Assembly: GCA_017405845.1 (NCBI GenBank)
Contig: JAFQZQ010000048.1
Span: 1 to 64,000, forward strand
Direction of reading: 5' to 3'
Length of the DNA stretch: 64,000 nucleotides
DNA from: Mogibacterium sp.
GTDB taxonomy: Bacteria > Bacillota > Clostridia > Peptostreptococcales > Anaerovoracaceae
This document shows, piece by piece, positions 1-64,000 of the stretch. The translations under genes were made by a program, and so were the position numbers. How positions within the stretch are numbered: the first letter of the stretch is position 1; the number at the start of each line of letters is the position of its first letter. Under the pieces are notes generated by a model. The model had not been told where the DNA came from and searched no databases. It was given only the letters and a program-made list of their open reading frames with translations.

Positions 1-2
1 AT

Positions 3-117
3 ATCCGCCGGAGAATCGCGGAAATGGAGAAAAAGCATCAGGAAGAAAAAGAGAAGGAACGGATCAGCACGGAACTGAACATGGCGAAGCAGATTCAGGC
101 GAGCACGCTGCCGAACG
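3..117 (+). pseudogene. Fragment of a SpoIIE/RsbU-type serine phosphatase linker
   Basis: Reading from base 3, this stretch encodes a charged coiled coil (EKKHQEEKEKERIS) followed by TELNMAKQIQAS and LPN. That is the hallmark linker just upstream of the catalytic domain in RsbU-like PP2C phosphatases. The similarity stops at LPN (bases 109-117). After that the reading frame gives no phosphatase sequence, and the neighbouring frame abruptly becomes a BspA leucine-rich repeat. The upstream part lies outside the window. It is either a real gene remnant or an assembly join; sequence alone cannot tell. Confidence 0.6.
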
Positions 118-3100
118 GTACAGAAACTGCACCTCCATTGAAACAGTACATCTGCCAAAGGGACTCAAGGAACTCGGGCATGAAGCGTTTGGTAACAATG
201 TAAGTCTGAGCGCAATAGAGATCCCGAAGAGCCTTGCAAAGTGTACACGTTACGTTCCTAACACCGGGTATGCATATGGACCATTTGCAGACTGTACAGG
301 GTTAAAAACAGTCACATTCGAAGAAGGAAGAACCAATATAATCGAAAACCTGTTTGCAAAGTGCACAGGCCTTGAAGAGATAGTGATCCCGGACACAGTA
401 GTTTCCATCGACACCTATGCGTTCAAGGATGCTGAAAACCTCAGAAAAGTAACATATTCAAAGAACCTGACAACAATTGGATCTTATGCATTTAAAAATT
501 GTAAGTCTTTATCAGACTTTGATTTCCAGGAGACAGTACAGAGTATCGGGGATAATTCATTTTACGGATGCAGTTCACTGACTAAGATCACGATTCCGCC
601 GGCAATTACTACTATAGGGGATAATACTTTCAGAGACACTACATCTCTCAAGACGATCGTGTGGAATGATAAGCTCACTACTATCGGACAGTATGCGTTT
701 GCCGGATCAGGAATTGAAGAAACTGAACTGTCTGAAAATGTAACAACGATCAAAAATTATGCATTCTCTTACTGCCCGAATCTGAAGAAGCTCATAATGC
801 ATGACCTTGTTACCAGCCTTGGCACATATGTGTTTACACAGAGCGATGCACTGACAGATGTAACATTCTCTGAAAACCTGACAGTTCTTCCGGCATCAAC
901 CTTCGAAGGCTGCGATGTTATTGCGAAGGTAGTTTTGCCTCATAGAATTACGACGATCAATGGAAATGCATTTAAGGAATGTCCGGAATTACGAGAAATA
1001 ACCATTTTCAGAAATGCTGCTACTATTAATACAACAGCATTCCCGTATATGCATCTTCTGACGATTTACGGTGTTACAGGAACATATGCTGAGACATTTG
1101 CAAATGATAATAACATTAAGTTCGTAGCAATCGATAATCCTGCTACCAATGTAACTCTGAAAAAGACAGAGCTGAGTCTGAACAATGGCGCATCTGAGAC
1201 ACTGTTAATGTCAGTTACTCCTGCGGATTACACAGATGCTGTATCGTGGAAGTCAAATAATGACAGCATAGTAACAGTTGATGATGGCGGCAAGATCACA
1301 GCGAAGGGTGTTGGTACTGCTTCAATAAGAGTGACTGTCGGAAGTGTAAATGCAACTTGCAAGGTTACAGTCGTACAGCCTGTAACTTCAATTAATCTAA
1401 ACAAGACAAGCCTGTCCCTTGATGGAGGAAGCACATTCCAGCTTACAGCAACACCAAAGCCGGATAATGCTGAGGATAAGTCCGTAACATGGAGCTCAAG
1501 CGATGAAAAGGTTGCAACAGTATCTGAAACCGGATTTGTCACAGCGCTGAAGAAGGGAACGGCAGATATCACTGTTACATCGGCAGCTAACCCGGCTGTA
1601 TACAAGACATGTAAGGTAACTGTCAATAACACACAATTCATTGCAGAAACAGTTGACGATCTGGAATCGCCGCACAATTATGATAACAACTGTACTGACA
1701 GCTGGTCATATACAGATAAGGGTGCTTTAGGTCTTAAGGTAACATTCAGTGATAATACATTTATCGATGACTTTGGTGACTACCTGTATCTGTACAATGC
1801 TGACGGATCACAGCAGGGTGAGTACACAGGAGATGCCCTTGCAGGTAAGACGGTTGAAATCACAGGTGATACTGTAGTCATTAAGTTTAAGACAGATGCT
1901 TCAGATAATGCATGGGGATTCAAGGTAACGAACGTCGAGAGGCTGGATGGACCGGCTCCTTGCGAGCATGAGTTCACGGCTTGGCAGGACGGCGGAGACG
2001 GCACGCACTTCAGAGAATGCACGAAGTGCGGAGAGAAAGAGACTGAAAACCACACGCTCTCTGCATGGACCTCAAAGAATGACGATGTCCATGCCAGAAC
2101 ATGCGACAAGTGTGGTTATGAGGAAACTGAAGAGCACGCATGGAAATTTGACAGTCTGATCTCAGAACCTACCCTGACCGAGGGCGGTAAAGAGCTCTAT
2201 GTCTGTACAGTCTGCGAGGCAGAAAGTTATGGCTATACCGAGCCGGCAAGCACAGGCTCATGCGGAGATAACGTCTATTACTCATTCGATCCTGCAACCG
2301 GAGTTCTTACGATCAGCGGAAGCGGTGATATGTATGATTACAACGACGGAGAGTCTCCGTTCAGCGGACAGGAAGCTATCAGCGGAGTGGTTATCGAAGA
2401 GGGTGTAACATCGATCGGAAGCAATGCATTCCAGGGCGATGCAGACATCGAGAGTTTATCACTGCCTTCAACGCTCGAAACGATCAAAGCCGGAGCTCTG
2501 GAAGGCTGCAGTCCGTCTAATGTGACATACGCAGGATCTGCCGAAGACTTTGCAAAGATCAACATGGCAGATGATGCCAAAGCAGTTATCGATAACGCCG
2601 AGATCGAATGGACGGATCCGGGTGAGGAGAAGACCGACATCTCGAATTATGACTGCACACTCGAGTACAGCAAGGTCACATATGACAGCATCGAGTACTG
2701 CCCGGCGGTAACCGTAGGAAATCTTGTTCAGGGAACGGACTTCAATGTTATCTATGAGAACAACCGCAATGCCGGAACCGCAAAGGTTACAGTAGTCGGA
2801 ATCGGAGACTACACAGGCAGCATCGTAAAGACATTCGTTATCGAACCGGCGGATATCGCTAATGCCGGACTTACACTCAGCCAGACATCGTATGAGTATA
2901 CCGGTCAGGCTATCACGCCAAAGCCGACATCGGGAGCCCTGAAGGAAGGCGTCGATTTCGAGCTGTCGTATAAGAACAACACTAATGCAGGTACTGCTAC
3001 GGTAACCGCAACAGGTAAGGGCAATTACACAGGTACATGGTCTGCAGACTTCACCATTACTGATGGAAGCAGCAGCACTACAACAGACCTGAGCACGCTT

Positions 3101-3859
3101 GACTTTAAGGAACTGGAGGATTTCATATATGATGGATCCGAGGTCCAGCCATGCAGATATAATGTCAAGCTTAAATCAGATTCGACAGTCCTGCGTAACA
3201 AAGCGGATTACACAGTGGAGTACAGAGATAATGTCAATGCCGGAACCGGAACCGCAATACTGACAGGCGTAGGCAAATACAGTGGAACAGCCAAGCTGTA
3301 CTTCACCATACTGCCGTTCGATGTTAGCGAATATAAGGACGCATTCAACCTTACAACTACGAAGTATGTATACGACGGAAAGGTAAAAGCGCCGAAGCTG
3401 AAATGCCTCTATGATGAGGACGAGCAACTGATAATCCCGGTAGAGCCGAGTGCTGACGATTATACAATTAAGTACGATACAGGCAGAAAGAACGTCGGTA
3501 AGTACAACGTTAAGTTCACATTTGATGGAAACTTCACCGGAACCCAGACTTACAGCTTCGTGATCAACCCTAAGGCGACTGCATGGAAGAGTCTGACAGC
3601 TGTAAGGAAGGGATTCACTGCTAAGTGGTCAAAGAGGACAATCCAGACAACGGGTTACCAGATTCAGTACAGCACGAGCAGCACCTTCAAGACCTATAAG
3701 AATGTGTGGATTAAAAAGACATCTACAGTTTCGAAGAAGGTAACAAAGCTCAAAGCAAAGAAGAAGTACTATGTACGCATCCGTACATACAAGACCGTAA
3801 ACGGAACCAAGTATTATTCTGCATGGACAACTAAGAGATCTGTAACAACAAAGAAGTAG
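118..3859 (+). CDS. BspA-type LRR surface protein with Ig-like, CUB-like and FnIII-like domains, 5' truncated
   Basis: The frame is open from base 2, but recognisable protein starts near base 118, so the N-terminus and any signal peptide are missing. The first internal Met is at 383. Numbered from that Met, residues 1-250 are BspA/TpLRR repeats (pattern xxIGxxAFxxCxxLxxxxIPxxV). Residues about 253-335 and 336-418 are two Big_2-like Ig domains. About 425-520 resembles a CUB-like domain, and 527-611 holds CxxC pairs (CTKC, CDKC, CTVC) with nearby His. About 625-715 is another LRR block, followed by about four MBG-like beta modules with the NAGTAKVTV..GxYTGS motif. The protein ends in a very basic FnIII-like module. 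Such proteins act outside the cell in adhesion. There is no LPXTG or SLH anchor; the basic C-terminus could bind the wall electrostatically (inference). Confidence 0.85.
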
Positions 3860-3880
3860 CTATGGAATAAGTGTTAGAAG

Positions 3881-3906
3881 AGACGGCCTTCGGGCCGTCT
3901 TTTCTC
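3881..3906 (+). terminator. Rho-independent terminator
   Basis: An 8-bp stem (agacggcc / ggccgtct) with a stable TTCG loop is followed by TTTTCTCTT. It lies 21 bases after the stop codon of the BspA-type gene. Confidence 0.85.
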
Positions 3907-4036
3907 TTGTCATGTGACCAAGTCGATCAGCAGGTTGCCGCTGATAAAAAAACAGAGTGAAATAGCAAGGATCTTGATTTTGTGTTAATATAGTTATGCT
4001 TAAAGCACTATCAACTTTTAGGAGGATAATTTAGTT

Positions 4037-4834
4037 ATGAAAATAGGATTCCTTGGCGCCGGAGCCATGGGTGGAGCCATCCTGACAAGGGCTCTGGAGC
4101 AGGGCGTTATTAAACCGGAAGACGCTTATGTATACGATCTCTTTGAGGCAATCAGAAACCAGTATGAGCATCTCGGATGCCACATCGTTCACAACGATGC
4201 TGAGCTGGGCAGCCTCTGCGACATAGTGGTATGTTCACTTAAACCTCAGTATGCGCAGGACGGACTCAAGCAGCTCGGCGATACTCTTGATGGCAAGGCG
4301 CTCATCTCGATCATGGCGGGCATTACCGTAGAGACTCTCCGCGAGTGGACAGCCGGAGATGTCAGAATTCTCAGGCTCATGCCTAACACACCTGCGATGG
4401 TAGGAGCGGGAGCTTTCGCGCTTGATTCAAATACAGACCTCACTGCAGAAGAAAAAGACTTCGCAGAAAAGCTGTTTGCATCGCTCGGTATCGTTGAATG
4501 GATGCCTGAGCCGCTCATCGACACAGCATGCGGACTCTCCGGTGCAGGACCTGCGTACATCTACATGGTGATCGAGGCACTTTCGGATGGAGGCGTTGTA
4601 AAGGGATTGACAAGAGCCACAGCAACAAGACTGGCAGCACAGACAGTTTACGGAGCAGCCAAGATGGTGCTCGAGACAGGCAAGCATCCGGGTGAGCTCA
4701 AAGACATGGTTTGCTCGCCGGGCGGCAACACGATTGTCGGTGTAAAGACGCTTGAGGAGCACGGTGTTCGCGGCGCGTTCATCGATACTGTGGTAAAGGC
4801 GACAGAGAGAGCTCAGGAACTGGGCAAGAAGTGA
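4037..4834 (+). CDS. proC: Pyrroline-5-carboxylate reductase
   Basis: This 265-residue protein has the usual ProC length. It catalyses the last step of proline synthesis in the cytoplasm, reducing 1-pyrroline-5-carboxylate with NAD(P)H. It starts with the dinucleotide-binding motif GAGAMG (residues 7-12), has the LMPNTPAMVGAG segment, and carries the C-terminal GLSGAGPAY...SPGGNTIVG signature of the family. The start is supported by AGGAGGATAAT just upstream. It is a housekeeping gene among surface genes. Its stop codon is embedded in a palindromic repeat, and a DJ-1-like gene follows after about 45 bases, so cotranscription is possible. Confidence 0.95.
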   Translation: MKIGFLGAGAMGGAILTRALEQGVIKPEDAYVYDLFEAIRNQYEHLGCHIVHNDAELGSLCDIVVCSLKPQYAQDGLKQLGDTLDGKALISIMAGITVETLREWTAGDVRILRLMPNTPAMVGAGAFALDSNTDLTAEEKDFAEKLFASLGIVEWMPEPLIDTACGLSGAGPAYIYMVIEALSDGGVVKGLTRATATRLAAQTVYGAAKMVLETGKHPGELKDMVCSPGGNTIVGVKTLEEHGVRGAFIDTVVKATERAQELGKK

Positions 4835-4857
4835 CAAGGGGACGGTTCCTTTTGTCA
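4832..4857. repeat. Palindromic REP-like repeat, copy 1
   Basis: An imperfect palindrome (TGACAAGGGGACGGTTCC, then TTTTGTCA) includes the proC stop codon. Its GGGAC(A/G)GTYCC core recurs at 5444, 8597, 15474 and 31369. This is a pattern like the short extragenic palindromes found dispersed in many bacterial genomes. Confidence 0.6.
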
Positions 4858-4878
4858 TCCGTTGAGGAGGAAATCACA

Positions 4879-5430
4879 ATGAAAGCGATCGTTTTTCTGG
4901 CTGACGGCTTTGAAGAATGCGAAGGCCTCATCGTAGTGGACATTCTGCGCAGGGCCGGTGTGGAGACTGTTATGGCTTCGGCTATGGATGGTCTGCAGAT
5001 AGATTCTTCCCGTCATATAAAAGTGCAGGCTGATGTAATGGCGGCCGATGTGGATTTTGATTCGGTTGACCTTATAGTACTGCCGGGCGGCCGTCTTGGC
5101 ACTGAAAACCTCGGAGCAAACGCGCTCGTGGTGGAGAAGTGCAGGGAGTTCGCCGCATCTTCGGATAAGTACTTAGCAGCAATCTGCGCGGCGCCTTCGC
5201 TGCCGGCCTCCCTGGGCCTGCTCGACGGCAAGCGCGCAACCTGCCATCCTGACTTTGAAGGCCACATGGCCGGCGCCGCGCTCACAGGCGAAAGCGTAGT
5301 GACAGACGGCAACATCATCACAGGTCAGGGACTCGGCGCAAGCTTCGACTTCGCTTTCGAGCTGGTAAGGCTACTGGTTGGCGAAGAGACTGTCGAACAG
5401 ATAAAAGGAGCTATTTGCTACAGAAAATAA
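4879..5430 (+). CDS. DJ-1/PfpI family protein
   Basis: This 183-residue protein belongs to the class I glutamine-amidotransferase-like DJ-1/PfpI/ThiJ family. Known members include deglycases, chaperones, proteases and stress proteins, so the exact reaction here is open. It has the family layout: MKAIVFLADGFEECEG at the N-terminus with the conserved Glu, the strand LIVLPGG, and the nucleophile elbow AAICAAPSL with the candidate catalytic Cys. The length suits the small bacterial YajL-like branch. I chose the ATG at 4879 because GAGGAGG precedes it by 8 bases. An in-frame upstream start at 4831 would add residues encoded by the palindromic repeat and lacks a ribosome site. Confidence 0.88.
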   Translation: MKAIVFLADGFEECEGLIVVDILRRAGVETVMASAMDGLQIDSSRHIKVQADVMAADVDFDSVDLIVLPGGRLGTENLGANALVVEKCREFAASSDKYLAAICAAPSLPASLGLLDGKRATCHPDFEGHMAGAALTGESVVTDGNIITGQGLGASFDFAFELVRLLVGEETVEQIKGAICYRK

Positions 5431-5443
5431 AAAGAAAAAAAGA

Positions 5444-5489
5444 GGGACAGTCCCCGTTAGACACATCTAACGGGGACTGTCCCTTTTTT
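5444..5489. terminator. Bidirectional terminator formed by REP-like repeat, copy 2
   Basis: A perfect 18-bp inverted repeat (gggacagtccccgttaga and its complement, loop caca) is flanked by an A-run on the left and a T-run on the right. It sits between the convergent stops at 5430 and 5493, so it can terminate both genes. It shares the GGGACAGTCCC core with the other repeat copies. Confidence 0.85.
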
Positions 5490-5492
5490 CCT

Positions 5493-7703
5493 TTATCGTT
5501 TGGTCTTTATCCTCTTCACATTCGACCAGGCCGAGTACAGGTTGCCTCCGATCGAAGGCACGTACTTATACGTCCTGACCTTGACGTAATAGGTCTTGCC
5601 GCCCTTCAGGCTCTTGACAGTTCTGCTGACGTTCTTGGCGCCACTTACTTTTATATACTTTTTACCTTTAGTAAACTTGCTGTTGGTTGCCAGGAATATC
5701 TGGTAACCGGATACCTGGGTGGTCTTCTTAGTCCAGTAGACAACTATTGATTTCTTCTTTGCCTTCAGGCTCTTCAGCGTCGTCTTCTGAGGCTTGATCG
5801 TAAAGACATCCCACTGCCCGCCGTAATAGTCGCCTTTGCCGCTGATCTGGCACGAGTACTCATTTACATTCTTTGGCGTGAGTCCCATGAAATCTTTATA
5901 GAAATCGACGCCTTCCGTGAGGACCTTTCCGCCAACCGTGACAACCTCCACTTCAGGACTCTGCACCTTTCCGTTATAGACGAGGCTCTTTGTAACGAAT
6001 CTTATCTTTGCATAGTTGAGGTTGTACGGATCTATGAAATCGCCGTCGGTGCAGATGACCGGATAATCGAAGAATCCGCAGTCCTTCGCATCGATCTTCT
6101 TCAGGTCCTCGATCGTGCCGTTGTAGTAGACCGATACTTTAGAAGCGCTTGCATCGAACGCATTCGCATCGATCTTCTTCAGCGTCGACGGAAGCTTTAC
6201 GATCCTGATGTTGTCACAGAGATGGAATGCCTGGTACCCGATCTCCTCAATGCCTTCCGGTATTTCGAGTGCCTGAATGCTATTGTTGTTCTCAAATGCC
6301 CATGGATAAATTGTTTTGACGGTGTAAGTCACGCCGTTGTATTCAACTGTCTGCGGGATCTTAGGAGCTGCTTCGCTGCCCGTGTAGTCGACAATGTATA
6401 CGTGATCATTGCCCCAAACCTGAAAAGCGTAGCTGCCCGACTTAAGCATTCCATAGTCATCGTCCTCAACGATAGGGTATACATCGCAGACCATGCCATA
6501 ATAGTCGAGCCAATCGTGGCTGGCAAACTTATTGAATGCCCGCAGGAAGAAATTATACTCCATATCCGTGTATCCTGCGTCCCATGTTGCATCAGCTGCA
6601 TACCACTTGCCGTCTACGCGGGTAATGATCCATGAATGGTCGTCGCTCGTCATCTCTACACAGCCGATACCGGCCTCGTTCAGCATCATCATGATCAGAT
6701 CTGTATAACCCGAGCATATGGCTTTGTGGGCGAAGAGCGCGCTGTGAGCCGTTGCCGCATAGAATACGCGCTGGCTGTTTCCCGGGAATTCCAGAGCATC
6801 ATAGTCGTATTCAACATTTGATGTTACCCAGTCATAGATGCGCTTGACCTTATCGATCTCCGAGAGTGCGGGATCACTCCAGATCCCCAGTTCTGTGAGG
6901 ATGCTCCTGACCTTGTCGTAAGTGGTCTCCAGCTGTTCGATCTTCTTGACCTCCGTCTGCTCATCGATTACCGTCGGTACAGGGTCTCTGCCATCGCCTT
7001 CAGGCGGGAGCGTCCCCGGCGAGTAGCAGATTCTGGCTGTTGCGAAATATCCGTCAGCAACGGTCAGACCGCTTTCATTGACCATGGCGGAGGCATTGCA
7101 GCCGCACTTATAAAAGGCCTCAACGCCTATGTTTTCAACCGGTTTTACGCAGCTGATCTCATTCAGGCAGCGGCAGGACTCAAAAGCGCTTTGGCCGATC
7201 TTCTCAAGCGTAGAAGGGAACGAAACAGACATAATCGAGTCACATGCGTAAAAGCAGTAATCTGACAGAGCTTTGACACCTTCAGATATCTCAACCTGGG
7301 TGATGTCATACGCATACTGTTCATATATGTCGGTACCATTGAAATAAACAGGAAAGTCCAGCTCTTCGTTCACCGTGCCGTTGCCCAGTATAAGGGTACA
7401 GGTGCCTTCTCCGTCGTCATTGCTCAGTAGCGTATAGCTGAACAGGTCCTCAACGCCCTCCGCTATGACATCGCCCGACTTGCGCAGCCTGAGCGGCGCA
7501 GGTTCCGGCTTTTCCTTCCTTGCGGAGTCCGGTATCTCCGGCAATACGACTACCGGAGCCTCTCTTTCGTACAGGCCGGTCGGCAAATCTCTCTGCGCAT
7601 TGCGGTCAGCAGGCACAGCCTCATCAGCCGCGAATACCGGCATGGCAGTAAACGCCAGCATCAGCGCAAGCAGCAGCGCCGTAAATCTTTTTGTCGCTTT
7701 CAT
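5493..7703 (-). CDS. Secreted transglutaminase-like protein with BspA LRRs and basic C-terminal FnIII-like domain
   Basis: This 736-residue exported protein has a signal peptide (KR, hydrophobic run, cleavage near VFAAD about residue 26). Residues about 135-200 hold LRR_5/BspA repeats. Residues about 255-400 are a transglutaminase-like domain with the triad visible: Cys330 in HKAICSGYTDL, His356 in DDHSWII and Asp371 in WYAADATWDAG. A second LRR block follows, and the last ~95 residues are a Lys-rich FnIII-like module like that of the first surface protein. Family members act as cysteine peptidases or acyl transferases; a wall or host-protein substrate is a guess. It starts 12 bases after the phosphodiesterase gene and is probably cotranscribed with it. 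Confidence 0.85.
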   Translation of the reverse strand: MKATKRFTALLLALMLAFTAMPVFAADEAVPADRNAQRDLPTGLYEREAPVVVLPEIPDSARKEKPEPAPLRLRKSGDVIAEGVEDLFSYTLLSNDDGEGTCTLILGNGTVNEELDFPVYFNGTDIYEQYAYDITQVEISEGVKALSDYCFYACDSIMSVSFPSTLEKIGQSAFESCRCLNEISCVKPVENIGVEAFYKCGCNASAMVNESGLTVADGYFATARICYSPGTLPPEGDGRDPVPTVIDEQTEVKKIEQLETTYDKVRSILTELGIWSDPALSEIDKVKRIYDWVTSNVEYDYDALEFPGNSQRVFYAATAHSALFAHKAICSGYTDLIMMMLNEAGIGCVEMTSDDHSWIITRVDGKWYAADATWDAGYTDMEYNFFLRAFNKFASHDWLDYYGMVCDVYPIVEDDDYGMLKSGSYAFQVWGNDHVYIVDYTGSEAAPKIPQTVEYNGVTYTVKTIYPWAFENNNSIQALEIPEGIEEIGYQAFHLCDNIRIVKLPSTLKKIDANAFDASASKVSVYYNGTIEDLKKIDAKDCGFFDYPVICTDGDFIDPYNLNYAKIRFVTKSLVYNGKVQSPEVEVVTVGGKVLTEGVDFYKDFMGLTPKNVNEYSCQISGKGDYYGGQWDVFTIKPQKTTLKSLKAKKKSIVVYWTKKTTQVSGYQIFLATNSKFTKGKKYIKVSGAKNVSRTVKSLKGGKTYYVKVRTYKYVPSIGGNLYSAWSNVKRIKTKR

Positions 7704-7715
7704 TGTTGTACTTCC

Positions 7716-8564
7716 TTAAAACACTTTGCCGTTGGCGGTTATGTAGTCGACGCCCATTTTGGCGTACTTGGCGGCAGTCTTCTTGTTCGGTACGGTCCAG
7801 GTGCATACCTTGACTCCGTACTTGTGGAACCTGCTGACCACTGTCTTGTTAACATATGTGTATTTGAGTGATACGGCGGTAATTCCCGCGTTTTTCAGTT
7901 TCTTGGCCATGGACGTGTAGTTGCTCGAAGAGATCTTGCTCATCAGGTACATCGTCTTGACGTTTTTGCTTACGCCGAGCGCCTTTGCCCTCTTCACCGC
8001 ATCCGTAACGGCGTTGTACTCGAAGCTGATGATAACTACCTTGTGGTCGCCTATCTGGTCGAAGAGGTAGTTGAGCGCTTTTGCAGAAAGGCGGTGCTTC
8101 AGCTCGATGACCGGGATCGCTCCGGCGGAGTTGTTCCATATCGCGTTCAGAGCCAGCTTCAGGGTAGGGATCTTCACATCGTGATATTTCTTGATGTTGT
8201 TGCCGCTCTTGATATTGTATTTGGTGCGGTTGGCGCGGGTTATGTTGCGGATGCTCTTGTTGACTCCGCACATGCGCTTTATGTTTTCGTCGTGCATTAC
8301 AAGAAGCAGTGGATCCGCTCCCTGAACTTTCTTTTCTGCGGTGGACTCCCATATGTCGAATTCCACCCCGTAGAAACCGCTGTTTCTCGCAGCCAGTCTG
8401 AAAGCCGGCAGCGTATTCTCAGGTGCGATCGAGCTCCAGCCGCGGTGCGCGATGTATTTCGGTTTTGCCGCAGCGTGGGTATCCTCCGCAGATAAGGCAA
8501 AGATACTCAGCGCGAGGCTGAGTATAAGGAATATGCTTAACGACTTTAAAAATATACGTTTCAT
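7716..8564 (-). CDS. Secreted glycerophosphodiester phosphodiesterase
   Basis: This 282-residue protein has a signal peptide (MKRIFLKSLS, hydrophobic core, cleavage after about DTHAAA) and a GDPD TIM-barrel domain. Conserved residues are visible: His40-Arg41 in IAHRG, Glu68 and Asp70 in VEFDIW, His91 in VMHDENIKRM, and Glu154/Lys156 in VIELKH. Members hydrolyse glycerophosphodiesters to glycerol-3-phosphate and an alcohol. Exported GlpQ-like enzymes can also cut glycerol-phosphate teichoic acid. Given the teichoic-type genes nearby, polymer turnover is a reasonable inference. It is the first gene of a two-gene minus-strand operon. A second GDPD lies at 24227. Confidence 0.88.
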   Translation of the reverse strand: MKRIFLKSLSIFLILSLALSIFALSAEDTHAAAKPKYIAHRGWSSIAPENTLPAFRLAARNSGFYGVEFDIWESTAEKKVQGADPLLLVMHDENIKRMCGVNKSIRNITRANRTKYNIKSGNNIKKYHDVKIPTLKLALNAIWNNSAGAIPVIELKHRLSAKALNYLFDQIGDHKVVIISFEYNAVTDAVKRAKALGVSKNVKTMYLMSKISSSNYTSMAKKLKNAGITAVSLKYTYVNKTVVSRFHKYGVKVCTWTVPNKKTAAKYAKMGVDYITANGKVF

Positions 8565-8596
8565 TCTTAGTACCGGTGGGATCTTTTATTTTGCCT

Positions 8597-8611
8597 GGGG
8601 GACTGTCCCCC
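8597..8611. repeat. REP-like repeat, copy 3 (short)
   Basis: The near-palindrome GGGGGACTGTCCCCC lies between divergent genes, upstream of the secreted phosphodiesterase. It matches the core of the larger copies but has lost the flanking arms. The rest of the 206-base gap (8565-8770) is AT-rich and holds the plus-strand promoter described next. Confidence 0.5.
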
Positions 8612-8701
8612 GCAAGCGCTTAATTTTTATTAATTTTAATGGTTATCGGCGTTGTCTACAATAGTAAGGTCACTTAATGAACACAGAAGAACAAATAAAT
8701 G

Positions 8702-8710
8702 TGGTAGAAT
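8702..8710 (+). promoter_or_regulatory. Candidate extended -10 promoter of the long ATP-grasp/TagGH operon
   Basis: TGGTAGAAT (TGn plus TAGAAT) lies about 60 bases upstream of the start at 8771, with no clear -35 box. Similar TGnTAAAAT elements precede the genes at 21527 and 23138. Confidence 0.4.
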
Positions 8711-8770
8711 AGGAGCATAAAATAGAGAAGTCTGTGCAATTGCAAAATTTCAAGACTACAAGGAGATAAC

Positions 8771-10435
8771 ATGGCAAAGGTAAACATTATCAGAAGAGCA
8801 GCCAGGATCGCAAAGTCGATTCTTTTACCGGCAGATAAGGCTAGGCTGGAGAAGCGTATTGAATTTTCCAGGAAGCAGATCCATAAAAGAAGGAAAAACA
8901 ACAAGAGGCGCAACATCGCTGAGCGCAACGTCCTTATTATGGATGAGACCGGTATGACTAAAGAAGAAATCAACGAGAAGCTGCAGCATTTCCGCGATAT
9001 GAATATAACGCAGCTTTCGCACAATCTGTTCAAGGCTTTCGGCCTTTATAAAATGGATGATGAAGAGGCAGTCAAGGTGCTGTACAAGCTCAAGGAGCTG
9101 AAGGATCTCGAGTACGACCTCAGATGGGACTACAGGCTTTGGGATCTTGGCCTTCTTTCCTTTGAGGACGTTGAAGAGAACTCCACGAAGTTTAAAAAGC
9201 TGTACGGCGAGCTTCTGACAAAGGACGGTCAGCTCGCTATCGTAGAGAAGGCGGGCTATCTGCATCCTGAGACATTCGATGACAATCAGCTGAGAGATCT
9301 CGCGGCAGACATGGAGTTCACAAGATCCATCCTGAGGTTTACACGTTCGCAGTACGCGCAGTTCCACTTCTATGACAAGAGCATTCCTGAGAGAAGGACT
9401 TTCGTAGCAAACCTCGACAGAGACCTGCTGAGATCCGAGATCAATACCAGAGACAGCGTAGCCATCCTCGATGACAAGCTGATGACTTACGAGCACCTCA
9501 GCAAGTTCTTCGGCCGCGATCTTGTAAGCATCGCCGGAGAGACTGACTATTTCAAGTTCAAGAGATTCTTTGAAAACAACGATGCAGGTGTACTGAAGCC
9601 GAGATTCGAATCGCTCGGAAAGGGCATCAGGCTCATCCACAAATCCGAATTCGATGAAGCCGGCATGGGCAAGGCGTTCATCTCTCTTGTTGACGAGTAC
9701 CGCCGCTTCCTGCTCGAGGGATACATCAATGCTGCAGAAGAGATCCGCAGGCTTAATCCTGATTCCGTCAACACTGTACGCGTGATGGCGTACTACGATG
9801 GAGAGAAGACCACGATCTTCAGCGTTTCGATGAGAATAGGTCACGCCGGCTCGTTCGTAGATAATGCGGGAGCAGGCGGCATCACAGTTGCCATCGATAA
9901 GGAGACCGGACGCATCGACAGTGACGGTTACGACGAGAAGGGTCTCGTTTACGAGTGCCACCCTGATAACGGCATCAAGCTTAAGGGATACCAGCTGCCG
10001 GCATGGGACAAGGCTCTCGCAACTGTAGAAGAGATATCGAGAAGCCTCGAAGGCGCTAAGTTCGTAGGCTGGGACCTCGCATGTACCGACAAGTACGAGT
10101 GGGTGCTCGTTGAGGGTAACGGAAGATCGGGCTTCTTCGGAGCACAGGCTCCGCACGACAAGGGCCGACTAAAGGAGTTCCTGGAGCTGACAGGCTCAGA
10201 TCCTAGGGGCGCAGTATGCAGGGGTATCGCAAGAGAGACTGCAAAGAGGATCCGCAATGAGGAAGAGATTCCTGTCGAAGATACGATGGAGATGATCTAC
10301 CACTTCGAGTCGCTTGGTCTCGACGGCCGCTACTTCTATGAGTGCCGCGCATGGGAGAAATCTGATGAAGAGCTCCTGGCACTCAAGGACAAGTATGCTG
10401 TGCAGAACCGCATAAATGAATTACACGGAGAATAA
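8771..10435 (+). CDS. Sugar-transfer-associated ATP-grasp enzyme
   Basis: This 554-residue cytoplasmic protein is of the ATP-grasp type often found in capsule and teichoic gene clusters (PF14397-like). The catalytic half runs from about residue 270. It includes GVLKPRFESLGKGI (nucleotide-binding lysine region), DSVNTVRVM, FVDNAGAGGI and the metal-binding VGWDLACT...WVLVEGNGRSG. The N-terminal ~200 residues are helical and basic, without a recognised fold. ATP-grasp enzymes join a carboxylate to an amine through an acyl phosphate; the substrate here is unknown. The start has AAGGAGATAAC upstream. It opens an eight-gene operon reaching 18767, and the next gene starts one base after its stop. 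Confidence 0.85.
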   Translation: MAKVNIIRRAARIAKSILLPADKARLEKRIEFSRKQIHKRRKNNKRRNIAERNVLIMDETGMTKEEINEKLQHFRDMNITQLSHNLFKAFGLYKMDDEEAVKVLYKLKELKDLEYDLRWDYRLWDLGLLSFEDVEENSTKFKKLYGELLTKDGQLAIVEKAGYLHPETFDDNQLRDLAADMEFTRSILRFTRSQYAQFHFYDKSIPERRTFVANLDRDLLRSEINTRDSVAILDDKLMTYEHLSKFFGRDLVSIAGETDYFKFKRFFENNDAGVLKPRFESLGKGIRLIHKSEFDEAGMGKAFISLVDEYRRFLLEGYINAAEEIRRLNPDSVNTVRVMAYYDGEKTTIFSVSMRIGHAGSFVDNAGAGGITVAIDKETGRIDSDGYDEKGLVYECHPDNGIKLKGYQLPAWDKALATVEEISRSLEGAKFVGWDLACTDKYEWVLVEGNGRSGFFGAQAPHDKGRLKEFLELTGSDPRGAVCRGIARETAKRIRNEEEIPVEDTMEMIYHFESLGLDGRYFYECRAWEKSDEELLALKDKYAVQNRINELHGE

Positions 10436-10436
10436 G

Positions 10437-10895
10437 ATGGAAGACAACAAAGATAAGGACCTTGTGATCGGTTATACGACAGGCGTGTATGACCTGTTCC
10501 ACATCGGACATCTGAACCTGCTGAAGAATGCCAAGGGCATGTGCGACAAGCTGGTAGTCGGCGTTACCGTCGATGAGCTTGTTGCGTACAAAGGCAAGCA
10601 GGCAATGATACCGTTTGAGGACAGGATCGAGATAGTGCGCAGCATAAAATATGTTGATGCGGCTGTACCTCAGTACGACATGGACAAGCTCACTGCCTGC
10701 AAAAAGCTCGGCGCTAAGTACCTGTTCGTCGGTGACGACTGGTATGGAACGGAAAAGTGGCAGGCTTACGAGAAGGAATTCGCTAAAGAAGGTATCCAGA
10801 TCGTCTACTTCCCGTATACAAAGGGAATTTCCTCGACGAGGATCTCAGAGGCGCTCAGAGCGGTTCGCAAGAGCAGCCTGAACGACGTGAAGTAA
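10437..10895 (+). CDS. TagD-like cytidylyltransferase
   Basis: This ~152-residue HIGH-superfamily nucleotidyltransferase resembles glycerol-3-phosphate cytidylyltransferase, which makes CDP-glycerol for teichoic acids. It has YTTGVYDLFHIGHLNLL with the catalytic HIGH motif, RIEIVRSIKYVD, FVGDDWYGTEKW and the second signature ISSTRISE. The length is slightly above the usual ~130 residues. I prefer ATG 10437, with GGAG six bases upstream, over ATG 10416, which overlaps the previous gene. CDP-choline or another CDP-alcohol cannot be excluded because a LicD protein is in the same operon. Confidence 0.85.
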   Translation: MEDNKDKDLVIGYTTGVYDLFHIGHLNLLKNAKGMCDKLVVGVTVDELVAYKGKQAMIPFEDRIEIVRSIKYVDAAVPQYDMDKLTACKKLGAKYLFVGDDWYGTEKWQAYEKEFAKEGIQIVYFPYTKGISSTRISEALRAVRKSSLNDVK

Positions 10896-10907
10896 GAGGG
10901 ACAGCAT

Positions 10908-11942
10908 ATGACAGTCGATCCGGTTTATTGTGCAAGTTCATTTTTCGAGTTCAGGATGGTTGAGGATGCGGACCACACTTTCGCAGAAGGTGTGAAGCCG
11001 CGCAGGTTTCAGATACCTGAAAACAGGACTCCTGTGCACGACAGCTTTGAGCTCGAGGAAGCGCTGAAAACCGCAATGGATGAAGCGCTTGCGAGCGGCA
11101 ATTGCGCACTCATGCTCAGCAGCGGCATCGATTCGGCGATCCTGGCGAAGATGATGCCTGAGGGCTCCAAGGCTTATACACTCAGATGCTGCGCTCCGGG
11201 CGCAGTTGATGAGACTGAGCGCGCTCACGAGTATGCAGAGATCTGCGGACTCGATCACGAGATAATCGACATCACCTGGGACGATTACATTGAGTACACG
11301 CCGCGCCTTTTGAAACACATGGGGCAGCCGATCCACTCGATTGAGCCGCAGATATACAAGGCTGCGCTTACCGCAAAGGCGGCCGGATTCGACAAACTTA
11401 TTTTCGGCGAGACTGCGGATATCATCTACGGCGGCCACAGCATACAGCTCTGCCGCGAGTTCCAGCTCGACGAGTACATCGAGTACCACGATTTCATTGA
11501 TCCGCACAAGGTGCTCAAAGAGGGCGTCACTATCCGCGAGCCGTACGAGAGGCATTACAAGGACGGCCGCATGGATGTCTACGGTTTCCTTAACGACATC
11601 CACCTGAGACAGTCACCTAACTCGTATGTTGACTCGTGCTCACTTGCGGGGATCGAATTTATCGCGCCATATCTCACTACAGAGCTGGGCGTGCCTCTCG
11701 ATCTCGACCGCATCCGCAGCGGAGAAAACAAATATCTGGTGCGCGAGGTCTTCCACAGACTGTTCCCGGATATGGGACAGCCTAAGAAACTACCTATGCC
11801 AAGGGCACTGGCGCAGTGGATGGCAGACTTCCCGGGAGCAACGAGGCCGGAGTTTTATCAGGGTGCGGGCAAGGATATGACACCGGATCAGAAATGGTAC
11901 ATATATATCACCGAAATGTTCATGAACATGGTGGTCAAATAA
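10908..11942 (+). CDS. Asparagine-synthase-like ATP-pyrophosphatase lacking the glutaminase domain
   Basis: This 344-residue protein matches the C-terminal synthetase half of asparagine synthase. It has the PP-loop LMLSSGIDSAILA (about residues 67-79), YTLRCCAPGAVDETERA, and KLIFGETADIIYGGH. The usual N-terminal Cys-led glutaminase domain is absent, so ammonia or another amine would be the nucleophile. Enzymes of this type adenylate a carboxylate and form an amide. In a glycopolymer operon the substrate may be a sugar acid or an attached amino acid (inference). The start at 10908 has GAGGG upstream. It sits 12 bases after the cytidylyltransferase and 22 before the next ATP-grasp gene. Confidence 0.8.
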   Translation: MTVDPVYCASSFFEFRMVEDADHTFAEGVKPRRFQIPENRTPVHDSFELEEALKTAMDEALASGNCALMLSSGIDSAILAKMMPEGSKAYTLRCCAPGAVDETERAHEYAEICGLDHEIIDITWDDYIEYTPRLLKHMGQPIHSIEPQIYKAALTAKAAGFDKLIFGETADIIYGGHSIQLCREFQLDEYIEYHDFIDPHKVLKEGVTIREPYERHYKDGRMDVYGFLNDIHLRQSPNSYVDSCSLAGIEFIAPYLTTELGVPLDLDRIRSGENKYLVREVFHRLFPDMGQPKKLPMPRALAQWMADFPGATRPEFYQGAGKDMTPDQKWYIYITEMFMNMVVK

Positions 11943-11964
11943 ATAATTAAAGGAGTCAGTAAAA

Positions 11965-13548
11965 TTGAGCAATTTGTTTAAAGGTATTACTACAAGTATC
12001 AGTAAGGCGTTAATGACAGGGGCTAAAGAGGAGACTAAGGCAGAAACCAAGGAACCACTAAAGGAAGAGTCTAAGACTAAGAAGAAGAAAACACCGGAAG
12101 AAAAGAAGGCTTACAGGCTTAATAAATATGATCTTACCGAAGAGGAGTATGAAGCACAGCGTTACGACCTTCTGGGCGGTATTTCGATGAAGTGGCTTAT
12201 GACCAAGCCAAAGATCCGCGCCAAGGTCGATTATGTTGCAGAGCGGTATGGGGCTCCGCGTGGAGAAGTATATGCAAAGGCTATAAAGCTCAGCAACGAG
12301 CATGGGATTACTTTGAACAAATTTGCCAGAGAAGACCTGTTTGCGCTCGAAGGCGAGGAGCTCGAAGCGGCGATCACAAAAATACACGGAAAGAGACAAA
12401 GACAGTACCAAACCCTTTCGAATATCACAGGCATGGATATCGATGAGGTGAAGGAGTACATCGAAAAGATGAACGAGGAGTATGGCGTGGGAGTCGCCAA
12501 CATAATAGACAACGAACTCTTCAAGCTGAGTCATGATGAGATCGTGGAGCTCCTCGAAAAAAATAAGCGTGAGAACGAGCTCAGAAAAGAAAAGATCAAG
12601 AAAGCAAACAACTGGGATGATTTCGAATTTGAGCGCAGCGTAGCATACTGCAAATTCCGCTATTTTATATACTCGCTTAAGATATATGACAACCTGGGAT
12701 GCTGGGCATACCCGCGCGAGGTGCTCGATACATTTGCTGTTCCTAGAGACCGAATCGATCTGTGCAGAACATACAACACTGCTTCTACGAAGGTTCTCGA
12801 CAACAAGATAGACTTCGATATTGCGTTCAAAGACTTCCTCGGCAGAAAATTCTGGGTCAACAAGGATACAAATATTGATGAATTCAGGGACTTCATTGAC
12901 GGTCAGGACAGGCTTTTCTGCAAGCCTATCAATCTTTGCGGAGGCCATGGCTGCTATGATTACAAGGTCACAGATGATGTGGAGGCAATGTATGAGTATT
13001 TCATGAACGAGCCGCTGATGATCATCGAGCAGATACCAAAGCAGCACCACCTGATCAATGAGATATACCCTCACAGCATCGATACTGTCAGAGTCACTGC
13101 TGCTATAAAGGACGACAAATTCATACCGATCAATTCATGGATAAAATTTGGAGCTAACGGAAGCGTAGTGGACGGCCGTGCCAGCGGCGGATGCTTTGCA
13201 GGTGTTGATGTAAAGACAGGCATAGTCGACACCCCGGCTATCAATTATGATAACGAGCGTTTTACAAACCATATGGATACCGGAAAGCCGATCACAGGCT
13301 TCCAGATCCCGTACTGGCCTGAGGTGCTCGATCTTGCAGAACGCGCGCTGAGGCATATAGACGGCATCAATTTTGTCGGCTGGGATATCTGTGTCACAGA
13401 GGACGGCCCGATCATCATAGAAGGCAACTCGGGACCTGCGCTGGCTGATGTTCAGCTGCTTTACAGTTATGAGGGACATGAGGGCGAAGGACAGAGATGG
13501 CGCTACATCGATCTGCTCGAAGACCCGGATAAATGGAGAAGAGTATAA
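11965..13548 (+). CDS. Sugar-transfer-associated ATP-grasp enzyme, tandem paralogue A
   Basis: This 527-residue protein starts at TTG 11965 with AAGGAGT nine bases upstream. The first ~45 residues are Lys/Glu-rich. Residues about 50-230 form a helical region shared with paralogue B. The ATP-grasp domain follows with KFWVNKDT, FCKPINLCGGHGCY, KQHHLINEIYPHSIDTVRVTAA, GSVVDGRASGGCFAGVDV and FVGWDICVTEDGPIIIEGNSGPA. The product is predicted to form an amide or similar acyl bond; the substrate is unknown. The last ~45 bases are identical to those of paralogue B, which points to tandem duplication. The 61-base gap to paralogue B carries only its ribosome site. Confidence 0.85.
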   Translation: MSNLFKGITTSISKALMTGAKEETKAETKEPLKEESKTKKKKTPEEKKAYRLNKYDLTEEEYEAQRYDLLGGISMKWLMTKPKIRAKVDYVAERYGAPRGEVYAKAIKLSNEHGITLNKFAREDLFALEGEELEAAITKIHGKRQRQYQTLSNITGMDIDEVKEYIEKMNEEYGVGVANIIDNELFKLSHDEIVELLEKNKRENELRKEKIKKANNWDDFEFERSVAYCKFRYFIYSLKIYDNLGCWAYPREVLDTFAVPRDRIDLCRTYNTASTKVLDNKIDFDIAFKDFLGRKFWVNKDTNIDEFRDFIDGQDRLFCKPINLCGGHGCYDYKVTDDVEAMYEYFMNEPLMIIEQIPKQHHLINEIYPHSIDTVRVTAAIKDDKFIPINSWIKFGANGSVVDGRASGGCFAGVDVKTGIVDTPAINYDNERFTNHMDTGKPITGFQIPYWPEVLDLAERALRHIDGINFVGWDICVTEDGPIIIEGNSGPALADVQLLYSYEGHEGEGQRWRYIDLLEDPDKWRRV

Positions 13549-13609
13549 AGGGGCAGAGCCACGGGGTATAGGGACTGAGATGAAATAATACGGGAGGTTA
13601 TTTCACTCA

Positions 13610-15121
13610 ATGGAAAAGAAAAAAGGACTCAAGGGATTCCTCAGCATATTCGGAAGAAGCAGCGACAATGAAACTGCTTCGAAGAGAATCGCCGGATATG
13701 GCATCACTGAGGAAGAGTATATAAAAGAAAAATACGATCTTCTGACTGACAGGGATCTCGACAAACTGATGACTGATCCTGTCGTAAGCGGCAAGGTCGA
13801 CTACGTTGCAGACAGATACAAAGTGTCTCGCGGCGAGGTATACGCAAGAGCGGCTGAACTGAAAAAAGAATATAAGATCTCGCTCAACAGATTCCTGCAG
13901 GATGATCTGTTCCCGGTGCATTCAGATGAAAAGCTGAGGGCAGTCAGGGAAAGCATGGACAAGGCAAAAAAGAGACAGCTTAACTCTCTCGCCGATGTCA
14001 CCGGCATGGATTCGGAGGAAGAGAAGGAATACGTCGCGCATATAAAGGACAAGTTCGGCGTTGATGTTGCTTTCATAAAGAATCACGAGCTCTTCAAGAA
14101 GAGCGACGAAGAGATTTCTGAATACCTGGCGGAATACAGGCAGGATAATGCCAAAAGAAGAGAGCGCATCAAGAGAGAAATGAACTGGACTGATTTCGAT
14201 CTTGAGCGCAGTCTGGCGTTCTGCCGCTACAGGTATCATGTCGGCGAGCTCAGCGCATATGACAACATAAGATTCTGGGCGTATCCGCGCGAGGTGCTCG
14301 ACACATTTGCGGTGAAGCAGGACAGCCTTGACCTCAAGAAGTCATATAACACTGTGTCGACAAAGATTCTTTCAAACAAGATCAGATTTGATAATAAATT
14401 CAGGGAGTTTATCGGAAGGAAGTTCTGGGTCAACAAAGATACGGCGTTTGAGGAGTTCTGTGAATTCATCGACGGACTCGACAAAGTCTTCTGCAAGCCG
14501 ATCAACCTGTGCGCAGGCAAGGGATGCTATCTGTATCCGCTGTCAGGCGACGCAGAGAAGGATTACGAATACTTCATCAATGAGCCGAAGATGCTCATAG
14601 AGGAAGTACCTAAGCAGCACCACCTCATCAATGAGATCTACGACAAGAGCATCAACACCGTGAGGGTGGCAGCTGTAATAAAAGAGGGCGAATTCATACC
14701 TTTCTTCGCATGGATCAAGTTCGGAGCAAAGGGGAGTATTGTTGACGGACGCGCAGGCGGCGGTTGTTTTGCAGGCGTAGATGTGAAGACGGGCATCGTC
14801 GACACTCTTGCGATAGATAAAGATAACAATCGTTTCGACAAGCATGTCGATACCGGCAAGTCGATCACGGGCTTCCGGATCCCGTACTGGCCGGAGGTGC
14901 TCGATCTTGCAGAACGCGCGCTGAGACATGTTGACGGCATCAACTATGTCGGCTGGGACATCTGCATCACAGAGGATGGCCCTATCATAATAGAAGGAAA
15001 TTCTGCTCCGTCGCTGGTAGACATGCAGCTGCTTTACGGGTACGGCGAGCACGAAGGAGAGGGTCAGAGATACAGATACATCGATCTGCTCGAAGACCCG
15101 GATAAATGGAGAAGAGTATAG
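13610..15121 (+). CDS. Sugar-transfer-associated ATP-grasp enzyme, tandem paralogue B
   Basis: This 503-residue paralogue of the preceding gene has the same order: a helical N-terminal region, KFWVNKDT, FCKPINLCAGKGCY, KQHHLINEIYDKSINTVRVAAV, GSIVDGRAGGGCFAGVDV and YVGWDICITEDGPIIIEGNSAPS. The catalytic segments are nearly identical to paralogue A, while the N-terminal third has diverged. This suggests the same chemistry with a changed partner or acceptor. GGGAGG lies upstream of ATG 13610. The gene end overlaps the possible start of the LicD gene, indicating translational coupling. Confidence 0.85.
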   Translation: MEKKKGLKGFLSIFGRSSDNETASKRIAGYGITEEEYIKEKYDLLTDRDLDKLMTDPVVSGKVDYVADRYKVSRGEVYARAAELKKEYKISLNRFLQDDLFPVHSDEKLRAVRESMDKAKKRQLNSLADVTGMDSEEEKEYVAHIKDKFGVDVAFIKNHELFKKSDEEISEYLAEYRQDNAKRRERIKREMNWTDFDLERSLAFCRYRYHVGELSAYDNIRFWAYPREVLDTFAVKQDSLDLKKSYNTVSTKILSNKIRFDNKFREFIGRKFWVNKDTAFEEFCEFIDGLDKVFCKPINLCAGKGCYLYPLSGDAEKDYEYFINEPKMLIEEVPKQHHLINEIYDKSINTVRVAAVIKEGEFIPFFAWIKFGAKGSIVDGRAGGGCFAGVDVKTGIVDTLAIDKDNNRFDKHVDTGKSITGFRIPYWPEVLDLAERALRHVDGINYVGWDICITEDGPIIIEGNSAPSLVDMQLLYGYGEHEGEGQRYRYIDLLEDPDKWRRV

Positions 15122-17190
15122 CTTTGGAAAGATGGGAAGAAGTATACACCGGTATCCTCAATAGGCTTCAGGATATCTGCATACGCAATGGCATCGGGGC
15201 GTGGCTGACAGGCCATACCGCACTCAGTGCATACAGAGACGGCCGGTTGGCGGAAAGCGGCGCAGAGGTTTGTGTGCCTGCAAAGGATGCGCTTCGCCTT
15301 GAAAAGGCGATAAAAGCTGAAGCGGACGGTAGTTTCGACGTTGAGTCGCCGCTCAGCAACGCGAGATATCCGAAGTACGAGCTTATGGTGTTTGACCCGC
15401 GCACGACTGACTGCGACGCGTCGGACTTCTTCAGGCGGAACAATAACTGCATGCACGTAACGGTCAGGCTTGAGGGACAGTCCCCAAAGAAGCAGGGCAA
15501 GGCCGGCAAGCTGCTGAGCAAGCTGAACAGGAAGCTCGCCGGGCCTGAGAAGGAGTTTGAGAGATGGTGTGCATCGCAGCAGGCAGAGGCTCCCGGGCTT
15601 AAGCCTGTGGAGCTATGCGGATACAGCTTCCGCATACCGGCGGATGCTGACGCATTCTTTACAAAGCAGTTCGGACCGGGATGGCAGTATCTCGATCTGC
15701 CTAAGTTCACCTCGTCGGACAAGCACTTCCGCGACACTGAACGCAGCTGGAAGAAAATATCCGCAGACATCCCATCTGCAGACATAAAGGCTTACGAGAA
15801 GACTTACAAAGAATACAGAGAAGCTGTAGCCGACCACCGCGATGCGCAGAAGGTGCTGACCCGCGTGCACAACATAGTCGACCGCAGCTATGACAGAATA
15901 CAGCAGTATAAGAGGCTCGCTAAACGCGAGGAGGCTCTGAAGGCGCTCGCTCATGAAGGATGCTTTGACGAGCTCGAGGCTGAGCTCGCGCCATATCTCG
16001 CAAAGCTCAAGAAGTACCGCGACAAGGGGCTCGATCTGTACATAGACGACGCGCTCACGGAAGTCGTGGACGTGCTGCTGAGGCATAAGGGCATGGACGC
16101 CTTTGCGGATGAGCTGCAGAAGCTGATGCCTGCTGAAAGGTCAGCTTTAGTGCTCACCGATCATCACGGCAAAGCTCTGGAGACTATTCCGGATGCCGGA
16201 GTCACTGAAGGCGATGCTGACGATACACCTGACGGAGTGCTCTCGGAAACGCAGATAAGGCTGCTCGACATGATGAAGAGGGTGCATGAGTTCCTCAGCG
16301 AAAACGGCATTGAATACTACCTCTTCGGAGGAACACTGCTTGGTGCTGTAAGGCACAACGGATTCATTCCTTGGGACGATGACATGGATATCGTCATGGA
16401 CAGGGCCAATTACTATAAGCTCGTTGAGATTTCGGATAATCTGCCTTGGGACGACATTTCCTTCGACTGCTGTGAGAAGAACCCGGGATTCCACAAGCCG
16501 TTCGGCATGTTCACCCTGCTCACCGACACCAGATTCGTAAATGACCGTGTTTACTTCGGCGGCGCGGGCCTGGGCACCGGCATTGATGTCTTTATCATGG
16601 ACAATGTGCCGTTTGAGCATCTCGATGAATACCTGAAGACCAGTCTGCTTTATCAGGAGGTCCAGACGGACGAGACCATAAAGTGTGCCGATATATTCAA
16701 ATACAAGGACGAATACTTTGAATGCAAAGAGCGCGAGGCTGCAGGCGGCAAGTCTGCCGAGGTGGCGCGCCTCAGAGCTGAGATGGAGAAGTACGGTACT
16801 AAGAAGCCTGGCGATCTTCAGGTTGTAAGGCTCTGGGCCAGAAAGCCGCGCATCTACGAACCGGGCATGATGGAAAAGCCGATCCTCCACAAATTCGAGG
16901 ATGCGGAGTTCCCGATCCCGGAAAGAGCGGTCGAATGCCTCGAGATGCAGTACGGCTCAGACTGGAATGTGATACCTCCGCATGAGGGCAGAAAGGTGCA
17001 CGCCTTCAAGATAGATTTCGACCTTGCAGCATGCAACTACTATGATCTGATCGACAGGGATGTCGACTGGGCAACAGTGAAGGCAGCCCTCGATGCGCGC
17101 AAGCAGAGCAGGCTCAAGGCGCTCGACAAGAAGCAGGCTCTCGACAAATTCAGAAAAAATTTATACGCTAAGCGAAAAGATACAGTATAA
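15106..17190 (+). CDS. Double LicD-family protein with degenerate N-terminal copy
   Basis: This protein has up to 694 residues. The C-terminal part (about 380-690) is a LicD/fukutin-type nucleotidyltransferase-fold domain with FGGTLLGAVRHNGF (about 407-420) and catalytic acids in IPWDDDMDI (424-428). Family members move a phosphate-linked group such as phosphocholine from a CDP donor onto a glycopolymer. Residues about 10-210 align with the same fold (WLTGHTALSAYRDGRL, and YSFRIPADADAFF...FGPGWQYL near its end), but the acidic motif is replaced by ESGAEVCVP, so it is probably inactive. A helical, charged linker spans 210-375. The start is ATG 15106 (overlapping the previous stop by 16 bases) or TTG 15124 with GGAGAAGAG upstream. 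Confidence 0.85.
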   Translation: MEKSIALERWEEVYTGILNRLQDICIRNGIGAWLTGHTALSAYRDGRLAESGAEVCVPAKDALRLEKAIKAEADGSFDVESPLSNARYPKYELMVFDPRTTDCDASDFFRRNNNCMHVTVRLEGQSPKKQGKAGKLLSKLNRKLAGPEKEFERWCASQQAEAPGLKPVELCGYSFRIPADADAFFTKQFGPGWQYLDLPKFTSSDKHFRDTERSWKKISADIPSADIKAYEKTYKEYREAVADHRDAQKVLTRVHNIVDRSYDRIQQYKRLAKREEALKALAHEGCFDELEAELAPYLAKLKKYRDKGLDLYIDDALTEVVDVLLRHKGMDAFADELQKLMPAERSALVLTDHHGKALETIPDAGVTEGDADDTPDGVLSETQIRLLDMMKRVHEFLSENGIEYYLFGGTLLGAVRHNGFIPWDDDMDIVMDRANYYKLVEISDNLPWDDISFDCCEKNPGFHKPFGMFTLLTDTRFVNDRVYFGGAGLGTGIDVFIMDNVPFEHLDEYLKTSLLYQEVQTDETIKCADIFKYKDEYFECKEREAAGGKSAEVARLRAEMEKYGTKKPGDLQVVRLWARKPRIYEPGMMEKPILHKFEDAEFPIPERAVECLEMQYGSDWNVIPPHEGRKVHAFKIDFDLAACNYYDLIDRDVDWATVKAALDARKQSRLKALDKKQALDKFRKNLYAKRKDTV
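15474..15485. repeat. Possible intragenic core of the REP-like repeat
   Basis: GGGACAGTCCCC lies inside the degenerate LicD module, encoding EGQSP at the start of a variable insertion (about residues 123-150). It matches the core of the intergenic palindromes exactly but has no long arms, so it may be chance. Confidence 0.3.
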
Positions 17191-17191
17191 T
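17186..17191 (+). promoter_or_regulatory. Candidate -10 box at leaderless distance
   Basis: TATAAT ends seven bases before ATG 17198, so transcription from it would begin at the start codon. It overlaps the LicD stop codon and has no convincing -35 box. It may be a fortuitous match within the operon. Confidence 0.25.
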
Positions 17192-17197
17192 TACAAC

Positions 17198-18007
17198 ATG
17201 ATTGAAAGCATTAAACTGATATTCCAGGAGCATAAGGATTTTCGCAAGCAGATATTCATGCTTGCCAAGTCCGATCTTATCAAGATCTATCGCGGTGCTG
17301 CGCTCGGATGGGCATGGGCAGTGATCAAACCGCTGATGACTCTTTTCGTGTTCTGGTTCGGATTCACCGTAGGTCTGAGACACGGCAAAGCTGTAAACGG
17401 CTATCCGTATTTCCTGTGGCTGGTCGGAGGATTCCTGCCGTGGTTCTACATGCGCGATATGATCCAGGGAGGGGCGGAGTGCATACGTAAATACCGCTAC
17501 CTTGTCACCAAGATCAAATTCCCGATATCCATAATCCCTACATTTACAAGCTTATCGCACATGGTGGTGCATCTCTTCCTGCTGGCGGTAGGTATCGCGG
17601 GATTCTGGATCATGGGATTCGCACCTGACATTTACTATCTGCAGATCCCGTTCTACATGCTGCTGATGTTCCTGTTTTACGAGATATGGGGACTGTTCGC
17701 GGGCATGATGGCGGCGATAAGCAAGGACTTCCTCAACCTGGTAAAAGCGACGGTGCAGGCGCTGTTCTGGCTGTCGGGCGTAATATATAACGTAGATACG
17801 ATCGAAAATCCTGTCGTCCGTACGGCTCTCAAGTTCAATCCTATCACGGTGATTGCCGGAGGATACCGCAAGTCGTTTATATACAAGGAGTGGTTCTGGG
17901 AGGACAAGATAGAACTGGCCTGCTACGCGGCGACATTCATAGTATTCTTATTCCTGGCGCTGTGGGCGTTCAAGAAGCTGCGCAAGGAGATCCCTGACGT
18001 TCTCTAG
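17198..18007 (+). CDS. tagG: TagG-type polysaccharide ABC exporter permease
   Basis: This 269-residue integral membrane protein belongs to the ABC-2 family that exports teichoic acids or O-antigens. About six membrane segments are visible, beginning with WAVIKPLMTLFVFWFGF after an amphipathic N-terminus (SDLIKIYRGAALGW). The conserved FLPWFYMRDMIQGGAECIRKYRYLV region and the late FNPITVIAGGYRKSF segment are typical. I chose ATG 17198; an in-frame start at 17093 lies inside the LicD gene. There is no good ribosome site. The ATPase partner follows after 22 bases. The pair would move the finished lipid-linked polymer across the membrane. Confidence 0.88.
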   Translation: MIESIKLIFQEHKDFRKQIFMLAKSDLIKIYRGAALGWAWAVIKPLMTLFVFWFGFTVGLRHGKAVNGYPYFLWLVGGFLPWFYMRDMIQGGAECIRKYRYLVTKIKFPISIIPTFTSLSHMVVHLFLLAVGIAGFWIMGFAPDIYYLQIPFYMLLMFLFYEIWGLFAGMMAAISKDFLNLVKATVQALFWLSGVIYNVDTIENPVVRTALKFNPITVIAGGYRKSFIYKEWFWEDKIELACYAATFIVFLFLALWAFKKLRKEIPDVL

Positions 18008-18029
18008 GCTGAACGGAGCAAGTGAAATA

Positions 18030-18767
18030 ATGGCAACAGATGAAAAACCGGTCGTGATCAGATTCACGCACGTTACAAAAGAATATAAGCTGTACAAGAA
18101 CGACAAGGCACGCTTCAAGTCGCTGTTCTCAAACAAGAAGAACTACAAGATCAAGAGGGCGGTCGATGATCTGTCTTTTGAGCTGCGCAAAGGCGAGGGC
18201 ATGGCTCTCATAGGCCGCAACGGCGCGGGCAAATCCACCATCCTCAAGATGATCACAGGAGTATCGTATCCGACCGAAGGCGAGATCTTTGTTGAGGGAA
18301 CGATCAGCGCGCTGCTCGAGCTCAGCTCGGGTTTCGACCCTGAAGCAGACGGTTACGAAAACATAAAGCTGAAATGCAGCCTGATGGGAATGTCCGATGA
18401 CGAGATCAAGGCGGTGCTGCCGGATATCGTTGAGTTTGCTGATATAGGCGAATACATCGAACAGCCTCTGCGCTCGTACTCGAGCGGCATGAGAGCAAGA
18501 CTCGGATTTGCGATAAGCGTCAACTGCAATCCTGACATCCTCATAGTCGATGAGGCTCTGAGCGTAGGTGACAGGGCGTTCCGTAAAAAGTGCACAGCCA
18601 AGGTGAAAGAGATAATGGCTGACTCAAACGTAACTCTGCTTTTCGTAACACACGCTCTGGCTACAGCAAAGGATTTCTGCCAGAAAGGAATCGTGCTCGA
18701 GAAGGGCAAAAAGCTTTACGAAGGCAATATTGACGACGCGATAGAGTTCTACGACAGCCGCAACTGA
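18030..18767 (+). CDS. tagH: TagH-type polysaccharide ABC exporter ATPase
   Basis: This 245-residue ABC ATPase pairs with the upstream permease. It shows Walker A GRNGAGKST (about residues 64-72), the polysaccharide-export segment LELSSGFDPEADGYENI, the signature YSSGMRARLGFAI, Walker B ILIVDEAL and the switch His in LLFVTHALATA. It lacks the C-terminal carbohydrate-binding or SH3-like extension of some Wzt and TagH proteins, so it resembles the short type that depends on lipid-linked chain features. CGGAGC precedes ATG 18030. It is the last gene of the operon and is followed by a strong terminator. Confidence 0.9.
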   Translation: MATDEKPVVIRFTHVTKEYKLYKNDKARFKSLFSNKKNYKIKRAVDDLSFELRKGEGMALIGRNGAGKSTILKMITGVSYPTEGEIFVEGTISALLELSSGFDPEADGYENIKLKCSLMGMSDDEIKAVLPDIVEFADIGEYIEQPLRSYSSGMRARLGFAISVNCNPDILIVDEALSVGDRAFRKKCTAKVKEIMADSNVTLLFVTHALATAKDFCQKGIVLEKGKKLYEGNIDDAIEFYDSRN

Positions 18768-18800
18768 TCAGGACACGAACAGCATACAAACCGATATGCA

Positions 18801-18825
18801 CAGGAGGCACAGGCCTCCTGTTTTT
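18801..18825 (+). terminator. Rho-independent terminator of the TagGH operon
   Basis: An 8-bp stem (caggaggc / gcctcctg) with loop acag is followed by TTTTTG, 33 bases after the tagH stop. Confidence 0.88.
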
Positions 18826-18859
18826 GTTTAGACTTTATTGCATTTTTGTCGAGCTATTG

Positions 18860-18888
18860 TTGAACGGGTGGTTCCCGCAAGGTAAAAT
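18860..18888 (+). promoter_or_regulatory. Sigma-A-like promoter of the 807-residue surface protein
   Basis: TTGAAC, a 17-base spacer and TAAAAT lie about 90 bases before the start at 18979, after the tagH terminator. This gives a long leader. Confidence 0.5.
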
Positions 18889-18912
18889 TACCTTAATAGA
18901 TGTTAATGAAAA

Positions 18913-18954
18913 CGCATCGCTGAAATGACCCTGACGGGACTGCTCAACGATGCG
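18913..18954 (+). promoter_or_regulatory. Structured 5' leader hairpin
   Basis: CGCATCG and CGATGCG pair across 28 bases that hold a smaller CCC-TGAC-GGG hairpin. It sits between the promoter and the ribosome site, in a spot suited to mRNA stabilisation or regulation. It matches no riboswitch I recognise. Confidence 0.35.
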
Positions 18955-18978
18955 CAACGTGTATTAAGGAGGGTGTTT

Positions 18979-21402
18979 ATGAAATTCAGGCTAAGAGCAT
19001 TAGCGCTCCTGCTTTCAGCGGTAATGGTGCTGACATTCATGCCTGCACTGGCATTCGCTGATGATACGGAAAATGAAGAATACGACTTCTGGGTAGACAT
19101 TTATCAAAGTTATGACAACTATATTGTTTATTCTGATGGAAACAGAAAATTTGTAGTTGAATACAGTGATTATGGGTCAGATTATGAGCTGAAGATTCAA
19201 GTCGGAACGGGCTGGAGTGATGACTGGGATAAATGGACAGGCCTTCTTGAGGAGGGTACGGACTATACTGTTGATGGCAATAGCGTTACCCTGATCGGCA
19301 GTTCCATCTATGAAAAAGTTAAAGATACTTCCAGTGCCGTTTATATCGGAGCAGGCCTTTTCGATGGCAATAATAAATGTGTACAGAGCAATTGGTGTGA
19401 AGTCGAGGTATGTGATGTTTACGAAGCTTACTGGTTCAATTTCAATATTGAGGAAAACCCGTCTTATATCGACCTGTTCCCGGCTGAGTCAGTAACGCTG
19501 AGACAGAATTTCTACGGATCAGTTGAAAATAACAAATATCCATGGGGAAAAGAGCTCAACTGCAAAGTTACAGCTGCAACATCGACCAATAAATCGGTAT
19601 TTACGGTTACAAAAAAACCGGTAAAAAACAGCAAGGGAAAGATTCTCAGATACTATTGGGTCATTAAAGGCGTTGCTGAAGGAACGGCAAAACTCAAAAT
19701 CACATATAACGGCAGCAAGACAGGCATGATTCACTACGTTCCTGTAACAGTAACAAAGGACAAGCTGTCCGGATGGATCCAGACGGACGAGTATGACTGG
19801 GTACTGCCGGGCGAATCCATAGATTTCCATATAGACGCATTTTATGAAGCTCGTAATGCATACGACGATACGGGCCTGACTTATGAATGGTTCATTGCCG
19901 AAAAAGACGCAGCATATGCGACAGTAGCTGCGAAGGAAGATGACCCTTCAAAGGCAACTGTTACATTCAATATGTTTAACCCGGGCAGAAGGGATAAGGA
20001 AATCGAAGTCTGTGTAAAGGTTACATACACAACAAAGGCAGGAAGATATCTGGAGAAGGTGTTTACCGGAGAATGCAGCGCCGATTCTGAGGTAAACCAG
20101 ATTTATCCATATAATATTGATAATATCGATATTGGAAAATCATACACATTTACACCGAGACTCTCGACCGGCAGGTATGATCCTGAGACAAATACGGCTG
20201 AACGTTACGATAGAGAGGACGTGACTTTCAAGTTCACATCGACCAATAGCAAAGCCCTTAAGATCACAAAGAATGACGACGGCTCCTATACCCTCAACCG
20301 TCTGAAAGGTGGAGAGGCTGAGGTTGATCTGCGTGCGTTCTGGAATGAAACATATACAGAAGACGATCATACTTATACTGAGGAAATTGAAGGACCTCAG
20401 ATGGAATATTACTTCGAGCAGATCCGTCTGAACCTAAGCAATTACCATATTGAATTCGCTGATGCATCATTCAATAGCTGGGGAGACGCATACTACATCG
20501 ATCAGTCAAATGAAGGAGTCACTCCTGAGGTAAGAGTAGTGGACGAACATGGCTATGCGCTGCCGAAAGAAGAGTATACTCTGGTAGTAGCAAAAGCTCC
20601 TAACCGCAATAGCGAAACATTTAATGCATCTTCGTTCCCTCTGAAATTCGATTATAATGAAAAAAGGCCTTGGGATTTAGGCACAGCCAGCTACAGGATA
20701 TACGCAAAGGCTACCGCTAACAATCCTCGTGGATTTACCGGAACCAGTGAAAAAGGCTATGTTAATGTATATAGCGATAAAACTTTGGTCTGGCCTGCAG
20801 GAAAGATAAAGATGGCTGATAAACTCGCTCAATATAAAAACAGCAAGAGCGAATGGGACTACAGATATAACATGCCGCTTGATGTACAGCTGACAAGTGA
20901 TGACTTCCAGGTTGTGGTATGTGCAGGCGACGAGGCAAAGGAGAAAGCTCTCGATCCTGCAACTGACTTCAAGGTCAAGTACATAAATCAGGCTAATGGC
21001 GAAGCGCTCGATGAATATCCTACAACTACAGGAAATTACATAATGTCAGTTGAAGGCCAGGGCGAATACTATGGCGCGAATGAGGATATCAACCTGTATG
21101 TTGGCCAGAAGAATCCAATCAAGGTAAGCAAGACTACAAAGACAGTCAAGCTGGCTAGAGTCAAGAAGGCTAAACAAGTCGTCAAACCACTTACCGTAAC
21201 CGGAACAAAGGGCAAGGTCCACTATCAGAAGACAGGAGGAAGCGCAAGACTGCTTGTCAACAAAACTACGGGCAAAGTGACTGTTAAGAAGGGTACCAAG
21301 AAGGGCACATATAAGTGCTGGATCTGGGTAGGCGCTGACGGTGATGCTACATACGCACCGGAAGACAAGTACATTCAGGTAACAGTAAAGGTTGTTAAGT
21401 AA
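18979..21402 (+). CDS. Large secreted protein with Ig-like modules and basic C-terminus
   Basis: This ~807-residue exported protein starts at ATG 18979 with AAGGAGGG upstream. An in-frame ATG at 18925 lies in the structured leader and would displace the signal peptide. The signal peptide is clear (MKFRLRALALLLSAVMVLTFMPALAFA). The body is acidic, rich in Asp, Glu, Tyr and Thr, and looks like a string of beta-sandwich modules: about 150-265 resembles a Big_2/Ig-like fold ending in MIHYVPVTVTK. The last ~95 residues are Lys-rich (KTTKTVKLARVKKAKQVVK and following) and end in IQVTVKVVK. There is no sortase or SLH signal and no enzyme motif. It is probably a wall-associated structural or adhesive protein; the specific role is unknown. 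Confidence 0.8.
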   Translation: MKFRLRALALLLSAVMVLTFMPALAFADDTENEEYDFWVDIYQSYDNYIVYSDGNRKFVVEYSDYGSDYELKIQVGTGWSDDWDKWTGLLEEGTDYTVDGNSVTLIGSSIYEKVKDTSSAVYIGAGLFDGNNKCVQSNWCEVEVCDVYEAYWFNFNIEENPSYIDLFPAESVTLRQNFYGSVENNKYPWGKELNCKVTAATSTNKSVFTVTKKPVKNSKGKILRYYWVIKGVAEGTAKLKITYNGSKTGMIHYVPVTVTKDKLSGWIQTDEYDWVLPGESIDFHIDAFYEARNAYDDTGLTYEWFIAEKDAAYATVAAKEDDPSKATVTFNMFNPGRRDKEIEVCVKVTYTTKAGRYLEKVFTGECSADSEVNQIYPYNIDNIDIGKSYTFTPRLSTGRYDPETNTAERYDREDVTFKFTSTNSKALKITKNDDGSYTLNRLKGGEAEVDLRAFWNETYTEDDHTYTEEIEGPQMEYYFEQIRLNLSNYHIEFADASFNSWGDAYYIDQSNEGVTPEVRVVDEHGYALPKEEYTLVVAKAPNRNSETFNASSFPLKFDYNEKRPWDLGTASYRIYAKATANNPRGFTGTSEKGYVNVYSDKTLVWPAGKIKMADKLAQYKNSKSEWDYRYNMPLDVQLTSDDFQVVVCAGDEAKEKALDPATDFKVKYINQANGEALDEYPTTTGNYIMSVEGQGEYYGANEDINLYVGQKNPIKVSKTTKTVKLARVKKAKQVVKPLTVTGTKGKVHYQKTGGSARLLVNKTTGKVTVKKGTKKGTYKCWIWVGADGDATYAPEDKYIQVTVKVVK

Positions 21403-21426
21403 TTAAACGAACAGAAAGTTAACCAG

Positions 21427-21455
21427 GGGATGCCGCAGACGCGGCATCCCGCTTT
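21427..21455 (+). terminator. Rho-independent terminator
   Basis: A 10-bp perfect stem (gggatgccgc / gcggcatccc, loop agac) is followed by GCTTTT, 24 bases after the surface-protein stop. Confidence 0.88.
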
Positions 21456-21460
21456 TGTTG

Positions 21461-21490
21461 TCTACAGAACAGGCTCTTCTATGGTAAAAT
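21461..21490 (+). promoter_or_regulatory. Promoter with extended -10 upstream of the first TagF-like gene
   Basis: TCTACA, an 18-base spacer and TGG-TAAAAT lie about 37 bases before ATG 21527. The TGn extension compensates for a weak -35 box. Confidence 0.45.
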
Positions 21491-21526
21491 AATACAGTTA
21501 GAGATTTTTAGATTGCGGGTAAACAT

Positions 21527-23110
21527 ATGGCAAAGTATCAGGTACCAAAAGACGAATCAAAAGACAACAAGGCCTACAACAAGGCGATAAATAAACCGGT
21601 CGATGAGAAATCCTTCCTGCTCGAGGCGGGCCAGGGCAAGAACGTCAACGGCAATGTATTTGCGCTGCTCAGATACATCCGCAGCTGCAGCGACTTTGAC
21701 GATTACAGGGTGATGCTGTCGGTAGTACCTGAGAAGCAAGAGGAAGCTCTGACGAAGCTGAAAAAGTACTGCATCGGCAATGTGGACTTCATCAGCTTCG
21801 GTAGCCACGCATACCGTCGTGCGTTGGGTACTGCGAAGTACCTGATCACAGATAACTCCTTCCCTGCATATTTCTACAAGAGACCTGAGCAGGTATACCT
21901 CAACACATGGCACGGCACACCGCTCAAGGCGCTCGGCCGCACCGACATAGACAACGCGATCTCGATCGCAAATGTGCAGGCTAATTTTGCCAAGGCGGAC
22001 TGGCTGCTCCAACCGAACCGCTTCACCAAAGACATAATGATGCGCGACTACATGATGGAGCGCGTCTTCAAACATAAGACTGTTGTGATGGACTACCCGC
22101 GCAACGATGCTCTTTACTCAGAAGAATTCCGCGACGAGATAATCGCGCGTTACGAGCTCGAAGGCAAGAAGCTGATCGCCTACATGCCAACCTGGAGAGG
22201 CGTGGGCAGGGATGCCGACTCAGAGTCGCAGGTGGAGCACACAAAGGCTGCGCTTCACGAGATGGAGAAGCTTCTGCGTGATGACGAGCTGCTATTCGTC
22301 AATCTGCACTTCTTAATCAGTCAGGGCATCGACTACTCGGAATTCGAGAAGGTGTGTGCATTTCCTCCGGAATACGAGACTTACGATTTCCTCGCAGTCT
22401 GCGACACGCTGATCACAGACTACTCCAGCGTATCCATCGACTTTGCCGGCACCGGCAAGGAGGTGGTTCTCTACCTGTACGACTATGAGGACTATAAGCG
22501 GGATAAGGGCTTCTACCTCGATGTGAAGAAACTTCCTTTCAAGCAGGCTGCTACTATAGATGAGCTGGGCGAGGCTTTGCACAGTGGGCACGAAGGCTAC
22601 GAGCTGGACGGGTCGCTCACATGCGCCGACCGGTGCAATTCCTCGGAGCGCCTGATCAAGCTGATCACCGGCCAGGCAGATGAGGCAGGCTTCGATATCG
22701 ATGACTACGGAGCGCATGGCGATGCTCCGCATATCGTCTACTTCGATAATATAAACCGCGACGAGAGCCTCGCGGCGATTCGCGACATACAGAAAAAGAG
22801 ATTGTCCGGTGAGGATAAGGACACGGTCATTATGTTTGCCACATCGATGACACCTGAGACGATCGAAACACTGAAAACTATCGACAAGAGCGTCGACTTT
22901 GTCCGCATCTCGGGACACCTGTATTGCAGCAATACCGAATTCTGGCTCCTCAGCCAGTGCAGAAGGCGCGGCCTCTTTAAGCAAAGAGCTGAGGAGATAT
23001 ATAACCGTGAGGCTAACCGCCAGATACGCCAGTTCGGAATGTCCTCGTTCGAAGTTAAGCAGTGCATGCACATTGAGCGCCTTAATATGCTTTCACGTAT
23101 CACCAAGTGA
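21527..23110 (+). CDS. CDP-glycerol glycerophosphotransferase-like protein (TagF/TagB family) 1
   Basis: This 527-residue peripheral membrane-type enzyme has the Glyphos_transf fold. It shows an N-terminal segment with GQGKNVNGNVFALLRYI, NTWHGTPLKALGR with the catalytic His, LIAYMPTWRG, and TDYSSVSIDFA near the C-terminal phosphate-binding region. TagF-like enzymes move glycerol- or ribitol-phosphate from CDP donors onto a growing teichoic chain. The last ~140 residues (after about 385) extend beyond the usual domain end and are of unknown role. The ribosome site is weak. The donor may come from the TagD-like enzyme at 10437. Confidence 0.85.
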   Translation: MAKYQVPKDESKDNKAYNKAINKPVDEKSFLLEAGQGKNVNGNVFALLRYIRSCSDFDDYRVMLSVVPEKQEEALTKLKKYCIGNVDFISFGSHAYRRALGTAKYLITDNSFPAYFYKRPEQVYLNTWHGTPLKALGRTDIDNAISIANVQANFAKADWLLQPNRFTKDIMMRDYMMERVFKHKTVVMDYPRNDALYSEEFRDEIIARYELEGKKLIAYMPTWRGVGRDADSESQVEHTKAALHEMEKLLRDDELLFVNLHFLISQGIDYSEFEKVCAFPPEYETYDFLAVCDTLITDYSSVSIDFAGTGKEVVLYLYDYEDYKRDKGFYLDVKKLPFKQAATIDELGEALHSGHEGYELDGSLTCADRCNSSERLIKLITGQADEAGFDIDDYGAHGDAPHIVYFDNINRDESLAAIRDIQKKRLSGEDKDTVIMFATSMTPETIETLKTIDKSVDFVRISGHLYCSNTEFWLLSQCRRRGLFKQRAEEIYNREANRQIRQFGMSSFEVKQCMHIERLNMLSRITK

Positions 23111-23121
23111 AACAGCTCTTA

Positions 23122-23130
23122 TGCTAAAAT
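23122..23130 (+). promoter_or_regulatory. Extended -10 promoter giving a leaderless transcript for TagF-like 2
   Basis: TGC-TAAAAT ends eight bases before ATG 23138. The predicted transcription start falls within one base of the start codon, and no spaced Shine-Dalgarno sequence exists. Confidence 0.4.
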
Positions 23131-23137
23131 ATAGGGT

Positions 23138-24205
23138 ATGAAAAAACAGGTTCCAAGAATTGCAATAATCAGCCGCGAAAGCAACACCAAGACTCTCGAC
23201 ATTTCGATGCTCGAGGCGGAACTGCTGAAACGCGGATGCGGTGTCACTGTGCTGAGCAGGCTGCTGACTAAAGAGAAGTCACTCAAGGCGCTCGGATACA
23301 TCGGCCATGTGATGAAGCAGGAGGCAGCGATCGTTGCTTCCGATGTTGTTGTGCTCGATACGTACTGTATTCCGGCAAGCATGATCCCGCACCGCAAAGG
23401 CACCAAAGTGGTGCAGATGTGGCATGCGCTCGGAGCTATCAAGCAGTTCGGCTGGCAGACGGTCGGCAAGCAGGGCGGCTCATCCGCGAAGACTGCAAAG
23501 CTGATGAAGATGCATCACGGCTACGACTACGTGGTATGCGCAAGCGATGTGACATCCGATCATTTCTGTGAGGCGTTCAGGGTCGGCAAGGATAAGATCG
23601 CGAAATATGGGCTGCCGCGCATCGATTATATTAAGAGCGTCGCGGCAGGAGACAGGCAGGCTGAAATGGCTGCAAAAATACTTGCGAAGTATCCACGGAT
23701 AGCCAAGGAGAAAAAGACGGTCCTGTATGCGCCGACATTCAGGCGGGGCAAGGCGGTAGATGTGAAGGGACTGATGCAGGCGCTCGATCCCGCCAAATAC
23801 AACCTGGTGGTGAAACTGCATCCGCTTTACAGAGGTGACGCGGAGGCGCAGAGCGGACCGAATGTCATATTCGACGAGGACTTTTCGTCGTATGACTGGC
23901 TCTCGGTGGCGGACGTGGTTGTAAGCGATTACTCGTCTTACGTGATCGAATCGACGCTTGCAGACAAGCCGCTCTTCATATATGCTTACGACCTTGAGGA
24001 TTACGCTGAAAACACGGGTCTGAATATCGACTTTGACAGCGAACCAATCGCGCCGTACGTATTCAAAGACGCAAAGGAGCTGGCTGCAGGCATTGAGAAG
24101 CCATATGATATGAATGCCCTGCGGGCGTTCAGGGACCGCTACATAGATATAAATACGGACAATTGCACCGCCGCATTGGCGGACTACATAGTGTCGCTGG
24201 CATAA
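23138..24205 (+). CDS. CDP-glycerol glycerophosphotransferase-like protein 2
   Basis: This 355-residue protein is a shorter member of the TagB/TagF family. The N-terminal ~90 residues form a Rossmann-like half (RIAIISRESNTKTLDISML). Core motifs are VVQMWHALGAIKQFG (catalytic His), KTVLYAPTFRRG, VKLHP and VVSDYSSYVIESTLADKP. The size is near that of TagB primases, which add the first glycerol-phosphate, so a priming or side-branch role is possible; this is not provable from sequence. It is 28 bases downstream of TagF-like 1 and may have its own leaderless promoter. The membrane-tethered GDPD follows after 21 bases. Confidence 0.83.
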   Translation: MKKQVPRIAIISRESNTKTLDISMLEAELLKRGCGVTVLSRLLTKEKSLKALGYIGHVMKQEAAIVASDVVVLDTYCIPASMIPHRKGTKVVQMWHALGAIKQFGWQTVGKQGGSSAKTAKLMKMHHGYDYVVCASDVTSDHFCEAFRVGKDKIAKYGLPRIDYIKSVAAGDRQAEMAAKILAKYPRIAKEKKTVLYAPTFRRGKAVDVKGLMQALDPAKYNLVVKLHPLYRGDAEAQSGPNVIFDEDFSSYDWLSVADVVVSDYSSYVIESTLADKPLFIYAYDLEDYAENTGLNIDFDSEPIAPYVFKDAKELAAGIEKPYDMNALRAFRDRYIDINTDNCTAALADYIVSLA

Positions 24206-24226
24206 AGGGGGCTGCTGCACGGAATC

Positions 24227-25156
24227 ATGAAAAAGAAAAAATCAAACACATCATTATTAATAGCGATCGCGCTGATGCTGGTTCTTGTGATCGCATCCTC
24301 GATATGGATCCTTCACCGCGGGTATGAGCTCAACGTCGCCCGTGCAAAGGAGGAGGCCGCAATAGAGCGTGAAGAAGCGCAGAAAAAGGCCGAGGAGGAA
24401 GCTGCTATTGCGCAGCAGGAGGCCGAGGATGCGGCCGTTACTTCGCATGTCTACTCGCACCGCGGCTCAGCCGGTCCGAAGGAGCACTCCTTTGAAGCCT
24501 ACGACGCAGCCATCGAAGCGGGCTCCCGCTACATCGAGCAGGACGTCGTAATCACTTCGGACGGAGTTCTCTACGTTTCGCACGACCTCAATGCTGTCAC
24601 CATGACCGGCTACAACGGAATGTTTGAGTATCTCAGCTCCGAGACAGTCGACGGGCTGACCACTGAGGCGGGCAACAAGGTGCTGCGACTCAGCGAGGTT
24701 TTCGAAAAGTACGGCCATGACATCAACTACGTTATCGAGCTCAAGCCGCACACAGACGCCTGCGTCGAAGCGTTCGAACAGCTCGTTGACGAGTACGGAC
24801 TCAGCGACGTCATAACCGTTCAGTCGATGTATGCTGACGTGCTCGAGACGCTCGAGGCCAAGTACCCTGACATGCCTAAGCTCTACGTGTGCTGGAGCCA
24901 GGGCGACTTCGAATACGTTGTGGACAAGCCGTATGTTGACATTATCTCGGTCAAGGCGGCAGCCGGTCTGATGACTCAGGAGAACTGTGACGCGACACAC
25001 GCAAACGGCAAGGTCTTCAGCGCATGGACCCTCGATTCGGAAGAGACTATCAAAAAGGCCATAGACATGGGCGTAGATACATACTTTACTAACGACACGC
25101 CGCTCGCGCTCTCACTCGAAAGAGAGTACGGGCTGGAAAGGCGCGGAGGTCAATGA
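24227..25156 (+). CDS. Membrane-tethered glycerophosphodiester phosphodiesterase with coiled coil
   Basis: This 309-residue protein has an N-terminal signal anchor (about residues 9-30), an Ala/Glu-rich coiled coil (about 37-70) and then a GDPD domain outside the membrane. Active-site residues are visible: His78-Arg79 in YSHRGS, Glu104 and Asp106 in YIEQDVV, His119 in VSHDLN, and Glu171/Lys173 in VIELKPH. It would cut glycerophosphodiester bonds at the cell surface. Its place between TagF-like genes, and the 4-base ATGA overlap with the next one, suggests it trims or proofreads the same polymer. Lipid or nutrient scavenging is the alternative. The coiled coil may hold it at a fixed distance or make it dimeric. 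Confidence 0.87.
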   Translation: MKKKKSNTSLLIAIALMLVLVIASSIWILHRGYELNVARAKEEAAIEREEAQKKAEEEAAIAQQEAEDAAVTSHVYSHRGSAGPKEHSFEAYDAAIEAGSRYIEQDVVITSDGVLYVSHDLNAVTMTGYNGMFEYLSSETVDGLTTEAGNKVLRLSEVFEKYGHDINYVIELKPHTDACVEAFEQLVDEYGLSDVITVQSMYADVLETLEAKYPDMPKLYVCWSQGDFEYVVDKPYVDIISVKAAAGLMTQENCDATHANGKVFSAWTLDSEETIKKAIDMGVDTYFTNDTPLALSLEREYGLERRGGQ

Positions 25157-26406
25157 TGAACGTAACAAAGACATTCAAGAAGGTAGTATTTGACATTGCA
25201 AAGAAGAACAAGACGTTCCGTCTGGTGTTCAGGGGCAGCAGAGATGCGGCCTACCGGGCTAAGATGACGCTCGACGATCCGTTCGGTAAGATAGACGACA
25301 AGCTCGTCTATTTTCGCACGTTCAGCGGCCGCGGCTACAGCGACTCGCCTAAAGCTATGTATGAGTACATGCTGACGGCGCCTGAGTACAAGGACTACAG
25401 GTTCATCTGGTGCTTCAAGGAGCCGGATGACTACAGCTTCCTGCTGCACAACGACCGCACCAGCCTGGTGAAGTTCCGCACAAAAGAGGACAACAAGGCG
25501 CTGCGCAAGGCGAAGTACTGGATCACCAACTACCGCATGCTCAACTACCAGTTCCCGCGCAAGGGACAGGTATACCTGCAGTGCTGGCACGGCACGCCTC
25601 TCAAGAGACTCGGATACGATATCATCGAGAGCGACAACGCTATGAACTCGCTCAACGAGATCAAGGAGAAGTACAGAACAGATGCTGAGAAGTTCTCGTA
25701 CATCCTCTCGCCGTCGCCTTTCGCTACCGACAAGTTTGCGACAGCCTGGAACCTCAACGAGACCGGTCAGAGAGATAAGCTTATTGAGGAGGGCTATCCG
25801 CGCAACGACGCGCTCGCGGTTGCTACTGAAGCCGACCGCGCTAAATTCAGAAAGCAGCTCGGAGTGGAGGGCAAAAAGACCATCCTATACGCACCTACAT
25901 GGAGAGACAACCAGCACACCAGCGGCACGGGCTACACATACAAGACTGAGGTTGATTTCGACAAGCTGCAGAGGGAGCTCGGCGATGACTACATCATCCT
26001 CTTCAGGGCCCACTATCTGGTGGCCAACAGCTTCGACTTCGAGAAGTACAAAGGCTTCGTAATGGATGTATCGTCGTATCCGGACATCAACGATCTGTAT
26101 ATTGCGGCGGACATACTCGTGACTGACTACTCGAGCGTGTTCTTCGACTACTCGATACTGGAGCGCCCAGTGATATTCTATATGTACGACCTCGAGCACT
26201 ACGCAAACGAGATGAGAGGCTTCTATCTCTCGCTCGACGAGCTGCCGGGGCCGATCGTGAAGGACGAGGACGCGCTGATCGCCGAGATCAAGAAGACGGA
26301 CGGCTGGCAGGCTGACGAGAAGTACAAGGCCTTCGTCAAGAGGTTCAATCCTTACGAGGACGGCAATTCATCGAAGCGCGTGCTGGCGCGCGTGATCGAG
26401 CGCTAA
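25153..26406 (+). CDS. CDP-glycerol glycerophosphotransferase-like protein 3
   Basis: This 417-residue TagF-family protein has the classic N-terminal segment TFSGRGYSDSPKAMYEYM, LQCWHGTPLKRLGYD with the catalytic His, the intact KKTILYAPTWRDN motif, LFRAHYLVAN and TDYSSVFFDYSILERP. It resembles the polymerase or side-chain type used for poly(glycerol-phosphate) or similar chains. ATG 25153 overlaps the upstream stop (ATGA), with GGAGGT just before it, so the phosphodiesterase and this transferase are translationally coupled. It is the best-conserved of the four family members in the window. Confidence 0.88.
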   Translation: MMNVTKTFKKVVFDIAKKNKTFRLVFRGSRDAAYRAKMTLDDPFGKIDDKLVYFRTFSGRGYSDSPKAMYEYMLTAPEYKDYRFIWCFKEPDDYSFLLHNDRTSLVKFRTKEDNKALRKAKYWITNYRMLNYQFPRKGQVYLQCWHGTPLKRLGYDIIESDNAMNSLNEIKEKYRTDAEKFSYILSPSPFATDKFATAWNLNETGQRDKLIEEGYPRNDALAVATEADRAKFRKQLGVEGKKTILYAPTWRDNQHTSGTGYTYKTEVDFDKLQRELGDDYIILFRAHYLVANSFDFEKYKGFVMDVSSYPDINDLYIAADILVTDYSSVFFDYSILERPVIFYMYDLEHYANEMRGFYLSLDELPGPIVKDEDALIAEIKKTDGWQADEKYKAFVKRFNPYEDGNSSKRVLARVIER

Positions 26407-26462
26407 TGGCCAAAAAGCGCCAAAATGATCAATATATTAATGCAGAAAGACACCTGCCGATA

Positions 26463-26468
26463 TATAAT
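26463..26468 (+). promoter_or_regulatory. Candidate -10 box before the ATP-grasp/GT2 module
   Basis: TATAAT lies 52 bases before the start at 26520 in the only AT-rich gap between the two gene groups. The -35 region is poor, and a GGGCATGCCC palindrome follows at 26491-26500. Confidence 0.3.
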
Positions 26469-26519
26469 AATATGAAGGTCTTTGAATAACGGGCATGCCC
26501 GGCAGGAATGGTGGGACAA

Positions 26520-27659
26520 ATGAGCAAGAAGAAACTGGCAATAATAGGAGCGGCGCTTTTCCAGGAGCCGGCTATCCTCAAAGCGAAAGAGTTGGGTCTT
26601 GAGACTCATGTCTTTGCGTGGGAAGCAGGCGATCCGGGAGAGAAGATGGCCGACTTCTTTTATCCTATAAGCATAAGAGAAAAAGAGGAGATCCTCGAGA
26701 AGTGCAGAGAGATCGGCATCGATGGCATCATCAGTATCGCGTCAGACCTCGCGATGGTGACGGTCAACTACGTTGCGGAGAATATGGGCCTTACTGGCAA
26801 CAGCACTGCAGCAACGCTTATAAGTACAAACAAGCACGAGATGCGCGAAGCCTTTGACGCCAACGGCGACCCGAGCCCTAAGAGCATCGTGGCTGACGCA
26901 AACACCGACCTCAGCACAATTGACATGGACTTTCCTCTTATCGTAAAGCCGACTGACAGAAGCGGAAGCCGCGGAGTCATCAAGGTGCACAAGGCCGAAG
27001 AACTCAAGGATGCCATCGACTTCGCCGTCAACGAAAGCTTCGAGAAGAAGGCTGTAGTCGAGGAGTTCGCGACAGGCGACGAGTACAGCGTTGAGTACAT
27101 CAGCTGCAGAGGTAAGCACTACCTGCTCGCAGTCACTGAGAAGACCACATCGGGAGACCCGTGGTTTATCGAAATGAGCCACATCGAGCCTGCACCAATC
27201 TCCGACGAGAGAAAGGAAAACATTCGCAGGGTGTGCGACCACGCGCTCGACACGCTCATGCTTTACGACGGAGCGGGCCACATCGAGCTCAAAGTAGACG
27301 AAAACGAGAAGATCAAGATCATCGAGATCGGCGGCCGCATGGGCGGCGGATTCATCGGAAGCGATCTCGTGGAGCTCTCGACGGGCTACGACTATGTAGG
27401 CAATGTCATAAGGATCGCGATGGGCGAAGAGATCGAGGAACCTGTGATCAGAAACGCGGGAACAGCCGGAATCAAGTTTATTACCAGAAAGAAAGACCTT
27501 CTGGAGTACAGGGAGCGCATCGCAAACAATCCTGACAGCATCGTAAGAGAAGGAAGAGACGGCGCAGAGGGAGGCATCGACAGCATAAATATCGACGACC
27601 TCAAGGACGAGCCTGACAACATAAAAGACAGAATCGCATATTATATCTACAAGTTATAA
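26520..27659 (+). CDS. ATP-grasp carboxylate-amine ligase-like protein, module 1
   Basis: This ~379-residue cytoplasmic protein has an N-terminal pre-ATP-grasp Rossmann-like region (KKLAIIGAALFQEPAI) and a carbamoyl-phosphate-synthase-like ATP-grasp domain. Motifs are FPLIVKPTDRSGSRGVIKV (ATP loop), VVEEFATGDEYSVE, and IELKVDENEKIKIIEIGGRMGGG (metal-binding Glu and Asn-like region). It should activate a carboxylate with ATP and couple it to an amine; the substrate is unknown. It is homologous to the minus-strand gene at 31430. I prefer ATG 26520 over ATG 26508 because GGTGGGA is better spaced. The GT2 gene follows after 8 bases. Confidence 0.82.
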   Translation: MSKKKLAIIGAALFQEPAILKAKELGLETHVFAWEAGDPGEKMADFFYPISIREKEEILEKCREIGIDGIISIASDLAMVTVNYVAENMGLTGNSTAATLISTNKHEMREAFDANGDPSPKSIVADANTDLSTIDMDFPLIVKPTDRSGSRGVIKVHKAEELKDAIDFAVNESFEKKAVVEEFATGDEYSVEYISCRGKHYLLAVTEKTTSGDPWFIEMSHIEPAPISDERKENIRRVCDHALDTLMLYDGAGHIELKVDENEKIKIIEIGGRMGGGFIGSDLVELSTGYDYVGNVIRIAMGEEIEEPVIRNAGTAGIKFITRKKDLLEYRERIANNPDSIVREGRDGAEGGIDSINIDDLKDEPDNIKDRIAYYIYKL

Positions 27660-27667
27660 AGGATCAA

Positions 27668-28633
27668 ATGGAACATAAAAAACAACTTATTTCATTCGTA
27701 ATACCGTGCTACAAGTCGGTCAAGACACTCGAAGGAGTCATCGAGACGATCCGCAGCACAGTCGCCACCAGACCTGAATTCGACTCGGAGATAGTCCTTG
27801 TCAACGACTGCTCGCCTGACGGCGGCGAAACATGGAAGCTGATTCAGGAGCTGAACGAGAAGTACGACAACATCGTGGGCGTAGATCTCGCCAAGAACAG
27901 CGGACAGACCTGTGCTGTAATGGCAGGCCTGCGCACATCGAAGGGCGACTTCGTTACCGTAAGCGATGACGACGGGCAGACCCCTATCAACAGGGTCTTC
28001 GAGTTCTACGACTATATGCAGGAGGGCGGCTTCGATGTAGTCTGCGCGCACTACACATCGCGCGGCAAGAGGAGCTGGTTCCGCGAGTTCGGTTCGTGGA
28101 TGAACCAGACGATGGTGAAGTACTTCCTCGACGAGCCGAAGGGACTCAGCACATCGGGCTTCTTCTTCGCGAAGAGGTTCATCGTAGACGAGATGGTCAA
28201 GTACAGCAACGCTTTCCCGCATATCGGAGGTCTCATGCTGCGCACGACCCACAACATCGGCAATATCGACATGTCGATGAACGACAGGGCAGCCGGAAGA
28301 TCCAACTACAATTTCAGAAAGCTGCTCAAGATATGGGTCAACGGAATCACCACATTCTCGATCAAGCCGCTGAGGATCACTTGCTTCCTGGGAATGCTCA
28401 TGGTGTTCATCAGTGTGGTCGTGATCATCGCTCTCATAATAAGCAAACTTACAAATCCGCTGATAACCATCGGCTGGACTTCGATGATAGCCACGACTCT
28501 TCTGATCGGAGGTATGATACTCTTTGTGCTGGGCGTCATCGGAGAATACATAGGAAGGATATATCTGAGCCTCAATCAGAATCCGCAGTACGTTGTAAGG
28601 ACAGTCCTTGACAGAAAAAACGGAGAAAAATAG
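27668..28633 (+). CDS. GT2 polyprenyl-phosphate glycosyltransferase (CsbB/ArnC-like), module 1
   Basis: This 321-residue membrane protein has a cytoplasmic GT-A domain (SFVIPCYKS, VLVNDCSPDGG, and VSDDDGQTP as the metal-binding acidic motif) followed by two membrane helices (about residues 230-300) and the tail GEYIGRIYLSLNQNPQYVV. That architecture is typical of enzymes moving a sugar from a nucleotide donor to undecaprenyl phosphate. The lipid-linked sugar would then be flipped and used outside by a GT-C enzyme. AAAGGA precedes ATG 27668. It is immediately followed by the PaaK-like gene. Confidence 0.88.
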   Translation: MEHKKQLISFVIPCYKSVKTLEGVIETIRSTVATRPEFDSEIVLVNDCSPDGGETWKLIQELNEKYDNIVGVDLAKNSGQTCAVMAGLRTSKGDFVTVSDDDGQTPINRVFEFYDYMQEGGFDVVCAHYTSRGKRSWFREFGSWMNQTMVKYFLDEPKGLSTSGFFFAKRFIVDEMVKYSNAFPHIGGLMLRTTHNIGNIDMSMNDRAAGRSNYNFRKLLKIWVNGITTFSIKPLRITCFLGMLMVFISVVVIIALIISKLTNPLITIGWTSMIATTLLIGGMILFVLGVIGEYIGRIYLSLNQNPQYVVRTVLDRKNGEK

Positions 28634-28634
28634 C

Positions 28635-29951
28635 ATGGCATCATTAAAGAAAGAATTCAAGAACGTGATGACACTTTATTATCTGATGAAGCTCGATAAG
28701 AAAGTGCCGACCGACCACAAAAAGATAAAGGCCCGCCAGAACAAACTGGTCTACAAGACGATGAAGAGGGCATATGATCATGTGCCTTTTTATCGTGAGA
28801 AATTCGAGGCGAACGGCCTGACCCCGGACGATTTCCATTCGGCAGAAGACCTCGTGAAGTTCCCGGTCATGGACAGAGCCGAGCTGCGCAAATGGATGCA
28901 GGAAGAATTCGATGCGCATCCTGACAAGGTGAAGGACTGGGTTGTATACGCAACAAGCGGTTCATCCGGAGTGCCTCTGAAGTTTGCGCTCACACAGCGC
29001 GAGTCTGCATGCATGGACGCCAACTGGATCCGCGTGCTGATGTATGCCGGATACAAGCCGTTCACGGGCAAGATGCTCACATTCCTCACGACTCACGCAA
29101 AGGTCGATCCTAAAAAGGGAGATTCCTTTGTGCAGAAGCTTGGCATTCTGAGAAGAAAGATCGTTCCGGAGCATCTCTATGTCGGAGAGGGAATGAGAGA
29201 CCTCATCGATCTCGTCAACGAGTACAAGCCGGACTGCCTCGCGTTCAGAAAGAACGTTCTGGCAAGAATGGCCGTATACGCTAAGGCCCATGGAATGAAG
29301 ATCCACCAGCCGGTTGTATATACACCTGTTGCTGAGAAGGTCGATGAAGTCACACGCAAGCTGCTCGAGGAAACCTTTGGCCCGAACCTTATGGACGCTT
29401 ACGGCTGCAACGAGATCGGAAGCTGCGCCATCAAGCTGCCGGGCATGGACAATTACTATATAAACTCTGACACTCACGTACTCAACCTGATCGATGAGAA
29501 CGGCAATCTTTCCGATGAGGGCAGAGTAATCGGCACCACGCTCTACAAGAGAGACTTCCCGATCATCAACTACGAGATCGGCGATACCATGACATCCGAG
29601 ACGATCGACGGTGTTCGCTATATAAAGACGATCAACGGCCGCATGAACGACATGGTCAAACATGCGAACGGAACCGAGACTTCAGCAGCCGAGCTCTGGA
29701 AGATCCCGAACGGCATAACAGGCATCGCTCAGTTCAGGTATATCCAGACCGCAATGGACGAGATGCACATTCTGCTCGTAAGAGACCCGGGCAGACCTGA
29801 GCACTCAAATAAGGAGATCGAGGAATTCTACGAGAAGAAGTTTGAAGAGCTCTTCGGAGGACCGGAGTTCAAGCTGGTATTCGAGTGGATGGACGAGATC
29901 CCGCCTGACGAGAACGGCAAGATGAGATGCTTCATCTGCAACGTAAAATAA
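28635..29951 (+). CDS. PaaK/CapK-like adenylate-forming enzyme
   Basis: This 438-residue protein of the phenylacetate-CoA-ligase-like branch of the ANL superfamily occurs in several polysaccharide clusters. It has YDHVPFYREKF, the phosphate-binding loop YATSGSSGVPLKF (about residue 105), DAYGCNEIG (A5-like motif) and the late YEIGDTM...INGRMNDMV region with the hinge aspartate/lysine area. It would activate an organic acid as acyl-AMP, perhaps for acylating an amino sugar; the acid is unknown. ATG 28635 starts two bases after the GT2 stop with CGGAGA upstream. The context (GT2 before, flippase after) supports a role in making a modified lipid-linked sugar. Confidence 0.82.
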   Translation: MASLKKEFKNVMTLYYLMKLDKKVPTDHKKIKARQNKLVYKTMKRAYDHVPFYREKFEANGLTPDDFHSAEDLVKFPVMDRAELRKWMQEEFDAHPDKVKDWVVYATSGSSGVPLKFALTQRESACMDANWIRVLMYAGYKPFTGKMLTFLTTHAKVDPKKGDSFVQKLGILRRKIVPEHLYVGEGMRDLIDLVNEYKPDCLAFRKNVLARMAVYAKAHGMKIHQPVVYTPVAEKVDEVTRKLLEETFGPNLMDAYGCNEIGSCAIKLPGMDNYYINSDTHVLNLIDENGNLSDEGRVIGTTLYKRDFPIINYEIGDTMTSETIDGVRYIKTINGRMNDMVKHANGTETSAAELWKIPNGITGIAQFRYIQTAMDEMHILLVRDPGRPEHSNKEIEEFYEKKFEELFGGPEFKLVFEWMDEIPPDENGKMRCFICNVK

Positions 29952-29972
29952 TAACGGAGAATAGTACTGCTA

Positions 29973-31289
29973 ATGCAGAAAGCCATAATAAGACTTCTCG
30001 AAAAAACGAATAATATCCCACGCAGCATCTATATTTGGAATGCCATAAATGCCATCGTGCTGGCCATGCAGACGCCGGTAGTAATGGCGGTCTGCAACAG
30101 GACCAACGGCGAGATCGATGCGGGGATATTTTCTATTGCGATGGCCGAGGCCAACCTCATGTACTTCGTGGGGCAGTTTGGCCTGAGGCGATACCAGTCG
30201 TCGGATATACAGGAGGACTTCAAGTTCTGCGAATACCACGCGATGAGGCTCATCACCTGCGCGCTCATGGCGCTGGGCTGCCTGGCATATTGCATATTCG
30301 GAAAGTTGAACAGGGACTACACTACAAGCAAGTTCTTCATAATACTCATAATCTGCCTCATCAAGGTGATCATGGCCTATGCGGACGTGCTGCACGGTCA
30401 CATGCACCAGAAGGGCAGGCTCGATGTAGCCGCAAAGGCAGCGACCATCAGATATGTGGCCGAGCTCGCCGTATACATCGGCGGACTCATAATCACACAC
30501 GATCTCCTGCTGACCGTTTCGATCTGCCTCGCGGTAAGCTTCGTGCTGCTGATGCTGACGTCGTTCAACGTCACCACGGCTTACACCGACACGATGAAGC
30601 CGTCGATAAGCAAGGAGAAATTCAAGCTGCTGCTGATCGAGGGATTCCCGCTGTTTATCGGGCTCTTCCTCAACATGTACATCAGCAACGCGCCTAAGTA
30701 CGCGATCGACACCTACCTGACCGACGACATTCAGGCGATCTATAACATGATCTTCATGCCTACCTTCGTGGTGCAGCTGGTAACGCAGTTCATATTCAAC
30801 CCGGTACTGACTCTCTACGCCGAGCTCTGGCAGTCGCACGAGCTCAGAAAATTCAGGCACTTCATCAAGATGATAAAGAAGATGTGCCTCTACGTGCTGG
30901 GTCTCGCGATACTCGCCGTTGCAGTCGCTGCAACTATAGCCATTCCGATACTGTCGCTGCTCTTCGGCACCGACCTGTCTGACTACAGAACAGAGCTTAT
31001 CATCATCATGGTTGCAGGCGGCATGCTCGGATACAGCATCTACTTCAACATGCTGATGGCCGTCATCAGGGCACAGCGCCCTATGATCTACTGCTACGGC
31101 ATCGTGGCAGCAATGGCCGCAGTGATGTCCGGCTACTTCGTAAGAGGCTATGGAATCATGGGAGCAGCCGTGCTCTACGCAGCACTCATGACACTGCTGA
31201 CCATCGCGCTTTTGATAGCGACAGTGATACCGCTGAAAAGAGAATACAACAAACTTAAGAAGCAGAAGAGTTATAAAGCAGAAGAGTAA
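29973..31289 (+). CDS. Polysaccharide flippase (Wzx/MOP-type) membrane protein
   Basis: This 438-residue hydrophobic protein has roughly twelve membrane segments, starting near IYIWNAINAIVLAMQTPVVMAV. Segment order and length fit Wzx-like lipid-linked oligosaccharide flippases of the MOP superfamily. The conserved feature LFLNMYISNAPKYAIDTYL in the middle matches the start of the second half in such proteins. It would flip an undecaprenyl-linked unit made by the upstream GT2/ligase enzymes. CGGAGAATAG precedes ATG 29973. It is the last gene of the transcript and is followed by a strong terminator. It is a second export route beside TagGH. Confidence 0.85.
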   Translation: MQKAIIRLLEKTNNIPRSIYIWNAINAIVLAMQTPVVMAVCNRTNGEIDAGIFSIAMAEANLMYFVGQFGLRRYQSSDIQEDFKFCEYHAMRLITCALMALGCLAYCIFGKLNRDYTTSKFFIILIICLIKVIMAYADVLHGHMHQKGRLDVAAKAATIRYVAELAVYIGGLIITHDLLLTVSICLAVSFVLLMLTSFNVTTAYTDTMKPSISKEKFKLLLIEGFPLFIGLFLNMYISNAPKYAIDTYLTDDIQAIYNMIFMPTFVVQLVTQFIFNPVLTLYAELWQSHELRKFRHFIKMIKKMCLYVLGLAILAVAVAATIAIPILSLLFGTDLSDYRTELIIIMVAGGMLGYSIYFNMLMAVIRAQRPMIYCYGIVAAMAAVMSGYFVRGYGIMGAAVLYAALMTLLTIALLIATVIPLKREYNKLKKQKSYKAEE

Positions 31290-31294
31290 TACTG

Positions 31295-31325
31295 AAAAAG
31301 AGAGCGGTCGATCCGCTCTCTTTTT
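31295..31325 (+). terminator. Rho-independent terminator after the flippase
   Basis: AAAAAGAGAGCGG pairs with CCGCTCTCTTTTT across loop tcgat. It ends in a T-run and can act in both directions. Confidence 0.9.
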
Positions 31326-31368
31326 ACTGTTGATTTTTCGTGATATCCACGATTACCCAAGAACGAAA

Positions 31369-31409
31369 AAAGGGCAGTTCCAGGCATCGTTAACCGGAAC
31401 TGTCCCTTT
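31369..31409 (-). terminator. Terminator of the minus-strand ATP-grasp gene formed by REP-like repeat, copy 4
   Basis: AAAGGGCAGTTCC and GGAACTGTCCCTTT pair across a 14-base loop. On the minus strand the hairpin ends in a T-run, 21 bases beyond the stop at 31430. It shares the GGGACNGTYCC core with the repeats at 4832 and 5444. Confidence 0.75.
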
Positions 31410-31429
31410 GTTACACACTCTGTCAAATT

Positions 31430-32692
31430 CTACTCTACCTCGATCGTGATCTTATCCATTGTCGTGTTGAGCAGGGCCACCGCGTCATCGAGAGTTTCGC
31501 CCTTTGTGATGACATGGCCGAGTCTGTCTGGGCTCACACGGAATTTTCTAACCTGATCGCCTACCTTGTAGTCGAACTGCAGGCTGATGATATCCGGATC
31601 ATCCTCGTGCTCGTCCTTAATGGCTTTGATGACGCCGTCTCTGTCTGATCTCATCATGCGGCTCGCGTTGGCTACACCGCCCTTGAAGTAGACCATCTTG
31701 TCGTCCACGCAGACAGGGTCGCCGTTCTTGACGATGGAGCTGTCAGCAGGGAAGAAGTCGATGTGCTCGCCCATCGCGTGCCTTACGATCATCTCGTGGT
31801 AGCCACCGACTCCGTCCTCATAGCCGAAGTCGAAGTAGATGGAAGCGAGATCCATGAGGCAGGCACCGCCGCCTCTTGCACCGATCTCGAGTACGTAGAC
31901 CTTACCGTCTTTTATGATGTAGTCTGCGTTGAGTGCGCAGTTTTCGCACTTCATGGACTTGAGAGCCTTTTCGGTCTGGATGTATACATCCTTGACTACT
32001 GCGTCAGGGAGATCGTACGGTGCGTAGTGTCCGTAAGGAACACCGGCGTCGCCCTGCATGATGTAGTCGCCGTGCGGAAGTATGAATTCGAGCTTGCCGT
32101 CCTGGATGAATGCCTGAGCTCCGAACTCCTCGCCTTCGACGAACTCCTCAACTACGAAGTGATCAGTGCGCGTATTTGCGAGCACTATCTTGCGGGCATC
32201 CTCGAATTCGTCAGGGCTGTTTACCTTAACGATGCCGCGGCTTCCGGATGAATCCACGGATTTGAACATGAGAGGGAGCTCGAGGTCCGCAATCTTGTCT
32301 GTATAGTTTTCGTCGTCGACCTGGATGCCTCTGTAGCGGGCGGTTCTGACGCCGTACTCTTCGTATGCTTTCTTCATGCGCAGCTTATCCGAGGATATCT
32401 GTGCTGTCTCGAACGACGGACCGATGAGTCCGAGGTTCTCAGCGATATAGCCCTGAGAAATGACTGCGACATCTGTGCCTGCGGTCAGTACGCCGTCGAT
32501 CTTCTCTTCTTTAGCTATTTCGAGAAGAGCCTTGTAGTCAGTCGTGTTCTCGTAATAGACCTTGTCGGCATACTGGAATCCCGGATAGTTGCCCGGAATG
32601 CTGGTCACTATAGTGTAATAGCCCAGCTTGCGTGCGGCTTTGATAAGAGGCACCTGATAGATGCCTGCTCCTAAAATAAACAGCTTTTTCAT
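31430..32692 (-). CDS. ATP-grasp carboxylate-amine ligase-like protein, module 2
   Basis: This 420-residue homologue of the ligase at 26520 has KKLFILGAGIYQVPLIKAA at the N-terminus, LPLMFKSVDSSGSRGIVKV (ATP loop), VVEEFVEGEEFGAQ, and ALNADYIIKDGKVYVLEIGARGGG (metal-binding region). A C-terminal ~90-residue region resembles the regulatory lobe of biotin-carboxylase-like ligases. It should form an acyl phosphate and couple it to an amine; the substrate is unknown. It overlaps the upstream GT2 gene by four bases, so the two are translationally coupled. The order GT2 then ligase is the reverse of module 1. Confidence 0.83.
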   Translation of the reverse strand: MKKLFILGAGIYQVPLIKAARKLGYYTIVTSIPGNYPGFQYADKVYYENTTDYKALLEIAKEEKIDGVLTAGTDVAVISQGYIAENLGLIGPSFETAQISSDKLRMKKAYEEYGVRTARYRGIQVDDENYTDKIADLELPLMFKSVDSSGSRGIVKVNSPDEFEDARKIVLANTRTDHFVVEEFVEGEEFGAQAFIQDGKLEFILPHGDYIMQGDAGVPYGHYAPYDLPDAVVKDVYIQTEKALKSMKCENCALNADYIIKDGKVYVLEIGARGGGACLMDLASIYFDFGYEDGVGGYHEMIVRHAMGEHIDFFPADSSIVKNGDPVCVDDKMVYFKGGVANASRMMRSDRDGVIKAIKDEHEDDPDIISLQFDYKVGDQVRKFRVSPDRLGHVITKGETLDDAVALLNTTMDKITIEVE

Positions 32693-33624
32693 TCTTCTTT
32701 TCCTTTATAATAATGCCTTACCACATATTGCGGATTGTTGGTCAAGCCCTGGAACATCCTTCCGAGGTATTCGCCTATCATTCCCAGGAACAGCATGATG
32801 AGTCCTGAGAAGAAGCAGACCGCTACCATCATCGAATACCAGCCAACATGGCTCGACGGCTTAAACACCTTGAGCAGTATGACTGCGAGAGCGCCCAGCA
32901 TGCTCAGCACGGAGAAGAAAACTCCTGCGCGGGTCGCTATTCTGAGCGGTACGATGGAGTAGCCCATGATGTTGGACCACAGCGTAATGAGCTTCTTGAA
33001 GGTATAGCCCGACTGCCCGTAGCCCCTGTCGAAGTGCTCGATAGGGACGCTCGCGATGTTGCGGGTGGTGCGCAGGAAGAGTCCCTGCAGGTGCGTGTAC
33101 TGGCTCTTGTAGTCGACAACGTAATCCCTTACGAACTTCCTGATGATCCAGAAGCTTGATGTCTTGAGTTCTTTAGGCTTGCCTATGAGGATGCGTACGG
33201 ATATGTAGTTGACCCAGCTGCCGAAATTGCGGAAGGCACTGTGGTGCTTCTGAGGATAGTAACCGTACACAATGTCATAGCCCTGATCGAAGGCCTCGAA
33301 AAGATAAGGGAGCTGCGAAGGATGGGTCTGGAGATCGTCGTCCATTCCGACTATCGCATCGCCCTGAGCGTAGTTGAGGCCTGCCATTATCGCGTTGTGC
33401 TGACCCGCATTCTGGGCCAGTTCAACGACATTCACATACTCGTACTCATCTGCCAGCTGCTTTAGCACGCAGAGAGTTTCACCGCCATCCGGAGAGCAGT
33501 CGTCCACCAGGATGAACTCGAAAGGGACCTTGCCCATTTCCTCCATCTTTGCGGCTGTGAGCTCAACGGCTTCGCGTATCGTATGCGATGATTTGTAACA
33601 TGGAATAACTATCGAATATAGCAA
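32689..33624 (-). CDS. GT2 polyprenyl-phosphate glycosyltransferase (CsbB/ArnC-like), module 2
   Basis: This ~311-residue protein has a GT-A domain (YSIVIPCYKS, LVDDCSPDGG, GMDDDLQTHPSQLP) plus two C-terminal membrane helices and GEYLGRMFQGLTNNPQYVV. It is clearly homologous to the GT2 at 27668, down to the segment GSWVNYISVRILIGKPKELKTSSFW. I place the start at TTG 33624 with GCGGAGA eight bases upstream. A longer frame to 33729 would run through a good promoter and add an atypical N-terminus. It would load a sugar onto undecaprenyl phosphate for use outside the membrane. Confidence 0.87.
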   Translation of the reverse strand: MLYSIVIPCYKSSHTIREAVELTAAKMEEMGKVPFEFILVDDCSPDGGETLCVLKQLADEYEYVNVVELAQNAGQHNAIMAGLNYAQGDAIVGMDDDLQTHPSQLPYLFEAFDQGYDIVYGYYPQKHHSAFRNFGSWVNYISVRILIGKPKELKTSSFWIIRKFVRDYVVDYKSQYTHLQGLFLRTTRNIASVPIEHFDRGYGQSGYTFKKLITLWSNIMGYSIVPLRIATRAGVFFSVLSMLGALAVILLKVFKPSSHVGWYSMMVAVCFFSGLIMLFLGMIGEYLGRMFQGLTNNPQYVVRHYYKGKEE

Positions 33625-33672
33625 TGATATATCTCCGCTTGATTGGTTCAATAAGTAATCATACCTATGAAA

Positions 33673-33701
33673 AGTATATAATACGCAACTAACATAATCA
33701 A
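33673..33701 (-). promoter_or_regulatory. Sigma-A-like promoter of the minus-strand GT2/ATP-grasp pair
   Basis: On the minus strand TTGATT (33701-33696), a 17-base spacer and TATACT (33678-33673) give a start near 33666, about 40 bases before TTG 33624. Confidence 0.65.
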
Positions 33702-33714
33702 ACTTATTATGTTC

Positions 33715-33744
33715 TTGATATAATGGCAAATCTTCATATATAAT
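33715..33744 (+). promoter_or_regulatory. Sigma-A-like promoter of the L,D-transpeptidase gene
   Basis: TTGATA, an 18-base spacer and TATAAT are arranged back to back with the minus-strand promoter (13 bases between the -35 boxes). The leader of about 75 bases holds a TAGGC/GCCTA inverted repeat around a T-run. Confidence 0.65.
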
Positions 33745-33827
33745 GGTGTCGAACTATAGGCTTTTTTTGTGAGCCTAAAAAATGTGAGTTTAGAAGGTTA
33801 TTGACAGAAGAAGAAAGGTAGTTTTTT

Positions 33828-35432
33828 ATGAATAAACACGCAAAAAAGTTATCCATCATTCTGACACTCGTAATGATCCTGACCTCGTTTGGTTTCACAG
33901 GAGCATTCGCCGTTGATGAAGATGGAGCAGAGCCTGCAGCTGTTGATCAGGTAGAAGCAACAGAGCCTGCAGAAGAGGACGCGGTCGTTGAAGAACCTGC
34001 AGAAGAACCTGCAGAAGTGGACGCGGTCGTCGAAGAGCCTGCTGAAGACGCAGCTGTTGAAGAGGCAGAGGAAGAAACAGAAGATGTTGACGGACTCGAT
34101 ACAGTGACCCCGGAAGCTCCTGCTGCGGATGATGAAGATACTTTCACTATTACATGGAAAGTCGGCAAAGCCAGCAAAAAGGTTAAGTTTAAAAAAGATG
34201 AGATCCCACAGTATGAAGGAACACCGGTACCGGAAGGCTACGATGAAACATATACTACAGACAACTATCGTTTCACCGGATGGACTGATGGAACAAAGAC
34301 ATATGCTGTTGGCGCAGCTCTTCCTGCCGTAACAGCAAATGCAACTTATACAGCAAAATTCCTGAGCCTTAACGTAGCGCCTGGCGTACCTAACTACAAG
34401 AAGAACAAGCACAACATGGCATACTCGAGCTATAAGTCGGTATGGATCGAGATGAATGCCGCAAAGGACAAGAACGGATACGCTTATGCCGAAGATGTTG
34501 TTAAGAAGGTCAACTATACAGTAAGGCCGGAGAGAGCATCCCTTGCTACAAAAACAGTAAAGGAAAAGTACCATTCAGAAAAGATTCTTAATCCTCTTTT
34601 AACTTATATATTCTTTGTTAAGACAAATGTTGAGTTTACTGACGGCAACGTAAAGCATTCCAAAGAGCTGACAATCAAGGGAACACCGGTAAGACCGATG
34701 CGTTATAAGCTCTACATCAAGGAAGGCGGCACGCTGACATGCCACTACAAGGTGGTAAACGGAACATACAAGGCATACTCAGGCAAAAAGACAACAGTCA
34801 AGGCCGGCCAGACAGTATGGGCTGACAGATTCGCTACAGGAAAGTACATGTTCGACAAGACCATCAATGGCGTAACATATACATTCTATGTTTCAAGAAC
34901 AAGAGTCGGAAGCAAGTCTGCTGAGTATACGACCGCATGGAATTACCACTCGCAGGAGATCGCTCACTACCTGAACGACAGAGGCGTCAAAAGTAAGACT
35001 CCATATGTTATAATGGCAAGCACATATACACAGCACGTATATGTATTCAAGGGAACAAAGTCCGGAACAAAGTACAAAAACTGGGAAGTCTACAAGACAG
35101 CCAGCGCAAGAACAAAGAATAAATACGCATATGAGAAGGACCTCGCAAAGGGTACTTACATGAACTGGGAGTGCGGTACAGGTACAGCATCTGAGCCTAC
35201 ACCGACCAGCGCAAGCGGACTCAAAGAGACTACAAAATGGGTCAAGGTAAGACACAGCATTCCTTGGTGGACTAAGTTCCACGGAACAGCTTCCTTCCAC
35301 GGCAACAAGATCAGAACAAACAACAAGGGCCTTGGAAAGCCGGTATCAAACGGATGCATCAGAAACCCACACGAGAGAGCTCACTGGATCTTCGATGTAT
35401 GCAAGAACGGAACACAGGTAGTAATCTACTAA
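33828..35432 (+). CDS. Secreted L,D-transpeptidase (YkuD) with acidic linker and InlB-like repeat
   Basis: This 534-residue exported enzyme has a signal peptide (KKLSIILTLVMILTSFGFTGAFA), a Glu/Pro/Ala/Val acidic repeat region (about 30-100; EEPAE units), an InlB B-repeat-like module (about 105-180, YRFTGWTDG...ATYTAKF) and a C-terminal YkuD catalytic domain. The catalytic signature is His485/His491 followed by SNGCIRN with Cys510. L,D-transpeptidases form 3-3 cross-links or attach proteins to peptidoglycan. The long non-catalytic region probably positions it in the wall. AAAGG precedes ATG 33828, and a strong divergent promoter drives it. It is monocistronic. Confidence 0.9.
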   Translation: MNKHAKKLSIILTLVMILTSFGFTGAFAVDEDGAEPAAVDQVEATEPAEEDAVVEEPAEEPAEVDAVVEEPAEDAAVEEAEEETEDVDGLDTVTPEAPAADDEDTFTITWKVGKASKKVKFKKDEIPQYEGTPVPEGYDETYTTDNYRFTGWTDGTKTYAVGAALPAVTANATYTAKFLSLNVAPGVPNYKKNKHNMAYSSYKSVWIEMNAAKDKNGYAYAEDVVKKVNYTVRPERASLATKTVKEKYHSEKILNPLLTYIFFVKTNVEFTDGNVKHSKELTIKGTPVRPMRYKLYIKEGGTLTCHYKVVNGTYKAYSGKKTTVKAGQTVWADRFATGKYMFDKTINGVTYTFYVSRTRVGSKSAEYTTAWNYHSQEIAHYLNDRGVKSKTPYVIMASTYTQHVYVFKGTKSGTKYKNWEVYKTASARTKNKYAYEKDLAKGTYMNWECGTGTASEPTPTSASGLKETTKWVKVRHSIPWWTKFHGTASFHGNKIRTNNKGLGKPVSNGCIRNPHERAHWIFDVCKNGTQVVIY

Positions 35433-35466
35433 GCTCCGGGCAACAAGCAAATAAGGCAATGAAAAA

Positions 35467-35500
35467 GCCGCTCGCAAATATGATTTTGCGGGCGGCCTTT
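35467..35500. terminator. Bidirectional Rho-independent terminator
   Basis: A 12-bp stem (gccgctcgcaaa / tttgcgggcggc, one G-T pair) has A-run and T-run flanks. It lies between the convergent stops at 35432 and 35523. Confidence 0.85.
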
Positions 35501-35522
35501 GTTAAGGCTTTTTTCAGGATCC

Positions 35523-36029
35523 TTACGGAGCTTTCAGTACAAGCGGTGCCAGGTCAGGATCGTCAAGATCCTTGAACATCAGCGATCCGTCTTCTACATA
35601 GAACAGATTCCATTTAATGAGATTGTCAGAACTCGTTATGTTAAGGCTGGAGTCCACATATTCCCATGTTCCGCTGAAATCTTCTTCTACGATGTTTCCT
35701 GTCCAGGTGCCGTCTTCATTTATGACCAGGTCGACATTGCCAAACACGTAGTGTGCACGCTCTGACCTTGCTGACCATGTGCCGTAGAAGTCTTTTTCCT
35801 CGTGCGCTACCATTACAGGCTCTGCACCGTCCATCTCGTTTTCGTAAGCCGGGTCGGAGTCCATATCCTCGAATTCTTCGCTATCGGCATCGAGTTCTTC
35901 TTCGTATATTTCTTCGAAATCGGCTTCGCTGGTTGCTTCTTCCTCTTCACCCTTTTTGCAAGAGGCTAAAACCATTGAGCTGAATATCAGTGCGAAAATC
36001 AGAGCCAGTGATAAAATTCTTTTTTTCAT
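35523..36029 (-). CDS. Small acidic lipoprotein of unknown function
   Basis: This 168-residue protein has a lipoprotein signal (MKKRILSLALIFALIFSSMVLASC; lipobox LASC, lipidated Cys24). A stretch of Glu/Asp-rich sequence (about 27-75) follows, and then a C-terminal ~85-residue region with FYGTWSARSERAHYVFGNVDLVINEDGTWTG. The repeated pattern of GTW and NEDGTW suggests a lipocalin-like small beta-barrel. No enzyme motif is seen. ATG 36029 is chosen because AAGGAGGG lies nine bases upstream; an earlier in-frame ATG at 36086 would bury the signal. It may be a wall-polymer or envelope accessory protein, but nothing proves this. Confidence 0.8.
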   Translation of the reverse strand: MKKRILSLALIFALIFSSMVLASCKKGEEEEATSEADFEEIYEEELDADSEEFEDMDSDPAYENEMDGAEPVMVAHEEKDFYGTWSARSERAHYVFGNVDLVINEDGTWTGNIVEEDFSGTWEYVDSSLNITSSDNLIKWNLFYVEDGSLMFKDLDDPDLAPLVLKAP

Positions 36030-36154
36030 TTCTTTAGCCCTCCTTTGTGGACAAATGATACACCTATAATATAATAAACTCAACAAATGTGATACACTAG
36101 GGTGCCGAACCTAAATGAACAATAAGACAAAATCATACATACAGAAGGTGAAAA

Positions 36155-37417
36155 ATGCAGGACGTTGATAAAAAACTATTGAAGAAGAATCTGTTAAGTG
36201 AGGGGTACAGCGTAAAGGTCTACCCGCTGGATTTCGTGTGGGTAGCTGCGATGGGAGTCATGTTTACTCTGAGCATGGAGCTGTTCTATCGCATGGCGGT
36301 CAATTTCAATGACAAGTATCCATCTGATCTGTACTACTACGCGGTGCAGAATCCGAGGACTCACGACGAGAAGGGACGCTTTATCGGAGAGCTCTTCGAG
36401 TTTCTGTACAGCATAAATGAGGAAGTATTCGAGTCCGTGGTATTTCTGGCCTTCCTTATGGTTGGCATCATAATCGCGAACTTCCTGGTCATTTATTACT
36501 TTGTGCTTGATGACGGGTATCAGAAAAAGGTGCCGAGACACGCGATGCAGTTCTTCTCGGTAGCGGCGATATTCATGGGCACGCTCTATGTGCCGGTAAT
36601 CTTTGAAAGATACTATATGCACACATTCAAGGCATTTGCATGGCACTCGCCGACACAGCTGGCAATGATGTTCTTTGCCCTGCTGGGAAGCATATGCTTC
36701 CTGAAGATGTATCAGGGATATGAGAACAGAAAGGTAAGATTCGGCTGGTGGATAGGCGCAGCAGTCCTTATATTCTTCTCCACGTGGTCAAAGCCGGGAT
36801 TCACCATCAATATGGTGTTCGCAGTCGTCCTTATGTTCATCGTTGATCTCATCAGAGGGAACAAGAAGACCATCGGTCAGAGATTTGTAAAGCTTTTCAT
36901 CATAGGATGCTCGCTCATACCGAGCGGCCTGTATATCCTGTGGCTGCATAACGCCAGCTTCACCGAGGGCACGCAGTATGGTGAGGAGCATGCGGTGCTC
37001 ATAGATTTTGCGCATGTGCTCGAATACGACAACCTGCTTGGAGCCATCATATTCGGATGTGCCATCCCGATCGTTGTTTATGCATTCAACGTCAAGAGGT
37101 TCAAGGACAAAAAGTATAAATTCGCCCTGTATGTATTCGCGATGGGCATGGTGCAGTGGGCACTCTTTACCGAAACGGGCAAGAGAGGAAACTACGGCAA
37201 CTTCACATGGGGCCGTACTTACGGCATATACTTCCTTACGCTTACGGCAGCTGTAGTATTTATAGAGGTGCTGTTCGATAAGAAAGGTAAGTACGCGAAG
37301 GACAAGGGCAAGAGGATGGCATTCCTCATAATCAGCGGAATCGTGATCGCATGGGCGATTCTGTCGCAGCTCAATTATTTCAGACTGGTATTTACAGGAC
37401 ACGGTTATCAACTGTAA
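36155..37417 (+). CDS. Polytopic membrane protein, possible GT-C or polymerase-like
   Basis: This 420-residue protein has about ten membrane segments, starting with VWVAAMGVMFTLSMELFY. An early loop with DLYYYAVQ and several Arg/Lys-rich cytoplasmic loops are visible, but no family signature I can name. The segment STWSKPGFTINMVFAVVLMFIVDLI is reminiscent of membrane glycosyltransferases or EpsG/Wzy-like polymerases; this is a weak inference. AGAAGGTG precedes ATG 36155. Its stop overlaps the start of the acyltransferase gene (TAATG), so they are coupled and likely act on the same glycan. Confidence 0.7.
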   Translation: MQDVDKKLLKKNLLSEGYSVKVYPLDFVWVAAMGVMFTLSMELFYRMAVNFNDKYPSDLYYYAVQNPRTHDEKGRFIGELFEFLYSINEEVFESVVFLAFLMVGIIIANFLVIYYFVLDDGYQKKVPRHAMQFFSVAAIFMGTLYVPVIFERYYMHTFKAFAWHSPTQLAMMFFALLGSICFLKMYQGYENRKVRFGWWIGAAVLIFFSTWSKPGFTINMVFAVVLMFIVDLIRGNKKTIGQRFVKLFIIGCSLIPSGLYILWLHNASFTEGTQYGEEHAVLIDFAHVLEYDNLLGAIIFGCAIPIVVYAFNVKRFKDKKYKFALYVFAMGMVQWALFTETGKRGNYGNFTWGRTYGIYFLTLTAAVVFIEVLFDKKGKYAKDKGKRMAFLIISGIVIAWAILSQLNYFRLVFTGHGYQL

Positions 37418-38487
37418 TGGTATTTTTCTTAGCAGCTTTACTGGCAATCACGTGCTATGGCATGACTTTGTACGGGACGGGCGAATTCAATAAAGCCTAT
37501 CTCGACAAAAGAAACACCACGGCAATAAACGGAATATTCGTCATACTGATCGTATTCAGCCATTATTCGCAGTACGCCGGATTTGGGGGCGTTTTTGATG
37601 CCCCTTATATTTATATAAAAAACCACCTCCATCAGATGGTGGTGGCCACATTCCTGTTCTATTCGGGCTACGGAATGATGGAGCAGATCAAGAAGAGAGG
37701 GACTGCATATGTCAGCGGCATCCCAAAGAGAGCGGGGAAGCTGCTGTTCAGATTCGACGTTGCGGTGCTGATGTTTCTGGTAATGAATACTCTGCTTGGC
37801 GCACATTATGCGCCGCGCAGAATACTGCTGTCGCTGATCGGCTGGAAGGCATTGGGCAACTCGAACTGGTACATCTTCGATATCCTGGCGCTGTACGTGC
37901 TGATGTTTGTTGCGTTCAGCATAGGTGAAAGACTGAGCGTCAGCCGCCGGCTCAGGCACGAACACCTGCCGGGACTCGTGCTCCTCTTTATTCTGACATT
38001 GGCATTCGTCTACGTCATGATGAAGACAGACAAACCGACCAGATGGTTCAACACGGTCATTCTCTTCCCGGTCGGATCCTTCTATTCTGTATTCAAAGAA
38101 GATATAGAGCGGCTGATCATGAGGAACGATGTCACTTATTACCTGACGCTGCTCATCATGGTGCCGGTATATATCTTTACATATCTGCACAGGCGGAGCT
38201 ATGGAATAGAAGGCTATACGCTCTGGGCGTTCGCGTTCATTGCAGTGGTAATACTCGTGACCATGAAAGTGGGAGTATACAATAAGATACTCGAGTGGTT
38301 CGGGAAGCACGTGTTCAGCATCTACATACTTCAGAGAATACCGATGATACTGCTCGACCACTACGGCTTCATCGACGCCCATAAATACCTTGGGCTCATC
38401 GCGGCATTCGCACTAACAATACCGCTGGCGCTGGCTTTCGAAAAGGCTACGGACGCGGTGCTGACAGTTGGCCATAAAAGCAAATAA
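37417..38487 (+). CDS. Acyltransferase family 3 membrane protein 1
   Basis: This ~356-residue polytopic protein is of the acyltransferase-3/OafA type that O-acylates surface glycans. It has the early helix with GIFVILIVFSHYSQY, where His and Ser/Arg-type residues of the active site usually lie, then about ten membrane segments and a typical NSNWYIFDILALYVLMF segment. ATG 37417 shares its A with the upstream TAA stop (TAATG). A longer frame from 37351 overlaps the upstream gene and is unlikely. The acyl group and acceptor are unknown. Confidence 0.8.
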   Translation: MVFFLAALLAITCYGMTLYGTGEFNKAYLDKRNTTAINGIFVILIVFSHYSQYAGFGGVFDAPYIYIKNHLHQMVVATFLFYSGYGMMEQIKKRGTAYVSGIPKRAGKLLFRFDVAVLMFLVMNTLLGAHYAPRRILLSLIGWKALGNSNWYIFDILALYVLMFVAFSIGERLSVSRRLRHEHLPGLVLLFILTLAFVYVMMKTDKPTRWFNTVILFPVGSFYSVFKEDIERLIMRNDVTYYLTLLIMVPVYIFTYLHRRSYGIEGYTLWAFAFIAVVILVTMKVGVYNKILEWFGKHVFSIYILQRIPMILLDHYGFIDAHKYLGLIAAFALTIPLALAFEKATDAVLTVGHKSK

Positions 38488-38496
38488 GATCAAAAT

Positions 38497-38524
38497 AATC
38501 GCAGGCTTGCTAGCCTGCGATTTT
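38497..38524. terminator. Bidirectional terminator overlapping the 3' end of the 706-residue protein gene
   Basis: AATCGCAGGCT and AGCCTGCGATTT pair across TGCT and are followed by TTTTG. The hairpin includes the minus-strand stop codon at 38512-38510. Confidence 0.75.
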
Positions 38525-40630
38525 GTATATGTCTACTTCATCGTTTGAGAAGCATTTTTCGTAATCTTTATTTGTCAGGTCTTCTATATCTGTGAACCGC
38601 TTGGATACTACTACGTAGTCGACTCCGAGCTCCCTGGCAACATCTCCGCGGTTTTCGTTGCCTGCGTCATACATCTCGTTGTTGGTGTGGAGCATCTGCC
38701 GCCGCAGTTCATACTCTCTGTCCGGGATGTTGTAGCCCGAGCCGGAGATGTAGGTGAAGCGGTTGGAGTAGACCGCGTAGAGGAAGAACCTGTTGTCCCA
38801 GCGGTTGTCGACGTGATATTTCTCAAGAGGCACGCTGTAGTATCTGTCAGTCGCGATGAGCGAGTCGAGCTCGGTGTTCTCGTTGAGCCACACCATTGCC
38901 TCGTACTCGTCGTTGCTTATGCTCGTGTACTTGTCAGGCGTTCTGTGGAGATTCGTTGCGCGGATATCCAGCCTCACGTTCTCCTTGAGGAAAGCGCCGA
39001 GGCTTACGGTAGTAGCGACCAGCATCACCGCCATTATGCTCAGCGTGATGCGGAGCGTATGCTTCGCAAGGGCTGAACTGCTTTGTTTGTCCTCGAGATC
39101 CTCGATGAACCACAGGGCTATCATCGGCGCGATGAATACCGTGACGAGACCGAAGTAGATCTGGCTGTGGCCGGAGTAGTTCATTATCATCATCAGAATG
39201 AATCCGACCATGGCAGCTGCGTAGACCAGCACGCGGGCAGGCTCGAATGGCTTGCGGCCGCTGATTACCAGCACCAGCTCGCGAACATAGCCAATGCAGA
39301 ACGGCACGAAGTATATGGTCAGAAGGAAGAGCACGAATACACCCAAAACCACCAACAGCCTTATAGGGGTAGGGATGCCCATGCCCTGCATCGCTGCGAT
39401 AAGCGGCTTCTTCCAGAACGCGATGTCTGCGATCTTTGCAAAGGCGAAGATCGACTGGCCTGTTGCGTTGGACACTCCGCGGCCGTTCAGGACCGTCTTG
39501 TAAATGAGCACGAATCCTGCCGATACCAGTGCGAGAGGGACAAGCGACTTGACCGGCACCTTGCGCATTATGATGCCGAGTATCATGGTGCCCCACATCG
39601 AGGCTACGATAACGGCTCCCATAGGACCCTTGATGCCTGTCGCCAGCATTATGAAGAACAGCAGAGCGATCAGCACCCTGAAGCGCTCCGGACGATTTTC
39701 GCTGAAAGCTTCATACCATTTCTTGAAGACGATCATGGTCATAAGTGCGACCGAAATGCCGTAGCCTGACGAGTTGTCGTTCTCGAGCGCAAACCTGAAG
39801 GCAATCGAAGTGCTTATGTTGCGTGTTATATAAATGTTGGAAAGCAGGAGCAACAGGCTGTATACGCCGGCGCGCTCCGACTTGGTGGACATCTCCCTGA
39901 AGAAGCTGTACGAGGACAGGCCGAAGATGCTTGCGGTCCAGATCGGACCGAAGGAGAGCATCATGGTATCGACCGGCACATCGAAGCATCTGACCGGTAT
40001 CGACAGAAGTATCTCACTGAAAATGTGGTATGTGATGAACTTGCCGTAGACCCACGGGCTCTGCATCGGATAGTCGTGAGACAGGGAGTTGATGAGACCC
40101 ATGTGGTAGGCCTTGTCGGAGTTCATGATCGTGAAGTCAGCCAGCTCAGGCGACATATAGCGGTACTGCACTCCGGAGAAGCAGTAGAAGAATACCAGCG
40201 CCATGAAGATGCAGAAAGCGACTGAAAGCTTGCTGAAGTGGAAGCGCTTTGCCACCAATGGTTTCTGCTTTTTTGTGTAGAGCATGAAGAGGTATAGCAG
40301 CGACAATACCGGGCCGGTCACATAAATGAGAAGATCGTTCGGTATGATATCAGATATGAAATAGACCAGCACCTGCAGACCCCATCCAGAGAAGAGGGCG
40401 AGCGCTATATCCGTTGAAAGATGATTGCCCTTGTATCCCGAGATGCCGACAAGCAGCAGTCCCGGCAGCATCACGTAGAACATCACGAAGGCTGCAAGTA
40501 TCACAGCGTGCCGTACAGAGGCACCGTAAACGAACACCGCCACGAGCCACATCGCTGCAACGGCCATGACACACAGAGCCTTGAGTATATTCTTGAATTT
40601 TGTGTTTGGATCAAATGTTTTCATATTCAT
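38510..40630 (-). CDS. Large polytopic membrane protein, GT-C-like
   Basis: This 706-residue protein has about 12-14 membrane segments and a soluble C-terminal ~150 residues containing NDEYEAMVWLNENTELDSLIATDRYYS and REYELRRQML. The extracytoplasmic loop after the fourth segment has MNSDKAYHMGLINSLSHDYP, an acidic loop in the position where GT-C glycosyltransferases keep catalytic acids. The layout fits enzymes that use polyprenyl-phosphate sugars outside the cell, but no exact family is recognised. No ribosome site precedes ATG 40630. The promoter lies so close that the mRNA appears leaderless. An alternative ATG at 40624 also lacks one. Confidence 0.75.
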   Translation of the reverse strand: MNMKTFDPNTKFKNILKALCVMAVAAMWLVAVFVYGASVRHAVILAAFVMFYVMLPGLLLVGISGYKGNHLSTDIALALFSGWGLQVLVYFISDIIPNDLLIYVTGPVLSLLYLFMLYTKKQKPLVAKRFHFSKLSVAFCIFMALVFFYCFSGVQYRYMSPELADFTIMNSDKAYHMGLINSLSHDYPMQSPWVYGKFITYHIFSEILLSIPVRCFDVPVDTMMLSFGPIWTASIFGLSSYSFFREMSTKSERAGVYSLLLLLSNIYITRNISTSIAFRFALENDNSSGYGISVALMTMIVFKKWYEAFSENRPERFRVLIALLFFIMLATGIKGPMGAVIVASMWGTMILGIIMRKVPVKSLVPLALVSAGFVLIYKTVLNGRGVSNATGQSIFAFAKIADIAFWKKPLIAAMQGMGIPTPIRLLVVLGVFVLFLLTIYFVPFCIGYVRELVLVISGRKPFEPARVLVYAAAMVGFILMMIMNYSGHSQIYFGLVTVFIAPMIALWFIEDLEDKQSSSALAKHTLRITLSIMAVMLVATTVSLGAFLKENVRLDIRATNLHRTPDKYTSISNDEYEAMVWLNENTELDSLIATDRYYSVPLEKYHVDNRWDNRFFLYAVYSNRFTYISGSGYNIPDREYELRRQMLHTNNEMYDAGNENRGDVARELGVDYVVVSKRFTDIEDLTNKDYEKCFSNDEVDIYKIAG

Positions 40631-40636
40631 ACAGTT

Positions 40637-40665
40637 ATATTACAAGGTAGCTAAAGCGAATTCAA
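40637..40665 (-). promoter_or_regulatory. Promoter giving a leaderless mRNA for the 706-residue protein
   Basis: On the minus strand TTGAAT (40665-40660), a 17-base spacer and TAATAT (40642-40637) put the start of transcription at 40630, the A of the start codon. Confidence 0.55.
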
Positions 40666-40666
40666 T

Positions 40667-40773
40667 AGCGGGGCTGACACACTCCTGAAGCGAGATGGTC
40701 CGAGGAGGAGCGATGAAGCGGCTTGTGCTTCGTGACGACGAGGCACGAGCGGAAGGAGTGTGTCAGCCCCGCT
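40667..40773. repeat. 107-bp palindromic element with perfect 20-bp arms
   Basis: The left arm 40667-40686 (AGCGGGGCTGACACACTCCT) is the exact reverse complement of the right arm 40754-40773. The 67-base spacer contains smaller repeats, including GAAGC..GCTTC. It sits precisely between the -35 boxes of two divergent promoters and explains most of the 243-base gap. It could be a mobile miniature element, a structured RNA or an operator; no target-site duplication is evident. Confidence 0.7.
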
Positions 40774-40776
40774 TAC

Positions 40777-40806
40777 TTGCATAGTATGGGCTATTTAACA
40801 TATAAT
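40777..40806 (+). promoter_or_regulatory. Promoter of the rfbB operon
   Basis: TTGCAT, an 18-base spacer and TATAAT lie 67 bases before ATG 40874, beginning three bases after the palindromic element. Confidence 0.6.
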
Positions 40807-40873
40807 TACTGTGTATATGTATGGCATGAAAGGCCGTTGAGAGAATAAATACAGCTTTGATCGGAAGGTTTTT

Positions 40874-41896
40874 ATGAAAAAGATACTTGTTACCGGCGCA
40901 GCCGGATTCATCGGAAGCAACTTTGTGTTTCACATGCTTAAAGCTCATCCTGACTACTATATAGTCGGGCTGGATGCTCTTACATACGCGGGCAATCTCG
41001 AGACTCTCGCGCCGGCGATCGATAACGAGCACTTCAAGTTCGTCAAGGCGGACATCACAGACGCGGAAGCGATCGACAAGCTCTTTGCAGAAGAGAAGTT
41101 TGACGTGGTCGTCAACTTTGCTGCAGAGTCACATGTAGACAGATCGATCGAGGATCCGGGTCTGTTTTTGCGCACCAACATCCTCGGCACACAGGTGCTG
41201 ATGGATGCGTCCATCAAGTATGGCGTAAAGAGGTTCCATCAGGTCGGAACCGATGAGGTATACGGAGACCTGCCTCTCGACAGGCCTGATCTCTTCTTCG
41301 TTGAGACCATGCCTCTCACAGCATCGAGCCCATACTCGGCATCTAAGGCTTCAGCAGACCTGCTGGCAATGGCATACCACCGCACCTACGGGCTGCCTGT
41401 CACGATCAGCAGATGCTCCAACAACTACGGACCTTATCAGTTCCCTGAGAAGCTGATCCCGCTCATGATCGCAAACGCGCAAGCCGACAAGGCGCTGCCT
41501 GTTTACGGCGAGGGACTGAACGTCAGAGACTGGCTCTATGTTGAGGACCATTGCAGGGCTATCGACCTCATCCTCGAGAACGGAAGAGTAGGCGAGGTCT
41601 ACAACATCGGCGGACACAACGAGAAGGCCAACATCGAAGTTGTTAAGATCATACTGAAGCAGCTGGGCAAGCCGGAGAGCCTCATCACATACGTCACGGA
41701 CCGCAAGGGCCACGACCAGAGATACGCCATCGATCCTACCAAGATCCACAACGAGCTGGGATGGCTGCCGGAGACGAAGTTTGAGGATGGAATAAAGAAG
41801 ACAATACAGTGGTATCTCGACAACGAGGACTGGTGGAAGAACATCATCAGCGGCGAATATCAGCAGTACTATGAGAAAATGTACGGCAACAGATAA
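40874..41896 (+). CDS. rfbB: dTDP-glucose 4,6-dehydratase
   Basis: This 340-residue short-chain dehydrogenase/reductase converts dTDP-glucose to dTDP-4-keto-6-deoxyglucose in the cytoplasm. It has the NAD loop GAAGFIG (residues 8-14), NFAAESHVDRSI, the catalytic TDE (126-128), Tyr154-x-x-x-Lys158 in SPYSASKAS, and the dTDP-binding RCSNNYGPYQFPEKLIPLMI. All match the RfbB/RmlB family and length. The next gene is a WecE-type aminotransferase, so the product probably goes to 4-amino-4,6-dideoxygalactose rather than rhamnose. The dTDP-glucose donor enzyme is encoded at 54225. Confidence 0.95.
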   Translation: MKKILVTGAAGFIGSNFVFHMLKAHPDYYIVGLDALTYAGNLETLAPAIDNEHFKFVKADITDAEAIDKLFAEEKFDVVVNFAAESHVDRSIEDPGLFLRTNILGTQVLMDASIKYGVKRFHQVGTDEVYGDLPLDRPDLFFVETMPLTASSPYSASKASADLLAMAYHRTYGLPVTISRCSNNYGPYQFPEKLIPLMIANAQADKALPVYGEGLNVRDWLYVEDHCRAIDLILENGRVGEVYNIGGHNEKANIEVVKIILKQLGKPESLITYVTDRKGHDQRYAIDPTKIHNELGWLPETKFEDGIKKTIQWYLDNEDWWKNIISGEYQQYYEKMYGNR

Positions 41897-41908
41897 AGGA
41901 GATTAAAG

Positions 41909-43036
41909 ATGATAAGTTTTAACGTTCCTCCGTATATTGGCAAGGAAAAGGAATACTTAATGCAGGCTGTTGATTCGCATAAGATCTGCGGCGACGGACA
42001 GTTCACTAAGAAGTGCAATGCATGGATCGAGGAGAAGATGGGAGCTCATAAGGCGCTGCTGACGACTTCCGGTTCGACAGCGCTCGACATGGCGGCCATC
42101 CTTACGGATGTCGGCCCGGGCGATGAGGTCATCCTGCCTTCGTATACCTTCGTATCTACAGCTAACGCTTTCGTGCTGAGAGGCGCGTCGCTGGTGTTTG
42201 TAGATATCAGGCCAGACACTCAGAATATAGACGAGAAGCTGATCGAGGATGCCATTACTGATAAGACAAAGGTGATCGCACCTGTCCACTATGCAGGCAT
42301 CGGCTGCGAGATGGACACCATCATGGATATCGCAAAGCGCCACAATCTGCTGGTTGTAGAGGATGCGGCTCAGGGCGTCAATGCGTTCTATAAGGGTAGA
42401 GGCCTGGGAAGCATTGGTGACTACGGATGCTACAGCTTCCACGAGACAAAGAACTACAGCATGGGCGAGGGCGGAGCTCTTCTGATCAGAGACGAAGACA
42501 AGACTGACAGAGCGGAGATCATCAGAGAAAAGGGTACCGACAGGAGCAGATTCCTCAGAGGTCAGATCGACAAGTACACATGGGTAGACATGGGATCATC
42601 GTACCTGCCGAGCGAGATGAACGCAGCATATCTGCTGGCTGAGCTCGAAGAGGCCGACATGATCAACAACAACAGACTCGCAAGCTGGAACGCATACTAC
42701 GAGCAGCTGAAACCGCTCGCAGAGGCCGGACGCATCGAGCTCCCTGTTATTCCTGAAGAGTGCACGCACAATGCGCACATGTTCTACATCAAGACGAAGG
42801 ACATCGAGGAAAGAACAGCTCTCGCTTCATTCCTGAAGCAGAACGACATACTTGCCGTATTCCACTATGTGCCGCTTCACAGCGCACCTGCAGGCAGTAA
42901 ATTCGGAAGATTCCACGGTGAGGACAAGTACACGACGAATACATTCGAGAGACTGCTGAGACTGCCGATGTACTACGGTCTCAAGCCGGATCAGGTTGAA
43001 TATATCACCGATACTATCAAGAAATTCTACAAATAG
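41909..43036 (+). CDS. wecE: dTDP-4-amino-4,6-dideoxygalactose transaminase
   Basis: This 375-residue PLP enzyme of the DegT/DnrJ/EryC1/StrS family closely resembles E. coli WecE (RffA) across its length. Shared landmarks are FNVPPYIGKEKEYL at the start, CGDGQFTKKC, PSYTFVSTANAFVLRGA, PVHYAGIGCEMDTIM, EDAAQGV (Asp152 binds PLP) and SFHETKNYS with the Schiff-base Lys181. It would transfer an amino group from glutamate to dTDP-4-keto-6-deoxyglucose, giving dTDP-Fuc4N. AAGGAG precedes ATG 41909, 12 bases after rfbB. No WecD-like acetyltransferase is seen nearby. Confidence 0.92.
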   Translation: MISFNVPPYIGKEKEYLMQAVDSHKICGDGQFTKKCNAWIEEKMGAHKALLTTSGSTALDMAAILTDVGPGDEVILPSYTFVSTANAFVLRGASLVFVDIRPDTQNIDEKLIEDAITDKTKVIAPVHYAGIGCEMDTIMDIAKRHNLLVVEDAAQGVNAFYKGRGLGSIGDYGCYSFHETKNYSMGEGGALLIRDEDKTDRAEIIREKGTDRSRFLRGQIDKYTWVDMGSSYLPSEMNAAYLLAELEEADMINNNRLASWNAYYEQLKPLAEAGRIELPVIPEECTHNAHMFYIKTKDIEERTALASFLKQNDILAVFHYVPLHSAPAGSKFGRFHGEDKYTTNTFERLLRLPMYYGLKPDQVEYITDTIKKFYK

Positions 43037-43045
43037 GAGATAGAA

Positions 43046-44650
43046 TTGGCGGACGCAAAGACGATTCAGCCCTGGATCGGGCTCGTTACTAAGAATATAA
43101 AAGAAGAGAACGGCTGCCTGGTTGTCAGCGGCATCTGCATGACCCGTTTAATAAACGGCAAGGGTGCGCTGGACACTGAGCTGGTCCGTATTGACGTGAC
43201 GTCGCAGAAGAATGCAGCCACGATGAGCTTCGGCTCGCGCTACGGGTTGCCGGGTCCTAAAAAATCGCGCATCAACACATATAAGCTGGTGATCGATCTG
43301 CAGGAAGCTCGCGAGTGGGACATCCAGAACAAGCTGCTGGTCATCTACAAGGATCAGTACGAAGGCTTTATCGCATATGATGTCCGCGACAGGCGCACCG
43401 GGCAGAACAAGAACGGCCCGCTGTTCATCCACGACGGAGTAACCAGCTATCTCAGACAGAACAAATACAACAGGGTGTTCCTCGTAGTGAGAGACACCAA
43501 CAGATACGACTATCCGGAAGAGCAGGAGAGACTTGAGCGCGCCAAGAAGAAGGCGGAGGAGCTCAGGGACAGGGACATCATCCTGATGTACGAGAAGAAC
43601 TGCAGCAGGTATGAGGAGAGCGCGTCGGTGCTTTACGAGAAGCTGATCGACATGGGCTACGACAACGTGTTCTACATAGTCGACATGTCCATACCAGCTG
43701 TGCAGGAGCTTCCGGATAAGTATAAGAAGAATCTCATCCAGAAGGACAGCGACAAGCATCTCGAGTACTTCTTCGCCAGCAACAAGTTCATTTCGACGGA
43801 GACCATCGACCACTCGCTGCAGCTGAGGATAGCCAACAAGAGCGCACAGGATAAGATCACCGGAGAGGGACTGATGTACGTGTTCCTGCAGCACGGCGTT
43901 ATGTACATGGTGTCGCTCAACTCCGAGCTGAGGGTCGGATTCAAGCAGAAGACCGGCTACAAGCTTCATAAGACTGTCGTTTCGTCGGAGGCGGAGGCAA
44001 GGCACTTCATAGATCTGGCGGGTATGGACAGAGACGACCTATATGTCACCGGACTCGCCAAATTCGACAGGTGCTACCGCAATGAAGGCGCTGATAAGAT
44101 AATCATCATGCCTACCTGGAGGCGCTGGGAGACAAACCAGGCCAAGAAGGACATTGAAGGCACGGGCTACTTCAGGATGATAGAAACGATGTATGAGGCC
44201 GTTCCTGAAGATAAAAGGGACAGAGTCATCATACTTCCGCACCCGCTGATGGCGGAAAGATTCCGCGATGAAGAGGGCGGACTGGGCGGCAGCATAACGC
44301 TGGCGGACAGCTACGATCGCGTATTCAGGGACTGCAGCCTGCTCATCACAGACTACTCGTCGATCGCGTACGACGCGTTCTACAGGGGAGCAAACGTGGC
44401 CTTCTACTGGAAGGACAAGGATGAGTGCATGGAGCACTACGGCGAGGGCACGTTCCTCATGCTCAATGAGGATAACGTCTTCGGCGAGGTCTGCATGAAC
44501 GGCGAAGAGATCACAAAGGCGGTCGAAGAGCTCTACAACAAGCCGCAGAGAGCGCGTGACCTCGAGCGCTACAGCAAGATCGTTGAGTTCCACGACGGCC
44601 GCAACTCCGAGCGTATAATAGAGCTCCTGAAAAGGGACGGAGTTATTTAG
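43046..44650 (+). CDS. CDP-glycerol glycerophosphotransferase-like protein 4
   Basis: This 534-residue member of the TagF/Glyphos_transf family starts at TTG 43046 with AGGAGA upstream. The N-terminal ~130 residues form a beta-rich region (PWIGLVTKNIKEENGCLVVSG). A helical charged stretch follows, and then the family core: YVFLQHGVMYM (QHG in place of the usual WHG, catalytic His kept), KIIIMPTWRRW, VIILPHPLM and LITDYSSIAYDAFYRG. It is the most divergent of the four paralogues. Linked to rfbB-wecE, it may transfer a phosphate-linked unit onto a Fuc4N-containing glycan (inference). Confidence 0.85.
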   Translation: MADAKTIQPWIGLVTKNIKEENGCLVVSGICMTRLINGKGALDTELVRIDVTSQKNAATMSFGSRYGLPGPKKSRINTYKLVIDLQEAREWDIQNKLLVIYKDQYEGFIAYDVRDRRTGQNKNGPLFIHDGVTSYLRQNKYNRVFLVVRDTNRYDYPEEQERLERAKKKAEELRDRDIILMYEKNCSRYEESASVLYEKLIDMGYDNVFYIVDMSIPAVQELPDKYKKNLIQKDSDKHLEYFFASNKFISTETIDHSLQLRIANKSAQDKITGEGLMYVFLQHGVMYMVSLNSELRVGFKQKTGYKLHKTVVSSEAEARHFIDLAGMDRDDLYVTGLAKFDRCYRNEGADKIIIMPTWRRWETNQAKKDIEGTGYFRMIETMYEAVPEDKRDRVIILPHPLMAERFRDEEGGLGGSITLADSYDRVFRDCSLLITDYSSIAYDAFYRGANVAFYWKDKDECMEHYGEGTFLMLNEDNVFGEVCMNGEEITKAVEELYNKPQRARDLERYSKIVEFHDGRNSERIIELLKRDGVI

Positions 44651-44664
44651 TAACATAGCAATAC

Positions 44665-45981
44665 ATGATAATACATAAATATATAACAAAGATACTGGCG
44701 CTGCTTCTGGCGGCGGTAATGGTGCTGCCGACTGCGGCGTTCGCCAATGACGAAGCTGCGGACGAGGCGGCTCCGGCAGCCCTGGAGAATCTCACCATTG
44801 AAGAAAACCCTATGGGTACTGTGGAGATCATATGGGATGCTGTTGAAGGCGCTGCGTACTATGAGGTGGCATCGCCGGGCGTGAATGGCGGTGAACCGGC
44901 GGTGACCGAAGAGGCCATGTGTACGGTTTCGGGGCTGGACCACGGCGTTGCCTACGAGTTCAACGTTGCCGCCTGCGATGAGTCCGGAACGGTCGTTGCA
45001 GAGGGAGATGTCTCGATCACAACGGTTGCGTACAGGATCAAATTCAATGAAAACTCATTCAGGAAGCTGAAGAGCAAAACGGTGACTCCGAGGAAGTTCA
45101 ACATCAACCTGAGAAAGATGATCGGAGAGCCGCACAGCGGATATGCTGTGGTACAGGGCGGATGTACCGATGGCACATATGCGTACTACCTGATGGTGTC
45201 GACAGCGACCCAGAAGGGCAGAGTCCTGAAGGTAAGGATAAAGGACAGAAAGGTCATCAAAAGGTCGAAGGTGCTGAATACCTGGCACGGCAACGGCATG
45301 GCCTATGACAGCAAAAGAAAAAAGCTGGTCGTTATATCGCGCGAGCACAGAAAGCAGGAAATCACGCAGATCGATGCAAAGACGCTTAAGATAACCAGGC
45401 AGAAAAACGCTAAATACAGCTACAATATCGATGCCTGGACAAAGAAGCTCAGTCAGAGGTATAAGCAGTCCGGACTCGCTGCCATAGCGTATGTCAAAAA
45501 GTATGACTGCTACATAGCTCTCGAGCGTGTATATCACAACCTGCTGATATTCGATCCGGATACATTCGAGTGTATCGGTCTGGTATATACGGAGCTGGGC
45601 AAGACCGGCACCTTCCAGGCCATGGATGCCGACTCGAGATATGTATATCTGCTTTTGAGCTACTACAATGACGGCAGTGTTGTGCAGCCTTACAACAAGA
45701 TAGTTGCTCTCGACTGGAACAGCGAGAATCTCCTGCCTGTTGTAAATGCGTGCAAAAGTAAGGATCTTCCATATGTACCGAGGGCGTGGCGCTGCAACAA
45801 CGACGGCAAGGGTAAGCCGGATGCCTCCATACGGATCAGAACCAAGCACGAGGCAGAAAACATCTATCATACGACAGACAAGAACGGCAAAGAGCACTTC
45901 TACATGTCTGAGTACTACGGTCATAAGGTAAAAAGAAAGTATCACAGAGATAATTATGTCTATGACCTTGGCGTAATCTAA
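44665..45981 (+). CDS. Secreted protein with FnIII-like and propeller-like regions
   Basis: This 438-residue exported protein has a signal peptide (TKILALLLAAVMVLPTAAFA). An FnIII-like module covers about 40-120 (ENLTIEENPMGTVEIIWDAVEGAAYYEV). A ~300-residue basic region then has repeated short strands such as QGGCTDGTYAYYLMVS, NGMAYDSKRKKLVVIS and AMDADSRYVYLLLSY, which read like blades of a beta-propeller. No enzyme signature is recognised. A carbohydrate- or wall-binding role is a guess. It follows the TagF-like gene by 14 bases without a clear ribosome site and precedes tagO by 25 bases, so it lies in the teichoic operon. Confidence 0.75.
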   Translation: MIIHKYITKILALLLAAVMVLPTAAFANDEAADEAAPAALENLTIEENPMGTVEIIWDAVEGAAYYEVASPGVNGGEPAVTEEAMCTVSGLDHGVAYEFNVAACDESGTVVAEGDVSITTVAYRIKFNENSFRKLKSKTVTPRKFNINLRKMIGEPHSGYAVVQGGCTDGTYAYYLMVSTATQKGRVLKVRIKDRKVIKRSKVLNTWHGNGMAYDSKRKKLVVISREHRKQEITQIDAKTLKITRQKNAKYSYNIDAWTKKLSQRYKQSGLAAIAYVKKYDCYIALERVYHNLLIFDPDTFECIGLVYTELGKTGTFQAMDADSRYVYLLLSYYNDGSVVQPYNKIVALDWNSENLLPVVNACKSKDLPYVPRAWRCNNDGKGKPDASIRIRTKHEAENIYHTTDKNGKEHFYMSEYYGHKVKRKYHRDNYVYDLGVI

Positions 45982-46006
45982 ACAGAAAGGGTCTCATACC
46001 GGAAAC

Positions 46007-47269
46007 ATGTTAGGAACCAATTATTATCTGACCAAAATAATAGAAGCATTCATCATAGGCTTTGGCGTGGCATATCTGTTTGGACCGATCAGCATTAAGC
46101 TGGCTCACAAACTCGGGGTAATAGACACGCCTAGGGACGCGAGAAGGGTACATAAAAAACCGATCCCGCGTTTCGGAGGAATGTCCATCTTCATGGGGTC
46201 CATGGCCGCGATGCTGATACCGGCCGGGATGAATGCCAATATCAAGGTAGCCATGATAGGCGGCGCACTGATGTACCTGCTGGGCATCTGGGACGACATC
46301 AAAGACATAAAACCGATCGTAAAGTTCGGCGGACAGGTCCTGATTGCATCCCTCGTCTACTTCCTGGGGATCAGGATCACTTTCATCGGCAGCTACTTAG
46401 TCGCCTTCGAAGGCACGCAGGCGCACCTGATACTCAGCGAGGGTGTTGCCTACCTCATCACTGTGTTCTGGATAGTCGGCATCACCAATGCGGTGAACCT
46501 GATGGACGGACTGGACGGACTCGCTGCAGGCTCGGTAGCGATCATGTCGCTTTCGCTTGCGTATATTGCGTACATCCACGGTACAAGGCTCGGATCCATG
46601 CCGGTCTGCATAGCACTCGTTGCGGTAGCGGCCGGATGTCTGGGATTCCTGCCATACAACTTCTCGCCGGCCAAGACCTTTATGGGAGACGGCGGAGCGC
46701 TTTATCTGGGATACATGCTGGCAGTTCTGTCAGTCATCTCACCACTTAAGAGGGCGACTGTTGTAGGAGCTCTCGTACCGATGCTCACTCTGGCAGTGCC
46801 TATCTTCGATACGGTGATGGCCATGCTCAGAAGAGCGCTCAAACATGAATCGATAATGTCGGCCGACAAGGGCCACCTGCACCACCACCTGATGGCTGCA
46901 GGCTTCGGCCAGAGGCGTTCGGTCGTGATAATATACGGTATCGTAGGAATAATGGGAGAGGTCGCGGTGCTCATCAGCCGTGAGCTCTACAAGGACGCGT
47001 TCTTCCTCTTTATGATCGCCTTCCTGTATCTGTGCATCATAATGGTGCCTAAGAAGAGGGCAAAAGGAATCAAGAGGATAATTACTCAGGATACGAGTGA
47101 TCTTGAAAAAGAATACTTTACTGAGTATCTCAATTATGAGAGGGAAAGGCGCAGAGAGCTGCGCGAGGCGGCCAAGGCAGCTGCGGAGGCTGCGGCTGAG
47201 GCAGAGGAAGCATCGCCTGAAGATCCTGAAGATAATGGCGATAATAATGAAAAAGGAACGGTAGAATAG
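46007..47269 (+). CDS. tagO: Undecaprenyl-phosphate sugar-1-phosphate transferase (TagO/WecA)
   Basis: This 420-residue polytopic enzyme of the MraY/WecA family transfers a HexNAc-1-phosphate from UDP-HexNAc to undecaprenyl phosphate, the first step of wall teichoic acid synthesis. It shows KLGVIDTPRDARRVHKKPIPRFGG, GIWDDIKDIKP (aspartates), NAVNLMDGLDGLAAG (catalytic Asp), FMGDGGALYLGY and GHLHHHLMAAGF. About eleven membrane segments are present. The C-terminal ~70 residues are a charged Ala/Glu cytoplasmic tail not usual in the family. The LCP gene starts immediately after its stop, supporting a shared role in wall-polymer synthesis and attachment. Confidence 0.93.
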   Translation: MLGTNYYLTKIIEAFIIGFGVAYLFGPISIKLAHKLGVIDTPRDARRVHKKPIPRFGGMSIFMGSMAAMLIPAGMNANIKVAMIGGALMYLLGIWDDIKDIKPIVKFGGQVLIASLVYFLGIRITFIGSYLVAFEGTQAHLILSEGVAYLITVFWIVGITNAVNLMDGLDGLAAGSVAIMSLSLAYIAYIHGTRLGSMPVCIALVAVAAGCLGFLPYNFSPAKTFMGDGGALYLGYMLAVLSVISPLKRATVVGALVPMLTLAVPIFDTVMAMLRRALKHESIMSADKGHLHHHLMAAGFGQRRSVVIIYGIVGIMGEVAVLISRELYKDAFFLFMIAFLYLCIIMVPKKRAKGIKRIITQDTSDLEKEYFTEYLNYERERRRELREAAKAAAEAAAEAEEASPEDPEDNGDNNEKGTVE

Positions 47270-48577
47270 TTGAGCAATACGGAAAAAGAAAAAAAGAAAA
47301 GCACTGGAAAGCACGGTACTATGCAAAAGCGGAAAGCGTTTCCCCGTAAAAAGGGATACATAGTAGCATTATTGCTGCTGGCGCTTGTAACGGCTGCATT
47401 CTTCGTGATGATGATACTTACAGACCTTCTGCCTTCAGACCTTACGGTCATACTGGCGGGAGTCGTGGTTGCTTTGCTGCTGCTCACCAACTTCATGTTT
47501 TCGAGCAGATTCAGATGGAAGCGCATCGTAGGCATTCTCATATCCATGGTGCTCATATGCGTACTGGCTTCAGTCACTGTATTCATGGGCGAGACCTATG
47601 CCATGCTGAATTCGATAAGCGGAAGCAGTGCGGGATCAGCTGATGCTTCGGGACCGGATGCTGACAAGGTATCGGTAACTGAAGAGCCTTTCAATATCTA
47701 TATCACAGGTATCGACCAGTGGGAGAGCGAGAAGGGCCTCGATCTTGAGCGAAGCGATGTAAACATGATAGTCACGGTCAATCCGGTCACCAAGAAGGTG
47801 CTGCTCACATCGATCCCACGCGATTCATACGTGAAGCTCCATACTGCACAGCAGATGGACAAGCTGACACATACCGGAGTCTACGGAGTCGATGAGACGA
47901 TCTATACCGTAGAGGACTGGCTGGGTGTAGACCTCAACTATTATGTGAAGATGAACTTCAGCGCTGCTGTAGAGATTATCGACGCGTTGGGCGGCATCAA
48001 GGTTTACTCACCTGTGGAGTTTGAGAGCAGCCTTAAGGGATATAAGTATAAAAAAGGCTGGAACTATCTCGGCGGATACAAAGCTCTCTACTTTGCGCGT
48101 GAGAGACACGCGTTCGAAGGGCAGGACTCCATCAGGGTGGAGAACCAGCAGAGAGTAGTAAAGGCGATCATCAAGAAGATGACATCATCGACAGCGCTGC
48201 TGACCAATTACGGTGATGTGATGAGCGCGGCCAGCCGCAACATGCATACCAATATGTCATCTGCGGAGATGACAGAGCTGGCAAAGATGCAGCTGACAGA
48301 CCTGAGCGAATGGGATGTTCAGTCCCAGAAGATCGACGGCGAGTACGGTGAGGACTATGTAGCGTCGCTCACCCAGAGTCAGAAATTCTCGGTATTCAAT
48401 ACAGACCCGGCTTCGGAGAAGAAATGTACCGATGCGATCAGCAATGTGATGAATCCAAGTCAAAGCGAGATCAATGCGGCAACGGAAAACTCGAGAAAGG
48501 GTTTCATAATGAACGCTCTGTACAGGGTACAGGAAAAGGTAAAAGAGAAGGCACAGCATTCTGAAGAAGAAGGCTAG
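47270..48577 (+). CDS. LytR-CpsA-Psr (LCP) family glycopolymer transferase
   Basis: This 435-residue membrane protein starts at TTG 47270, directly after the tagO stop, with AAGGAA 11 bases upstream. Three N-terminal membrane helices (about 30-115) precede an extracytoplasmic LCP domain (about 140-330) with FNIYITGIDQW, RSDVNMIVTVNP (catalytic Arg/Asp), LLTSIPRDSYV, INEYG-equivalent THTGVYGVDETI and LYFARERHAFEGQDSIRVENQQRVV. LCP proteins move polyprenyl-diphosphate-linked glycopolymers onto peptidoglycan, so this is the likely ligase for the polymer made here. The three-helix topology resembles CpsA-type members. Confidence 0.93.
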   Translation: MSNTEKEKKKSTGKHGTMQKRKAFPRKKGYIVALLLLALVTAAFFVMMILTDLLPSDLTVILAGVVVALLLLTNFMFSSRFRWKRIVGILISMVLICVLASVTVFMGETYAMLNSISGSSAGSADASGPDADKVSVTEEPFNIYITGIDQWESEKGLDLERSDVNMIVTVNPVTKKVLLTSIPRDSYVKLHTAQQMDKLTHTGVYGVDETIYTVEDWLGVDLNYYVKMNFSAAVEIIDALGGIKVYSPVEFESSLKGYKYKKGWNYLGGYKALYFARERHAFEGQDSIRVENQQRVVKAIIKKMTSSTALLTNYGDVMSAASRNMHTNMSSAEMTELAKMQLTDLSEWDVQSQKIDGEYGEDYVASLTQSQKFSVFNTDPASEKKCTDAISNVMNPSQSEINAATENSRKGFIMNALYRVQEKVKEKAQHSEEEG

Positions 48578-48584
48578 ATACGAA

Positions 48585-48620
48585 AAAGATCCTTCCGGCA
48601 GCCCGGAAGGATCTCTTTTA
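48585..48620. terminator. Bidirectional Rho-independent terminator
   Basis: AAAGATCCTTCCGG and CCGGAAGGATCT pair across CAGC with A-run and T-rich flanks. It lies between the convergent LCP gene and the minus-strand hydrolase gene. Confidence 0.88.
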
Positions 48621-48632
48621 TTGCGCAAAATA

Positions 48633-49799
48633 CTAGTTGTTATTCGTTGCGGTCGCAGTTGCAGTCTTTGGCTTGCCGATGTAACGGAAAACGGACTTGA
48701 ATCCCTTATATCTCTTTGTGGTAAGGGAGTTGACAGCGATGGATTTGTTCCAGCTGGTGCTGCCCGGTTTGCCATCATCGGTGGTGCACGCCTCGGCAAG
48801 CTTGTTGTTGCCCAGGTAGATCGCCACATGTGTAGTGGTGCAGAGCACGTCGCCTACCTTCAGGTCAGCCTGCTTAGGATGACCGAGGTTTGCAAAGAGC
48901 TCGCACTTTTTGAATTCAGGCGCCATGTACGACTTACCGCGCTTGCAGAGATCGAGCATGAATGGCTCGTTGCCGCCATGAGCATATGCCGCGGTGACGA
49001 ACGGATTGCAGCAGTAGGTCTTCTGCCACTGCTTTACATATTTCTGCTTGGACTTAGGCTGAGTGCCGCAGAAGTAGCATCCGTTATGGTGGGAGTGCAG
49101 ACCGTTGCCGTAATGGAAAGAGTTGTCGTTAGCTATCTTTCTTGCCCAGGCAGCTGAGTTCGAAGCGATCTTAGCAGCAGCCTTGGTCTGAACTACCTCG
49201 GACGGATCCTTGGTATCCTGGATAGTGCTGACAACCGTCTGAAGCACGGTCTTCTTTTCCACGATCTTCACCTTTGAGGCGCTGACATAGTAGTACTTCT
49301 TACCATACCTGATCTTATACCATATGGAATTGTTCTTAGCCTTTGCTACAAGTACGATAGTAAGCTCCTGATCCTTAGGAAAGAGGCCGACCCTCGGCAT
49401 GGAAACACCTGCGCCTTTCCTGTAGTTCACTTTGGCTGTAGTCTTACCGATAGAGGTGGTGCTGTATTTGATGGTGTCCACCAGATCGGAGCGGATGTAA
49501 CCGGTCTTTTTTCCGGCAGTGATGTGATACCACTTATACAGCTTGCCGTATTTGCTGTCGGTCACGAAGACTTCACCCTTGATCTTGATGTTGGTGTTGT
49601 CCTTGAGTCCGGTAACCTTATTGCTTGCTTTTGTAGGCTTTGCTCTCACGAAAGCACCGTCCCAGCTGTTGACCTTCGCGGTAGCTCCGAGATTTGTTTC
49701 AGTAGCAGCAGTAATACCAGCAGCCAGCATCATCACAAACACGATAAAAAGAGCTATCAGCGAGACCCGGAGAGCCAATTTCTTGTTCTTCAGAGCCAT
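48633..49799 (-). CDS. Secreted SH3b plus NlpC/P60-like protein A
   Basis: This ~388-residue exported protein starts at ATG 49799 with GGAGG 11 bases upstream. A signal or anchor helix spans about 8-32. Two bacterial SH3-like modules (about 38-110 and 115-182) resemble wall-binding domains. The C-terminal domain (about 215-375) has AWARKIANDNSFHYG, Cys241 and Cys244 in NGCYFCGT, the candidate nucleophile Cys263/264 in KTYCCNPFVTAAYAHG, and His324 in TTTHVAIYLG. This is a CHAP/NlpC-P60-like layout, suggesting a peptidoglycan amidase or endopeptidase. The CxxC pair and double Cys are unusual. A paralogue is encoded at 52719. Confidence 0.82.
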   Translation of the reverse strand: MALKNKKLALRVSLIALFIVFVMMLAAGITAATETNLGATAKVNSWDGAFVRAKPTKASNKVTGLKDNTNIKIKGEVFVTDSKYGKLYKWYHITAGKKTGYIRSDLVDTIKYSTTSIGKTTAKVNYRKGAGVSMPRVGLFPKDQELTIVLVAKAKNNSIWYKIRYGKKYYYVSASKVKIVEKKTVLQTVVSTIQDTKDPSEVVQTKAAAKIASNSAAWARKIANDNSFHYGNGLHSHHNGCYFCGTQPKSKQKYVKQWQKTYCCNPFVTAAYAHGGNEPFMLDLCKRGKSYMAPEFKKCELFANLGHPKQADLKVGDVLCTTTHVAIYLGNNKLAEACTTDDGKPGSTSWNKSIAVNSLTTKRYKGFKSVFRYIGKPKTATATATNNN

Positions 49800-49856
49800 T
49801 TTGACATAAACCTCCGATCTTAATGACACTTATTGCATCATACATATTCACACTAA

Positions 49857-49884
49857 ATTATATTGCTGCAAAAAAAGCCATCAA
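49857..49884 (-). promoter_or_regulatory. Promoter of the SH3b/NlpC-like gene
   Basis: On the minus strand TTGATG (49884-49879), a 16-base spacer and TATAAT (49862-49857) lie about 58 bases before ATG 49799. Confidence 0.6.
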
Positions 49885-49912
49885 CGACTCTGTATAAGCT
49901 TTAAGAGCCTTA

Positions 49913-49941
49913 TTAACAATTATTAATTATTCAATTATAAT
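49913..49941 (+). promoter_or_regulatory. Promoter of the yfhO-like gene
   Basis: TTAACA, a 17-base spacer and TATAAT lie about 35 bases before TTG 49976, divergent from the minus-strand promoter. Confidence 0.65.
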
Positions 49942-49975
49942 TAACTGATTAAAGAAAAACGGAGGAAGTATATCG

Positions 49976-52681
49976 TTGGAAAGCATTCGCAGCAGAAGAA
50001 AAGAGAATCTGATAATGGTGCTGCAGTACACGCTGCTGTTCTGCATTCTGGTACTTGGCGTCTTTGGGGTGCTCATACTGTCACACCGCTCGTTCATTCA
50101 GGGCGGCGACGGATACAAGCAGGGATACTTCTGGACTGTGGAGCTAAAGAAGCAGATGGAGAATCTTGCTGCGGGCGGTGGCATAACGCTCTGGTCGTGG
50201 AGCAAGGGCCTCGGAATGGACGTGCAGACCAACTACATACTCGATCCGTTCAACTGGATCGCTGCATCCTTCCCAGCAGGCTATATCGAGCTCGGATACA
50301 CACTGTCTGTGATCCTCAAAATGTACTGCGGCGGACTGGCCTTCCTTGCTTTCATGAGATATGCGGGAGCCGGAGTCTTTGAGAGCCTATTCGGCAGCAT
50401 CAGCTATGTGTTCGCGGGATACTTCATCGTGATCGGGCTCATCCATGCCGACGCGATGTTCAGCATATTCATGTTCCCGCTCCTCATACTCGGAGTGGAA
50501 CGCATCTACAAGGGGCGCTCACCGGTGGTGTTCGTGCTTTCCGTGGCCTACTATCTTATAAGGTTCCTCTACTATGCGTACATGGCAGGGGTGGCCGTCT
50601 TCGTTTACATACTTATCAGGTACTTTGCTTACCACAAGTTTGAGATAAAGACCTATCTGAAGAGCCTTGGCGGCTTCATCGTGTGGGGCATGACCGGCAT
50701 ATTCATCGCGGGCTTTCAGCTGCTGGTGGACGTGCCGGCTTTGTTCGGGGCATCCTCAGAGAGCGCTACCGATTCCATTTCACTGCTGTTTGACAAAAGC
50801 TATTACATAGAGCTCGGCAGAGAGATCACCGGCACCGGCAACACTACGGCTTACCACATTGCCGGCCTCACACTGATCGCGATAATGCTCATAGCGTCTG
50901 CCCTTCCGGAGATCAGCCGCAAGAGGACGGATATCATGATGACCATTCTGGGCTTTATAGCCATGCTGCTTCCGGCGGCATGCAGCTTCCTTAACGGCAT
51001 GGGATATCCGACGCTCAGATGGATGTTTATCTTCGTGTTCTTCGCTTCGTGGACAGCAGCGGAGCAGATAGGCAGCGCGCGACTGCACAAGTGGAGCGGA
51101 CTGGCATTAAACACTATTGCTCTCCTCGTGATGTCGGCATGGACCATAGGCTTCTACGCGGCGGGCAAACTCGACATGGGCAGAAGGGCGGTCCTGTTCA
51201 TAAGCATTCAGCTGCTGGGCGGAGCGATATTCCTGCTGATCCTGATAATAAGACACAAGGCCGCTTTCTTCAGACGCGCGGACAAAGCACTCATACTCGC
51301 TTTATGCGTGGCGGTGCTCACCGGCAGCTGGGGCGTGGCGTTCCTCGACAGCAGAGGAAGCTTCGTCAGAAATAACGCCATCAACAAGGCTCTCGAGGGC
51401 TCGACCCAGAGGGCGGGAGCCATGATCGATGATGACGGCTTCTACAGGATAGATCAGGTGGACTCCATACTCTACAGCCATGTGGTGAAGTCCCCTCCTA
51501 ACGAAAGTATGTGGTGGAAGACCAAGCCGCTGTACGTATACAGCAGCAGGCTACCTGAGAAAATGCTCGAATTCAACCGGCTGCTGGGCAACAATTACGG
51601 ATACTCCAAGAGAGTGTTCATGCTTTCGAACGACAACAGGGCAGGGCTGGACTACCTCTGCGGAGTCAAGTACTTCCTTGGCGATGACAAGAAGAACGAC
51701 AGGACGGGTTCGGATGAGTATGCGGGCTACGGATTTGAGTTCTATAAAGATATAGATGGCGTCAACGTCTTTAAGAACAAGCACGATGTGAGCCTCGGCT
51801 ATGTATATGACAAGTACATCACTGAGAGCGACTTCAGGCAGCTTGACAGGCTTGAGAGGGAGCAGGCCCTGCTCCAGGCCGCTGTGCTGGCTGATGATGA
51901 AAATGCGGGAGGCCTCGAAAGGCTCGAGCTGTCTGACGTAGAGACTGCGGTGAATGACGTGCCATACGAGATAACGGCAACGGACGGAGCTGTTGTTGAA
52001 GACGGCAAGATCGTCACTGATAAGGACGACGCGTCATTCACAATCAGCATCGGCGATGTAGAGAACAGTCAGCTGGTGGTCTCGTTCGACGGACTGCTCA
52101 GAGGGCCGAATGAGAAGCAGAGCAAGTCGTTCGTGATACACGCCAGGAACGAGTTCGTCAATGAGATGGCCGACAACAAGATCAATAATCAGGCCATCCC
52201 GTTCATCAGGGATTACGATCTCAACATGGGTTATTACGACTCGTATACGAACGGACGCATCAAGATCACACTGTCCAACAAGGGCACATATCACTATGAG
52301 AGCTTACGGGTGCGCGCCATGGACGCGTCCCTGTTCGATAAATATGAGAGCAATCTTTCGGCCGGCAAGCTGAACGTTGAAAGCTGTGCCGATGAAGAGG
52401 TAAAGGGAAGCATCTCGTGCAGCAAGCCGGGTGTGCTCTTCCTTTCAATATATGACTATCACAACTGGAAGATATACATCGACGGCAAGAGAGCTGATCG
52501 CATAGACGGCCTCAACATAGCCTTTACAGGAGTCAGGGTTCCGGCCGGAGAGCACAGCATAAGGCTCGAATTCGTGAACAGAAACCTCCGGGCCGGTTTG
52601 GTGCTGACAGTCATAGGCGTTATTTTCCTTGTGGTGGCATTGGTGGTCCGCAAAAGACACAGGCCGCAGTCCGAAAAGTGA
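49976..52681 (+). CDS. YfhO-family membrane glycosyltransferase
   Basis: This 901-residue protein starts at TTG 49976 with GGAGGAA upstream. About 12-13 membrane helices are followed by a ~350-residue extracytoplasmic domain and a final helix. The first outer loop has SHRSFIQGGDGYKQGYFW with acidic residues as in GT-C enzymes, then ITLWSWSKGLGMDVQTNYILDPFN, a YfhO hallmark. The C-terminal DYHNWKIYIDGKRADR...VPAGEHSIRLEFVN is also typical. In Bacillus, YfhO works with the GT2 CsbB to add GlcNAc to lipoteichoic acid outside the cell. The two CsbB-like GT2 proteins in this window are candidate partners. Confidence 0.88.
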   Translation: MESIRSRRKENLIMVLQYTLLFCILVLGVFGVLILSHRSFIQGGDGYKQGYFWTVELKKQMENLAAGGGITLWSWSKGLGMDVQTNYILDPFNWIAASFPAGYIELGYTLSVILKMYCGGLAFLAFMRYAGAGVFESLFGSISYVFAGYFIVIGLIHADAMFSIFMFPLLILGVERIYKGRSPVVFVLSVAYYLIRFLYYAYMAGVAVFVYILIRYFAYHKFEIKTYLKSLGGFIVWGMTGIFIAGFQLLVDVPALFGASSESATDSISLLFDKSYYIELGREITGTGNTTAYHIAGLTLIAIMLIASALPEISRKRTDIMMTILGFIAMLLPAACSFLNGMGYPTLRWMFIFVFFASWTAAEQIGSARLHKWSGLALNTIALLVMSAWTIGFYAAGKLDMGRRAVLFISIQLLGGAIFLLILIIRHKAAFFRRADKALILALCVAVLTGSWGVAFLDSRGSFVRNNAINKALEGSTQRAGAMIDDDGFYRIDQVDSILYSHVVKSPPNESMWWKTKPLYVYSSRLPEKMLEFNRLLGNNYGYSKRVFMLSNDNRAGLDYLCGVKYFLGDDKKNDRTGSDEYAGYGFEFYKDIDGVNVFKNKHDVSLGYVYDKYITESDFRQLDRLEREQALLQAAVLADDENAGGLERLELSDVETAVNDVPYEITATDGAVVEDGKIVTDKDDASFTISIGDVENSQLVVSFDGLLRGPNEKQSKSFVIHARNEFVNEMADNKINNQAIPFIRDYDLNMGYYDSYTNGRIKITLSNKGTYHYESLRVRAMDASLFDKYESNLSAGKLNVESCADEEVKGSISCSKPGVLFLSIYDYHNWKIYIDGKRADRIDGLNIAFTGVRVPAGEHSIRLEFVNRNLRAGLVLTVIGVIFLVVALVVRKRHRPQSEK

Positions 52682-52703
52682 TGATTTTACACCGGCTTTT
52701 CTA

Positions 52704-52709
52704 TATAAT
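52704..52709 (+). promoter_or_regulatory. Candidate -10 box at near-leaderless distance
   Basis: TATAAT ends nine bases before ATG 52719 and would give a leader of about three bases. No Shine-Dalgarno sequence is visible and the -35 region is weak. Confidence 0.35.
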
Positions 52710-52718
52710 TATTAAGTT

Positions 52719-54176
52719 ATGAAGAAGATCCGCGCATGGTTCAGAAAGAATAAGAGAGCCTTCCTGATAACGGACTTTCTGCTGCTGATCACGACGGTCG
52801 CAATTCTGGTCGCAACGGCTAATCCGGCAGACGTACAGGGACTGACTATCGACACCACGTATAACACGGCGTCGCTCACTTGGGATGCTGCGAAAAACGC
52901 AAAAGGCTACCGTGTTTACAGATCCAGAAACGGCGGCAAGTACAAGTATCTGGACTACACAGCGGATACCTCCTTTGAGGATAAAGATCTCAGAACGGGC
53001 GATACCTATTCATATGCCATAGCTTCGCGAAACGGTTTCCTTACAAGTGACATATCCGATGCCGAAAAGCTCGACGTTGTTCCAAGCCTGGAAAAGCCTG
53101 TTCTTGAGGTGGACACGAGCAAGGGCGAGATGATGCTGAAGTTCGGTGAGATCGATGGTGCCATCTGCTATGAGGTCATAAGGAACGGCGAGGTCATCGA
53201 CACTATAGAAGACACGGACTATGTGGATCACAGTGCCAAGAGCGACAAGGAATACAAATACGAAGTAAGAGCCGTAAGATATAAAAAGAAGCCTGTATAC
53301 AGCAAGTTCAGCAACAAGGAGAAGGGCGTTCTCCATGCGGTACAGAACTTCAAGATCAAAACCATGGACAACAACATTGTGTTTACATGGAACCCTAGCG
53401 AATACTACACGACATACAAGCTGTATAACGGCAACCACATCCTGACAGAAACAGACGAAGGCCAGTTCACGATGAGCGACTATAAGCTGGATAAGGTCTA
53501 TGATATATCGCTGGTGGGTTACGCTTCTGACAACACAAGAAGTCCTGAATGCGAGCGCAGGATCATGGCGACCGAAGAAGATATGACGAGTGAGGAAGCC
53601 TGCGATGAGGCCTGTGAATGGGCTGTGGACATTGCCAACGACAACTCATTCACGTACGGCACCGGAGCAAGAGCTCACAGACCGGGATGCTACTTCTGCG
53701 GCACCAACGTGGGTCCTAATATGAACAAGAAAGGCAAGTCCAAAGTCAGCGGCCACTCATACGCTAAGACTTACTGCTGCAATCCGTTCGTGACCGCGTG
53801 CTTCGCACACGGTGCAGGGGATCCGGGCATGCTTAGCGCTTGCTCGCGAGGTAAGACCGTAGAGTTCACGCCGGGCTCGTTCACCAGATACGGCCCGTTC
53901 AAGAACGTGGGAAAGCCGGGATACGGTAACCTGAAGAAGGGCGATGTGCTGGTCATGTCTGCTCACGTGATGATATATATCGGGGACGGCAGGATCGCTC
54001 ATGCCAAATCCTCAGGCTGGGGAGCCGGATCGATAACCACCGACAAGGCATCCGGATACTATAAAAGATCAAAATTCGTAATGAGGTATACCGGAAGCGG
54101 CAGGGGCAAAAAGCTCGTCATAAAGGATGTCGACGAAAAGGGCAATCCGATTGAAGAAGAATCGTCGGAAGGTTAA
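52719..54176 (+). CDS. Membrane-anchored FnIII plus NlpC/P60-like protein B
   Basis: This 485-residue protein has an N-terminal signal anchor (about 14-34). FnIII-like modules cover about 36-285 (TYNTASLTWDAAKNAKGYRVYRS and two weaker repeats). A C-terminal domain (about 290-460) is paralogous to the protein at 48633: WAVDIANDNSFTYG, Cys324/Cys327 in PGCYFCGT, Cys353/Cys354 in KTYCCNPFVTACFAHG, and His416 in MSAHVMIYIG. It is predicted to be a cysteine hydrolase of peptidoglycan. Targeting differs from its paralogue, with FnIII and a membrane anchor in place of SH3b modules. It is 37 bases downstream of the yfhO-like gene. Confidence 0.82.
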   Translation: MKKIRAWFRKNKRAFLITDFLLLITTVAILVATANPADVQGLTIDTTYNTASLTWDAAKNAKGYRVYRSRNGGKYKYLDYTADTSFEDKDLRTGDTYSYAIASRNGFLTSDISDAEKLDVVPSLEKPVLEVDTSKGEMMLKFGEIDGAICYEVIRNGEVIDTIEDTDYVDHSAKSDKEYKYEVRAVRYKKKPVYSKFSNKEKGVLHAVQNFKIKTMDNNIVFTWNPSEYYTTYKLYNGNHILTETDEGQFTMSDYKLDKVYDISLVGYASDNTRSPECERRIMATEEDMTSEEACDEACEWAVDIANDNSFTYGTGARAHRPGCYFCGTNVGPNMNKKGKSKVSGHSYAKTYCCNPFVTACFAHGAGDPGMLSACSRGKTVEFTPGSFTRYGPFKNVGKPGYGNLKKGDVLVMSAHVMIYIGDGRIAHAKSSGWGAGSITTDKASGYYKRSKFVMRYTGSGRGKKLVIKDVDEKGNPIEEESSEG

Positions 54177-54224
54177 AATAATAGATGGAAGCAGACTTTT
54201 GACTCAGTGAGAAAGGAAGGCAAT

Positions 54225-55115
54225 ATGAAAGGTATCATCCTTGCCGGAGGAGCCGGCACAAGACTCTATCCGCTTACAATGGTAACCAGTAAGCAGCTTC
54301 TGCCTGTTTACGACAAGCCGATGATCTACTATCCGCTGTCGACCCTTATGCTTGCGGGAGTAAGAGACATACTGATCATCTCCACACCTGAGGATACACC
54401 TAGATTCGAGAACCTTCTCGGAGACGGAACGCCGTTCGGCATCGACCTGTCATACAAAGTGCAGCCTTCACCTGACGGACTCGCACAGGCATTCATCATC
54501 GGTGAGGAGTTCCTCGGCGATGAGGCCGGAGTCATGATACTCGGCGACAACATCTTCTACGGCAACGGCTTCGGAAAGATACTGAAAAAGGCCGTGGTAA
54601 ACGCCGAAGAGGACGGCCGTGCAACTGTGTTCGGATACTATGTAAACGATCCTGAGAGATTCGGCATCGTGGAGTTTGACGAAAACGGCAAGGTGCTCTC
54701 AATTGAAGAGAAGCCAAAGCATCCGAAGAGCAATTACGCTGCGACAGGCCTGTACTTCTACCCGGCCGGCGTAAGCAAGATGGCAAAGGAGGTAACCCCT
54801 TCAGCCAGAGGCGAGCTTGAGATCACCACGCTGAACGAGATGTATCTGCACGAGGATAAGCTCGACGTGCAGCTGCTGGGCCGCGGATTCGCATGGCTCG
54901 ACACCGGCACGATGGATTCGCTCGTTGACGCAGCGGACTTCGTGAGAATGCTTGAGAAGAGACAGGGAGTAAAGATATCCGCTCCGGAAGAAATCGCGTT
55001 CAGAAACGGCTGGATCGACAAAGAGGCACTGCTGAAATCAGCTGAAAAGTACGGCAAGAGCCCGTACGGAAGCCACCTCAAGGCGGTAGCTGAGGGCAGA
55101 CTCGTAGCAAGATAA
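54225..55115 (+). CDS. rfbA: Glucose-1-phosphate thymidylyltransferase
   Basis: This 296-residue nucleotidyltransferase makes dTDP-glucose from dTTP and glucose-1-phosphate. It has [55 protein letters not shown] and [10 protein letters not shown], all matching RfbA/RmlA over its usual length. ATG 54225 with AAGGAAGG upstream is preferred over an in-frame GTG at 54207. It feeds RfbB, encoded 13 kb upstream. The expected RmlC and RmlD genes for rhamnose are absent here, so its product probably flows into dTDP-Fuc4N through WecE. Confidence 0.95.
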
Positions 55116-55134
55116 AAAACATTAGACTAACATT

Positions 55135-55163
55135 CAGCCGGGCTCTTATGCCCGGCTGTTTTG
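55135..55163 (+). terminator. Rho-independent terminator after rfbA
   Basis: CAGCCGGGC and GCCCGGCTG pair across TCTTAT and are followed by TTTT. It ends only 19 bases before the start at 55182, so that gene needs read-through or a promoter overlapping the hairpin. Confidence 0.85.
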
Positions 55164-55181
55164 TCCTTTAGGATCGTAATA

Positions 55182-56441
55182 ATGAAACAGAAAAAAACAG
55201 CTAATGTCATTAAGATAGTGATAATACTGCTGATGCTGTGCGCCTGCATCGCATCTGCTGTTTTCATTCTCGGCAGGCAGGGATATTCACGAGGTCCATC
55301 ACCGGAGATGGAAGACCCCGTGACACCATCCGCAGAAGGCGCCGAAGCGCCGGCAGCGGAGCCGGACGGTGCCGAGGCAGTCATATTTGCTGCTTCGGAC
55401 TATCAGGCTGATTCGAACTTCGATGCTCCTGAACAGACGCTGCACGGGCTTCTGAATTCGGTCAAGAGCGACGGCAAGGCTCCGGGTGCGGCAATCATCT
55501 GCGGGGATTACACGAACGATGCCGTGCTGCACGATTATCAGCTGAGCCCCGAGGACTCGATAGCAGAGATACGGGGCGTGCTCAGTGAAGAGGCTCCATC
55601 CGTAAAAGAAGAAAACACATTATTCGTGCAGGGCAATCACGATGCGCTGACTGAGTCGATATCGGAAAGCGGACTGCATGAGCTTGACAGCTATCTCGTA
55701 TACGTGCTAAACACCGAAAACGACTTTCCGTGGAAGCAGGGCAAGGGCTCAGGCAACCTTTTAAAGGTGTCAAGAACAGCCTCGGAGATGAAGAAGTGCT
55801 TCGACAAGCTGATAGCTGACGGCGAAACGCGACCGATCATAATAGCGGGGCATGTGCCGCTTCACTTCACAGCCCGCACCTCCTCGAGGCATACGACCGG
55901 AGACAACCTTTACTCAGCGCTCGTATTCGATGCGGTCAACAAAGCTGCGGAAGATCTCGATATCATCTACCTGTATGGACATAACCATTCCAAAGGCTGG
56001 GACTGCTACCTGGGAGGAAGCTGTGTATACAGGCAGCCTGGCGACAAACTGCTGCTGCCGCTCTACGACGACAGCGACATCACCTCGGATGACTTTGAGG
56101 AGAAGACGCTCAACTTCACATATATGAACGCCGGATACACAGGGTATTACATGAACTGTGCTCCGGGAGAATACAGCAGCGATCCGGATTCGCAGTACAG
56201 GGCTGCCGACGAGACGCTGACATGCAGCGTTATAGAGATATACAGCGACAGGATAGTCATCACAAGGTACGATGAAAACGGAGTGCATGCTCTTGGCTCG
56301 GCAGGAGAGGCCGATCCGTACAAGGGCGGAGTTGATGACGGACTGATCGGTCCTGAGCATTACAGTACAGAGACCGCAAGTCCGGCAGTTATAGAGCGCA
56401 GGACAGTTAAAGAGCAGGAAGAGCTGCAGGATGCAGCGTAA
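55182..56441 (+). CDS. Exported calcineurin-like metallophosphoesterase
   Basis: This ~419-residue protein has an N-terminal signal anchor (about 8-30), an acidic Pro/Ala/Glu linker (about 37-62) and then a metallophosphoesterase domain. Metal-site motifs are ASDYQ (Asp73, with Gln75 where DxH enzymes usually have His), ICGDYTND (Asp109), VQGNHD (Asn151-His152), AGHVP (His224) and YGHNHS (His267/His269). It would hydrolyse phosphomono- or diesters at the outer membrane face; a wall-polymer or nucleotide substrate is possible. ATG 55182 lies just after a terminator with AGGATCG upstream. Confidence 0.85.
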   Translation: MKQKKTANVIKIVIILLMLCACIASAVFILGRQGYSRGPSPEMEDPVTPSAEGAEAPAAEPDGAEAVIFAASDYQADSNFDAPEQTLHGLLNSVKSDGKAPGAAIICGDYTNDAVLHDYQLSPEDSIAEIRGVLSEEAPSVKEENTLFVQGNHDALTESISESGLHELDSYLVYVLNTENDFPWKQGKGSGNLLKVSRTASEMKKCFDKLIADGETRPIIIAGHVPLHFTARTSSRHTTGDNLYSALVFDAVNKAAEDLDIIYLYGHNHSKGWDCYLGGSCVYRQPGDKLLLPLYDDSDITSDDFEEKTLNFTYMNAGYTGYYMNCAPGEYSSDPDSQYRAADETLTCSVIEIYSDRIVITRYDENGVHALGSAGEADPYKGGVDDGLIGPEHYSTETASPAVIERRTVKEQEELQDAA

Positions 56442-56588
56442 ACGTTAGTATTGAAAAAGCATATACACATCTGTGAACAGGAATGAAAGCCTTGCGAACG
56501 GAGTGTAATATGTGGCATTCTATATTAGATAGGGTTACTGTAATACTTAATACAGGAACTTTAAAACGAAAAACAGGGGAGGCCCAAA

Positions 56589-57548
56589 GTGCAGGAAAAA
56601 ACATTAAAATCGGTATACCAGGCCACAAGAACGATAGAAACCGAGATCAGCAAGGTGATCATCGGTAAGGAAGACGTTATTCACAAAGTGCTGATGGCCA
56701 TACTGGCAAACGGACACATACTTCTCGACGACGTACCGGGTGTCGGCAAGACTTCGCTTGCAGTCGCGCTCGGAAAGACGCTCGGACTTGAGTACAACAG
56801 AATACAGTGCACGCCTGACGTGCTTCCGTCTGACATCGTTGGCTTCTCGGTGTTCAACAAAGAGAAAGATTCCTTCACATACATGCAGGGCATCATCAAC
56901 AACACAAATCTGCTTCTTGCAGATGAAATCAACCGTACTTCAAGCAGGACTCAGGCAGCTCTGCTCGAAGCCATGGAAGAGAAGCAGGTAACAGTTGACG
57001 GAATCACACACCCACTGCCTGATCCGTTTATCGTCATCGCTACGGAGAACCAGGTAGGAGCTGCAGGAACACAGATGCTGCCGCACGCTCAGATGGACAG
57101 ATTCCTCGTGAGACTCACTGTCGGATATCCTGACAAGCAGAGCGAGATAGATATCATCCGCGGCAGACAGACTGAAGACCCATATGCAGGACTGAGAAAG
57201 ATCATAACTGCCTCGTCTCTCAAGACAATGCAGAAGGCGACACTCATGGTAACCATCAAGGATTCCCTGATGGGTTATATTGCTGACCTCGCAGAGGCTT
57301 CGCGCTCAAGCATGAGCACAGAGCTCGGCATCAGCCCGAGAGGTTCGATCGCAGTAAGCCATATGGCAAAGGCATCAGCTATTCTGCACGGAAGAGATTT
57401 CGTAAACGAAGAAGATATCAGAAGTATCTTCTGCGATGTTTGCTCTCACCGTATCATCCTTACGCAGAGAGAGCGTGCTGCCGGCACAACGACCAGAGAA
57501 GTGCTGGAGCAGATCATCGGTGACGTAAAGGCACCGTATAACGTATAA
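56589..57548 (+). CDS. MoxR-family AAA ATPase
   Basis: This 319-residue cytoplasmic ATPase starts at GTG 56589 with GGGGAGG upstream. It has Walker A GVGKTS (about 51-56), the MoxR segment IQCTPDVLPSDIVGFSVF, Walker B LLLADEINRTSSRTQAALLEAMEE, the sensor ENQVGAAGTQMLPHAQMDRF and the C-terminal lid LGISPRGSIAVSHMAKA. MoxR proteins act as chaperone-like remodelers, usually with a DUF58 protein encoded next, as here. It is the first gene of a five- or six-gene operon. The 147-base gap before it is AT-rich, with no promoter I can assign confidently. Confidence 0.92.
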   Translation: MQEKTLKSVYQATRTIETEISKVIIGKEDVIHKVLMAILANGHILLDDVPGVGKTSLAVALGKTLGLEYNRIQCTPDVLPSDIVGFSVFNKEKDSFTYMQGIINNTNLLLADEINRTSSRTQAALLEAMEEKQVTVDGITHPLPDPFIVIATENQVGAAGTQMLPHAQMDRFLVRLTVGYPDKQSEIDIIRGRQTEDPYAGLRKIITASSLKTMQKATLMVTIKDSLMGYIADLAEASRSSMSTELGISPRGSIAVSHMAKASAILHGRDFVNEEDIRSIFCDVCSHRIILTQRERAAGTTTREVLEQIIGDVKAPYNV

Positions 57549-57563
57549 CAACAGGAGCGGCCG

Positions 57564-58703
57564 ATGCGCAGAAATCTGATCGTCTGGATATTGCTGATAA
57601 TATCCGCGCTTATCCTGTATCTATTCTCGAATGGGAGCGTGACACTTGCACTTCTGGTGGCGCTGATCGCAGCGCTGCCGGTTTCGTTTGCGATTCTTAA
57701 ATTGACAGCGGGAAAAGTAGAACTCTCTCTGACAGACGGCGGATTTGCGGATGATCACAGAGTGTTTGTGCTGAGTTTCAAAAACAAAGGTGCCATGCCG
57801 GTAGCTTCGGTGGAGACAGAAGCTGTCTGCAAAAACCTGCGCACCGGGGAGAGCGACTCATTCTCAATAACCCGGAGCCTCGGACCGAACAAAACAGTAG
57901 AGATCCCAATAGAAATACTGCCAACGCACGCCGGCAGATACGAGCTGTCGCTTAGCTCGCCGGTAATGCGCGATCCGCTCGGGATCTGGAAGAAGAAAAT
58001 AGAATTTGATGGTAACACAGGTGTTACCATAATGCCTGAGCTGTTTGAGATGAACATCGTACAGGCGGGTGTGGCAGCCATGCCTGAGAGCGATGCGGAG
58101 TCAGCCAAAACAAGAGGCGCTGTCTCGGGCGACATGATAGATATAAAGGAATACGTGCCGGGCGATCCGGTCAGAAACATTCACTGGAAACTCTCCGAGA
58201 AGTTAGACAAGCCTCTGGTGAGAGTGCTTGGAACACCTGTATCTGACCAGTACCTCATATTACTCGACAACCCGGCAGACATAGCCAACGATCCTGAGGC
58301 GCTCGATGCAGTTGCCTCGGTATACGCGTCGCTGATCCAGACACTGAGGATGAACGACATAACCTGCTATGCAGGCTGGACGGATCCTGACACAGGTAAG
58401 GCCGTGATACGCAGAATCGCCGATGACGGCGAGGCTGCTGCCGCAGCAGATGAGTATCTGTCTGTGCCGGCAAGCATGCCGAGTGCGTTTGCAAGGATCA
58501 GCAGAGACATGGCAGATGACAGATATGCTCATGTCGTAATAGTAGGCTCCAGCATACCTGTAAATATCGATGTGCTGGCTAACGGATGCAACGTGACCAT
58601 ACTGAAATACGGAGACTGGAGCAGCTTTACAGAGGGCAGCATGACAGTCGTCGGATTCACGGCAGCATCATATAAGAGCGATACGGCCGGAATTGAGATT
58701 TAG
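57564..58703 (+). CDS. DUF58 protein, partner of MoxR
   Basis: This 379-residue protein has two N-terminal membrane helices (about 5-45), a beta-sandwich-like region (about 50-150) and the DUF58 signature YVPGDPVRNIHWKLS (about 197-211). A von Willebrand-A-like remainder with YLILLDNPADI follows. DUF58 proteins work with MoxR ATPases in assembly or regulation of envelope complexes; the client here is unknown. CAGGAGCGG precedes ATG 57564, 15 bases after the MoxR gene. Confidence 0.9.
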   Translation: MRRNLIVWILLIISALILYLFSNGSVTLALLVALIAALPVSFAILKLTAGKVELSLTDGGFADDHRVFVLSFKNKGAMPVASVETEAVCKNLRTGESDSFSITRSLGPNKTVEIPIEILPTHAGRYELSLSSPVMRDPLGIWKKKIEFDGNTGVTIMPELFEMNIVQAGVAAMPESDAESAKTRGAVSGDMIDIKEYVPGDPVRNIHWKLSEKLDKPLVRVLGTPVSDQYLILLDNPADIANDPEALDAVASVYASLIQTLRMNDITCYAGWTDPDTGKAVIRRIADDGEAAAAADEYLSVPASMPSAFARISRDMADDRYAHVVIVGSSIPVNIDVLANGCNVTILKYGDWSSFTEGSMTVVGFTAASYKSDTAGIEI

Positions 58704-58717
58704 GCCCGGCCATACGG

Positions 58718-60151
58718 ATGGAAAAAGAAAAGAAAGAAAAGAAGCCAAAGAAAATAAAGAATAAGCCTGAGAAAGAACGGGAGAAACGGGAGAAGCGCCC
58801 GAAGTTTAAGCTGCCCGTAAAAGCGAAGGCAAAAGGCAAAGCAGACAAGCCTGCTGATTCGGACAGCTTTGGTGCAATGGTGCATTCGAGCGAGTCTATC
58901 ATGAGGCTGAAAGAGGACGGTAAGCAGGTGCAATGGAAACAGGATCTTGTGTTGAACTTGTCGTGCGCTGCTCTGGTGACCTCAGCTATCGCTCTGTTCT
59001 GTATGAGCATCGAGGAGCCTCTGCTTATACCTTTTGCGCTTACATGCCCGGTAGTCTTTATGGCGGTCACATTCATAAGGACTCTTAAGAAGAAAGAGCT
59101 TGTGTGGACAGCTCAGCTTGTGATGCTGCTGCTGTTTGTAGCGGCGGTCGCAATCTGGAGCAGTACCATAATGGGCGGTCTCAGCATGCTCATAAACAGA
59201 TTCTACGATGTTGCCGAACAGGCTCAGGCGTATATATACGAAAGACCTTCGGGAGGATACGACGCAACAGAAACATCCGCAAGGATAGCCATTGCGTGGG
59301 TGTCAGGTCTTGCCGGCTTTATCACGGCGATGCCGCCTGCAAGATTCAGGCGTGCAGTCAGCGCGCTTGTCACCATTGCAATAATGATAGCGCTTGCGTA
59401 CTACGGGCTCCTTCCGTCGGCAATATGTATTGCTGTAATGATCGCAGCCCTTATAATAGCCCTCTCGCGTGGAACGCTGATTTCGTTCCTGCCTGTAGTG
59501 CTCGCGGCACTTGTGCTTTTCGGAGCCATTGTGCTAATTGATCCGGGCGAGAGCTATACGGTTTCACGTGTAGATGAGAATCTCAGAGACAGATTCGCCA
59601 TCAGTTCGACTCTGCTGCAGGATGACAGCTCTTTCTATGAAGAGGAAGACCAGAGCTATCAGGATGATGAAGACAACTGGGAAAGCGAAGAATATGAAAA
59701 TGAAGAAGAGGGCGAATACGGCATATATGTAATTTACGGCAGTATTGCTCTGCTTGTTGCAGCTCTCGGTGCAACAGTATTCCTGCTCTACAGGCGCATC
59801 AAAAGGAAAAGAGCTGAGAACCGCAGGGGACTCAACAGCAGTGATACCCGCGAAGCGGTCACAGCGATGTTCCCTTACGCTGTCAGATGGCTGAAGGGTT
59901 ATGGAATTGAACAGACTGGCCCATCGTTTACATCCATGATGCCTGCGCTTATGAACGAGTTTTCAGACACATATGTGCATCGCTTCAGGGACATGTATCT
60001 TCTTTGGAGTGAGGCTGCATACAGCAATCACGATGTGACGGAAAACACCAGAGTGCTTATGGACGCATTCATGAAAGATACGGTCAAAATGGTTGATGAC
60101 AAGTGCAAACTCAAAGATAAACTGAGACTGAAATTCAAATACGCACTGTAA
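58718..60151 (+). CDS. Membrane protein of the MoxR-DUF58 operon, no transglutaminase domain
   Basis: This 477-residue protein begins with a very basic, Lys/Glu-rich cytoplasmic tail (about 1-75). About seven membrane helices follow, with an acidic extracytoplasmic loop before the last one (SSFYEEEDQSYQDDEDNWESEEYENEEE) and a C-terminal ~110-residue cytoplasmic helical domain (TREAVTAMFPYAVRWLKGYGIEQ). Position and topology recall the TgpA-like membrane protein that usually completes MoxR-DUF58 operons. The characteristic transglutaminase Cys-His-Asp domain is absent; the C-terminal part may correspond to DUF4129. The ribosome site is weak and the gap to DUF58 is 14 bases, so coupling is likely. 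Confidence 0.75.
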   Translation: MEKEKKEKKPKKIKNKPEKEREKREKRPKFKLPVKAKAKGKADKPADSDSFGAMVHSSESIMRLKEDGKQVQWKQDLVLNLSCAALVTSAIALFCMSIEEPLLIPFALTCPVVFMAVTFIRTLKKKELVWTAQLVMLLLFVAAVAIWSSTIMGGLSMLINRFYDVAEQAQAYIYERPSGGYDATETSARIAIAWVSGLAGFITAMPPARFRRAVSALVTIAIMIALAYYGLLPSAICIAVMIAALIIALSRGTLISFLPVVLAALVLFGAIVLIDPGESYTVSRVDENLRDRFAISSTLLQDDSSFYEEEDQSYQDDEDNWESEEYENEEEGEYGIYVIYGSIALLVAALGATVFLLYRRIKRKRAENRRGLNSSDTREAVTAMFPYAVRWLKGYGIEQTGPSFTSMMPALMNEFSDTYVHRFRDMYLLWSEAAYSNHDVTENTRVLMDAFMKDTVKMVDDKCKLKDKLRLKFKYAL

Positions 60152-60162
60152 CGGAAAGACAA

Positions 60163-61515
60163 ATGAACAGACGAAACACTTCCGCCAAAAAAAGAATACT
60201 CATTCTCGTGTCAGTCCTGATGCTGATGCTGCTTTTGTGCGGCTGCCGTACCAGAATCACCAACAATACGGAAGTAACACGGACGATGCAGGACGAAAGC
60301 GGCTATTTGACGGACTCCTATCAGGCCCGCAGAGACGAGCTTGGCATTCCTGTTGCTGACGCTCCGCTCTTTGACAGAGGAAGCTCAGGAGAGGACGAGG
60401 AAAGCTGGGAAGATGATGTAGAATATGAGGACTTTGAAGACTCTGAAGACTACGAAACTGAGAATGAAGAAGTTGTCGACGAAGAGGAGTACGAAGACGA
60501 AGACGATACAGATGACGGTAATACCACCAGCTCCAGAACTTCAAGCAGTACAACTCCTGTAAGCAGGATCCAGAGACAGCCAACACATCACACATATCAG
60601 ACAACTACTTCTACTACAGTAGTAAGAGTTTCGCTGAATGCAAATGCAAAGGACGCTAAGTGCAGCAGGGCGGCACTGGCAGTCAGGAAGGGATCGACTT
60701 ACGGATCGCTTCCTACTCCTATCAGAGATGGATATACATTTGAAGGCTGGTACACCGCAAAGAGCGGAGGCAAAAAGGTCACATCAAGTACCAAGGTGAA
60801 TACGGACAAGGCTCACACACTTTACGCGCACTGGAAGGAGACTAAAAAGAAATCCTTCACTATCAGCTTTGACGGAAACAGCGAAGAGGAAGATGTGGAG
60901 CTCAGCGGCACCGAGATAACGGTGAAGGAGGGCGGAACCTACGGCAAGCTGCCGTCGGCAAAGAGAAGCAAGTACAAATTCCTCGGCTGGTACACGGATG
61001 CAAAGGGTGGCAGCAAGATCACAAGCAGCACAAAGTTCACGGCCAATAAAAAACAGACGCTTTATGCCCACTGGGAGCAGGACTCATATAATTGGTGGAA
61101 GGGCGAATTCGAGAAGGCCGCAAACGAGATAGACAGTGAATCAGAAATCGCATGCCTGATCGACGAAGACAGCGAAGGCGATAATGATAAAGCGGAAAGC
61201 TTCCTGAAATCGTGCAGGATACGCAAATCTGAGGAAGAAACTGATGCTGCTGTCATCATCAAGTTCGTTAAAGACTACGATGAGGAGAAAATTGCAGACG
61301 AAGTGAACGCGCTGTATGAGAAGCACAGTGAGACTCTGCCTGCTGTAAAAGTTGTCGTAATCTCCAATGACGCTCTTTACGGAGGTAAGGAGGAGAAGCT
61401 GCTTTATAAGATGACCATGCTCAACGATGCCTATGGTGGCAGTTACGACTTATATGAAGCAGAGTTTGATCTGAATGACGGAAAATCCGTCGGGCTTACA
61501 TCTATGGATTTTTAG
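60163..61515 (+). CDS. Lipoprotein with acidic region and two InlB B-repeats
   Basis: This 450-residue protein has a lipoprotein signal with lipobox LLCGC (about residues 24-28). A very acidic segment (about 70-130, Glu/Asp/Tyr) and a Ser/Thr linker follow. Two InlB B-repeat/Listeria-Bacteroides repeats come next (GYTFEGWYTAKSGGKKVT...TLYAHW and YKFLGWYTDAKGGSKIT...TLYAHW). The C-terminal ~150 residues form a mixed charged domain (KSEEETDAAVIIKFVKDYDEEKI) that may resemble a small TPM-like or substrate-binding fold; I cannot name it. GGAAAG precedes ATG 60163. It is in the MoxR operon and may be the surface component it serves. Confidence 0.82.
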   Translation: MNRRNTSAKKRILILVSVLMLMLLLCGCRTRITNNTEVTRTMQDESGYLTDSYQARRDELGIPVADAPLFDRGSSGEDEESWEDDVEYEDFEDSEDYETENEEVVDEEEYEDEDDTDDGNTTSSRTSSSTTPVSRIQRQPTHHTYQTTTSTTVVRVSLNANAKDAKCSRAALAVRKGSTYGSLPTPIRDGYTFEGWYTAKSGGKKVTSSTKVNTDKAHTLYAHWKETKKKSFTISFDGNSEEEDVELSGTEITVKEGGTYGKLPSAKRSKYKFLGWYTDAKGGSKITSSTKFTANKKQTLYAHWEQDSYNWWKGEFEKAANEIDSESEIACLIDEDSEGDNDKAESFLKSCRIRKSEEETDAAVIIKFVKDYDEEKIADEVNALYEKHSETLPAVKVVVISNDALYGGKEEKLLYKMTMLNDAYGGSYDLYEAEFDLNDGKSVGLTSMDF

Positions 61516-61530
61516 TGAAATCGAGTTTTA

Positions 61531-62667
61531 ATGAAACAAAGAATATACAGATATGACAATGTCAAAGCACTGCTGATATTCCTGGTAGTGCTGGGTCACA
61601 TGACTACCGACTATGTGTCGGACTCACACCTGGTAAGATGGACGACGCTGTGGATCTATACGTTCCACATGCCGGCGTTCATTTTCTTGTCCGGACTTGT
61701 GCATAAACACTACATAACAGAAGAAAGAGCGGCGCTGGGTATCAAGGGCGAGACGCGCATGCGCTGGGACAAAGCACTGGGATTCTTCCTCTGCGGATAT
61801 GCCCTCAAGGTGTTTCTGCAGGGTACGCGCACGCTCATGGGACAGCACCCGCTGTGGCACTGGATCGAGGAGCCGGGCATCCCTTGGTATCTCTTCGTAA
61901 TGGCTGAGTTTGAGATCCTCTTTTATCTGATGCGCCGGCTCGACGGCAAGGTGAAGCCGTGGATGATGATAACAGGCGCATTCGCGCTCAGCGCAGCGGT
62001 CGGTTACTTCCCTGCAATCAATGACACCTTCTGCCTATCGCGCATGATTAACTTCCTGCCGATCTACATGATAGGCTACTACCTCGATATGAAGAAGTTC
62101 AACGCGTTCTTCGCCGGCAAGCGCTGGCCACAGGCGGTCGGATGGATAGGCATTATCGCATCCATGGCGGCCTGCTTCTTCGGCAAATGGGGGATGTACA
62201 GCTGGCGCAAGTGGTTCACGGGACGCCGCTCTTATGAGTTCCTGACAGACTTCTTCAGCTACGCTTACAACAACGGCTGGTGGATCAGACTTGCAGTCTG
62301 GGCAATCGCCATCGCGATCACTCTCTGCATAATCGCTATCATACCTGACAGAGACCTGGGCTCTATCACAACGATAGGCGCCCGTACACTCAACGTATAC
62401 TTCTGGCACAGACCGGTCTGCTATCTTTTCCGCAACTGGGCAGTACTGCCAAGGCTGTTTATGCTTTTCGGCGGAACATACAACGCAGCAGTGGCGGGAC
62501 AGGTAAAAGGCCTTGCCTTTGCAGGGCATGACGGCGCCATGCTCGCGGCATATGCTGTATACATACTGATAGCAGCTGCGATGACTGCGTTCTTCAGTCT
62601 GAAAGTGTTTGAACATCCATGCAGTGATCTCATGAAACTGGCTGCTATTAGGAAACGCAAGCTGTAA
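61531..62667 (+). CDS. Acyltransferase family 3 membrane protein 2 (fucose acetylase-like)
   Basis: This 378-residue polytopic protein has the family start YRYDNVKALLIFLVVLGHMTTDYV with the catalytic-type His, and FHMPAFIFLSGL. About ten membrane segments follow. This N-terminal pattern matches the fucose 4-O-acetylase-like branch of acyltransferase 3. It would O-acetylate a surface sugar. There is no strong ribosome site; the 15-base distance from the lipoprotein stop suggests coupled translation. Confidence 0.82.
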   Translation: MKQRIYRYDNVKALLIFLVVLGHMTTDYVSDSHLVRWTTLWIYTFHMPAFIFLSGLVHKHYITEERAALGIKGETRMRWDKALGFFLCGYALKVFLQGTRTLMGQHPLWHWIEEPGIPWYLFVMAEFEILFYLMRRLDGKVKPWMMITGAFALSAAVGYFPAINDTFCLSRMINFLPIYMIGYYLDMKKFNAFFAGKRWPQAVGWIGIIASMAACFFGKWGMYSWRKWFTGRRSYEFLTDFFSYAYNNGWWIRLAVWAIAIAITLCIIAIIPDRDLGSITTIGARTLNVYFWHRPVCYLFRNWAVLPRLFMLFGGTYNAAVAGQVKGLAFAGHDGAMLAAYAVYILIAAAMTAFFSLKVFEHPCSDLMKLAAIRKRKL

Positions 62668-62685
62668 AAAGTCTTTGTTGCGCTG

Positions 62686-62715
62686 TTGCGGCGGTTTAGC
62701 AGTGCGTGATATAAT
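62686..62715 (+). promoter_or_regulatory. Promoter with extended -10 before the helical repeat protein
   Basis: TTGCGG, an 18-base spacer and TGA-TATAAT lie about 70 bases before ATG 62785. Confidence 0.6.
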
Positions 62716-62735
62716 CCATTGAGCGTTTTATCGAG

Positions 62736-62767
62736 CAGCACGGGGCGTTCAGCCCCGCGCTGTTATT
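62736..62767 (+). terminator. GC-rich hairpin in the leader, terminator or attenuator
   Basis: CAGCACGGGGC and GCCCCGCGCTG pair (one mismatch) across GTTCA and are followed by TTATTTA. It is downstream of a good promoter but upstream of the ribosome site, so it may attenuate rather than end transcription. Confidence 0.5.
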
Positions 62768-62784
62768 TATGAAAGAAGACGAGT

Positions 62785-63426
62785 ATGATTTTCCAGAAAC
62801 TCAACAATATGAAAAAATCCACCGCGGCCATAATAGCAGCACTGCTGATCGCCGCGAGTGTCGGTGATGTATATCAGACGCATAAGGCTGAAATCGAAGC
62901 GATGCAGAATGATGGTGTCGATAAACTGATGGCATCCGTAGATATGGAACAGTACCGTGCGCCTGAGAAGGAGAAGATCAATGAGATCTTCGAAAGCACG
63001 GAGGCTAAGATCCGCGAGTCGAAAGATCAGGCGGAGATCGATGCCATGATCGAAGAGGCTGTTGCAGAGACCACCGGTTTTAAGACCGATGCAGTATATT
63101 CGATGGAGGAAGACGGCATCGCAAAGCTTGAGAAGGCTATCGATCCTGAGCTGTACAGGGAAGCAGAAAAGAAAAAGGTACAGAAAATACTGAACAGCAC
63201 GGAAGACAAGATCCGTGAATCTGAGGATCAGGCAGAGATAGATGCTCTGATAAAAAAGGCGACTAAGAAGGTTGCCGAGTTCAAGACCGACGCAGAGTAT
63301 ACAGCAGAGGAAGAAGCTGCAAGAGCAGCTGCAGCAGCTGCTGCAAAGAAGAAGAGCAAAAAGAAGAGCAAAAAGAGATCCTCAAGTCAGGGTTGTGTAG
63401 GTACCGGATCAGATGTCTTCAATTGA
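62785..63426 (+). CDS. Secreted or anchored helical-repeat protein
   Basis: This 213-residue protein has a signal-anchor helix (KKSTAAIIAALLIAASVGDVY). Two ~65-residue tandem repeats follow (about 43-108 and 109-174), each with an AMQ/EED-type start and the matched core IRESxDQAEIDAxIxxA. They read as all-alpha bundles like FIVAR-type wall-spanning modules. An Ala-rich helix and a Lys/Ser-rich tail (KKKSKKKSKKRSSSQG) end the protein. The basic tail may bind anionic wall polymer. GAAAGAAG precedes ATG 62785. The next gene overlaps its end by 14 bases. Confidence 0.78.
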   Translation: MIFQKLNNMKKSTAAIIAALLIAASVGDVYQTHKAEIEAMQNDGVDKLMASVDMEQYRAPEKEKINEIFESTEAKIRESKDQAEIDAMIEEAVAETTGFKTDAVYSMEEDGIAKLEKAIDPELYREAEKKKVQKILNSTEDKIRESEDQAEIDALIKKATKKVAEFKTDAEYTAEEEAARAAAAAAAKKKSKKKSKKRSSSQGCVGTGSDVFN

Positions 63427-64000
63427 TTTAGCAGATAATACAAATAAAGCTGAGGTTAACGGATTGAGAGGCCCAAAGGAGAGGGTCTCTCAATTCTCGT
63501 ATATAAAGACTGTCGCATGCTTTGCGATAGTGCTTCTGCACTGCTTCAACAACGCCAGAGTCTACCACATGGAGACGCTGACGGACGGGCAGATCACAAC
63601 TGCATTTGCAGCCTGCGCATCGCTGATGTGGGCTGTGCCGTGCTTCCTGATGGTGACCGGCGCGCTGCTGCTCGACAGAGACCGTGTTATTCCGCCTAAG
63701 AAGCTTTTTGGTAAGTACATCAAGCGCATGCTTATAGCGCTGGTGTTGTTCACGGCAATATTCACCGTGATCAGACATGATCCGGCCAATGGCACAAGCA
63801 TATTCAGCGAGTTCGCAGAGGGCCTGCTGAAGAACCACTGCATGGCATATCTCTGGTATCTTTACATGATGCTGGCGATATACCTGCTGCTGCCGCTCTT
63901 CAAGATGATAGTCAACAAGGCGACGGACAAACAGCTGACTATATTGCTTGCGGCCATACTGATCATATGCTCGATACTGCCGCTGGCATCATACATGGGC
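63413..64000 (+). CDS. Acyltransferase family 3 membrane protein 3, truncated by the window
   Basis: The frame from ATG 63413 stays open to the window end (196 codons seen). It shows the acyltransferase-3/WecH-like start FSYIKTVACFAIVLLHCFN with the conserved His, MWAVPCFLMVTGALLL, a basic loop GKYIKRML and the typical YLWYLYMMLAIYLLLPLFK. These are the first five or six membrane segments. It would O-acylate a surface glycan or amino sugar. The start overlaps the upstream gene by 14 bases and lacks a strong ribosome site, suggesting coupled translation. Confidence 0.82.
   Translation, partial: MSSIDLADNTNKAEVNGLRGPKERVSQFSYIKTVACFAIVLLHCFNNARVYHMETLTDGQITTAFAACASLMWAVPCFLMVTGALLLDRDRVIPPKKLFGKYIKRMLIALVLFTAIFTVIRHDPANGTSIFSEFAEGLLKNHCMAYLWYLYMMLAIYLLLPLFKMIVNKATDKQLTILLAAILIICSILPLASYMG

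Follow-up and report, generated by a model that had tools for sequence, protein, structure and literature searches.

A dispersed hairpin repeat of Mogibacterium with site-specific, co-evolving arms, and its copy between two divergent promoters

Dispersed hairpin repeats are common in bacteria, and their mode of spread is often obscure. ERIC-like and other intergenic palindromic repeats, together with the prokaryotic MITEs (PMC10969869), are short, non-coding, dispersed, intergenic and hairpin-forming, often lie at the 3' ends of genes and occur in internally deleted versions, and in all these respects they resemble the family of repeats described here. The REP and REPIN units with their RAYT (Y1) transposases (PMC3116915, PMC3733652) share with this family that they are extragenic, hairpin-forming DNA units spreading without coding capacity; GTAG/CGTC end tags are a REP/REPIN feature. 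Template-switch hairpins, which arise through quasipalindrome correction, are similar in their perfect stems and in the coordinated multi-base changes on both arms; template switching has been published as both maker and keeper of perfect stems for RNA stems, and the mechanism has so far been inferred from RNA genes (PMC8794818). Finally, the Rickettsia palindromic elements, as they are cited in PMC10969869, and the coding palindromes of nematomorph mitochondria (PMC6649704) are palindromes that can include coding sequence.

The family that we describe is short, non-coding and dispersed, as a MITE is, but the fixed terminal inverted repeats of a prokaryotic MITE are lacking, with arms that differ even where the cores are 97.5% identical. 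In contrast to ERIC-like repeats and MITEs, these arms differ by site and co-vary locally. Compared with REP/REPIN units, the elements are longer, have fewer copies and are present independently of the Y1 domain: PF01797, the only domain searched, was found in 9 of the 22 genomes with the element and in 15 of the 25 others, which is no association, and four genomes with several copies (G009, G016, G022 and G044) have no match to it, these being incomplete drafts (G009 is 97% complete). The family thus fails two defining features that we tested, the fixed terminal repeats of MITEs and the Y1 association of REPINs. Unlike template-switch hairpins, the stems here surround a conserved repeated core, so that one element family marks many unrelated sites, and unlike the Rickettsia and nematomorph palindromes the family is intergenic and touches gene ends only, with some arms forming the last codons. 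Our verdict is that the known kind to which the family belongs is that of dispersed intergenic palindromic repeats, and that its unusual feature is its site-specific, co-evolving arms.

The copy from which we started lies in the window, i.e. the whole 64-kb stretch of DNA that was analysed, between two divergent genes. The features of the locus are as follows.

38510..40630, minus strand: leftward divergent gene, 706 aa, no Pfam match at E 0.001
40660..40665, minus strand: proposed -35 box of the leftward gene, ATTCAA (TTGAAT on the minus strand), assigned by sequence and conserved at the empty site of a relative
40667..40773, plus strand: whole palindromic element, 107 bp, type A, internally deleted, in the orientation 5'-GCGAGATGG...GAGCG-3'
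40667..40686, plus strand: left arm, 20 nt, AGCGGGGCTGACACACTCCT, site-specific and outside the repeated core; the arms of other copies differ
40687..40753, plus strand: core, 67 nt, conserved left end GCGAGATGGTCCGAGGAGGA joined to conserved right part GCGATGAAGCGGCTTGTGCTTCGTGACGACGAGGCACGAGCG
40721..40750, plus strand: inner 13-bp hairpin within the core, GCTTGTGCTTCGT-GACG-ACGAGGCACGAGC, from fold predictions
40754..40773, plus strand: right arm, 20 nt, AGGAGTGTGTCAGCCCCGCT, perfect reverse complement of the left arm, resembling the native right flank of the empty site in relative G012
40777..40806, plus strand: proposed -35/-10 promoter of the rightward gene, TTGCAT - 18 - TATAAT, assigned by sequence, its position conserved at the empty site
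40874..41896, plus strand: rightward divergent gene, 340 aa, extended-SDR sugar-nucleotide dehydratase (dTDP-glucose 4,6-dehydratase-like), with an ortholog in G012

An earlier note on this DNA had described perfect 20-bp arms around a 67-nt core, fitted exactly between two -35 boxes, and this geometry is confirmed: the arms are complementary at 20 of 20 positions over a total of 107 bp, and the element begins one base after the box at 40660-40665 and ends three bases before the box at 40777-40782. The expected number of perfect 20-bp arm pairs within 300 nt of each other is about 2 × 10-5 for 64 kb. The fold is strong for RNA (147-nt stretch, z = -9.5, 0 of 200 shuffles) and for DNA (40660-40782, z = -8.4, 0 of 200 shuffles), with the 13-bp hairpin as a second one inside the core. 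This copy does not have the form of an intrinsic terminator, with no T-run and with divergent neighbouring genes. If transcribed, it would by its sequence form a long hairpin RNA, as had been suggested, but both flanking genes point outward and therefore neither reads into it. The leftward gene apparently encodes a membrane protein. Both promoter assignments are weak by consensus (TTGCAT at 40777-40782 has 3 of 6 matches, with TATAAT at 40801-40806), and a promoter scan listed neither of them; they are supported by the conservation of both in position in an element-free relative.

This relative, G012 (L083), carries the rightward ortholog with 90% identity over 641 bp and the leftward gene with 75%, and has the same divergent promoters without the element, the -35 boxes being 27 bp apart rather than 111 bp as in the window. 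The idea that a mobile element brought its promoters with it is therefore rejected, since the orthologous element-free site already bears both. The 27-nt spacer between the boxes, AGCGCCGTCATGCCTGCTGCCCCTTAC, forms no stable hairpin (-2.6 kcal/mol over 45 nt). G012 may never have had the element, or it may have lost it. The right part of its spacer (CTGCCCC-TTACTTGC) resembles the right arm and flank of the window copy (CAGCCCCGCTTACTTGC), and nothing native in the spacer was matched to the window left arm beyond AGCG; the comparison suggests that the left arm could be an inverted copy of the right flank. No direct duplication of a target site is visible at the window locus, where relatives are too diverged for exact junctions.

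The proposal that the palindrome is a mobile element stood up in another respect, in that the core is repeated and dispersed, and single genomes have nearly identical copies of it at separate loci. Without its arms, the window core matches three other loci in its own genome, a draft in 52 contigs. BLAST with a 147-nt query at E 0.001 gave core matches in 19 of the 47 genus genomes, with identity reaching 94% over 54 nt (positions 45-98 of the query), and a covariance model of the inner core gave about 60 matches in 22 of the 47. The same model gave no matches in 276 sampled genomes of 91 other genera in the family, with stricter filters that could have missed weak ones. Those matching records that have a name were deposited as Mogibacterium sp. 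or uncultured Clostridiales, several of them from goat and sheep gut, and a loose-pattern scan of genome contigs gave mostly chance matches, with several genus members among them. Rfam, at gathering and relaxed thresholds, assigned neither the window copy nor full-length copies to a family; plasmid and phage collections held no match to the element, and neither of two core patterns had an exact counterpart in viral contigs. A single-copy, unconserved sequence, which the earlier note had named as evidence against its readings, describes the arms as far as they were searched (the BLAST query would not report a lone 20-nt arm match) and not the core, which has many copies. The palindrome is a copy of a genus-restricted, non-coding, strongly folded, dispersed hairpin repeat, with a core that is internally deleted. 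Copies of the family lie mostly just past stop codons, in both orientations.

Full-length elements of type A read arm, TGCAGCGAGATGGTCCGAGGAGGAACTGAAGCACACCG ... inner hairpin ... TGGAGGAGCGATGAAGCGG.TTGTGCTTCGTGACGACGAGGCACGAGCGAAA, complementary arm, and those of type B have the inner part in common with type A and different ends, GCGAACATTCCGCAGAAAG ... GAGGACGTTCGC. The window copy is of type A with its middle deleted between two GGAGGA repeats: relative to full-length copies about 85 nt are absent, with the junction at the GGAGGA repeat. Another deleted version occurs in G043 (L059/L142). In the shared core hairpin, 97% of cells pair as against 86.5% in shuffles, and double changes occur at 13 of 26 pairs, with 82 double-change cells versus 24.4 in shuffles; that this hairpin is kept by compensatory change is strongly supported. 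Its mismatches are 18 G-U versus 4 A-C, but 8 of the 18 G-U come from one pair. Type A cores resemble each other within a genome (0.887) as much as they do between orthologous loci (0.874), and pairs of nearly identical cores at separate loci within a genome support recent copying (97.5% for L060/L222 in G040, 97.7% for L036/L214 in G016).

A third, unrelated hairpin family, which we call type C, has a 145-nt core, GCGAGCGTTGCG...GGCGAG, and its own site-specific arms. In other species it is found at intergenic sites where types A and B also occur, at the L053 locus (G000 L446 and G017 L444) and at the L036 locus (G036 L450). The type A copy L036 of G016 (the same in G019 L038) has a type C remnant as its left flank, a nested insertion.

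We compared the arms of 47 copies, grouped into 25 loci by flanking sequence. The near-identical cores of G040 and G016 have arms that are unrelated between loci, which indicates that these cores did not bring their arms with them. Orthologous loci of different species have differing arms that still pair, and pairing within a copy exceeds pairing across species in 9 of 11 ortholog groups, with two ties and no reversal. Such an excess is the mark of coordinated change: had the arms of one ancestral palindrome decayed independently, the two kinds of pairing would be equally good. At a locus followed through seven species, double changes occur in 8 of 19 arm pairs, in 14 cells versus 4.2 when shuffled (0 of 500). 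Arm mismatches comprise 28 G-T and 42 A-C; the lack of a G-T excess argues against selection on RNA of the element's orientation and fits a process at the DNA level.

In one case an arm has a likely source. In G043 (L142), a 16-nt segment that takes in the last codons of a gene, GGCGCGGGCACAAATA, recurs inverted past the element, and the closely similar GGACGCGGACAC lies in the gene of element-free G026 that matches this neighbour; on this comparison, the arm at locus 1 of G043 is best read as a copied flank. Such an inverted copy of native flank is clear there and suggestive at the window, and it was not seen at L053 or at the SRP-RNA site, where the arms are unlike the native spacer of relatives. 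Elsewhere (L180 in G022, L183 in G009) the neighbouring gene ends within the arm of the element, which provides its final codons and stop (..NAPAE*).

To account for these observations, we propose, with somewhat more confidence than doubt, that a non-autonomous long-hairpin repeat was inserted between pre-existing promoters, and that its arms were made or kept matched on site by template switching. The core would spread with the help of a putative enzyme, and one copy would have been inserted into the 27-bp gap between two divergent promoters already in place; slippage between GGAGGA repeats would then have removed the middle of the window copy. After insertion, the folded core may bring its two flanks together, so that template switching during replication could use one flank as the template for a reverse-complementary copy on the other side, and the same process would first make locus-specific arms and later keep them matched. 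Within this wider conclusion of a mobile hairpin repeat, we regard the making of the arms by template switching as evenly balanced, because of the terminators found in element-free relatives at L042 and L064, the arms unlike native spacers and the similar arms at two loci. Tentatively, and against the balance of probability as we see it, the proposal may extend to a class of mobile hairpins without fixed ends, in which each insertion would build its own terminal inverted repeats by flank copying and keep them matched by repeated template switching, types A/B and C sharing the mechanism.

The main rival to arms made by template switching is that the core inserts into the loops of existing hairpins, mainly intrinsic terminators, in which case the arms would be host stems under selection for RNA pairing. 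We consider this doubtful, although several observations agree with it. Most copies lie directly after stop codons, in either orientation; T-rich tracts (at least 6 of 8) follow the arm in 23% of copies on the right and 15% on the left, compared to 7% of background; and at the L042 and L064 loci the place of the element is taken in an element-free relative by an ordinary intrinsic terminator, so that some arms may be old terminator stems. However, the window copy sits between divergent promoters where the empty site folds poorly, and at four further empty sites (upstream of the SRP RNA, locus 1, L214 and L049) there is no hairpin at the insertion point, intergenic ancestors being uncertain since most relatives are only 75-95% identical, and any empty site may reflect loss of the element. 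Family arms reach 20-26 perfect pairs, which is long for terminators, and their mismatches have no G-T preference over A-C.

It is improbable, in our estimation, that the arms belong to the element, travel with it and diverge fast after insertion under selection for pairing. The arms at the group-0 site and at locus 1 in G017 are alike (GGCAGAA..TCC) despite the different loci, and at the SRP site in G000 GC-rich arms stand in an AT-rich native spacer; given the first of these, some arm sequence may travel with the core. As the general rule this is contradicted by near-identical cores with unrelated arms in one genome and by the arm in G043 that contains coding sequence resembling an element-free gene.

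A functional divergent regulator or structured RNA of the window gene pair, the other reading offered at the outset as a control site acting on both genes, is very unlikely. Its attraction is the exact fit between the -35 boxes and the strong fold, but the only relative found with the gene pair has no element, copies of the core lie beside many unrelated genes, mostly at 3' ends, and there is neither an Rfam match nor a neighbouring gene that reads into the element. Most likely the window copy is a passive insertion with little or no dedicated function. It adds about 85 bp to the distance between the two promoters and might adopt a cruciform shape. The case is a warning that a palindrome which fits neatly between promoters can have been inserted late rather than serve as a regulatory site. 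Chance or an assembly artefact, for which only the draft state of the window genome in 52 contigs could speak, is refuted by relatives, as independent genomes have the same core with different arms and the chance expectation of the arms is minute, so that we give it next to no weight.

What the family offers is a set of natural replicates, with one core carrying different arms at many sites and different cores at one site. From such replicates it could be learned whether template switching lets a DNA hairpin rewrite the sequence beside it.

In about 1.04 Mb of genus DNA that we fetched there are 15 perfect inverted repeats (arms of at least 15 bp, spacers of 30-300 nt), of which 12 cluster with the family described here (L386 by a composite site) and two are type C; the share of 12 in 15 is not a genome-wide estimate, because the DNA was fetched around such elements. 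An interrupted palindrome at L310:7397-7574 has 18-bp arms, GCGCAGGCAGCATACCCT, and an unrelated 142-nt core. At the L036 locus, there are stand-alone REP-like palindromes in L451/L452, those of G042 (GAGTCAGGGGACGTACCCGCTGACTC...) and G000 (GTGACAGCGGGGACGGTTCTTCTGTCAC). A candidate for an autonomous larger element in G011, with copies 2.1 kb apart, turned out to be a duplicated rpmE segment. Fragments of the 3' part of rpmE (ribosomal protein L31) are duplicated beside rpmE in several genomes of the genus (L071, L147, L159, L161 and L163).
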